Virus record (IMG/VR): IMGVR_UViG_3300031643_000641
Location: 1 to 30,504 of that record
Direction: 5' to 3' (one strand)
Origin: a virus
Length of the DNA stretch: 30,504 bases
Positions 1 to 30,504 of this stretch are shown one piece after another (positions within the stretch are counted from its first letter, which is position 1; each line of letters starts with the position of its first letter). The notes beneath the pieces were generated by a model. It saw only the letters and a list, made by a program, of their open reading frames with translations. It was not told the DNA's origin and did not search any database. Made by a program: the position numbers and the translations under genes.

Positions 1-441
1 ATGCCACGTCTTAAAGGTAAATTTTGGCCTTATGTAAGACCACAGATCTGGGAAAAAGCCCAGCAGCTATACCAGGAAGAACAGGCGCGAACAATGGGCT
101 CGGATTTTAAAGGCATAACAGCAACCAAGAGAGAATTACGTGAAGGCAGCTATTTCCACAGAGCTAAAATAATAGTTCTAAGCAACTTATACCGGCAAAA
201 GAAAGGTTTGCCAACCATTGAAGAAGAAGAATTAACCGGACAATATGGAGAGAAATGCTTACGATATTCAGAGGACCACTCATCAAGAAAATCCGAGAAG
301 GACAGAAAACCCAAACCAGACGAGCCAGCCAGCGTAAATACAAAGTCGGTCGCAGATACGGAATCCGCAGCAGCCGATTCAGAAGGCCAGAAGCCCATAT
401 CATTATTAAACGCCGATTTGAGCAGAAGCTTGGAGAAATAA
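1..441 (+). CDS. Small charged protein of unknown function, long overlap with the next gene
   Basis: I do not recognise this 146-residue protein. The first ~83 residues look like a folded basic helical domain (motifs FWPYVRPQIWEKAQ and RAKIIVLSNLYRQKKGLP). From about residue 85 the composition turns into a Ser/Lys/Asp/Pro-rich tail that coincides with the overlapping ASCH gene in another frame, so the tail may be only the shadow of that gene. The ATG lies exactly at the window edge, so a longer N-terminus or the promoter may lie outside. It is followed at 255 by the ASCH gene with a good Shine-Dalgarno sequence (ggag) inside this frame, which suggests a two-gene + strand unit. The native stop may have been lost by a mutation near 250, or the overlap may be genuine. 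Confidence 0.5.
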   Translation: MPRLKGKFWPYVRPQIWEKAQQLYQEEQARTMGSDFKGITATKRELREGSYFHRAKIIVLSNLYRQKKGLPTIEEEELTGQYGEKCLRYSEDHSSRKSEKDRKPKPDEPASVNTKSVADTESAAADSEGQKPISLLNADLSRSLEK

Positions 442-587
442 GCTCAGAAGACATAAAAAAAGAAGGATTCGACAGCCTAGAAGAGTTTCGTAAGGCATGG
501 ACGAAATCCTACGGAAGCTGGAATCCCGAGGAGACCGTGAGCGCATATGAATTTGAACTTGTTTCATCTGATTCAGAAGAGAGCTAG
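255..587 (+). CDS. ASCH-domain (PUA-like) RNA-binding protein
   Basis: A 110-residue protein matching the ASCH fold, a PUA-related beta barrel found in many viral genomes and thought to bind RNA or modified nucleotides. Visible signatures are the N-terminal LIKKIREGQKTQTRR stretch (residues ~9-23; the Gly-Lys-Thr-x-T-x-R hallmark), YKVGRRYGIR (~29-38), and a C-terminal acidic/aromatic segment (FDSLEEFRKAWTKSYGSWNP). The start is supported by ggag eight bases upstream of the ATG. The frame is closed only 33 bases upstream, at a TGA at 219-221, so a longer N-terminus is excluded without a frameshift. It ends just before a hairpin and T-run. The exact role in this virus is unknown; some ASCH proteins are nucleases or nucleotide amidohydrolases. 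Confidence 0.8.
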   Translation: MLTIFRGPLIKKIREGQKTQTRRASQRKYKVGRRYGIRSSRFRRPEAHIIIKRRFEQKLGEISSEDIKKEGFDSLEEFRKAWTKSYGSWNPEETVSAYEFELVSSDSEES

Positions 588-603
588 GGACCAGCTCTTT
601 TTT
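578..603 (+). terminator. Hairpin plus T-run after the + strand gene pair
   Basis: AGAGCT (580-585) pairs with AGCTCT (593-598) across a 7-nt loop and is followed by five T residues (599-603). It sits on the stop codon of the ASCH gene and at the convergent junction with the minus-strand ABC-ATPase gene, whose stop is at 602. Archaeal termination needs mainly the T-run, so the hairpin may be secondary. Confidence 0.6.
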
Positions 604-2086
604 AAGGCGTCTTTTTTTCATTTGATTCAGTAGCCCAAAACAGGTAAACTTTCGACTGAAGAAGCATGCCCACAATCTTAATTAGTTTAGCCATTTTCGT
701 TAAGTCTGCATTTTTCACGCCTTTAACATAATCAGCTTTTGTTCCATAAGGCTGATGGGGACTGAACACTTTTCTAAGTCTTGGATGAGCATTTTTTATG
801 AAAGCGTCCTTTAGCATTGCCAACTGTTCACTGCTTAGATTCTCAAGCTTATCTTGGAGATATCTCCCACTGCTTAGAAACTGAAGATTAAAACCTAAAC
901 TTGACAAAGCTTCGGATATCCTTAAAACTTTCTGGGTTGGCTGCTGCACAGCTATCTTCTGCATTCCCGCTTTCTCTGCAAACGGATTATACTTCGCCAT
1001 GACAGCAACCATCTCCACATAAGGCGTCCCAGCACGCGCTAAAGTTTCCCGAACAAGCTTAGCACCTAAACCGATACTGCGATACTTCGGATGAACAACA
1101 ACACGGCTGATGATGCTTAGTTTCTTATTCAACTCTTGAATTGTCATTTTAGGCAAAACTTGACGCCTACCAAAACACGCTATAGGCGGATAACTATAAA
1201 CAATCACGCCGCACAACTCGTATCCACGCCACAAACAGAAGATCTCCCGGGTAGCTGCAACCTTATGACTTCGATAATGAAAACCAGCAAGCCGGCGCCA
1301 ATCATCAAGCACGCCAGGTTCAATATGCATCTCCTCAAGAAGTGTACACTGCGGTATATACGCATCAGTATAATACTTAACGGTAATTTCTTTTCCAAAC
1401 CTTTTATGAACATGCACGTCCGGCGCAAGATCATCAGCAAGATCCCTATGTGTAGTTGCAGCAACCACAGCTTTACCTTCTTTTCTAGCAAGTTTCTGAA
1501 CGTTAAAAGCCACAATCTTCGCTGTGTCACGATCTAAAGTTGAACAGAACTCATCCATAAGCCACCATTGCTTACCAGACTCTAGTAACTTCGCAAGTCT
1601 ATAACGGTATTTCTGGCCGTCACTAAGCTGAGAATATTTACGCAAAAATAAAAAGGCATCATTAAGCCCGACACGACTAAGCAACTCCAAACCTTCCTCA
1701 ACACTTTCGCCCACAGTCTCAATCAGCGGCCGGTTCAAATCCAGCTGGATATCCGCCATGTCAACAGCTTCATCGCCCAAATCCTTCTTAATTTCCTTCA
1801 ACAAAACACTTTTGCCTGATCCGGAATCCCCAGTAATGTAGACGATGTCTCGAGGCCCGATCTTAAACTCAACATTATCATAAATCACAAACTTCTGTTC
1901 CTCATCAATCCCAAGCCCAAAAGCATCAGCCACAGCAGTAGTACGCGGCGATATCTCCACAGCAGTCTCATAAGCAACATTAATCGTAAATTTACCTTCA
2001 CGCCTATCATATCGACGTGCATACTTGGTTATACGGAAAAACTCACGCCTTCTGAAGGCTGATTCCCCTCTTGCAATTAAATTCAA
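602..2086 (-). CDS. ABC-class ATPase fused to a GNAT acetyltransferase (COG2401-like)
   Basis: A soluble 494-residue fusion. The ABC half has Walker A GDSGSGKS (86-93), the signature-like LSDGQ (154-158), Walker B WWLMDEF (174-180) with the catalytic Glu, and the H-loop TTHRD (211-215). The C-terminal half (about 245-400) is GNAT-like, with strand ISRVVVHP followed by the acetyl-CoA loop PKYRSIGLGAKL (~333-344). No membrane segments are present, so it is not a transporter. The architecture fits the archaeal family of ABC ATPases fused to a predicted acetyltransferase, whose substrate is unknown to me. Acylation of a nucleic acid or protein coupled to ATP hydrolysis is an inference. The start is a TTG without a clear Shine-Dalgarno sequence. 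It lies 68 bases downstream of the PadR-type regulator on the same strand and is probably co-transcribed with it. Confidence 0.85.
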   Translation of the reverse strand: MNLIARGESAFRRREFFRITKYARRYDRREGKFTINVAYETAVEISPRTTAVADAFGLGIDEEQKFVIYDNVEFKIGPRDIVYITGDSGSGKSVLLKEIKKDLGDEAVDMADIQLDLNRPLIETVGESVEEGLELLSRVGLNDAFLFLRKYSQLSDGQKYRYRLAKLLESGKQWWLMDEFCSTLDRDTAKIVAFNVQKLARKEGKAVVAATTHRDLADDLAPDVHVHKRFGKEITVKYYTDAYIPQCTLLEEMHIEPGVLDDWRRLAGFHYRSHKVAATREIFCLWRGYELCGVIVYSYPPIACFGRRQVLPKMTIQELNKKLSIISRVVVHPKYRSIGLGAKLVRETLARAGTPYVEMVAVMAKYNPFAEKAGMQKIAVQQPTQKVLRISEALSSLGFNLQFLSSGRYLQDKLENLSSEQLAMLKDAFIKNAHPRLRKVFSPHQPYGTKADYVKGVKNADLTKMAKLIKIVGMLLQSKVYLFWATESNEKKTP

Positions 2087-2154
2087 TGACTTTAAGTTAG
2101 TTGTGCAGAAAAGACACTGCGGAACCGTGCAGAGAGAGATAAGTTAAAGTGAAC

Positions 2155-2487
2155 CTACGTTTGCAGATTCTCATGTGCGTACTGTAAGGGTTTCCGCCAT
2201 TTCTCCTTGAACTCTTTGAAGGCTTTCATGCCCTTTTCAGTCATCTCATATGCGGTTGCTCCTCTGCGTGCATATTTTGATCTTGTTTCCTGCTCTTCTC
2301 CTCTGATGAAGCCCCACTTGGACAGCATGCCGAGCTGGTGATAGACGGTGCCTGTGCTTGCCTTAAAACCCAGACTGCTAATGTGCACCATGATTTCGTA
2401 GCCGGTCATCTTCTTTCCCTTCGAAAGCTCGATGAGTATGGTGAGGAACGAGAAACTCTTAACGATGTTATCTGCAATTTTAGACAT
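2155..2487 (-). CDS. PadR-family winged-helix transcriptional regulator
   Basis: A 110-residue PadR-type regulator. It shows LTILIELSKGKKMTGYEI (helix 1 and the turn into helix 2), then GFKASTGTVYHQLGMLSKWG, the recognition helix with the family's TVYxxLxxLxxxG pattern. The wing contains RRGATAYEMTEKGMKAF. The short C-terminal helix (residues ~88-105) would mediate dimerisation. PadR proteins repress by binding operators near their own promoters. Here the protein probably controls itself and the downstream ABC-ATPase/GNAT gene. A TATA-like element lies ~34 nt before the ATG. Confidence 0.85.
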   Translation of the reverse strand: MSKIADNIVKSFSFLTILIELSKGKKMTGYEIMVHISSLGFKASTGTVYHQLGMLSKWGFIRGEEQETRSKYARRGATAYEMTEKGMKAFKEFKEKWRKPLQYAHENLQT

Positions 2488-2513
2488 GCCAAATCACGGT
2501 TTCCTATGGTTCT

Positions 2514-2527
2514 CTGCTTATAAAAAT
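2514..2527 (-). promoter_or_regulatory. Putative TATA box for the padR-like gene
   Basis: On the minus strand the sequence reads AATTTTTATAAGCAG, centred ~34 nt upstream of the ATG at 2487. That predicts a very short leader, as is common in archaea. A loose inverted repeat, TAATAC (2545-2550) and GTATATTA (2573-2580), lies just upstream and could be an operator, but it is weak. Confidence 0.45.
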
Positions 2528-2641
2528 TTGTGATAGGCGCGCGCTAATACACTGCAATGTTTATGAGCAATAGTATATTAACAATGGTTAAGGTGTCACG
2601 CACATCACATCGTCTCTGAGAAAGCTGTAGGGCCCTTTTTC

Positions 2642-2776
2642 TCATCGTGGAACTACCAAAACCTCGGGCTCTTCGACCATTTCAACTGTAGAGTATAATG
2701 CAAGGGCTGCCGCCCAAAAGACATCGTCATGTGTATTCGAAGAAATCTTGAGCCTTGAAGGTGAAGGTTCCTCCAT
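2642..2776 (-). pseudogene. Duplicated 3' end of the large terminase gene (terL remnant)
   Basis: The minus strand from the ATG at 2776 to the TGA at 2642 encodes 44 residues whose last ~32 match the intact TerL C-terminus: THDDVFWAAALALYSTVEM, then a Glu-rich end and VVPR with the same TGA stop. The only change in the matched core is Trp to Leu near the end. The central ~48 bases are identical to 3213-3260, and further upstream the differences fall at third codon positions. The N-terminal part (PSPSRLKISSN) differs from intact TerL (DGSIALNHPSG) but still looks like a TerL tail, so this is a fragment of a diverged TerL rather than a fresh copy. It carries the last part of the nuclease domain only and cannot be active. 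Confidence 0.75.
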
Positions 2777-2779
2777 CGG

Positions 2780-3058
2780 TCATGGTCGGGGATTCGAATC
2801 CGCATTTGTGGAAGGATGATAGCCTAACATGAATTTTTGGTATAGAAGATTTTCAACTTCTATTATCGTTAAATCCTTAAGTTCCTTTAGACGAGTTGCG
2901 TGAATGTGCCTTGGAAAAGACTTGGATGTTTGTCTTAGTATTTCTAATATTTCGGTATGAGTTTGTGAAGTAACTATTAGATATTTTACGTCTTTACCTT
3001 CCGCTTGCATTTTTCTTTTCTCTATTATAATCTCCACTACAAGGTCGGTCATTTTCAT
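2780..3058 (-). CDS. 92-residue orphan protein between the two terL 3' ends
   Basis: An unrecognised small alpha/beta protein. It begins with an amphipathic helix (DLVVEIIIEKRKMQAEG), then a strand (VKYLIVTS), a helix (HTEILEILRQ), and a second strand-helix unit (LTIIEVENLLYQKFMLGYHP). The last ten residues (STNADSNPRP) look random. A second in-frame ATG at 3052 has better spacing to GGAAG than the first ATG. A strong TATA element lies ~34 nt upstream, so it is probably a monocistronic gene. Its stop is in the same frame as, and directly before, the terL remnant, so it may once have been joined to it. Function unknown. Confidence 0.6.
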   Translation of the reverse strand: MKMTDLVVEIIIEKRKMQAEGKDVKYLIVTSQTHTEILEILRQTSKSFPRHIHATRLKELKDLTIIEVENLLYQKFMLGYHPSTNADSNPRP

Positions 3059-3086
3059 TCTTCCTTCTTCTTCATTTTGTTTTAAT

Positions 3087-3097
3087 GTATATAAAAG
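3087..3097 (-). promoter_or_regulatory. Strong archaeal TATA box for the 92-residue gene
   Basis: The minus strand reads CTTTTATATAC preceded by the purine-containing GAG of a possible BRE, centred 34 nt upstream of the start codon at 3058. This is the best-looking archaeal core promoter in the window. Confidence 0.6.
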
Positions 3098-3124
3098 CTC
3101 ACTAGCTCCTCATGTTTCTTTAAT

Positions 3125-3162
3125 AACAATTCTGTTTCGGCATTTTTTGACATAGAATTGTT
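3125..3162. repeat. 9-bp perfect inverted repeat downstream of terL
   Basis: AACAATTCT (3125-3133) and AGAATTGTT (3154-3162) flank a 20-base spacer that contains a T6 run. It lies 36 bases past the terL stop on the minus strand. It may end the late transcript or be a protein-binding site; the sequence does not decide. Confidence 0.45.
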
Positions 3163-3197
3163 GTATAGAGCTGATAGGTTTTAAGATTTGCGAGCGT

Positions 3198-4613
3198 TCA
3201 TCTTGGAACGACCCAAACCTCGGGCTCTTCGACCATTTCAACTGTAGAGTATAATGCAAGGGCAGCAGCCCAGAAGACGTCGTCGTGTGTTCCGCTTGGA
3301 TGGTTGAGGGCTATGCTGCCGTCTTTCCGCAGTTCAAACCGTTCCACATTCAACTCTGAAACCCATTCACCCCGATAAGGACGCTCCCACGTAAAATACG
3401 GATACCAAAACCGATTATTAATCATCCGTTGCTTCACTAGAGTAGCCATCTCCTGCTTACGCGGTAAACTGAAACGCACACCTTCCACATTATCAATTTC
3501 CGCGTTCTTCATATCTTCAACAACATAATCCTGATTAGTACTGTCCACACGAATCTTAATGAAGCCCCCCCAACGATCCTGCAACGTCTTGACATAGCCG
3601 ATAACGCTGGCGTAGCTTGTGCCTAACGGAAAAATCTTCAAGTGACGCAGAAAGAAACGCCCTCTAACCTCATCAATTACCACAAGAGCACTATAATCTT
3701 TCACGCGTCCCAAGTCTAAACCCGCATAAAGATTGCCCTTATAATATTTCTCAAAATCCCACAACTCCAGCTCTTCGCCGAGCGTTTTCTCAGTCGCAAT
3801 ACACTTGGTAATAAGCGATTGACTCAACCATGCTGCCTCATCCTCAGCCCATTCCGCCTCCATCTCACGCTTCCAACGCCAAGGATCCTCCCCAAACTGA
3901 CGGCGGATTTTCTCAAGCGTGCCCTCATCTAAAGGACCGTTAGGCTCCATGCTCTCCCGCCAAGTAACATGGCTCCGAGCAAAGTCTCCATAATCCTTAT
4001 GATTAAAAATTTTGTAAAAAACCGAATCCGTATTCCAAGGCGTGCTACTGATCAAAACCTTGCCTTTAGTCGTGCTGATCGTGAACAAAATAGCCGTGTA
4101 CAAATCCTCATCACCAGGCGTATGGTTGGCTTCATCCCAAAAAATCACGTTCAACGTTGGCCCTCTAATAGTTTCAGGATTATTTGGAAACGCTTCAATT
4201 ATGCTGCCATTAGAAAAATACAACACGGTCCGAGCGGGCTTAGGACAAACTTCAGTTGGAAGCTTCCGCAAGAACCATCTGACTCTTCGTATAACAAGTT
4301 TTGACTGACGCCAACCAGGAGCTACAATGCCAATGTAAGCCCCCGGGTGAGTAAAAGCATAATTAAGCAATAGCGCAGCTGCGATCCATGACTTGCCACT
4401 CTGCCTGTTCCAACGCATAGCCACAAACTGATTATTCATAAACTTCTCAGCAAGATCTCGCTGATAAACTGTGGGCTTGAATCCCACTACTTGCTCAAAA
4501 AACGTGATAGGGTCCTTGCTAAGCTTTTCTCGTTCCTTTTCAGCCTCTTCCCAAATTTCACTAAGGTTCTCCTCAAAAATGTCTAAACGAGAAAAACGAT
4601 TCCTAGGACGCAT
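3198..4613 (-). CDS. terL: Terminase large subunit
   Basis: The packaging motor ATPase and nuclease, 471 residues from the ATG at 4613. The ATPase domain shows an adenine-binding Gln at YQRDL (~50-54), Walker A WNRQSGKS (68-75), Walker B VIFWDEA (156-162) and coupling motif SSTPW (189-193). The RNase H-like nuclease domain has YAGLDLGRVKDYSALVVID with its first Asp, a second acidic strand IRVDSTNQD, and a C-terminal HDDVFWAAALAL with the last metal-binding Asp. I chose ATG 4613 because it overlaps the TerS stop by 11 bases and has AAGGA-like sequence upstream; the open frame extends to 4730 but that part overlaps TerS. It is the last gene of the late operon rather than the first, and its 3' end is duplicated at 2642-2776. 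Confidence 0.95.
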   Translation of the reverse strand: MRPRNRFSRLDIFEENLSEIWEEAEKEREKLSKDPITFFEQVVGFKPTVYQRDLAEKFMNNQFVAMRWNRQSGKSWIAAALLLNYAFTHPGAYIGIVAPGWRQSKLVIRRVRWFLRKLPTEVCPKPARTVLYFSNGSIIEAFPNNPETIRGPTLNVIFWDEANHTPGDEDLYTAILFTISTTKGKVLISSTPWNTDSVFYKIFNHKDYGDFARSHVTWRESMEPNGPLDEGTLEKIRRQFGEDPWRWKREMEAEWAEDEAAWLSQSLITKCIATEKTLGEELELWDFEKYYKGNLYAGLDLGRVKDYSALVVIDEVRGRFFLRHLKIFPLGTSYASVIGYVKTLQDRWGGFIKIRVDSTNQDYVVEDMKNAEIDNVEGVRFSLPRKQEMATLVKQRMINNRFWYPYFTWERPYRGEWVSELNVERFELRKDGSIALNHPSGTHDDVFWAAALALYSTVEMVEEPEVWVVPR

Positions 4614-5040
4614 GGTCCTTGGCTTTTTTGAGTTCACCAATTTTCTTATCCATCTCCAAAAGCCTCTGCTCAATTTCACTCCATCTCTCAAACTTTTCCA
4701 ACACACTATCGTAAGTTTGAACAGCATCAACCAAAATTCGAAGACGTTGCAGCTCTAGCTTATCTTGGCCAGGTTTACGAAGAGCCTCGATAGCGCCGGC
4801 TAAAATCTTCACAGCCTGCTCATGCGTCAAAACATCCTTATCCTCAATTACTGTTGTGGTGGTGCGCACAAATTTCTTCTTCTCCACCACAACTCCCAAC
4901 CGATTCAGTTTCTGCTTTACACCTCTCGGCGGGCGTCCCAACTCTTTACCCAAAACTTCAAAGTCTCTAATGCCTTTTTCCCATAGTTTAAGCAGTTTCT
5001 TCTCTTCCGCACGAGTCCAATAATATTTTTTCTTAGGCAT
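4603..5040 (-). CDS. terS: Probable terminase small subunit
   Basis: A 145-residue protein directly upstream of, and overlapping, terL. The N-terminus (YYWTRAEEKKLLKLWEKG, residues ~6-23) followed by LGKELGRPPRGVKQKLNRLG is a Myb/SANT-like helix-turn-helix, the DNA-recognition type used by many small terminases. The C-terminal half (~75-140) is a predicted amphipathic or coiled-coil region (ERWSEIEQRLLEMDKKIGEL) suited to ring oligomerisation. AGGAGT lies 15 bases before the ATG. The assignment comes from position and architecture, not from a recognised family, so a DNA-binding accessory protein remains possible. Confidence 0.7.
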   Translation of the reverse strand: MPKKKYYWTRAEEKKLLKLWEKGIRDFEVLGKELGRPPRGVKQKLNRLGVVVEKKKFVRTTTTVIEDKDVLTHEQAVKILAGAIEALRKPGQDKLELQRLRILVDAVQTYDSVLEKFERWSEIEQRLLEMDKKIGELKKAKDHAS

Positions 5041-5284
5041 GTTGACTGATTAACACTCCTGAAACCGTTCCAATCAAGCCTGTTATAGCTGCGAAGATCT
5101 CACTGCTCCACGAGCCCAAGAAAACCATGTGAGCAACTTCGAGAGCTGACAAAATAAGCGTCATAACAATGGCGAATTTCACGCCTAAAACAAGCCTTTC
5201 ACTGGGCGTAACCTCAAGCGTCTGCTGTCCTCTTCCACGCTTAACCGAGATTCTTCGTGTTAACGCTTTTTTAATAGGATCCAT
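5033..5284 (-). CDS. Small two-segment membrane protein, holin-like candidate
   Basis: An 83-residue protein with a basic N-terminus (KKALTRRISVKRGRGQQ) and two hydrophobic segments, about 33-55 (LGVKFAIVMTLILSALEVA) and 62-80 (IFAAITGLIGTVSGVLISQ). Size, two helices and position next to the terminase genes resemble phage holins. Archaeal virus lysis genes are poorly known and no endolysin is visible, so this is only a hypothesis. Its stop overlaps the TerS start by 8 bases and its start overlaps the upstream gene by 14. Confidence 0.6.
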   Translation of the reverse strand: MDPIKKALTRRISVKRGRGQQTLEVTPSERLVLGVKFAIVMTLILSALEVAHMVFLGSWSSEIFAAITGLIGTVSGVLISQHA

Positions 5285-5666
5285 GATTCTTTACCTTCTG
5301 CTGTTTATGTTTACTGGAAACTCGCCTACCACCCCGCAGAAAACTTGTGAAAAGAATTTCAGCTTCATCCTTCGCCACGTGGTTTTTATCAATAACGTTA
5401 ATGGTTACAGCCCAGCTGACAGGAATAGCCGTGTAGTCAATATCGTACAAACCATCACTATACTGAAAATTATTCTGTGCCAAAACAATATGCTGATTAC
5501 GTTTACCCATCAATCCGATGAAGATACCCCAGCTTTGAGCAGGCACATCAACAGCCAAACCACTGCCTAAACTCTTACCAATTGAGGCATCTGTCCACGA
5601 AACAGAAATCAAATCCCCAAGCTGCAAATCCTTAAGCTGCTTTTTCAAACTTTTCTTACCCTTCAT
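5271..5666 (-). CDS. Late-operon protein with a beta-barrel (SH3-like) look
   Basis: 131 residues from the ATG at 5666, which has GGAGAG ten bases upstream; the frame is open to 5708 but that part overlaps the preceding gene. The core (LQLGDLISVSWTDAS, then DVPAQSWGIFIGLMG, HIVLAQNNFQYS, and a final strand PVSWAVTINVID) alternates short beta strands with turns, as in SH3-like barrels. A basic tail ends the protein (FLRGGRRVSSKHKQQKVK). I know no function. It sits between the long fibre and the small membrane protein, so a virion accessory or lysis-linked role is possible. Confidence 0.65.
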   Translation of the reverse strand: MKGKKSLKKQLKDLQLGDLISVSWTDASIGKSLGSGLAVDVPAQSWGIFIGLMGKRNQHIVLAQNNFQYSDGLYDIDYTAIPVSWAVTINVIDKNHVAKDEAEILFTSFLRGGRRVSSKHKQQKVKNHGSY

Positions 5667-5673
5667 ATTTTCA

Positions 5674-7923
5674 TTACTCTCCTTGAATCTGAATGGCAAT
5701 ATTGCCAAGCATCAAAAACAACTTCGTAACCTTGACTTCTCCCTCTTTCACAATACTGACTTCTGCAAGCACTTTCACAACTGCTTCCGGCGACAAATTA
5801 AAAACAGATTGAATCAGAGGAGTCGAAACAGAAACGATAACCGCGTCTTTGCGGATGTTTAAGGTTTGCTGTAGCTGAGCGGCTGCTTCCGCATTTACTA
5901 ATGCGTCTTTAGGAATAACATATATTCCTGTTATTTGAGGAGATGCCGAAACCTTAACGATAGCGTCTTTTACAACATTGAAGATTGTTTCAGTAACCGC
6001 TTGCGCAGAAACTTCAACCATTGCGTCTTTACTTATGTTCAAAACTTGTTGTAATTCAAGAAGTGTTAAAGCTTGAACTACTGCGTCTTTATTTATTGGG
6101 TAAATTCCGAAAACTTCACGAGTTGCAGCGGCTTGAATAATAGCGTCTTTGATGATATTGAAAGTTGTTTCCGTATCTAACGATACTAACGTTTCAACTA
6201 CGATGTCTTTACGCACGTTAAAAATGGATTCTAACTCGAAAGTGGCCTGAGCCGTAACAACCGCATCCTTAAAAATTTCAATAATTTGAGCACTAATCTT
6301 TTCAACAACGACATCAGCAAGAGCCTGCACCAAAGCATCTTTATGAATGTTAAACGTGGTTTCCTCTCCATGCGTGGCGCTTCCAGCAACAGCAGCATCC
6401 TTATGAATGTTGTAGATTGTCTGTAGTGTTTTAGTCGCTAAGGCTTCAATAACCGCTTCTTTCGAAATGTTAAAAATAGATTCTAAATTCGAGACAGCTG
6501 AAGCCTTCACTACTGCTTCAACTGGAATGCCTAACTCAAAACTCAAAGCGGTTAAAGCCTTTGCTATGGCTTCTTTCTGGATGTTAAATATAGTTTCCGA
6601 CGCTTTAAGAGCTTGCGAAGTTACGGCAGCATCTTTCTGAATATTATAAGTCGTTTGCAACACTTTTTCCGCCGTAGCCTTCACAACAGCGTCAACATTA
6701 ATCTCATAAGTTTGTCCTTCTAGAACTCCTATAAAGTCATCGAAGGCATCGGTACCTACCAGTTCAGCATTGGTGGATTGAAAGATGTAAACATATGCTA
6801 TATAGGTTGAGAGTGCGTAAGATTCACTGGCTACTAAGTTTCCATCCTCATAAAAAGATATAACACCACCGCTAATAACTATACGCAAAGGTCCAGTAGC
6901 CGCCGACCAAGCTTGGTTATAAAGGTATTCTGTAGCTCCGTCAACTCTTTTTTGCACACGACAAGTGGAAGTAGCTCCAGCCTTAAAAAAACGATACCAA
7001 TTTGCTTCACCATAGGGGTCGGATGCAGTAACTTTAGTTAGGCAAATCATTAGTTGCATATGATCTAAAGTATCCAATTCAACTACCGAAATTTGAAGGT
7101 CGGCTTCACTTAGGTTATGACTATACTTTGTCACTAAACCTGATTGTTTGTGTCCTATAACTTCAGGTCTTGTGACTTCAAGGCGTTGATTAACTTCAGC
7201 TACGGTTGCTCCTACTTCCAGCATATCCCAGAATGTAGTGTCTATGCTGTTATCATCAAAATTATCGTTTATCTTCTCAACAACTACATCAGCAAGAGCC
7301 TGCACCAAAGCATCTTTCGAAATATTATAGATTGTTTCTATTCCTAAATCAGCTAAAGATTTTACAATTACATCTTTCAAAATATTGAATGTGGTTTCGC
7401 TTACTTCAATCGCTTGAGAACTCACAGCAGCATCTTTCTGAATATTATAAGTCGTTTGCAACACTTTTTCCGCCGTAGCCTTCACAACAGCGTCAACATT
7501 AATCTCATAAATTTGTCCACCTACTGCTTCTGCGTAAGCGTCAAACTCATACATGCGTGAACCGGGGGTATTGCGCTTAGAAACAAGTTTAATGTAGCGA
7601 CCGTCCTTCTCAAATGCTCCGCTTTCACTCCAACCCGCAGTATTAAGCACCCCTTCCCAAACAGCATCACCAAAATTTGCTGGGTCATCACTAACGTAAA
7701 CGTATAATCCGACAGCACCCCCAAAAGGAGCAATATCGACATAAACACGAATTTTAGTTATCTTCTTGGTTTCACCCATATCAAAAATAATCCAGTGATA
7801 GCATGTCATTGTATGAGTCCAAAAACTTGCAAGGTCATCATCAATAGTATTCGCTGCATTATATGGTGGACACTCTCCACAGTAACTATGAATCGCCGTA
7901 GGCGTAGTCCATTCAGCAGCCAT
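5674..7923 (-). CDS. Tail fibre: discoidin-like domain, LamG-like domain and twenty 20-residue repeats
   Basis: A 749-residue adhesin-like protein. Residues 1-135 resemble an F5/8 type C (discoidin) domain, with ANTIDDDLASFW, WIIFDMGETKKITKIRVYV and RYIKLVSKRN. Four 20-residue repeats follow (137-216), then a LamG/concanavalin-like beta sandwich (~217-400; FDDNSIDTTFW at its start, YRFFKAGATSTCRVQKRVDG, GPLRIVISGGVISFYEDGNL), then about sixteen more repeats (404-725). The repeat consensus is xTxFNIxKDAVVxAxAxxxxE. GGGAGG precedes the ATG. This architecture suits a long receptor-binding fibre that presents glycan-binding domains. Near-identical DNA copies inside the repeats show recent recombination. 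It has no enzyme motif that I can see. Confidence 0.8.
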   Translation of the reverse strand: MAAEWTTPTAIHSYCGECPPYNAANTIDDDLASFWTHTMTCYHWIIFDMGETKKITKIRVYVDIAPFGGAVGLYVYVSDDPANFGDAVWEGVLNTAGWSESGAFEKDGRYIKLVSKRNTPGSRMYEFDAYAEAVGGQIYEINVDAVVKATAEKVLQTTYNIQKDAAVSSQAIEVSETTFNILKDVIVKSLADLGIETIYNISKDALVQALADVVVEKINDNFDDNSIDTTFWDMLEVGATVAEVNQRLEVTRPEVIGHKQSGLVTKYSHNLSEADLQISVVELDTLDHMQLMICLTKVTASDPYGEANWYRFFKAGATSTCRVQKRVDGATEYLYNQAWSAATGPLRIVISGGVISFYEDGNLVASESYALSTYIAYVYIFQSTNAELVGTDAFDDFIGVLEGQTYEINVDAVVKATAEKVLQTTYNIQKDAAVTSQALKASETIFNIQKEAIAKALTALSFELGIPVEAVVKASAVSNLESIFNISKEAVIEALATKTLQTIYNIHKDAAVAGSATHGEETTFNIHKDALVQALADVVVEKISAQIIEIFKDAVVTAQATFELESIFNVRKDIVVETLVSLDTETTFNIIKDAIIQAAATREVFGIYPINKDAVVQALTLLELQQVLNISKDAMVEVSAQAVTETIFNVVKDAIVKVSASPQITGIYVIPKDALVNAEAAAQLQQTLNIRKDAVIVSVSTPLIQSVFNLSPEAVVKVLAEVSIVKEGEVKVTKLFLMLGNIAIQIQGE
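6626..6709. repeat. 84-bp exact direct repeat, copy 1 (second repeat block of the fibre)
   Basis: Identical base for base to 7427-7510. It encodes the start of a repeat block (INVDAVVKATAEKVLQ plus TTYNIQKDAA). It lies just on the C-terminal side of the LamG-like domain, so the two copies bracket that domain. Confidence 0.85.
7427..7510. repeat. 84-bp exact direct repeat, copy 2 (first repeat block of the fibre)
   Basis: The partner of 6626-6709, offset by 801 bases, which is exactly 267 codons. Recombination between the two copies would remove or add the LamG-like domain without breaking the frame. A second pair (around 6297-6342 and 7272-7317) is nearly identical but has a different offset, so more than one event happened. 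Confidence 0.85.
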
Positions 7924-7982
7924 TTATGGTTTAACCTCCCTAACCCACGATTTAGGAAACTTGAAGGACGCCACTTGTCAAC

Positions 7983-8005
7983 ATCTCCAAAAGAAAAATG
8001 GAGAT
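7983..8005. other. Hairpin just past the stop of the 182-residue gene
   Basis: ATCTCCA (7983-7989) and TGGAGAT (7999-8005) form a perfect 7-bp stem with a 9-nt A/T loop, immediately downstream of the minus-strand stop at 8008 and upstream of the fibre gene. It may be a processing or attenuation site that sets the ratio of two tail proteins. Confidence 0.4.
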
Positions 8006-8007
8006 TT

Positions 8008-8556
8008 TTATGCTGGTCTCTGCATTTTAGGCGTGTAGTAAATTTTTACCGTGTCGCCGTCAACTACGTTTTTCGTTGTGTAAGTGTCTCGGCAATACAT
8101 TGTCCCCTCAGAAGCCGCATTGAACAAGCCACATTCGTTTAACGCCTTAGTCGCATCAATACTAAATTCCGCATCCATACTGCACTCGCCAGTAGGACCA
8201 TCCTTCGCGTATGTGCCCAGTTCACGATACGATTCCGTTCCCAAAGCAGTGTTACCATTAGCTGGCGCAGTGTCATCTTCACCTATTGCTACGTAATTGA
8301 AAACTGCTGGACGACTTCCGCTAACGTCAAAACCTTGCCCGCAGAGAGCATCAAGTCCGCCATCGACAACCAAGTCCTTAAAATCAAGTTCGCGCTCATC
8401 AACATCGATTAAAGCCTTTTCAACACAGCCGAATATTCTGAATGCTTTCGCATCTTTCATTTGCGCTGGTGTTAAGTTGTTGATTGGTCGCCAAACTTCT
8501 AAACGTCTATGCATCCCAACCAGTATTCTCGGCTCTTTCCGCACTCTCAAACTCAT
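8008..8556 (-). CDS. Tail-associated structural protein, function unknown
   Basis: A 182-residue protein of the type often found near phage fibre genes. The middle (PAVFNYVAIGEDDTAPANGN followed by TALGTESYRELGTYA) follows a pattern I associate with virion or tip proteins: a Tyr-x-Ala-Ile-Gly strand, an Asp/Thr/Ala-Pro turn, then LGTE. The N-terminus (MSLRVRKEPRILVGMHRRLEVWR) is basic and the C-terminus is beta-rich (TVKIYYTPK). It lies between the small tail proteins and the repeat fibre, which suggests a connector for the fibre. No family assigned. Confidence 0.65.
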   Translation of the reverse strand: MSLRVRKEPRILVGMHRRLEVWRPINNLTPAQMKDAKAFRIFGCVEKALIDVDERELDFKDLVVDGGLDALCGQGFDVSGSRPAVFNYVAIGEDDTAPANGNTALGTESYRELGTYAKDGPTGECSMDAEFSIDATKALNECGLFNAASEGTMYCRDTYTTKNVVDGDTVKIYYTPKMQRPA

Positions 8557-8559
8557 TTT

Positions 8560-8793
8560 TCATTTCTTTTCTCCTCCGCTTACAACCAGCCGATTTGAAC
8601 ACCCAAAATTGAGAGGCTGAAGAGAAACAACAGCTATCCAGCCCAACTCAAAATCACGAGACACCCTTTTAACAAAAACATTCTTCTTGGTCCTAAAAAG
8701 CATTTTGCCCTGGCTACGAGCCACAGCAAGCACATCACCCAAATCCTTAAACTTGCCCTTATCATCACGAACCACCAAAGATTTGTCAAGCAT
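8560..8793 (-). CDS. Small protein in the tail-tip region, unknown
   Basis: 77 residues from the ATG at 8793, which has GGAGG 12 bases upstream; the frame also permits a TTG at 8805, but that start would touch the Shine-Dalgarno sequence. It overlaps the stop of the preceding small gene. The protein has a short acidic/basic N-terminus (DKSLVVRDDKGKFKDLGD) and a beta-rich C-terminus. Translational coupling with its neighbour and its position suggest a minor tail or assembly protein; I recognise no family. Confidence 0.55.
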   Translation of the reverse strand: MLDKSLVVRDDKGKFKDLGDVLAVARSQGKMLFRTKKNVFVKRVSRDFELGWIAVVSLQPLNFGCSNRLVVSGGEKK

Positions 8794-9022
8794 CGCTACG
8801 AGCAACCTCCTTCAAAGAACCATCTGGATTCCACGAGAAACTAAGCGTGAAAAGCAATGTCTCGCCATCATAAGCCTTCAAAGTTGAAAGAGAACCCTCT
8901 GGATTCCATGTAAAAGCCTGCTTAGTAATTCGCTTACCAGAAGGCGGAGCTGCAATCTGCGACAAAGCACTATGAATAGCTTGATACGCCTTATCATACT
9001 GTCCATATGGAACCTCATTCAC
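8786..9022 (-). CDS. Small tail-tip protein with two WNPDGSL-type repeats
   Basis: A 78-residue protein with GTG start overlapping the stop of the hub-fibre gene. The N-terminal half is helical (YGQYDKAYQAIHSALSQIA). The C-terminal half contains two beta-hairpin repeats, FTWNPEGSLSTLKAYDG and FSWNPDGSLKEVARSD, a pattern seen in small phage tail proteins. It probably attaches to, or helps assemble, the distal tail. Exact function unknown. Confidence 0.6.
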   Translation of the reverse strand: MNEVPYGQYDKAYQAIHSALSQIAAPPSGKRITKQAFTWNPEGSLSTLKAYDGETLLFTLSFSWNPDGSLKEVARSDA

Positions 9023-12000
9023 ACAGCAACACCTTCCTTGATTTTACCCGAGATCTCAATGTTTCCGTCTTCATCAAGAACCATTATGACTTTACCTTTC
9101 CGGTTTAGGAAAGCGAAGCCCGGCCCTAACCCGCGTGATTCAGCTTCCGTGATCGCCATACCGTTGATAAATGGGATTCTCATTCCCTTTCTGATGCACA
9201 AATCACCCGCGGAATAATTCACGCAGCCAAAGTGTGGACAATTCTCCCATGCAACACTTGACGCATAAACACACTGCTGACTACTCGGATGACTGTATTG
9301 TCTGTTGCAGCTAGCGGCTATGCTTATGTTATTGCAGTTTACAGTAGCAGGACTGATTGTTTCCCCAGCATGGTTATGAACCTGAGCATGATGATCATCA
9401 GGTCCTACACCCGTTAAAGTTCCATGACTGTGAGTGTGACTTTTAGGCGTGTAACGCCCATCCGGCTCAACATACATGGGGTCAAAGCCAGCACCTTGAG
9501 CCTCAAGAACATAACCACTTGTGCCTCTCGGTAGTCTTGCCAAAAGGAATTGACCACTCGTAATTTTAGAAGTTGCAAGATTCGGAATATCACCATCGCC
9601 AAGCAATGCATACATAGGGTTAAACCCTGCTCCTTGAGCTTTAAGAAAATACTGTGCTGTGCCTTCAGGAAGTCTTGCTAAGGGAAATCTACCGCTTGTG
9701 ATTATGCTTGCGGCAGCCGTGACATTCTGCAAAACACGAGCTGCAGTTATAACCTCAAAAGCGCCAACATTAAGAGATCCGAGATAGCCAACACCATTAA
9801 GATACAAATTGCTCCATTTCTTCGTTGAGCTGCCCAGGTCATAAGTGCCAGTTGCATTCGGCAAAAGATGAACTGCAACACCAGCATCTAAGGCTTTGAG
9901 TGCGCCTGAGAGGTAGAGGTCCTTCCATTTTTTGTTGCTTGCACCCAGGTCGTAAGTGGCATCAGCATCGGGCAACAGGTGAAAATTGAAAAGCATGTTT
10001 GAAACATGGATTTCAACTGCGTAGATATGAGCAAAGCGTTTATCAGCCGCGCCCAGATTGCTCGCGTTGTCGCTTGCTGGGATCATGTTACCTTTGATTC
10101 CATACTGATATCCGTTGATTTCAGCGAAGCTTTTCGCGGAGGTGCCTATTTTTCCAGAATTATCCGAAAGAGGCCACAACTCAGTTTTCAATTCAAGCTG
10201 TCCAGAACCTACGCGTTTAAGCCACGTGTCGAGAGCGGTTGCTCCTCCAGGACCAAACTGCAGCATTTCTTTGTCTAATTTGGCTTTGGGATTATCCTCT
10301 GCAACCGTTTTGATCTGCATATAGCCATCTGTCAACAATGTCAAATAAGTCGTGAAGATTTTATGAACTCGCTTGGTTTCAGATCCGATTTCAAGAAGGT
10401 TATCAGTCAATAAATCTAAGTATTGAGCTTTCAACTCAAGCTTGCCAGCGGCAGTGCGTTTCAAATACACGTCTGGAGCTGTAATATCGCCCGGTCCAAA
10501 CTCAAGCAACTCCTCAGTTAATCTAGTTTTAGGATTATCTTCGCCCTGAACTTTAATGCGGAAATCACCATAAGGCGACGCCTCACCATGATACAAAACC
10601 ATGCGTTTACTGTGTAATTCTTTCCAATGAGCTATCTCAGAGCCTAAAACACCATGTTCATTATCGCTTGGCTGAAACCGATGGTCCAGAACGCCAGTTC
10701 CCGCCTTGTTCTTCGTGCGAAACTTAATTATTGCAACCTCATCCTCATATGGTCCAATGTGCTTCGGACAGACCCACCCCGTAAGTTTATCCCAGCCACC
10801 ATCATCTTCGCTTGGCCAGGGAACACCATTATCGTCTCCTGCTTCATGTCCAACATGATGAGCACCTAAGCCACCGCCTAAGGCGGTTGGAATGGCGCCT
10901 TTTCCGAGTTTTGTGCGTGCAAGCTTTTCAACCGTAACAGTTGTAGCACGCATTCCATAAAGGTAATCAGCAAGAAATGGTGGAACCTTTCCAAGTTCAA
11001 GCGTTATCTCAAGCGTCTGAGTTTTCGCATCCACATTATACTCAACGCTTTCAATGCGAAAATCACAGTCAACATTCTCATTCGGCAACACAACAGGAAT
11101 CTTGTCAGCTGCAAGCAGCGGAGTATTTCCATAATCCAAAACGGTTGTGCTTATCCTCAAATATTCAGCTGGGTCTTTGAAATAGTCAAGCAAAGCCCTA
11201 GCTCTTAAATCACATTCGTTGTCAGATACAAGTTCTTCGTCAACTTCAACAAGCTCTCTTAAACCATAATTAGTTTGACTTGCTGAATCTTCACGTGTAG
11301 CTGAGTATCGGCGACCGCCAAAAAATAATTGGTCAATCCAGAAGTCACCGCTTCCAACACCAGAGAACCACCCGTCTATTCTAACCTTTTTTATGTTGGC
11401 CCAATCAAAGCCTGCCTCAACCTCTTCCCATTCAAGTTCATTCGCTAAGCCTGCCCTCAAATCTGTTTTCCGCCATTCCCCTGGAGCAGCCGTGATGTTC
11501 TTTCGAGCATACTTGCCTGCTGTGTCATAGAGAAACACGCTAACGTTTCCGTTGTAAGATTTCTCCAAATACGCAAGGAAACTGAGAAGCGGATAAAGAT
11601 TAGAGTTAACTTCTTTTCCAGCGTTTAAAGTGAATATCGCGCCTACCCAATACATGCTTATAGAGTGAACTTTAATGCTGGCAGAACCCTTCGCTTTAAA
11701 ATCCGTGTCAAGACTTACCTCTCCAGCAGCAGCACTCCAAGAACCATCAGCAGGCGTCAAACTTTCAGTCCATGCATCCTTGTCGGCGGGCACACTTTTA
11801 TCAGCCAAACCATAAATCATAATTTTGTTGCGAACACGATGAATATCCTTGCGGTATTCGCTAACCTCAATTTTCTCGCTAAGGCTAACAGGCGATGTTT
11901 TGCTGTTCTTCGGGAAAAACTCAAACTTACCATCCGGTGCAACACGAAAATCGTAGCCTATAACACCAGCTTTATCGCTACTTTCAGCTATATATTTTAA

Positions 12001-12495
12001 AATGTCAAAAACAGGCGTATTCTCATATTCAAGATACGTGTAAGTTGTGTCAGTGTCCTCAATCAGCTCTGCTTCATCTCTAACATGGCTTAACCCCACA
12101 TAATAATCGATGATGTCTTTAACAATGTCCTCGCCCTTCTTGTTTTCATAAACTTTAGTGACTACTCTGCGGAAGATCCGCTCTCCCCAGCCCCTACCAC
12201 TAACACGGATATAATGCTCATTAGGCGTCGGAGATTCGCACTGAACTTTTTCAACACGACAAGTAATTATCTGCGGAACATCAATGCCTCTTCCAATGTC
12301 AATGTGTCCATCCATGCCCACGCTTATCGGCGAAGTCCCGCCCGGACTATACTTTTTATCCCAGTTCTCAAGTAAGCAGCTGAATGAAGAAACTTCTTTT
12401 GTGCAACCCAAATGCACTGTAAGGACAAGGATGTCGCCTTGAGGAGGAGTAACACCACCAAAAACAATGGCAGCCTTAGGAATCGCTACGCTCAC
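9019..12495 (-). CDS. Baseplate hub / tail-tip protein fused to a long fibre
   Basis: A 1158-residue fusion. Residues ~1-245 look like a tail hub (gpD/gp44 or Tal type): IITCRVEKVQC, YIRVSGRGWGERIFRR, then KKGEDIVKDIIDYYV. About 248-400 is an inserted jelly-roll domain (GSASIKVHSISMYWVGAIF, WANIKKVRIDGWFSG, GDFWIDQLFFGGR) resembling a carbohydrate-binding module, after which the hub resumes (~400-540; CDLRARALLDYFKDPAEYL and a beta-rich stretch). The rest is fibre with short repeats (TYDLGASNKKWKDLYLSGAL and TYDLGSSTKKWSNLYLNGVG). An HxH-rich segment (HTHSHGTLTGVGPDDHHAQV, ~1030-1050) recalls metal-binding tail-fibre tips, and the end is Cys-rich. GTG start overlaps the tape-measure stop. It should sit at the tail tip and contact the host. 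Confidence 0.75.
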   Translation of the reverse strand: MSVAIPKAAIVFGGVTPPQGDILVLTVHLGCTKEVSSFSCLLENWDKKYSPGGTSPISVGMDGHIDIGRGIDVPQIITCRVEKVQCESPTPNEHYIRVSGRGWGERIFRRVVTKVYENKKGEDIVKDIIDYYVGLSHVRDEAELIEDTDTTYTYLEYENTPVFDILKYIAESSDKAGVIGYDFRVAPDGKFEFFPKNSKTSPVSLSEKIEVSEYRKDIHRVRNKIMIYGLADKSVPADKDAWTESLTPADGSWSAAAGEVSLDTDFKAKGSASIKVHSISMYWVGAIFTLNAGKEVNSNLYPLLSFLAYLEKSYNGNVSVFLYDTAGKYARKNITAAPGEWRKTDLRAGLANELEWEEVEAGFDWANIKKVRIDGWFSGVGSGDFWIDQLFFGGRRYSATREDSASQTNYGLRELVEVDEELVSDNECDLRARALLDYFKDPAEYLRISTTVLDYGNTPLLAADKIPVVLPNENVDCDFRIESVEYNVDAKTQTLEITLELGKVPPFLADYLYGMRATTVTVEKLARTKLGKGAIPTALGGGLGAHHVGHEAGDDNGVPWPSEDDGGWDKLTGWVCPKHIGPYEDEVAIIKFRTKNKAGTGVLDHRFQPSDNEHGVLGSEIAHWKELHSKRMVLYHGEASPYGDFRIKVQGEDNPKTRLTEELLEFGPGDITAPDVYLKRTAAGKLELKAQYLDLLTDNLLEIGSETKRVHKIFTTYLTLLTDGYMQIKTVAEDNPKAKLDKEMLQFGPGGATALDTWLKRVGSGQLELKTELWPLSDNSGKIGTSAKSFAEINGYQYGIKGNMIPASDNASNLGAADKRFAHIYAVEIHVSNMLFNFHLLPDADATYDLGASNKKWKDLYLSGALKALDAGVAVHLLPNATGTYDLGSSTKKWSNLYLNGVGYLGSLNVGAFEVITAARVLQNVTAAASIITSGRFPLARLPEGTAQYFLKAQGAGFNPMYALLGDGDIPNLATSKITSGQFLLARLPRGTSGYVLEAQGAGFDPMYVEPDGRYTPKSHTHSHGTLTGVGPDDHHAQVHNHAGETISPATVNCNNISIAASCNRQYSHPSSQQCVYASSVAWENCPHFGCVNYSAGDLCIRKGMRIPFINGMAITEAESRGLGPGFAFLNRKGKVIMVLDEDGNIEISGKIKEGVAV

Positions 12496-13496
12496 TCGAC
12501 ACCCCGCCGATACATTTCCTCTTCTCCGGCACGAGTTATCGAACGCCCACGAGATGGCATTTCACTCGTAGCTTCGTTGAAGCCTTGAACTGAAGATGTA
12601 GCAGCGTTCATACTACTTGCAAAACTCCACATTGCAACCGCCGCCGCGGCAATAACTGCTAAGCCAACACCAGTCAAAGCCAGAAAAGTCGCATAGGAAA
12701 TATTCAATGAATTTTGAACTAATGTAGCGAAAGAACAGGCAGCCGCATAGACTTTATGGGCTACGGCAGAAGCTATACTTGTTGAAGCGTTAGCCGACTG
12801 AACTGTTGTGTTCACAGCTGTTGCAGCCGTATGCCCAGCTGTAATGGTTGTTAAATAAGATTTGAGGCGGATCCACGTGGAAGTAATCGTTATGACAGAA
12901 AGCATTGTCCTGGCCCATTTCGCACTTTCCTTATCGACTAAGCCCAAGTCTCCAGCTAAGCTGATTACTGCAGTGCTCAAACCAGCAAACGTCATTAACG
13001 TTGATGCTACAGTTCTGATGCTAACAGCTGTAGATTCTGAAGCTGTCTTCACTTCTCCAAGCGAAACCGTAAACTCACGTGATTGAACAACCGCTCCACC
13101 CATGCTAACAGCAGATGCGTTACAAGCCTCTGAAAACTCTGTAAAACTTGCTGCTGAACCCCAAACGCTTGCTTCTACTTCGGCTGCTGCAGAAGCGGCT
13201 TCTCTGAACGCAACGCTTGCTTCGTGGATGGGTGAAACGTCAATTGGCGGGATAGGTGGAACCTCAATGGGTTCAAAAGCGACCCTAATCGGTGTAGCTT
13301 CAACCTCACTTTTTAGATGTGCCGCATCTTCAGCAACTCGATGGATCTCGGCAGTCGCCAAATTTTCTGTTTGAAGAATTATGGGATGACTTGCAACTTC
13401 CGAAGCCATATGTGCAGCGTCAGAAGACACCTTAGCAAATTCAGCACTCACCTCATTATGCGCTGCTATAGTTACAGCTAACTCTCTGAAACTCAT
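12492..13496 (-). CDS. Short tail tape-measure protein
   Basis: A 334-residue, Ala/Ser/Val-rich, largely helical protein directly upstream of the hub gene, the usual place for the tape measure. Two hydrophobic segments, around 155-180 (STLMTFAGLSTAVISLAG) and 265-290 (ALTGVGLAVIAAAAVAMW), match the membrane-active regions of tape measures. By the common rule of ~0.15 nm per residue the tail would be about 50 nm, which is short for a siphovirus. GGAGG lies nine bases before the ATG, and the start overlaps the stop of the gp10-like gene (ATGA). Confidence 0.75.
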   Translation of the reverse strand: MSFRELAVTIAAHNEVSAEFAKVSSDAAHMASEVASHPIILQTENLATAEIHRVAEDAAHLKSEVEATPIRVAFEPIEVPPIPPIDVSPIHEASVAFREAASAAAEVEASVWGSAASFTEFSEACNASAVSMGGAVVQSREFTVSLGEVKTASESTAVSIRTVASTLMTFAGLSTAVISLAGDLGLVDKESAKWARTMLSVITITSTWIRLKSYLTTITAGHTAATAVNTTVQSANASTSIASAVAHKVYAAACSFATLVQNSLNISYATFLALTGVGLAVIAAAAVAMWSFASSMNAATSSVQGFNEATSEMPSRGRSITRAGEEEMYRRGVE

Positions 13497-13861
13497 AACC
13501 CAACCTCCGCTCTGGCAGCGTCTAAAGCATCAAGAATAATCCCTTCAAGACGTGGCAAATGCTGTTGAATAGCAGGATAAAGATAAGGCTGCGCCCTCAT
13601 GCGATGTGTTCCCAGCTCAACGAAGAGTCCATAGGTTGCTTCTGCACCGATTTCAGCAACCCATTCACTAATCTTAGCATAAATTGTACTTCGTAGATAT
13701 CCAGTTCTAACGGGCACAAGTTGACGGGCCAGGGCCTTGACGTCAGCAGCCCAACTTGCTAACTGCATATGGACCTGACGTTGCATGGCAGAATCAAAAT
13801 TATGCATCGCCCTTTGAAACTCTTCTATGCCTTTTACGTCACAGCTTATTTCAATGCTCAA
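13493..13861 (-). CDS. HK97 gp10-like neck / tail-completion protein
   Basis: A 122-residue protein with the family's typical order: an N-terminal IEEFQRAM helix, VPVRTGYLRSTIYAK (the 'P-x-x-T-G-x-L-x-x-S' core, ~49-63), then YGLFVELGTHRMRAQPYLYP (~79-98). It belongs to the HK97 gp10 group that joins head and tail. The start is a TTG overlapping the stop of the frameshifted chaperone extension (TTGA), with GGGAGG upstream. In most siphoviruses this gene precedes the tail tube; here it lies between the chaperone and the tape measure. Confidence 0.85.
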   Translation of the reverse strand: MSIEISCDVKGIEEFQRAMHNFDSAMQRQVHMQLASWAADVKALARQLVPVRTGYLRSTIYAKISEWVAEIGAEATYGLFVELGTHRMRAQPYLYPAIQQHLPRLEGIILDALDAARAEVGL

Positions 13862-14387
13862 CGCTTTCGTGCCTCCCGCTTAGCTTTATCAATCTCCTCT
13901 TGTATTTGCCGGTCAATCTCATTCATTATCACGATGAACTCTTGGATCGTTTTCGCCGGCTGCCTTCTGAGCTGCGTTGGGGTCCACCCGAACTCCTTGC
14001 AGAACTTGTACTCCGTAAGTTTTGGGTTAGGCTTGCCTCTTCGGATTGCTCTAACAAAAAACGACTCTCTTGAACTGTCAAACCGTTAAGCTTGTTGACT
14101 AATTTGCTGAACAACTCGCCCAAGCCCACTGGAACACCGTCTTCCTCGCTCAGCAGCTTCTCAAGTGTGACGGGTTTACTTTCAGGCTGCTCTTTTAAAC
14201 TCGCAAATATTGTTTCTGCTTGAATTGCAACATAGTCGCTGCTTTGAACTTGACCCGTCATTTGACTGTATTTCGTGTATTTCTGAATTATACGGCTGCG
14301 TTTAGCCCAAGATATTTCTTCAAAGATATATTCGCCTTCAAATTCTTCGCCAAAGCTTTTGTTGATTTTTACCGTTTGAGTTCTCAT
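13858..14387 (-). CDS. GT-type tail assembly chaperone made by -1 frameshifting
   Basis: If ribosomes slip -1 at 14055-14061, reading leaves the short chaperone frame and continues for about 68 codons to a TGA at 13858, giving a 176-residue fusion. The extension has a clear tail-chaperone look: LTEYKFCKEFGWTPTQLRRQ, PAKTIQEFIVIMNEIDRQIQ and a basic helical end KAKREARKR. This is the pattern of GT (T-domain) chaperones that bind the tape measure. The T frame has no good start of its own before the heptamer, and it ends exactly where the gp10-like gene begins. Slippage itself is inferred from the sequence. Confidence 0.75.
13929..14387 (-). CDS. Tail assembly chaperone, G-type short product
   Basis: 152 residues from the ATG at 14387, which has AAGGTG six bases upstream; a GTG at 14396 is also possible. 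It is the unshifted product, located between the tail tube and the tape measure as lambda gpG is. The N-terminal ~115 residues are mixed (INKSFGEEFEGEYIFEEISW, then helices). The last ~40 residues are a Ser/Arg-rich stretch (SSARSSGGPQRSS and RRKRSKSSS) that is probably only the shadow of the frameshifted T domain. Confidence 0.75.
   Translation of the reverse strand: MRTQTVKINKSFGEEFEGEYIFEEISWAKRSRIIQKYTKYSQMTGQVQSSDYVAIQAETIFASLKEQPESKPVTLEKLLSEEDGVPVGLGELFSKLVNKLNGLTVQESRFLLEQSEEASLTQNLRSTSSARSSGGPQRSSEGSRRKRSKSSS
14055..14061 (-). promoter_or_regulatory. T TTT TTG slippery heptamer for -1 ribosomal frameshifting
   Basis: On the minus strand, in the frame of the short chaperone, the codons read CGT TTT TTG TTA. 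The T-TTT-TTG heptamer fits the X-XXY-YYZ rule exactly, with both tRNAs able to re-pair after a -1 slip. The -1 frame then stays open for ~68 codons. A weak GTTAG/CTAAC pair downstream could form a stem, but no strong pseudoknot is visible. Confidence 0.75.
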
Positions 14388-14397
14388 CTTTGACACC

Positions 14398-15282
14398 TTA
14401 GGTTATGAAGAGGTCTCTCGCAACAAAAGGCGCTTTGAGACTAACAAGATCTTCAATGCCTGAGGGCGTAGCAACGTTTTGCCATTTACAATACTTGAAG
14501 GTTGCAGTGTGCTCGCCATTTGCTGGATTGTCGCCAAGTCGGAAGGACAAGCTGAACTCACTATCATTTATTACGTCATCAAACTCTGTTTTGCTTTCAA
14601 ACTCAAACAATAGTTCGCCGAAAATGTTGCGGTGACGTTCCCGCAAATACTTCAGAAGATGCCCATTTGAATTTTGGATAACAGGCACAGCCTTCAAATT
14701 GTTTTCAACATTGAATTTCCAATCCGTCACAGTGCTAACCGCTACCAAGTTTCCGCCGTCCGCATCGCCTTTTTTCACGTAGCTTTCATAATAGGGAACG
14801 GCACCACCATAATCTCCGTAGGTGGCTCCACTGATCTTCGCCGTGCCCAGAGCAACGTCCTTGCCGATGACATCAACTGTTCCTTTTATCACGTCTTCAA
14901 TACTACATTGCATGCTTAACTTGTCAATTCTGCAGCCCGTGTAGAGAAAACTGATGATGTCTGTGGCACTTACCCACAAGCCCTTATAATACAAGAGTTG
15001 AATGCTCAAGCTATTCAATGTTTGAGCATGCTGAATGAAACTTATAGGCGATTCACTGCTTAAGCAATCGCTAATTTTCAACGTCACCCTTCGCAAGCCC
15101 TTACTAATGCTTTGCAGATCCCGCGAACCAACACCTCTAACCTTGATCAACTGAGGATCCAAGAGGGGCTCCACGTTTTGAGTGTTAATGCCAAGCATCG
15201 CTGGAGTATCAGGCGTTTCTCCATAATTTGTCTCTTGCACAAAATAGACGCGGAACTCATGCGTTCCATACGTTTCAACCAT
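14398..15282 (-). CDS. Major tail tube protein
   Basis: A 294-residue protein with the features of phage tail-tube proteins: an N-terminal YFVQETNYGETPDTPAMLG loop motif, a beta-rich body (VTLKISDCLSS, LSIQLLYYKGLW, DKLSMQCSIEDVIKGTVDVI), and a C-terminal strand (GEHTATFKYCKWQN). It polymerises into the tail tube around the tape measure. The start has AGGAGG upstream, and the chaperone genes follow directly. No sheath gene is present, so the tail is non-contractile. Confidence 0.8.
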   Translation of the reverse strand: MVETYGTHEFRVYFVQETNYGETPDTPAMLGINTQNVEPLLDPQLIKVRGVGSRDLQSISKGLRRVTLKISDCLSSESPISFIQHAQTLNSLSIQLLYYKGLWVSATDIISFLYTGCRIDKLSMQCSIEDVIKGTVDVIGKDVALGTAKISGATYGDYGGAVPYYESYVKKGDADGGNLVAVSTVTDWKFNVENNLKAVPVIQNSNGHLLKYLRERHRNIFGELLFEFESKTEFDDVINDSEFSLSFRLGDNPANGEHTATFKYCKWQNVATPSGIEDLVSLKAPFVARDLFIT

Positions 15283-15290
15283 TTTCTTTC

Positions 15291-16247
15291 TTAACCTCCT
15301 AACACTTTTTCAAACATCCATGTTTTGACTATGAACTCGGTGCGCCACAAAAACGGTTTAACCCGCACCTGATCTAAATCCCGAAAACCCACAACATCAC
15401 AATAAGTAATTCCGTTAACCGTGACTGTGCATAAGGCATAATCACAATAAAGCACGGCTGCAGTTGTTCCATCACTTGGGTTTGTTGTTCTTGCGAGAAG
15501 CCAAACATAGCCGTCATCATCGATATAATCCGTCAAATCAGAGGTGAGCGTAATAGTGATTGTTTCATCAGCTCCGCCGATGCCTGTCTGGGCCTCCTCC
15601 CACACTTCATTAACATGATCCCAGACCTTAACCGTAACTCCGTTCCCACTCGGAGCAGTGCCATAACCCTCAAAAGCTAAAACAATTTTCTTAACAACAG
15701 CTTCTTTAGACTCAATCTTCAAGCGGAACAAAACCATGCTGTATTTACCATTTTCAGACTGAGACTTACTATAGCGACTATCATCGCTATACCATAACTT
15801 CTGATATTCCTCAGCCAAAAGCTCAGTCCAGCCTACGCTTCCAGGAGGTAACTCGCTATCCGAAGCAGCATGATAGGCTTTATGAGTGCCCGTTGGAGGC
15901 CCAACACCAACAAAATCGTAACCCGTAACATTAGGCACAGCTCTCTTCTCTCGAATAATACGGTTAATCTCCTCACACAGTTTCTCACGAACATCCCTAT
16001 TGCTAGACCAACCATTTACTTTCAAAAAGCTGAGACGTCTACGATTAATCCCATTAAGACTCAATTTTTGATCGTCAGCACGTTGAAGACCCACAGTCAC
16101 TTGCCCATCATAATTTTTCAAAAGCTCTTGGTCATACCATTCCTTGCTACAATAAACACTTGCCAAGCCACCGTCATCTTGCACGAGATGCATATTTTTA
16201 TCCAGAAGCCGAACAACCGTAGCCACTGGATCCTCAAAGCTAGTCAT
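15291..16247 (-). CDS. Tail terminator / tail-completion protein with an inserted beta-sandwich
   Basis: A 318-residue protein in the tail-terminator position. The N-terminal ~110 residues (VATVVRLLDKNM, then VNGWSSNRDVREKLCEEINRII) and the final ~32 (FRDLDQVRVKPFLWRTEFIV) together make one small alpha/beta domain. Between them, at about 112-275, lies an extra beta-rich domain (SMVLFRLKIES, VVKKIVLAFEGYG, VKVWDHVNEVWEEAQ, YVWLLARTTNPSDG) with the look of a jelly-roll carbohydrate-binding fold. The start overlaps the head-closure stop (TAATG). The insert is likely exposed on the neck surface. Confidence 0.7.
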   Translation of the reverse strand: MTSFEDPVATVVRLLDKNMHLVQDDGGLASVYCSKEWYDQELLKNYDGQVTVGLQRADDQKLSLNGINRRRLSFLKVNGWSSNRDVREKLCEEINRIIREKRAVPNVTGYDFVGVGPPTGTHKAYHAASDSELPPGSVGWTELLAEEYQKLWYSDDSRYSKSQSENGKYSMVLFRLKIESKEAVVKKIVLAFEGYGTAPSGNGVTVKVWDHVNEVWEEAQTGIGGADETITITLTSDLTDYIDDDGYVWLLARTTNPSDGTTAAVLYCDYALCTVTVNGITYCDVVGFRDLDQVRVKPFLWRTEFIVKTWMFEKVLGG

Positions 16248-17629
16248 TAACTAACAAGCCTCCTACACAAAACAGCACAATATTGAGGCTCACCTTTGAA
16301 ACGGAACACTTGAGGCGACCCCACTTCGTAGTATACACCATTACGCATGATCTTGTCATGATGCCTGATTGGAATCAGAGTGTAAACCTTAACAAAATCA
16401 GTCACCATAAAACCGGGCTCGATAACAACTTCATCGGGCAACGCAAGCCTAACAACCGCTTTAATGGTTATGCCTTCACCATAAGAAACAGTCTCGCCAG
16501 ATTGAACAATACTGTAAAGCGTAACGTTTTCGCCCCCAGCATTCAAAACAGGAGTAAAAAGCGTCTTAACAGGCTTATACCGCAAAAGCAAAAGACCCAG
16601 CCACGAAACCGTGATAATCGACTGCTTATTTTCAACAGGGCTCCAATCAACGAATTTGACGCCCCAAAACATGAACTCTTCGTAATGCAAATTCAGGATT
16701 TGCACGCTCAACAAAAGACTTAGCTTATCCTTAACCGCCCTCACAGAGTACAGAATGCCAGATGTCACAGCATCATAATAGTCCGAAGCGGATTTACGTT
16801 TCAGAACATCAATGTAGCCAGCCCAACAAATGCTCGAGTTATAGCCTGAATAATCAGCACTAGCAGCAATCGTGTTGATGAGCTCATAAACTTTTTCGCA
16901 GCTTAAACTCCAACCTTCATAAACATACAAGCCAAGCAAAGCATAAGCAATGCAATCATCATAAATCTCATTCTGAGACAAGCCAACCCGATGCCACGAA
17001 GAGTCAGAAGGATCATAATAAAGCCACAATTTCTCAAAGCCTTCACGGAGAAAACTAACAGCTTTCTCCATCATCGCTTTATATTGACTCTTCGCATCCA
17101 CGTCATAACTGCACAACATCCTAAGACCAATAAGCCCATAGAGACATTCCACGTCCAGCTTAAGATCCCAAACATCGTTAATATCCACGAACCTTGCAAA
17201 ACCGCCATGGGCCTGTTTGTCCTGCATAGTCTTCAGAAAAGTTTTCCCAGCAAGCACAGCAGCATCAAGATAATCAGTGTCGTTTGTCAGCTCGTACGCT
17301 TTCAAAAGACTAGGAACAACACGGCAAGCATCAATGCTATAATAAAACGTGCTGGTTTCGTTGCTTTTGAACCCGCCATAAGCATCTTTCGTGTAGTTTA
17401 TGCACTGCTGAGTTAAAATAAAATCGGCAAGTGAAACGGTTTTGTTATAGATGCTGGTTTTCTGACTTTCAAACTGCTTATCCTGGTAAGCTTCATAAAG
17501 AAAATCTATACTGAAAGAGGCAGCCGCAACACCACGCCCAAACGTAAGATCCACGCCAGACCCAGGAATGTAATAGAAATAAGGCGCATAATCAAGGATA
17601 AACTGCAAATAAGCCTCGAGCGCAGCCAC
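16247..17629 (-). CDS. Head-closure protein fused to an (alpha/alpha)-toroid, glycosidase-like domain
   Basis: A 460-residue fusion. The last ~100 residues (from ~362) have the signature of head-closure / head-tail joining proteins: VVIEPGFMVTDFVKVYTLIP, then DKIMRNGVYYEVGSPQVFRF. The first ~350 are helix-rich with regularly spaced hairpins and loops such as YGGFKSNET, QAHGGFARFVDINDVWDL, LDVECLYGLIGLRML and YDDCIAYALLGLYVYEGW, typical of (alpha/alpha)6 toroids used by glycoside hydrolases, epimerases and lyases. The reaction cannot be named and catalytic residues are not proven; acidic candidates lie in the DVWDLKLDVE region. The GTG start follows the adaptor stop directly, with GGAG upstream. 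Confidence 0.7.
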   Translation of the reverse strand: MAALEAYLQFILDYAPYFYYIPGSGVDLTFGRGVAAASFSIDFLYEAYQDKQFESQKTSIYNKTVSLADFILTQQCINYTKDAYGGFKSNETSTFYYSIDACRVVPSLLKAYELTNDTDYLDAAVLAGKTFLKTMQDKQAHGGFARFVDINDVWDLKLDVECLYGLIGLRMLCSYDVDAKSQYKAMMEKAVSFLREGFEKLWLYYDPSDSSWHRVGLSQNEIYDDCIAYALLGLYVYEGWSLSCEKVYELINTIAASADYSGYNSSICWAGYIDVLKRKSASDYYDAVTSGILYSVRAVKDKLSLLLSVQILNLHYEEFMFWGVKFVDWSPVENKQSIITVSWLGLLLLRYKPVKTLFTPVLNAGGENVTLYSIVQSGETVSYGEGITIKAVVRLALPDEVVIEPGFMVTDFVKVYTLIPIRHHDKIMRNGVYYEVGSPQVFRFKGEPQYCAVLCRRLVS

Positions 17630-17983
17630 TTAAGCCACTCCCACGTACGGTTCAGTTAAGTTTTCAATCATCCGGTCTAATCGACTTGTCAAAATAGAAA
17701 GTGGAGGCACCTGGTTTTGAACCTCAACTCGCAAATCGCCCAAACTAAAACTGCGACCAACAGACGAGCCCCCAGTAACATAACAAAGACAATACAAGGC
17801 CGCTAAAAGCCGAACAGCAGCAGCCTCACCGTCACTGCAATCGCTATAATCAATCGTTAAATCAGTTTCAAGACTGACCTCTCCTGCAGCCTGGGTCAAA
17901 AACGCGGTAACTTTATCGTCAGCTACATCATCAGCTGTAAGATGCATAAGATCTCGGACGCTGTCGGGCGTTACAGAAACCAA
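17630..17983 (-). CDS. Head-tail adaptor (HK97 gp6-like connector)
   Basis: A 117-residue helical protein that starts VTPDSVRDLMHLTADDVADD, the common beginning of gp6-type adaptors, followed by an amphipathic helix (VTAFLTQAAGEVSLETDL), a long central helix (AAAVRLLAALYCLCYVTGG) and a short beta element (FSLGDLRVEVQNQ). Adaptors of this family dock under the portal ring. TTG start with GAGG eight bases upstream. It is first in its transcription segment after a 198-bp gap with terminator-like sequence. Confidence 0.8.
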   Translation of the reverse strand: MVSVTPDSVRDLMHLTADDVADDKVTAFLTQAAGEVSLETDLTIDYSDCSDGEAAAVRLLAALYCLCYVTGGSSVGRSFSLGDLRVEVQNQVPPLSILTSRLDRMIENLTEPYVGVA

Positions 17984-18135
17984 AGGTTAAGCCTCGTTAC
18001 CTATAGCTAATATTAAGATACGTGAAAAAACAAATTTAAACAATCTTGCTCAAAAAAACATACGAAAAACTCGTAATTAAAAATCCGTGACGAAAAATCC
18101 GATACGAGAAAATTAACAACGAGAAAATCAATATT
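17984..18135. repeat. A/T-rich intergenic region with short iterated motifs
   Basis: It contains two copies of AAAAATCCG (18079-18087, 18093-18101), two of ACGAGAAAAT (18104-18113, 18119-18128) and a small inverted repeat TACGA/TCGTA (18061-18075). On the minus strand the region is T-rich, with a TTAATATT element ~35 nt before the adaptor start. It may carry an internal late promoter or an iteron-type binding site. No gene seen. Confidence 0.45.
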
Positions 18136-18155
18136 AAAAAAGAGGTAGATTACCT
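18136..18155 (-). terminator. Hairpin with T-run after the membrane-protein gene
   Basis: On the minus strand AGGTA-ATC-TACCT (18143-18155) is followed by C and six T (18136-18141). It lies 27 bases past the stop of the membrane-protein gene. A terminator here would split the late operon into a head half and a tail half. Confidence 0.55.
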
Positions 18156-18181
18156 AGGTTCACAGTCTCATTCAGCGGTGT

Positions 18182-18610
18182 TTATCTTTTGAATATTCGC
18201 TTCAGCTCTGTGCCAATCAAGTCCACGAAGAACGCCAACACAGTTGCGATGCCGTTCCAGGGCGGCGGAAGCATACCGAACGTTATAATGCAGACAGAGA
18301 GATAACGCCCTACAGTGCTCCAATACTTCGGCAATTTGTATTCCACGTCTAACCCTTCTGCTCGTTGTCGTGCCCGTTCTTCAAAGAACCCAAGGTTGTT
18401 TCTAACCCATGCTATAAGAAATCCGCCTATACCTGAAAGGAAGAACAGCCGTAGATATCTATAGAGGTCTTGGGCAAACCACGGCCACGTTTTTACTTCG
18501 GCTACTTCAATCATGCCGAAGACTTCATAGATTCCAAGGAAGATAGCACAGAAAACAGCCGTTATCGCCAATGTCATTGCGATTATTTGAGGCATAGAAT
18601 ATTTCGCCAA
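18182..18610 (-). CDS. Multi-span membrane protein, unknown
   Basis: About 142 residues. Hydrophobic segments lie near the N-terminus (IIAMTLAITAVFCAIFLGIY), in the middle (LRLFFLSGIGGFLIAWV) and near the C-terminus (LSVCIITFGMLPP and IATVLAFFVDLIG), giving three or four spans with a charged loop (ERARQRAEGLDVEYKLP). I chose the TTG at 18610 because GGGGAGG lies eight bases before it; a GTG at 18619 is in frame but touches that site. It stands between portal and adaptor genes, an unusual place for a membrane protein. A holin or membrane-docking role is possible but unproven. Confidence 0.65.
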   Translation of the reverse strand: MAKYSMPQIIAMTLAITAVFCAIFLGIYEVFGMIEVAEVKTWPWFAQDLYRYLRLFFLSGIGGFLIAWVRNNLGFFEERARQRAEGLDVEYKLPKYWSTVGRYLSVCIITFGMLPPPWNGIATVLAFFVDLIGTELKRIFKR

Positions 18611-18665
18611 GCTTTTCACCTCCCCTCACCCTTTCCGATGATACAAGTGAGTATGCACAGTTTCA

Positions 18666-19889
18666 TTATGCAGTTTCTCCCGATTCAGCCCCTTCAGATT
18701 CCTGTTCCCACAGCTCCCAACCAAATTTAGTTGCGTTTTTACGGAACTCTTCAGGACGAATCAAGTTTAATTCAGCAGCCTTTAGAATGTCTGCTAAAAC
18801 CACCTCGGGAGTTTCAGGAGTGCCCCAGTTAAGGCGAACCCGAGCCTCCGCGGGATCAAATCCCGCCTGACGCAAAACAGGACTGAAAATATCTCTTTCA
18901 ACCTGACGCTTAACATAACGTTGAATAGGCTTAATTAACATCTCTTGAAGCTCAAGCGCAGCATTAGCTGAAGCCTCAGTAAAGCCGGGCGTACTAAAAA
19001 GACGCGGCAAAGGAGTTTCGCAACCAAGATAAAACTGGTTAAGAATATGCTCAATGTAAAATTCAAAACGTGCCCTAGGGTCTATCGTGACAGGTTTGAT
19101 GTCACCTTTTTTGTTGTAGAAAAGCCAAGCACCCTCTTCAGGACGCTTCTTAATCGCAGCTTCAAACTTCTTTATTGTAGGTTCTTTCGCTCCTTCCAAC
19201 AAGGCTAAAACGTCTGGTCCTGCATACTTCTCAAAAATTTTAGGCAAAATCCTCTCAATCTTACTCTTCATCCAAGCGTACCCTGGCCGCTTATCAGAAT
19301 TAATCGTTAAAGTATGAAGTAAGACCTGCAAAATACCTATGCCGAAACCTGCAGAACCAAGATAATTTATCCGCCAATGAATCACGGCATTCGGGTCAAG
19401 TTCTGTGCCACCATAAGGGCTCGCGCGAAGCTTATACGATTCAATCTTATACGGAACTTTGAGATCTTCGCCAATAACGCCTTGCTCTATCTTGTCAACC
19501 GCGTCTATCGGAAGCCTATGCAGATCCTTGAGGCTTTCAGGCTTAAGTTTAAGCCAAAAATCGTTACCACAGGCAATGAGCGGACGCGCCATGTCACAGA
19601 GCAAACCGTCTAGATTCACGTCTGCATTAAACTTGTCCACAACTTCCTTAGCTTCGTCAACCCTCTCATACTTTTTGTTGGCTGTCGTGTAGAAGCCTAT
19701 GCCAACAGTTGCAGCAGCTAACAAGTCAACACTTGACTTACACGTAGGATCCCGCTCATACAACTTCATAACATCAACAAGCGAAATATTTGGCCTAGTC
19801 TCATAAACGGTTAAGCCCTTAGGGCTCGCACTACCCGAAACACTCCGCCTAACAATAGCCTCATGAATCTTACCCAAAACACTTGACAT
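18666..19889 (-). CDS. Portal protein
   Basis: A 407-residue portal of the HK97 type. The N-terminal half has YERDPTCKSSVDLLAAATVG and the wing-type stretch LLCDMARPLIACGNDFWLKL. Next come RLPIDAVDKIE and DPNAVIHWRINYLGS, the phage portal 'P-x-x-V-x-H-x-R' pattern. The stem/clip region includes FEFYIEHILNQFYLGCETP, LFSTPGFTEASANAALELQE and KRQVERDIFSPVLRQAGF. It forms the dodecameric DNA gate. The ATG follows the winged-helix gene stop directly. It lies downstream of the capsid gene, opposite to the usual portal-protease-capsid order. Confidence 0.9.
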   Translation of the reverse strand: MSSVLGKIHEAIVRRSVSGSASPKGLTVYETRPNISLVDVMKLYERDPTCKSSVDLLAAATVGIGFYTTANKKYERVDEAKEVVDKFNADVNLDGLLCDMARPLIACGNDFWLKLKPESLKDLHRLPIDAVDKIEQGVIGEDLKVPYKIESYKLRASPYGGTELDPNAVIHWRINYLGSAGFGIGILQVLLHTLTINSDKRPGYAWMKSKIERILPKIFEKYAGPDVLALLEGAKEPTIKKFEAAIKKRPEEGAWLFYNKKGDIKPVTIDPRARFEFYIEHILNQFYLGCETPLPRLFSTPGFTEASANAALELQEMLIKPIQRYVKRQVERDIFSPVLRQAGFDPAEARVRLNWGTPETPEVVLADILKAAELNLIRPEEFRKNATKFGWELWEQESEGAESGETA

Positions 19890-20150
19890 TTACAAGCCCC
19901 CTAAAAACCGCTTGCCCTTCTCAGTAATCCTGTAAGGCGCAGTATGCTTCGCACATGTCTTTTCAACATGCCCCTGCTGCTTCAAATAATTAAGAATGCT
20001 AGTGAAAGTCGCAGGAGTCCCACACCGCCTTAACGTCCTCGTATGCAAATCTCTCCTACGAAGAGCCCCTTTACTAAGCTCCGCTAACACAACCTTCGCA
20101 AGACCCGGATCAATCCTCTTCGTCCTACGCTTCAACCATCTCAACCTCAA
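19890..20150 (-). CDS. Small winged-helix protein in the head-gene cluster
   Basis: An 86-residue basic protein with a winged helix: ELSKGALRRRDLHTRTLRRC, then PATFTSILNYLKQQGHVEKT (recognition helix) and a wing ending PYRITEKGKRFLGGL. Several TTG starts are in frame; 20150 gives the longest form, while the TTG at 20135 has GAGG at good spacing. It overlaps the zinc-ribbon gene and abuts the portal start. A transcription regulator expressed late, or a DNA-binding virion protein, are both possible. Confidence 0.65.
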   Translation of the reverse strand: MRLRWLKRRTKRIDPGLAKVVLAELSKGALRRRDLHTRTLRRCGTPATFTSILNYLKQQGHVEKTCAKHTAPYRITEKGKRFLGGL

Positions 20151-20391
20151 CAGGTTTTAAAGTACTAAAAAAAGGAGGAGAATGTTCATTGCAAACCCTG
20201 AGAATCTTCAAGTCACGCTTGCCATCCATGCCATACGTCTTAGGCGCTAAATCAGGAGTATACGGCTCCATCAGAGCCCCACAGACCGGACAGTACTTCC
20301 AACAGTCACAGACAACAATGTCGCCTTTACGGTCTGAGTAGTGAACTTTTCCGCAGCTTTTATTGGGACATTTTCCTTCAAATTTTGGCAA
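20125..20391 (-). CDS. Zinc-ribbon protein between capsid and portal genes
   Basis: An 88-residue protein with at least two Cys pairs: CPNKSCGK (~8-15) and CDCWKYCPVCG (~28-38), suitable for one zinc ribbon. The rest (YTPDLAPKTYGMDGKRDLKI) has no known motif. TTG start. Its stop lies within the start of the winged-helix gene, so the two are translationally coupled. Function unknown. Confidence 0.65.
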   Translation of the reverse strand: MPKFEGKCPNKSCGKVHYSDRKGDIVVCDCWKYCPVCGALMEPYTPDLAPKTYGMDGKRDLKILRVCNEHSPPFFSTLKPVEVEMVEA

Positions 20392-20412
20392 TACACTTCT
20401 AACCTGGACAGC

Positions 20413-21366
20413 TTACAACGTTGTCTTTATCCCAGTCATTTTCGCAACTGCATCAGCTCGGAGAACACCTAAGCCAAACCGTGTTGTACCTCGAACGCCG
20501 AATTTGCCTGACTTCACTTCTTCCCAATCTTCAATCGTAACGTCTCTACGAAGTAGCATAGCTGCTGCGATGCGAGTATCAATCGCATAAGCGGTTCCAT
20601 TAGTCACTAAAGTGCTGGCTTGAACGTTCATGCCTAGAACCCGTGTAACAATTCCCTGCTCAATGTTTGTCTGTGCACTAGGCAAATACTGAGCATGGAT
20701 AAACTTGTCATCATTCAACAGTTGATGCAGCTGTGTTTCATGAACCACCATGACTGTTGGACGCCAATCTTCGCCACGCACAGCGTTGTGAAGCTTAAGT
20801 ATAGCAGCCCAATCCATAACCGCATTGCCTTGGGCGATATCATCTCCACCTGCTAAGTCAGCGTCAGCTATTGCCCCGTAAAGATCAAGAACCTTTGTTG
20901 TTTCCCTTTCGCCTAAAGCCCTGCCAGTCTTTTCAACCATGTTATCCATGACGTTCCACGTAGCATCTTCAACAAACTCCCTAGTCCATTCCTCGCTAGA
21001 CTCTGCAAGCTGATCCGTGTGAATGTCAACCGTACTATGCTTTTTGCCACTGAGCCTCGTAACGGCGCCTTCAGCATACTTGTAAGCAACACCTTTCACG
21101 TCCAACGGAAAACGTTCCATAGTCTCAGTCGTTGGCCTAACATTGATTATGTTCCTGCCAATAAGCTCTGGATAAGCAGCTTCCACTAGAGTATCATGCA
21201 TACGCCCAAGGGCGCCAACCATGTCACTGAACAAGCCTTCCTTAACGCCGATCTCCGCGTAACGCTTGAAAAACGGATGCGCAACTGCTTTTTCCTTTAG
21301 ACTCTCGTAGAACTGCTTATGTTCATTGTCTTTCTCCATTAGGCTTTCAAAAAGTTTAGGTTTCAT
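20413..21366 (-). CDS. HK97-fold major capsid protein
   Basis: A 317-residue HK97-type shell protein. The N-terminal ~60 residues are helical and probably form the scaffold/N-arm segment. The conserved spine and E-loop region contains GRNIINVRPTTETMERFPLD. The P-domain/A-domain stretch runs through WTREFVEDATWNVMDNMVEK, MDWAAILKLHNAVRG, TVMVVHETQLHQLLNDD and GIVTRVLGMNVQASTLV. The last strands are FGVRGTTRFGLGVLRADAVA. ATG directly after the cement stop. It is flanked by a cement protein and a protease, as is typical of head modules. Confidence 0.9.
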   Translation of the reverse strand: MKPKLFESLMEKDNEHKQFYESLKEKAVAHPFFKRYAEIGVKEGLFSDMVGALGRMHDTLVEAAYPELIGRNIINVRPTTETMERFPLDVKGVAYKYAEGAVTRLSGKKHSTVDIHTDQLAESSEEWTREFVEDATWNVMDNMVEKTGRALGERETTKVLDLYGAIADADLAGGDDIAQGNAVMDWAAILKLHNAVRGEDWRPTVMVVHETQLHQLLNDDKFIHAQYLPSAQTNIEQGIVTRVLGMNVQASTLVTNGTAYAIDTRIAAAMLLRRDVTIEDWEEVKSGKFGVRGTTRFGLGVLRADAVAKMTGIKTTL

Positions 21367-21762
21367 TTACCGCACCACTTTCACGAAAATTAAATCACCA
21401 GTGCTCGCTGGTAGCTGTAATGCATATCCAAAAGCCTTATTGAAAGCAGTTGCGTAGATGAGCCGTTTACTTGCGTCCGCACCTTCCAAAGGTCCTCCAA
21501 GAGTAATTGATGTTACTACTCCAACAGCCACTTTAACCCGGCCACGGGTAAGCACGGGACACGAGTCACCAGACGAAACAGTCTTCGTAGCGATACCAAT
21601 GCATTCTTGGGAAGCAGCTGCAGGACTGACCTTATCGTCAGCGCTTAGATAAACAGGATCTCCCTTCGTGATATCAACTGCAGCCTCATAAGACTCAATA
21701 ATAGCGTTCGGATCGTCAGTTTCACCAATAGCCATCCAAGTTTTGCCAGATTTATCAGCCAT
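21367..21762 (-). CDS. Capsid cement / head decoration protein (DUF2190-like)
   Basis: A 131-residue beta-rich protein of the capsid-cement kind: an AAVDITKGDPVYLSADDKVS strand-turn, CIGIATKTVSSGDSCPVLTR with the family's Gly-Ile-Ala pattern, and RVKVAVGVVTSITLGG. The C-terminus reads ALQLPASTGDLIFVKVV. Such proteins trimerise on the outer shell and stiffen it. It lies immediately before the capsid gene. Confidence 0.8.
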   Translation of the reverse strand: MADKSGKTWMAIGETDDPNAIIESYEAAVDITKGDPVYLSADDKVSPAAASQECIGIATKTVSSGDSCPVLTRGRVKVAVGVVTSITLGGPLEGADASKRLIYATAFNKAFGYALQLPASTGDLIFVKVVR

Positions 21763-21793
21763 CAGACATCACTCCAAAATCTATTTAGGTTTC

Positions 21794-21811
21794 AGTGAGT
21801 TCGTCCTCACT
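21794..21811. other. Small inverted repeat before the cement gene
   Basis: AGTGAG (21794-21799) pairs with CTCACT (21806-21811) over a 6-nt loop; it overlaps the stop of the 83-residue gene and lies 32 bases before the cement start. It could separate translation of the two neighbours. Weak support. Confidence 0.3.
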
Positions 21812-22058
21812 TACTCCCTGCCACATTAAGTGACTGTGATTCACCTTTCGAAGTAGATTTAGCCTCGGATTTTTCAACAGTCTTTTCAGGCGAAGGAGTT
21901 TCGGCAACCTTCTTACTCTCTTTAGTTTTCCTTCGCGCACGCTTTGCCCTTTCACTTCTCACCGTGTGCAGAAAAGCTTCAGCGATCTCATCCATCTGTC
22001 CAGGGCTTAAAGGCGGACTATACTTCGCTAAAATGCCTTTTACCGTGTTCTCATCCAC
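21807..22058 (-). CDS. Small charged protein in the head cluster
   Basis: An 83-residue protein: a short helical N-terminus (SPPLSPGQMDEIAEAFLHTV) then a disordered Lys/Ser/Glu/Thr-rich tail (RAKRARRKTKESKK onward). GTG start; it overlaps the end of the protease/scaffold gene by eight bases. Size, charge and place suggest a scaffold helper or head morphogenesis factor, but no family is recognised. Confidence 0.5.
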   Translation of the reverse strand: MDENTVKGILAKYSPPLSPGQMDEIAEAFLHTVRSERAKRARRKTKESKKVAETPSPEKTVEKSEAKSTSKGESQSLNVAGSK

Positions 22059-24141
22059 TTTTCAGCATCTCCTTGTATTTGAAGATGGCTTTACGAATAT
22101 CCTGATGATGCCGTTGTTCCATCATGCTACTGCGCTCAAGCATAGGGCTTAGCAAAAGACCTTCGAGGGTTTTTATCGCGTCCGTCACTTTGATAGTGGG
22201 CTCCTTCGAATTTTTCAGAAGACTCTCACTAAGATTGCCTTGGGCTCCACCATGGGCCTTCTCAAGCTTGCCAACACGAGCTAACAACTCTGTAACTTTC
22301 GCTTCCAGCAGCCCTTCTTTATTTGAGGACCCTTGACCTGACGGCTCAACACCACAAACATCACTAGTAATCTGATCGTCCGAATGCGCCCCATTCCACG
22401 TTTTAACCGCTGCACACAACTTCTTTTTCGCAGCAGCCTTAGCCCCATCACTCAAATCCGTTTGAGCCAGCCTACCCAAAGCATTATTCAAATGTGCCTT
22501 GTTGATGTTACCCTCAGCATCCTTGAAAGGCAAATGACGCAAACTACGAGGCTTAGTCTTACCATCCTCATCTTTCTCGCCGCCCTCTTCAATGAACGCA
22601 AAACTGCTGTCCGGAAGATTATTAATGTACTCTGCATCCCACTCAGCCTCTTTCAACTTCACTTCAAGAACTACCTTGTATCCTTCGCCCAGCGTTACCC
22701 CAACTTGCGCAGTAATCGCCGCAGCCAAAGCTGTTTCGAGAGCGTTGATCTCCGCCCAAATAGTTTCTGATTCCGCATTCAATGTTGCTCTTTGCTCGTC
22801 TGTCAATTCAGCCTCCGGATAAAGCTGCGCCATAATGTCCGCATTTTTCTTACTCAGATCGGCAATTTTCGCTTTTATCTGGTCAACTGTAAGATTTTGT
22901 CCATCATTTCCGTTGTTTCCTTGACCATTTTGCTCGTTTATTTTTTGTCCCCTTTCAGGAAGCAGCTTGAATAATTCGTCACCAAGTATGTCATAGAGTT
23001 TCTGGAATGCGTCCGCATCTATACCGAAATGGGCCATGAAACGCTCTTTGTCTGTTTTAGGCTCTCCTCCATTCTGTTCCTTTATTTTTGGTTTTTTCTT
23101 CATGTTTCCACGCTCTATCAGCGGCGCCTTACTAACAGCAGAATCGCCTGCTGGAGCCATATAATCAGGATGAATGGAAAGCCAATCCTGAATCTTAGTC
23201 TGGTCCCACATCTTCTCCTTCGCAAAGAAAATAGATTGAACCCTTTCCGTTTCAGGTTCAGCGCTTAACTTTCCAAAAACAGCAAGAATCCCATTCTCCT
23301 TGTCAAGCCAAACCGTCCTGAAATGCTCAGGCAAAAACAAACACACGTCTTGATAGAACCCTAAAACATACTCACCAGCAACTATCGGCTGCACCGGTTC
23401 TTGCTGCTCTTTCAATTTCTTTTTCATTTTTTTATTTCTATTAATTGATGCTCGTGAAACTGACTCCATCAGCAACTCTATCATAGCGTTAGGGTCGCCA
23501 GGAGTCATATTTTGCAAAATGCTTAAACCCGGGTCTCCAAACTCAAACCCATAAGGCGCAATTCCTATTTCCCCATCAACTTCAACAACCTTTATACCGC
23601 CTTGATCAGGAATAAGCCAATCAATGCTAACACTTACGGGACATCCGCCTTGAATTAACTCATAAAGGTAATCATCAATTTGCGCCCAAAACTCAACCGC
23701 TTCCACTTCTGTATTCCATTTCGCATCTGTGATTACGTTGACACTTGGATTAACGGCCACATCACTATGGTCAATATCAAGATGCTTGCCTTTCAAAGTT
23801 GGAGCCGCTTTAATCAATTCCTCTTTAACCGCAGAATAAACACGTGGCGGTTCACCCGGATGATGTGTAATAATGGGGTGTAACGCGAAACCATGAGCTT
23901 TATAGACTCCTTCCGCAACTCCCTCAGTGATTATTAAGCTATCAACAAGAAAAGTGAATTTTCCCTCTTCTGCCTTCTTAGGCATCGGTTTCGTGTAATC
24001 CAAACCCTTTTCTTTACACGTAGCATAAAAAACGCTCAAAGCTTTCTTACACGTCTTATTCGCGTAACCCTCAACATCTTGATCTTTCTTTGTATCATCC
24101 GTCTCACCGTCACAATACTGTCCAGTCATCGAATCAAGCAT
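22051..24141 (-). CDS. Prohead protease fused to a scaffold-like region
   Basis: About 696 residues from the ATG at 24141. I prefer this over the TTG at 24168 because AAGGA lies ten bases before it and the TATA-like element then has normal spacing. Residues ~60-260 look like a maturation protease: a strand with GFALHPIITHHPG, HLDIDHSDVA with the candidate His (~125), and CPVSVSIDWLIP with candidate Ser (~170-172). After a Gln/Gly/Asn linker, the rest is coiled-coil-rich, with one recognisable phage domain (PDSSFAFIEEGGEKDEDG, then SLRHLPFKDAEGNI). This resembles protease-scaffold fusions. An internal ATG near 23103 (MKKKPKIKEQ) could yield free scaffold. Confidence 0.75.
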   Translation of the reverse strand: MLDSMTGQYCDGETDDTKKDQDVEGYANKTCKKALSVFYATCKEKGLDYTKPMPKKAEEGKFTFLVDSLIITEGVAEGVYKAHGFALHPIITHHPGEPPRVYSAVKEELIKAAPTLKGKHLDIDHSDVAVNPSVNVITDAKWNTEVEAVEFWAQIDDYLYELIQGGCPVSVSIDWLIPDQGGIKVVEVDGEIGIAPYGFEFGDPGLSILQNMTPGDPNAMIELLMESVSRASINRNKKMKKKLKEQQEPVQPIVAGEYVLGFYQDVCLFLPEHFRTVWLDKENGILAVFGKLSAEPETERVQSIFFAKEKMWDQTKIQDWLSIHPDYMAPAGDSAVSKAPLIERGNMKKKPKIKEQNGGEPKTDKERFMAHFGIDADAFQKLYDILGDELFKLLPERGQKINEQNGQGNNGNDGQNLTVDQIKAKIADLSKKNADIMAQLYPEAELTDEQRATLNAESETIWAEINALETALAAAITAQVGVTLGEGYKVVLEVKLKEAEWDAEYINNLPDSSFAFIEEGGEKDEDGKTKPRSLRHLPFKDAEGNINKAHLNNALGRLAQTDLSDGAKAAAKKKLCAAVKTWNGAHSDDQITSDVCGVEPSGQGSSNKEGLLEAKVTELLARVGKLEKAHGGAQGNLSESLLKNSKEPTIKVTDAIKTLEGLLLSPMLERSSMMEQRHHQDIRKAIFKYKEMLKSG

Positions 24142-24183
24142 CGAATGAAAGTCCTTGTGAACAGGCAACCAAGGCCAGACCTT

Positions 24184-24193
24184 AAATTTTGGT
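24184..24193 (-). promoter_or_regulatory. Putative TATA element of the late operon
   Basis: The minus strand reads AAAATTTAAGG, centred about 47 nt before the ATG at 24141. That gives transcription start near 24160 and a ~20-nt leader carrying AAGGA. It is the only candidate promoter seen for the head genes. Confidence 0.35.
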
Positions 24194-24218
24194 CAGCCGA
24201 GAAAAACAGCAAGCTCAA

Positions 24219-24259
24219 GCAGCTGAGGAGGGAAAGAGCCTACTATTTTCCTCAGCTGC
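24219..24259. terminator. 11-bp hairpin between the early and late blocks
   Basis: GCAGCTGAGGA (24219-24229) pairs perfectly with TCCTCAGCTGC (24249-24259), and three more G.T pairs extend the stem inward. On the minus strand a T5 run follows ~20 nt downstream. It probably ends read-through from the early block or insulates the late promoter; a site bound by a virus protein is the alternative. Confidence 0.5.
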
Positions 24260-24322
24260 CGAGTACAAACAGTACTTTAGTGAGATTCAAGATAAAAGAT
24301 TTACTATAAGCTGAAAAAGCTC

Positions 24323-24339
24323 GCGGGTTCAAATCCCGT
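24323..24339 (+). other. tRNA T-arm-like sequence (possible attachment site)
   Basis: A 5-bp stem with one G.T pair closes a 7-nt loop TTCAAAT, as in a tRNA T arm (GCGGG-TTCAAAT-CCCGT). I could not build a full tRNA around it: the expected acceptor partner for AACTTTC is absent upstream. Virus attachment sites often copy the 3' half of a host tRNA, so this may be attP. No integrase is in the window. Confidence 0.35.
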
Positions 24340-24360
24340 AACTTTCTAGTTTCCAAATGA

Positions 24361-24374
24361 AGCCCATATGGGCT
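24361..24374. repeat. 14-bp perfect palindrome
   Basis: AGCCCATATGGGCT lies 10 bases past the stop of the membrane-anchored winged-helix gene. It may be an operator for a dimeric repressor or part of the early terminator. Confidence 0.4.
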
Positions 24375-24384
24375 CGTAGAAAAA

Positions 24385-24924
24385 TTATTCATTATCTCTA
24401 ATCTCACTCGTCTTTACATCCAAGTTCCGAAGCATAAAATCACTCAAAGCCCAGTTACGACCAACCTTATCAGCTACTCGCTCTCCAATTTCATTCTGCA
24501 TCCGCTTGTTCATGCGTTTAATCCTGCGACTAATATGATGATACTTCAAACCGTAACGTCGCACCTTCAAAAAGATCTCTTTAGGGCTCAGGCCAGCAGG
24601 CCCGCACTCGTGCAGCACATCTAAAATCATCTCATCTCGACTGTCACGGCAAACCATGTTAACCAAATATTCAGAATCATAATCCATGAGATGGCTGAGA
24701 CCTAAACTTAAGCCCCTCAGCATACGTTTGATCTCTCGAAGTTCCCTGCTGTTACGGTCAATAAGGATGCGCTGCCACTTGTATTTACCATATTTTTCCT
24801 CTGGACGGCGTCTTTTCTTAACATCCTTCGCGTTGGCAGCTGTCAAAACTTCAAAAAACCCCCCACAAACAATGTATAGAATGTAGCAAATGTAGAGCCA
24901 TTTGCCTAGACCAAACAGCATCAC
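24385..24924 (-). CDS. Membrane-anchored winged-helix protein
   Basis: A 179-residue protein. Residues ~5-28 are hydrophobic (GKWLYICYILYIVCGGFFEV), followed by a basic stretch (KDVKKRRRPEEKYGKYKW). Residues ~95-165 form a winged helix (DEMILDVLHECGPAGLSPKE, then KVRRYGLKYHHISRRIKRMN and RVADKVGRNWALSDF). Archaeal virus regulators often have this fold; the anchor could be real or an upstream start artefact. The start is GTG/ATG at 24924/24921 with no Shine-Dalgarno sequence; a later start after the hydrophobic part cannot be excluded. Confidence 0.6.
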   Translation of the reverse strand: MMLFGLGKWLYICYILYIVCGGFFEVLTAANAKDVKKRRRPEEKYGKYKWQRILIDRNSRELREIKRMLRGLSLGLSHLMDYDSEYLVNMVCRDSRDEMILDVLHECGPAGLSPKEIFLKVRRYGLKYHHISRRIKRMNKRMQNEIGERVADKVGRNWALSDFMLRNLDVKTSEIRDNE

Positions 24925-24979
24925 AAATATGCAGTCTTAAGAAACGCTTAGAAAACAACGCTTTCAACAAAACAACCAT
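24851..24979 (-). CDS. Possible 42-residue leader peptide overlapping the winged-helix gene
   Basis: ATG at 24979 has the excellent Shine-Dalgarno GGGGAGG eight bases upstream, much better than the overlapping 179-residue gene. The peptide (starting MVVLLKALFSKRFLRL) is hydrophobic/basic with no family. It may be a small gene or a leader for translational coupling, or the strong site may serve a frame-corrected form of the neighbour. Confidence 0.3.
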   Translation of the reverse strand: MVVLLKALFSKRFLRLHICDAVWSRQMALHLLHSIHCLWGVF

Positions 24980-25038
24980 AAAACAAGCCTCCCCAAACAG
25001 CATTCAAAAACGATTTTAACATGAAAACATTCCAAAAC

Positions 25039-25071
25039 ACGAAGAGCCTCTTCGTAAAAAGTAGCTACTTT
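25039..25071 (-). terminator. Tandem hairpins after the 300-residue DNA-binding gene
   Basis: A 14-bp palindrome AAAGTAGCTACTTT (25058-25071), then on the minus strand extra T residues, then a second hairpin with arms ACGAAGAG (25039-25046) and CTCTTCGT (25048-25055). They start eight bases past the stop at 25079. A terminator or processing signal is likely. Confidence 0.5.
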
Positions 25072-25078
25072 GTAAACC

Positions 25079-25981
25079 CTAAGCAACATAATCCACATCC
25101 CTCTTCACATTATTCGGCACAGGAGGCTGCAGGGCTCGTTTCAAAAGCGACGTCAACTCTTCCAAATCATAATGCAAAGCGTCAACCTTACCCTCAAGCT
25201 TCTTCACACGTTCAGGCATCAACAAATACTCAATAGCAGCATCACGACTAAGATGATCAATTTCACCTTCCAACTCTCCCGGACTGTGATCCATCTTACG
25301 CTTCGGCGTCGACACTTGGAAATATCGGCTAAGCAGCTGCGCAACAGGATCATCAATCGCCAACTCGTAACCACGCCCAATTTTCCCCTCATCCAACAAA
25401 CAACCATACTTCAACATCAAACTCCTACGAACACGCTCAGCCAAGTTCTTAGCCAAATTAAACAATTCACCAGGATGCCGACCATACAAAGTCTCAACAT
25501 GCACAATCCAATTACGACTAGTCTTACGAACAGAAACACCTTTTTCAAGCCCCAACAAAGCCGTCCAATTCACCATCTCAACACGCCTAAAACCGCCCGC
25601 CCCATATGAGCCCTCACGCACAATCCTAAACTTAAAAAAACAACGATGCAAACGATAAACACCCGAACTCCACAACAAACCCTCACATGAACCGAGAAGT
25701 TTTTGACTTTGATTTGTGAGCTCGTAGAAAACCACGTTTGACCTTACTTTACGGCGTACAAGACCAGCCTTCTCCAGCTTCCGGAGATAATAAAAAACAT
25801 GCTGCTTACTCCAACCATAGATACGACCTATCTTACTAGGATAATCGCCAACCTCAATTCGCTTTAGAATGGGAATCACCCGGGTACGCACAGTCCTAAA
25901 GTAAAACTTGACTTTTGACTTTGAACTGAAAACTTCTTTACTTCGAGAAGACTTGCGCTTAAGCCTACGAGCCCCAGCCAA
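25079..25981 (-). CDS. Winged-helix DNA-binding protein, possible replication or regulatory factor
   Basis: A 300-residue protein. N-terminal ~25 residues are basic; ~35-95 form a winged helix (RIEVGDYPSKIGRIYGWSKQ, then HVFYYLRKLEKAGLVRRK and a wing). The middle (~105-215) is alpha/beta and unrecognised (FRRVEMVNWTALLGLEKG, WIVHVETLYGRHPGELFNLA). A short conserved-looking segment PGELEGEIDHLSRDAAIEYL (~238-257) precedes a C-terminal coiled coil (RVKKLEGKVDALHYDLEEL). TTG start. The size and layout suit a plasmid- or virus-type initiator or a multimeric regulator; no catalytic motif is visible. Confidence 0.6.
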   Translation of the reverse strand: MAGARRLKRKSSRSKEVFSSKSKVKFYFRTVRTRVIPILKRIEVGDYPSKIGRIYGWSKQHVFYYLRKLEKAGLVRRKVRSNVVFYELTNQSQKLLGSCEGLLWSSGVYRLHRCFFKFRIVREGSYGAGGFRRVEMVNWTALLGLEKGVSVRKTSRNWIVHVETLYGRHPGELFNLAKNLAERVRRSLMLKYGCLLDEGKIGRGYELAIDDPVAQLLSRYFQVSTPKRKMDHSPGELEGEIDHLSRDAAIEYLLMPERVKKLEGKVDALHYDLEELTSLLKRALQPPVPNNVKRDVDYVA

Positions 25982-25990
25982 AAAATCACT

Positions 25991-26149
25991 TCACTCTCTC
26001 GCTAGTTCTTTCAGTTTTTGAATTAATTCAAGGGCTTTGCTTGCATCGTTAGTTTTAACATAAAGCGTTTGAATACCAGCATTTCCAGCTGAAATCTGCA
26101 AAATCGTTTCAGGTTCCACTTTCTTCTTTTTCCAAAAACGCCACTTCAC
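25991..26149 (-). CDS. Small basic protein, 52 residues
   Basis: GTG start with AGGTGA seven bases upstream, located 10 bases after the radical SAM gene stop. The protein begins KWRFWKKKKVEPETILQISA and ends with an amphipathic helix (DASKALELIQKLKELARE), a simple alpha/beta layout. Good ribosome site and tight packing between two genes argue that it is real. Function unknown. Confidence 0.6.
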   Translation of the reverse strand: MKWRFWKKKKVEPETILQISAGNAGIQTLYVKTNDASKALELIQKLKELARE

Positions 26150-26159
26150 TAAAAATCAC

Positions 26160-27098
26160 CTATAAAGTGCAGTTGCAGCGGATCTCTTCAGGCAACATTC
26201 CAAGCATAAACCGCAATTCGTTCCAGACGTCGACAGTTTCCTTGCACAGAGCAATCGAGCCTTTGTAACCGTATTTTCTAAGCCAGTGAATCACATAGAC
26301 ATAGACTTGTACCCTGTTTTTCAGACGATATCTCCTGTCACAACAGAGCTCCCGATTACCGATGAAGTTATCGAAGAATCTATCGGTGCGACCTGCACGT
26401 TTAAGCCAGTAGGGCAAAGCTGGAAACCATCTTGGTGTTCCGAGTGTAATCCGTGTAGGCGTCACATACATAATGTCCAGCATGAATTTGATGAGATCTC
26501 TGTAAGCCATCTTCCAGGAATAACCTGTTGCGTTCGGAGGCTTCAACGGAATTATAGGGTCGATGCGTATTCTGACTTCATAAAGGAAATTGCCTAGAGT
26601 GCGAGCTGCCTTTAGACGCTCGTATATGTTAGGAGCTCTCTTCTCGTAGATCTCAGCGAACTCGTGAGCATTAACGCTGAAGCTAACAATAGTTTGCTTG
26701 TACCGCTTACGTCTCAGAAAATCAATCGACGTGCCCTCTGTAGGATTAAGCGACTGTTCCAGCGGCCAATGACAACCTTTCGAAAGCAACAGAACCTTAT
26801 GCGTGTCTTGTGTTTCAAACTTGTCGCAAATCTTCTCCATCAACCCAGGATTCATCAAGCTGTCAGAGAGCTCGCCAGTATTCAATACAGCAGGCTCTTC
26901 GTGTGTCTCAAAGAATTTCTCAATAGCTTTTTCAATTCGAGCCCAGGTGTAGAAGTGCGGCGTATTACCTTGGAACCTGTGAGTGAGAGCTAAATAGCAA
27001 TAGCTGCAGTCATAAGGGCAGCCACGAGCCCACGCTAGAATATAGAAATGCGGACACACAACACCTGGAGGCGTCTTATCAAACAACCTAACACTCAT
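26160..27098 (-). CDS. Radical SAM enzyme of the spore-photoproduct-lyase-like type
   Basis: 312 residues from the ATG at 27098, chosen because it overlaps the upstream stop by 11 bases and has GAGG upstream; the frame is open to 27140. The [4Fe-4S] motif is RGCPYDCSYCYL, with Cys at 27, 31 and 34 (CX3CX2C as in radical SAM proteins). Later strands include VLNTGELSDSLMNPGLMEKI, KVLLLSKG, QTIVSFSVNAHEFAEIYEKR and YEVRIRIDPIIPL, matching the SPL-like subgroup of the superfamily. SPL itself repairs thymine lesions; several relatives have other or unknown substrates. DNA repair or base modification is the most likely theme, given the neighbouring methyltransferase. Cys residues near the C-terminus (CNC) may bind another cluster. 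Confidence 0.85.
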   Translation of the reverse strand: MSVRLFDKTPPGVVCPHFYILAWARGCPYDCSYCYLALTHRFQGNTPHFYTWARIEKAIEKFFETHEEPAVLNTGELSDSLMNPGLMEKICDKFETQDTHKVLLLSKGCHWPLEQSLNPTEGTSIDFLRRKRYKQTIVSFSVNAHEFAEIYEKRAPNIYERLKAARTLGNFLYEVRIRIDPIIPLKPPNATGYSWKMAYRDLIKFMLDIMYVTPTRITLGTPRWFPALPYWLKRAGRTDRFFDNFIGNRELCCDRRYRLKNRVQVYVYVIHWLRKYGYKGSIALCKETVDVWNELRFMLGMLPEEIRCNCTL

Positions 27099-27471
27099 AA
27101 AAATCATCATCCTCCGCGTCGTACTCGAAGTCAAGTTCATCTGGATCTGGACAATAACTCGGATATTCGCCGTCCATGTCTTCTCTACAGCACGAACATA
27201 AGCAGCCTACGCGCCCACAGAAGTAAGCTACGCTTTGGCTTCCATCTTTGTTAGGAGGCCACACATAAAGCTCCAAGTCTGGGCAACCAAACGGCATAGG
27301 GATCTCTTTCAGCTTACCCATCTGTCTTGTCGTCATTCCTATATTACCGGCACAAATCATGTTTTCAGGCTGATCCTTCCGAAAGAGAGCTAAGAATCGT
27401 TCTCTAGCTTCACGAAATTCCTTCGTGCCCTTCCTAACGATTTTCACTTGATCACTCATACCTATCGCCAT
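27088..27471 (-). CDS. Cys-rich acidic protein, unknown
   Basis: A 127-residue protein with a helical N-terminus (KEFREARERFLALFRKDQ), a central patch PMPFGCPDLELYVWPPN, a Cys cluster CGRVGCLCSCC (~84-96) and an acidic end (DPDELDFEYDAEDDDFYE). The cluster may bind zinc or an Fe-S group. It overlaps the radical SAM start, so the two are coupled; it could be a partner or substrate-binding subunit, which is inference only. Confidence 0.6.
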   Translation of the reverse strand: MAIGMSDQVKIVRKGTKEFREARERFLALFRKDQPENMICAGNIGMTTRQMGKLKEIPMPFGCPDLELYVWPPNKDGSQSVAYFCGRVGCLCSCCREDMDGEYPSYCPDPDELDFEYDAEDDDFYEC

Positions 27472-27472
27472 C

Positions 27473-27796
27473 TCAAACTGAAATTACCGCGTGAGGTCTT
27501 TGCTTCTGCAGCTCCTGGTGACATTCCAAACAATAATGTGGACAATAGTCTTCGGTTTCTGTGTGAACCCAACAACACTGATAAGGCCAGATACCTATAT
27601 CCGCGTCCGAGTCTTCCCTAGCTTTCTCCGGAGTCTTACCACATCTATCACACCGGCGCCGAACATCAAGAATAATATCACCAAGCCCTTTCGGAAGATG
27701 GCCGTCATCATCAACAAGACCGTTTTCACGGGCATACTTCCAAATCGCCTTAACAATGTCATTCTTCCATTTAGGCTCATTCAACTTGTCAACCAT
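27473..27796 (-). CDS. Zinc-finger protein, unknown
   Basis: A 107-residue protein. The N-terminal helix (KNDIVKAIWKYARENGLVDD) precedes a Cys cluster: CDRCGK (~49-54), then CCWVHTETEDYCPHYCLECH (~74-93). This makes two treble-clef or zinc-ribbon-like pairs. It overlaps the ATPase stop by one base and lies just before the other Cys-rich gene. DNA- or protein-binding adaptor is the likely role. Confidence 0.6.
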   Translation of the reverse strand: MVDKLNEPKWKNDIVKAIWKYARENGLVDDDGHLPKGLGDIILDVRRRCDRCGKTPEKAREDSDADIGIWPYQCCWVHTETEDYCPHYCLECHQELQKQRPHAVISV

Positions 27797-29376
27797 TAGG
27801 CTTCAACCTCTTTTTTGAAAACCACGTTTTTCGCTAACCTGAAATAATTCCGGTCCGTGTGCTTCTTAGCGATCAGCTGCTGCTTCACCAAGTCATTCAA
27901 ACCATTATTCACTTGTTGAGGCGATACGGTCCATCCTTCCTCTATAATCGCCTTAACAATCTCTCCAAGCTTTCTCCACTTGTCAAGCAAGCCTTTCTTA
28001 GCAACCGTCAAAATCTTACCGTGGATACTCACGTCATTAATCGTAACCGATTTCATAACAGGGGGCACGTCGACAATACTCTTCGTACTTTGCAACTGAA
28101 CCTTCTGAGACCCGGGTTCCAATCCCGGCTTGTGAGTACTCACCGCTTTACCTTGCGGTATATTACTAGCATGTAACTTCGCCTCGATAAGCCCTGTTAA
28201 AGCTTGGTCGAAAAGCTCAAACTTCTTTAAGAGCTTAACTTGACCTTCCAGGTCCGAAATGATAAGCCCTTGGTCCTTAATCTGCTCCTCGAGACGGGCC
28301 TTTTGTTTTTCAGTCTTCGCCAGTTTCTCAGCTAACTCTTCCGCGTCTCCGTCGCCTTTGAGCATGTCCTTAACTGACAGCTTGATTCGGGCCTTTTCTT
28401 CAGCTGCTTCAAGCTTCTTTTCAAGATCTCTAATCTTACGCTTAGCCTTTTCAAGTTCTGACTGTTCAGCTATTTCTTTCTCGAGAGCCTCTTTAATTGC
28501 TGCTGCAAGATCGCTAACCGTCTTCTTAGTTTCATTGGTCCTGGGAGCAATGTATTCCAGCTTAGGAGTTTCCGCGCCATGCTTCGTTAAACGTGGATGA
28601 GTAACCATAATGTAGTCTGTCATCAGCTCGCAGTTAACGAGCCATTCACCCTTCTTTAAATGCAAAAGCCTAGACGCTTCAACTTCTACGCCTTCCTGCC
28701 GAATAATGGCCAAACATTCCTTATCCACATACTTAATGTCTTGGCTGCTGAATTTCCCGAAAAACTTAACATTAGCCAACTGACGAATCGTAAAGTCTAA
28801 TAGCTGCGGTCTTTGGCTACTACCAATAGCAATAACATTTAGTTTCCGTCCTTCAGTGAAGCATTTTTTAAACGTGCGGATCATTCGGTTAAAAACCCAT
28901 GGCGGCGCACTATGTCCTGCTGCACTCTTTGGCACGTACTCTTGAGCTTCCTCCAAGATAATTAATAGCGGCCTGTGATGTGTTTCTTGCAAGGTTAAAA
29001 CATGCTCAATAAACCGGCTGGTCCATTGCACAAGCTTCTCCTCATCCTTATCAGCAGTGTAAAAGATCATGCTGATTCCATCTTCAACAACATGCTTCGC
29101 ATACATCTTCGGCTTAGTTAAAGCAAAATCAATGTCCTTAGCGTGAACTCCGCCGACACAAACCACATCAAACTTTTCCTTCAAAGTATAATACTCGTCA
29201 CGCGGCTGAAAAACAACAATTGTGCCATGCTGCGTTAAGAACTGCTCAGCGAACAAACAGTTATTATAGCTTTTACCGGACCCTGGCCCACCTAACATTG
29301 TGATTCGTAAGCCTTCACGATTGAAAGGCTCCTTAGACGTATCAACAACAAAATCCTTACTAAACCGAAACTTCAA
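27796..29376 (-). CDS. HerA/FtsK-type ATPase with coiled coil and C-terminal winged helix
   Basis: A 526-residue protein. P-loop GGPGSGKS (29-36), Walker B LLIILEE (~137-143), and sensor-like segments IAIGSSQRPQLLDFTIRQLA and FFGKFSSQD mark the HerA/FtsK/VirD4 group of DNA-pumping ATPases. Residues ~290-400 are a Lys/Glu-rich coiled coil (KRKIRDLEKKLEAAEEKARI). The end (~440-520) is a winged helix (DKWRKLGEIVKAIIEEGWTV, then QQVNNGLNDLVKQQLIAKKH). TTG start with AGGAGG eight bases upstream, overlapping the small gene's stop. It is not the packaging motor, since TerL is present; DNA segregation, replication or recombination are options. Confidence 0.85.
   Translation of the reverse strand: MKFRFSKDFVVDTSKEPFNREGLRITMLGGPGSGKSYNNCLFAEQFLTQHGTIVVFQPRDEYYTLKEKFDVVCVGGVHAKDIDFALTKPKMYAKHVVEDGISMIFYTADKDEEKLVQWTSRFIEHVLTLQETHHRPLLIILEEAQEYVPKSAAGHSAPPWVFNRMIRTFKKCFTEGRKLNVIAIGSSQRPQLLDFTIRQLANVKFFGKFSSQDIKYVDKECLAIIRQEGVEVEASRLLHLKKGEWLVNCELMTDYIMVTHPRLTKHGAETPKLEYIAPRTNETKKTVSDLAAAIKEALEKEIAEQSELEKAKRKIRDLEKKLEAAEEKARIKLSVKDMLKGDGDAEELAEKLAKTEKQKARLEEQIKDQGLIISDLEGQVKLLKKFELFDQALTGLIEAKLHASNIPQGKAVSTHKPGLEPGSQKVQLQSTKSIVDVPPVMKSVTINDVSIHGKILTVAKKGLLDKWRKLGEIVKAIIEEGWTVSPQQVNNGLNDLVKQQLIAKKHTDRNYFRLAKNVVFKKEVEA
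28112..28128 (+). other. Second tRNA T-arm-like sequence, inside the ATPase gene
   Basis: CCGGG-TTCCAAT-CCCGG is a perfect 5-bp stem with a tRNA-type 7-nt loop. It encodes the odd linker KPGLEPGSQK between the coiled coil and the winged helix. It may be chance or a captured attachment sequence. Confidence 0.25.
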
Positions 29377-29531
29377 GAAGATGCCTCCTTAGGTTTAAGC
29401 GTGTATTGAAAGACGCAAATTGCAAATCCGGTGGGCTCGTGCTTGTCTAAGTAGATCTCTTCACGTGTGCAATGGCCCCTCTTATTAGATTCGCAATTCT
29501 TTATTGCACACTTAACTACAACACGTCTCAT
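29373..29531 (-). CDS. Small DUF1540-like Cys protein, 52 residues
   Basis: ATG at 29531 with GGAGG nine bases upstream. Four Cys lie at 8, 13, 21 and 39: VKCAIKNC, GHCTREEIYLD and FAICVFQ. The CxxxxC...CTxxxIxL...C pattern resembles the DUF1540 domain. Start and stop overlap both neighbours (ATGA and TTGA), a sign of a coupled operon gene. Probably a metal-binding module; function unknown. Confidence 0.65.
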   Translation of the reverse strand: MRRVVVKCAIKNCESNKRGHCTREEIYLDKHEPTGFAICVFQYTLKPKEASS

Positions 29532-29842
29532 TCAGAAGCCTCCGATTTTTGCGGTAGCAACCTAACCTGTTTCCGATCGGTAGCAGCTTTATGACGTTCA
29601 ATTAAGCCTCGTTTGTACATGAAATCTTTCAGTTCAATGGTTGTGCGTAAAACGTAGCCGCTGCTGGTTAAATGGTACGCATAAGGGTCTTCTTCAACAT
29701 CGGTTTTCAGACGCAGTCGCTCAGCTAATTTAGGGCGAAACTGTGCTAACGTGTCAATCTCTGTATACACTACATAGAGCATGTAACGATGGGCACGCCA
29801 GCAAGGATCATCCTTGAAACCACATCGTGGACAAACAAACAT
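29528..29842 (-). CDS. Zinc-ribbon plus winged-helix-like protein
   Basis: A 104-residue protein. It opens with CPRCGFKDDPC (residues 4-14), half of a zinc ribbon or a short zinc hook, followed by helices (LAQFRPKLAERLRLKTDVEE) and a winged-helix-like end (YAYHLTSSGYVLRTTIELKD, then KRGLIERHKA and a basic tail). ATG overlaps the methyltransferase stop (TAATG). A small transcription or DNA-binding factor is likely. Confidence 0.6.
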   Translation of the reverse strand: MFVCPRCGFKDDPCWRAHRYMLYVVYTEIDTLAQFRPKLAERLRLKTDVEEDPYAYHLTSSGYVLRTTIELKDFMYKRGLIERHKAATDRKQVRLLPQKSEASE

Positions 29843-30504
29843 TATTTAGAAGCCTCCATTGGATATTCAAGTAACTGGGCCTGTGTCGGAACTCTAGGCA
29901 GGTCAACGTTTGACGATGGGGCTAGGGGCGAGTATGGGGGCAAAGGCATCTCAACCAAGCCGATAACCTTGTCTACTTTAATTCCAATGAGAATTATTCT
30001 ATGTCTATGCTGAGGAACACCAAAATCAGCGAAGTCCAATATTTTCCAGCTAACACTATAAGGCATGCAGATCTCAAACTTCAACATCCTAAGCATTTCG
30101 TGAAACTCTGGGTAGCGCCTTGCTTCTGGGATCATCTCGAAACTGATGGTTTCAGGCTGTAGATACTCTATTGCAGCTGCAAACCACAATAATAACTTCC
30201 GTTGCTTAGCGTATTTCGGCTTGGATTTGTGGGAATTCATTCGGCTGAAACCCTGACATGGAGGCGAACCGTGAACAAGATGAGGCTTCAAATCTGGACG
30301 AAGCGGCAGACATCGAACATCTGCTCTTATGGCATTTCCAATGTTAAATTGGTACGTCTTCAGTGCGTCTTTAGCTATGTCGATTCCGCACAAGTGGTTG
30401 AAGCCAGCTTGAATAAGGCCAAGCGTAGCACCACCACATCCACAGAACAGGTCTATGAAAGTTGGCGCGTCTGGATCATAATCCTTTTCAAAATGCTTAG
30501 TCAT
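29842..30504 (-). CDS. Compact C5 cytosine DNA methyltransferase
   Basis: A 220-residue protein whose start codon lies on the window edge. Motif I FIDLFCGCGGATLGL (16-30) binds AdoMet; motif IV GSPPCQGFS (79-87) carries the catalytic Cys 83; motif VIII QHRHRI (165-170) is present. The motif VI region reads SFEMIPEA, keeping the Glu but with Met where the usual ENV Asn stands. After ~175 there is no target-recognition domain and no motif IX/X, so it is shorter than the usual ~300 or more residues. It may protect the viral genome from host restriction; the missing parts suggest a partner or a minimal enzyme. No matching restriction enzyme is seen. Confidence 0.85.
   Translation of the reverse strand: MTKHFEKDYDPDAPTFIDLFCGCGGATLGLIQAGFNHLCGIDIAKDALKTYQFNIGNAIRADVRCLPLRPDLKPHLVHGSPPCQGFSRMNSHKSKPKYAKQRKLLLWFAAAIEYLQPETISFEMIPEARRYPEFHEMLRMLKFEICMPYSVSWKILDFADFGVPQHRHRIILIGIKVDKVIGLVEMPLPPYSPLAPSSNVDLPRVPTQAQLLEYPMEASK

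Follow-up and report, generated by a model that had tools for sequence, protein, structure and literature searches.

Gene content of the locus

The window analysed here is the whole 30,504-nt (30.5-kb) virus record IMGVR_UViG_3300031643_000641 from IMG/VR (positions 1 to 30,504). Its minus strand follows the gene order of a tailed virus: capsid protein, portal, adaptor-like protein, fusion protein, a 318-aa protein (P318) and tail tube, and past the tail tube a tail-assembly-chaperone-like (TAC) protein, an HK97 gp10-like protein, a candidate tape measure and a large tail protein. An HK97-fold major capsid protein is encoded at 20413..21366 (PF25209, E 1.7e-6; phrog_267, E 4.8e-14), and the gene at 18666..19889 is a probable portal gene, given its position and a weak Portal_Mu match (E 0.013). 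The 117-aa protein upstream of the fusion (17630..17983) is probably a gp6-like head-tail adaptor, as suggested by a match to phrog_302 (virion structural, E 0.0015) and by its location between the portal gene and the stopper. The tail tube protein lies at 14398..15282 (PF18906, E 3.4e-13) and the HK97 gp10-like tail completion protein at 13493..13861 (PF04883, E 1.6e-4; phrog_5, E 4.3e-19). The candidate tape measure is 334 aa long in the window; in relatives the matching ORF has a median length of 181 aa and is possibly split.

The fusion is a single minus-strand ORF (16247..17629) of 460 codons with a GTG start and zero internal stops. Residues 1-353 (16571..17629) form a toroid of six helical hairpins with a sugar epimerase/glycosidase fold, and residues 354-460 (16250..16570) a head-closure (Hc1/stopper) domain. 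The gene lies between those for the adaptor and the tail terminator/tube, where a stopper gene is expected, and the block adaptor, fusion, P318, tube, TAC and gp10-like is conserved across loci.

P318, encoded downstream (15291..16247, minus strand), is by its position a probable tail terminator, with an inserted beta-sandwich. Pfam GH114_assoc was found in 16 of 33 family members (best 1.2e-3), with the copy in the window under the curated cut-off, and an F5/8-C type domain in 5 of 33. These GH114-associated and galactose-binding-like matches are weak but extend across many members, and the sandwich is probably carbohydrate-binding-like.

Predicted structure of the fusion protein

Searches of Pfam and PDB with the window protein alone gave sub-threshold matches or none, and families were therefore built first. 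AlphaFold2, with a 34-sequence alignment, modelled the whole fusion at pLDDT 88.7 and pTM 0.89. Residues 1-350 form 12 helices in 6 hairpins that close into a toroid, as in the (alpha/alpha)6 toroid superfamily, and the C-terminus is all-beta. Structure comparison (VIA, Foldseek) matched residues 1-359 to (alpha/alpha)6 toroid enzymes with VIA Z scores of 23-28.7 across 286-338 residues. The best match was CPF_2247 (3ren; Z 28.7, 3.2 A, 302 residues), followed by cellobiose 2-epimerases (Z 27-28) and by GH88, GH76 and GH105 enzymes (Z 23-25). CPF_2247 and the N-acylglucosamine/cellobiose 2-epimerases are the closest structures (Z 26-29), but the toroid is only 5-14% identical to them.

The C-terminal 107 residues, folded alone, reached pLDDT 92.6 and adopt the small beta-barrel of neck stoppers. 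Nearly all of the best 34 PDB entries for this domain were phage neck or stopper proteins, the exceptions being a few structural-genomics entries under other names. Z scores were 12.8 for the Pam3 neck, 11.4 for the XM1 neck, 9.1 for SPP1 gp16 and 8.5-8.7 for the lambda neck, and the Pa193 and T4 necks were also matched. When a viral structure library was searched, 49 of the 50 matches listed fell on the stopper-sized part (97-156 alignment columns), and among the matches listed those with informative names were head-tail joining, stopper, neck or connector proteins. The remaining match, F9VHN7, aligned over the toroid. PHROGs profiles agreed, with phrog_939 (head protein) found in 33 of 50 members (best 3.6e-9) and phrog_161 (head closure Hc1) at 1.6e-3. 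In fold, size (~107 aa) and adaptor-to-tube gene position, residues 354-460 thus resemble SPP1 gp16, lambda gpFII, the Pam3 and XM1 necks and Hc1 of PHROGs. Unlike SPP1 gp16, lambda gpFII, Pam3 and XM1, the fusion carries an additional 350-residue N-terminal toroid, and its sequence is too distant for a direct Pfam assignment.

An earlier note, made from the letters of the window, had proposed a six-hairpin toroid in the first ~350 residues and a head-closure domain in the last ~100. Structure prediction and the Foldseek search bore out both proposals, a toroid being present and the C-terminus having the head-closure fold, and the predicted model confirms the two domains and their fusion in one continuous chain.

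Conserved residues and relation to known enzymes

Residue conservation was scored in a 37-member toroid alignment. Every member has D27, Y97, R103, W212, R214, D224, D225, W269, Y272, Y284, Y285, D286, R297, D301, W322 and W343, and conservation of D100 and H213 reaches 97%. In toroid enzymes the active site lies on the face that holds the long loops and the inner-helix N-termini, and D224-D225, D286, R214, W212, D100 and H213 sit in these loops or N-termini. Nine invariant acidic residues lie on this face and two elsewhere (p 0.03), a weak test, being one of five uncorrected tests with a face that we defined ourselves from DSSP.

By sequence, the best profile match of the toroid is the C-terminal domain of D-glucuronyl C5-epimerase: Pfam C5-epim_C was found in 29 of 34 family members (best 1.2e-5), and a PDB sequence-profile search returned the epimerase 6hzz (E 0.037). 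We do not accept the toroid as a D-glucuronyl C5-epimerase, because the aligned catalytic residues differ. The catalytic residues of the human enzyme, which we take to be Glu499/Tyr500, align in the toroid with R146 and F147 (Ala in most members), in an alignment that is itself weak (E 0.04). The GH88/GH105 unsaturated uronyl hydrolases share the toroid fold (Z 24-25) and a similar repeat pattern. They use two catalytic Asp on successive inner helices, whereas the position of the second is not fixed in the toroid: D159, which could correspond to the second Asp of GH88, is only 81% conserved, against 97% for D100. Five members of Pfam GH88, taken from bacterial genomes, aligned weakly with the toroid in hhalign (prob 3.7). 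Seven Bathyarchaeia genomes yielded no GH88 gene, and 31 bacterial genomes, searched for comparison sequences, no GH76 gene. In the N-acylglucosamine/cellobiose 2-epimerases, catalytic His residues lie in the groove. No known family's catalytic residues could be placed on the toroid.

A cell-encoded relative was found in a Bathyarchaeia genome (L162:901-2124), where a 407-aa helical-repeat protein lies amid glycosyltransferase-like genes. It matched the toroid profile with E 1.4e-14 across several repeats (hhalign prob 89), and its Pfam matches were Pec_lyase, GH76 and GH127. As far as sequence and gene surroundings indicate, the host glycan pathways of Bathyarchaeia use a toroid-like fold. 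Descent of the viral toroid from such a cellular protein is a guess.

Distribution and conservation of the fusion

The protein has close relatives on 70 viral contigs, and a search with the toroid profile reached 184 viral contigs. Among reference genomes, 24 of 26 loci were labelled Bathyarchaeota or Crenarchaeota, the remaining two being one from Njordarchaeota and one weak partial bacterial match. A class-wide search found the toroid encoded in 44 of 257 Bathyarchaeia genomes, and since several copies lie on long chromosomal contigs the loci appear to be largely proviruses of Bathyarchaeia. Bathyarchaeia are abundant, almost uncultured sediment archaea. One of the contigs (JAAKEZ010000002, locus L078) is that of the published provirus BATPV1 (PMC11705971).

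Both domains are present in 142 of 148 homologous ORFs (45-91% identity), counted on the loci collected for this comparison, and chance joining is excluded by this conservation of the full fusion. The exceptions are split or broken copies, a toroid without stopper (L094) and a toroid on a different protein (L062). Across ~85 loci, median identity to the window was 62% for the toroid, 48% for the stopper part, 43% for the adaptor, 59% for the tube, 67% for the portal and 68.5% for the capsid protein. In 86 of 88 loci the toroid was more similar to that of the window than was its own stopper part. The toroid is under strong constraint, comparable with that on the tube and capsid proteins, and as it is better kept than the part that plugs the neck, it is not a passenger.

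Receptor-binding modules are usually hypervariable, unlike the conserved toroid, and its constancy fits a structural role too. The main rival explanation is accordingly that the toroid is a former enzyme that has lost its sugar function and now serves as a clamp between the stopper ring and the adaptor or capsid. Its capsid-protein-like conservation, its nearly constant union with the stopper and the failure to map any known catalytic signature all speak for such a clamp; the conserved acidic and aromatic residues in the groove-face loops speak against it, as does the toroid of L062 described below, and on balance we consider a clamp rather unlikely.

A short linker separates the two parts of the fusion, and in L114 toroid and stopper lie in different frames. 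Both facts would suit a protein that is cut apart after translation into an ordinary neck protein and a free toroid, a reading that we regard as very improbable: the L114 split comes down to one small shift of frame, probably an error in the sequence, and 142 ORFs keep the two domains in frame.

In some loci the capsid and portal genes had no detectable counterpart, yet the block from the fusion to the gp10-like gene was kept; some such loci are cut by contig ends. The fusion gene therefore appears to travel with the tail genes.

Loci L082, L083/L167, L165 and L166 were considered as further fusions and rejected, being frameshifted, deleted or recombined remnants. L166 (2130-3170) is a provirus remnant in which toroid residues 1-102 are in frame with part of a large tail protein, a deletion scar. 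The stopper-less toroid L094:503-1822 has a hydrophobic segment ahead of it at the N-terminus, and the short Njordarchaeota contig that carries it otherwise encodes what look like secreted proteins; its H213 and D209 are changed, and it is possibly a cellular cousin.

A toroid on a hub-like tail protein

On one viral contig (L062:7986-11222) the N-terminus of a 1078-aa hub-like tail protein is a toroid of the neck type, 55% identical, which keeps 31 of 31 near-invariant polar and aromatic residues. The gene lies downstream of a candidate tape measure and a Dit-like protein, and the search of this locus showed no copy of the stopper domain. L062 is related to the virus of the window through its terminase, 57% identical, and, by eye, through a counterpart of the gene at 602-2086. 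GC content is even (0.49-0.51) through toroid, hub and flanks, which argues against a chimeric contig. In a tree the L062 branch falls among the neck toroids; it is long and weakly placed. The assignment as a hub follows from gene order, from relatives that adjoin similar tape-measure and Dit-like genes, and from the sequence pattern; direct comparison with the tail protein of the window gave a weak match (E 0.02). The C-terminal third of the protein (~377 aa) has no Pfam match and by eye is helical and toroid-like.

The hub part has relatives in six Bathyarchaeia genomes, and these lack the toroid. In one hub-like protein (L184:3270-6359), from a Bathyarchaeia genome and likely a provirus, a GHL15 glycosyl-hydrolase-like domain lies N-terminal to the hub (E 3.1e-9, above the cut-off), and the hub relatives L181, L182 and L183 carry Laminin_G_3 lectin-like domains C-terminal to it. 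Carbohydrate modules thus occupy, in the kin of this hub, the place that the toroid takes in L062. Together, L062 and L184 favour a movable module, putatively carbohydrate-directed, over neck padding. A structural clamp, for its part, leads one to expect no toroid with all its near-invariant polar residues on a hub-like protein, where the contacts of the neck are not expected. The evidence from L062 is that of a single contig of unsure place in the tree, owing to its long branch, with a hub identified from gene order and weak resemblance.

L062 also bears on whether the toroid acts on the virion at all. It might instead act inside the infected cell or at exit, for example by trimming host glycans at release or by modifying virion glycans, and merely ride on the neck. 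Toroid-like cell-encoded proteins in Bathyarchaeia glycosyltransferase clusters, such as L162, would agree with this. Fusion of the toroid to two different virion proteins, one of the neck and one hub-like, points to a virion-borne role, of which an exit enzyme has no need, and we judge an intracellular or exit function improbable.

Proposed role of the toroid

With modest confidence, we favour as candidate role of the toroid a carbohydrate-directed collar on the stopper of a Bathyarchaeia tailed virus. The fusion gene would encode the head-closure (stopper) protein. Judged from its fold and from the place of its gene, the C-terminal beta-barrel of this protein would sit as a ring, probably hexameric, between tail and adaptor. 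The N-terminal toroid would project off this ring, so that about six copies surround the neck. Six copies are a fair expectation from the hexameric stoppers of long-tailed phages; this geometry, like the outward display, is assumed by analogy with other phages. The likeliest target of the toroid is a carbohydrate shared by these hosts, in their envelope or matrix, which it would bind and possibly also cut or modify; this would help the virion, whose tail is probably short, to settle on or cross the glycan layer. Given the short candidate tape measure, the neck may be within tens of nanometres of the cell surface. The module could serve elsewhere on the virion, as on the hub-like tail protein of L062. 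The neighbouring P318, with its putative beta-sandwich and weak carbohydrate-associated matches, also counts in favour of such a collar.

Binding of carbohydrate is favoured as the more secure function and catalysis as the less secure, both being deduced. The earlier note had envisaged a glycan-degrading or glycan-binding collar. Such a collar gains indirect support from the toroid fold and from the same module on the hub-like protein of L062; no catalytic residues could be matched to a known family. A bolder version, in which a glycan-cleaving enzyme is built into the genome-gating ring, six active toroids digest or reshape the host surface glycan at entry, and the module has jumped between neck and tail tip, is possible, and we hold it only tentatively.

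The presence of the toroid on the neck ring, and in L062 on a tail-tip-like protein, suggests that the virion has a collar that handles carbohydrates. A head-closure ring is usually a minimal plug; here it can bear a large domain of enzyme-like shape, an arrangement that is stable and widespread among viruses of a class that ranks with the most abundant of the uncultured archaea. Little is known of the envelope glycans of Bathyarchaeia, and a conserved viral domain that probably handles them, and that could be produced in E. coli, would be a direct probe. Placement on the neck or on the hub offers a natural test of whether the job of the toroid is host contact.

Comparison with known neck proteins

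In long-tailed phages the stopper is a hexamer that lies between the adaptor, a dodecamer, and the terminator, also a hexamer (PMC12886913). The stopper gp97 of Staphylococcus phage 812 carries an extra outer beta-sandwich domain on its hexameric ring (PMC12886913), and the collar appendages of phi29, twelve trimers of gp12, recognise and digest wall teichoic acid (PMC9863714). Like the fusion, gp97 is a stopper with an added domain, which lies outside the hexameric ring and provides a precedent for outward display; unlike it, the added domain of gp97 is a small beta-sandwich and not an enzyme-like toroid. The fusion resembles phi29 gp12 as a putative glycan-directed protein displayed around the neck; its predicted sugar-enzyme fold and its gene position fit such a collar. 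The gp12 appendages are separate trimeric proteins of a short-tailed phage, whereas the toroid is a domain of the stopper, and gp12 has a different fold.

No stopper chain with a sugar-enzyme-like toroid turned up in the phage collection, the PDB or the viral structure library, and literature searches brought up no head-closure protein or phage neck that bears a toroid or glycosidase domain. The arrangement was earlier put forward as new, which holds for the fusion, unmatched in these libraries, and not for the wider idea, as a glycan-digesting collar (phi29; PMC9863714) and a stopper with an outer domain (phage 812; PMC12886913) are partial precedents. Neck decorations and glycan-digesting collars are known already; what appears new, against the libraries and literature searched, is a 350-residue sugar-enzyme-like toroid within the stopper's own chain.

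Other genes of the window

A tail-side protein of 749 aa (5674-7923) has an F5/8-type (galactose-binding-like) domain and, behind it, numerous short repeats with 'KDAVV.A.A'-like motifs. The 494-aa protein at 602-2086, judged by eye from its sequence, has an apparent ABC-type ATPase domain and a GNAT-like part, which is unusual for a virus. By eye, its counterpart is shared by L062, and the remnant L083 has its second part fused in frame with a broken toroid-stopper gene.
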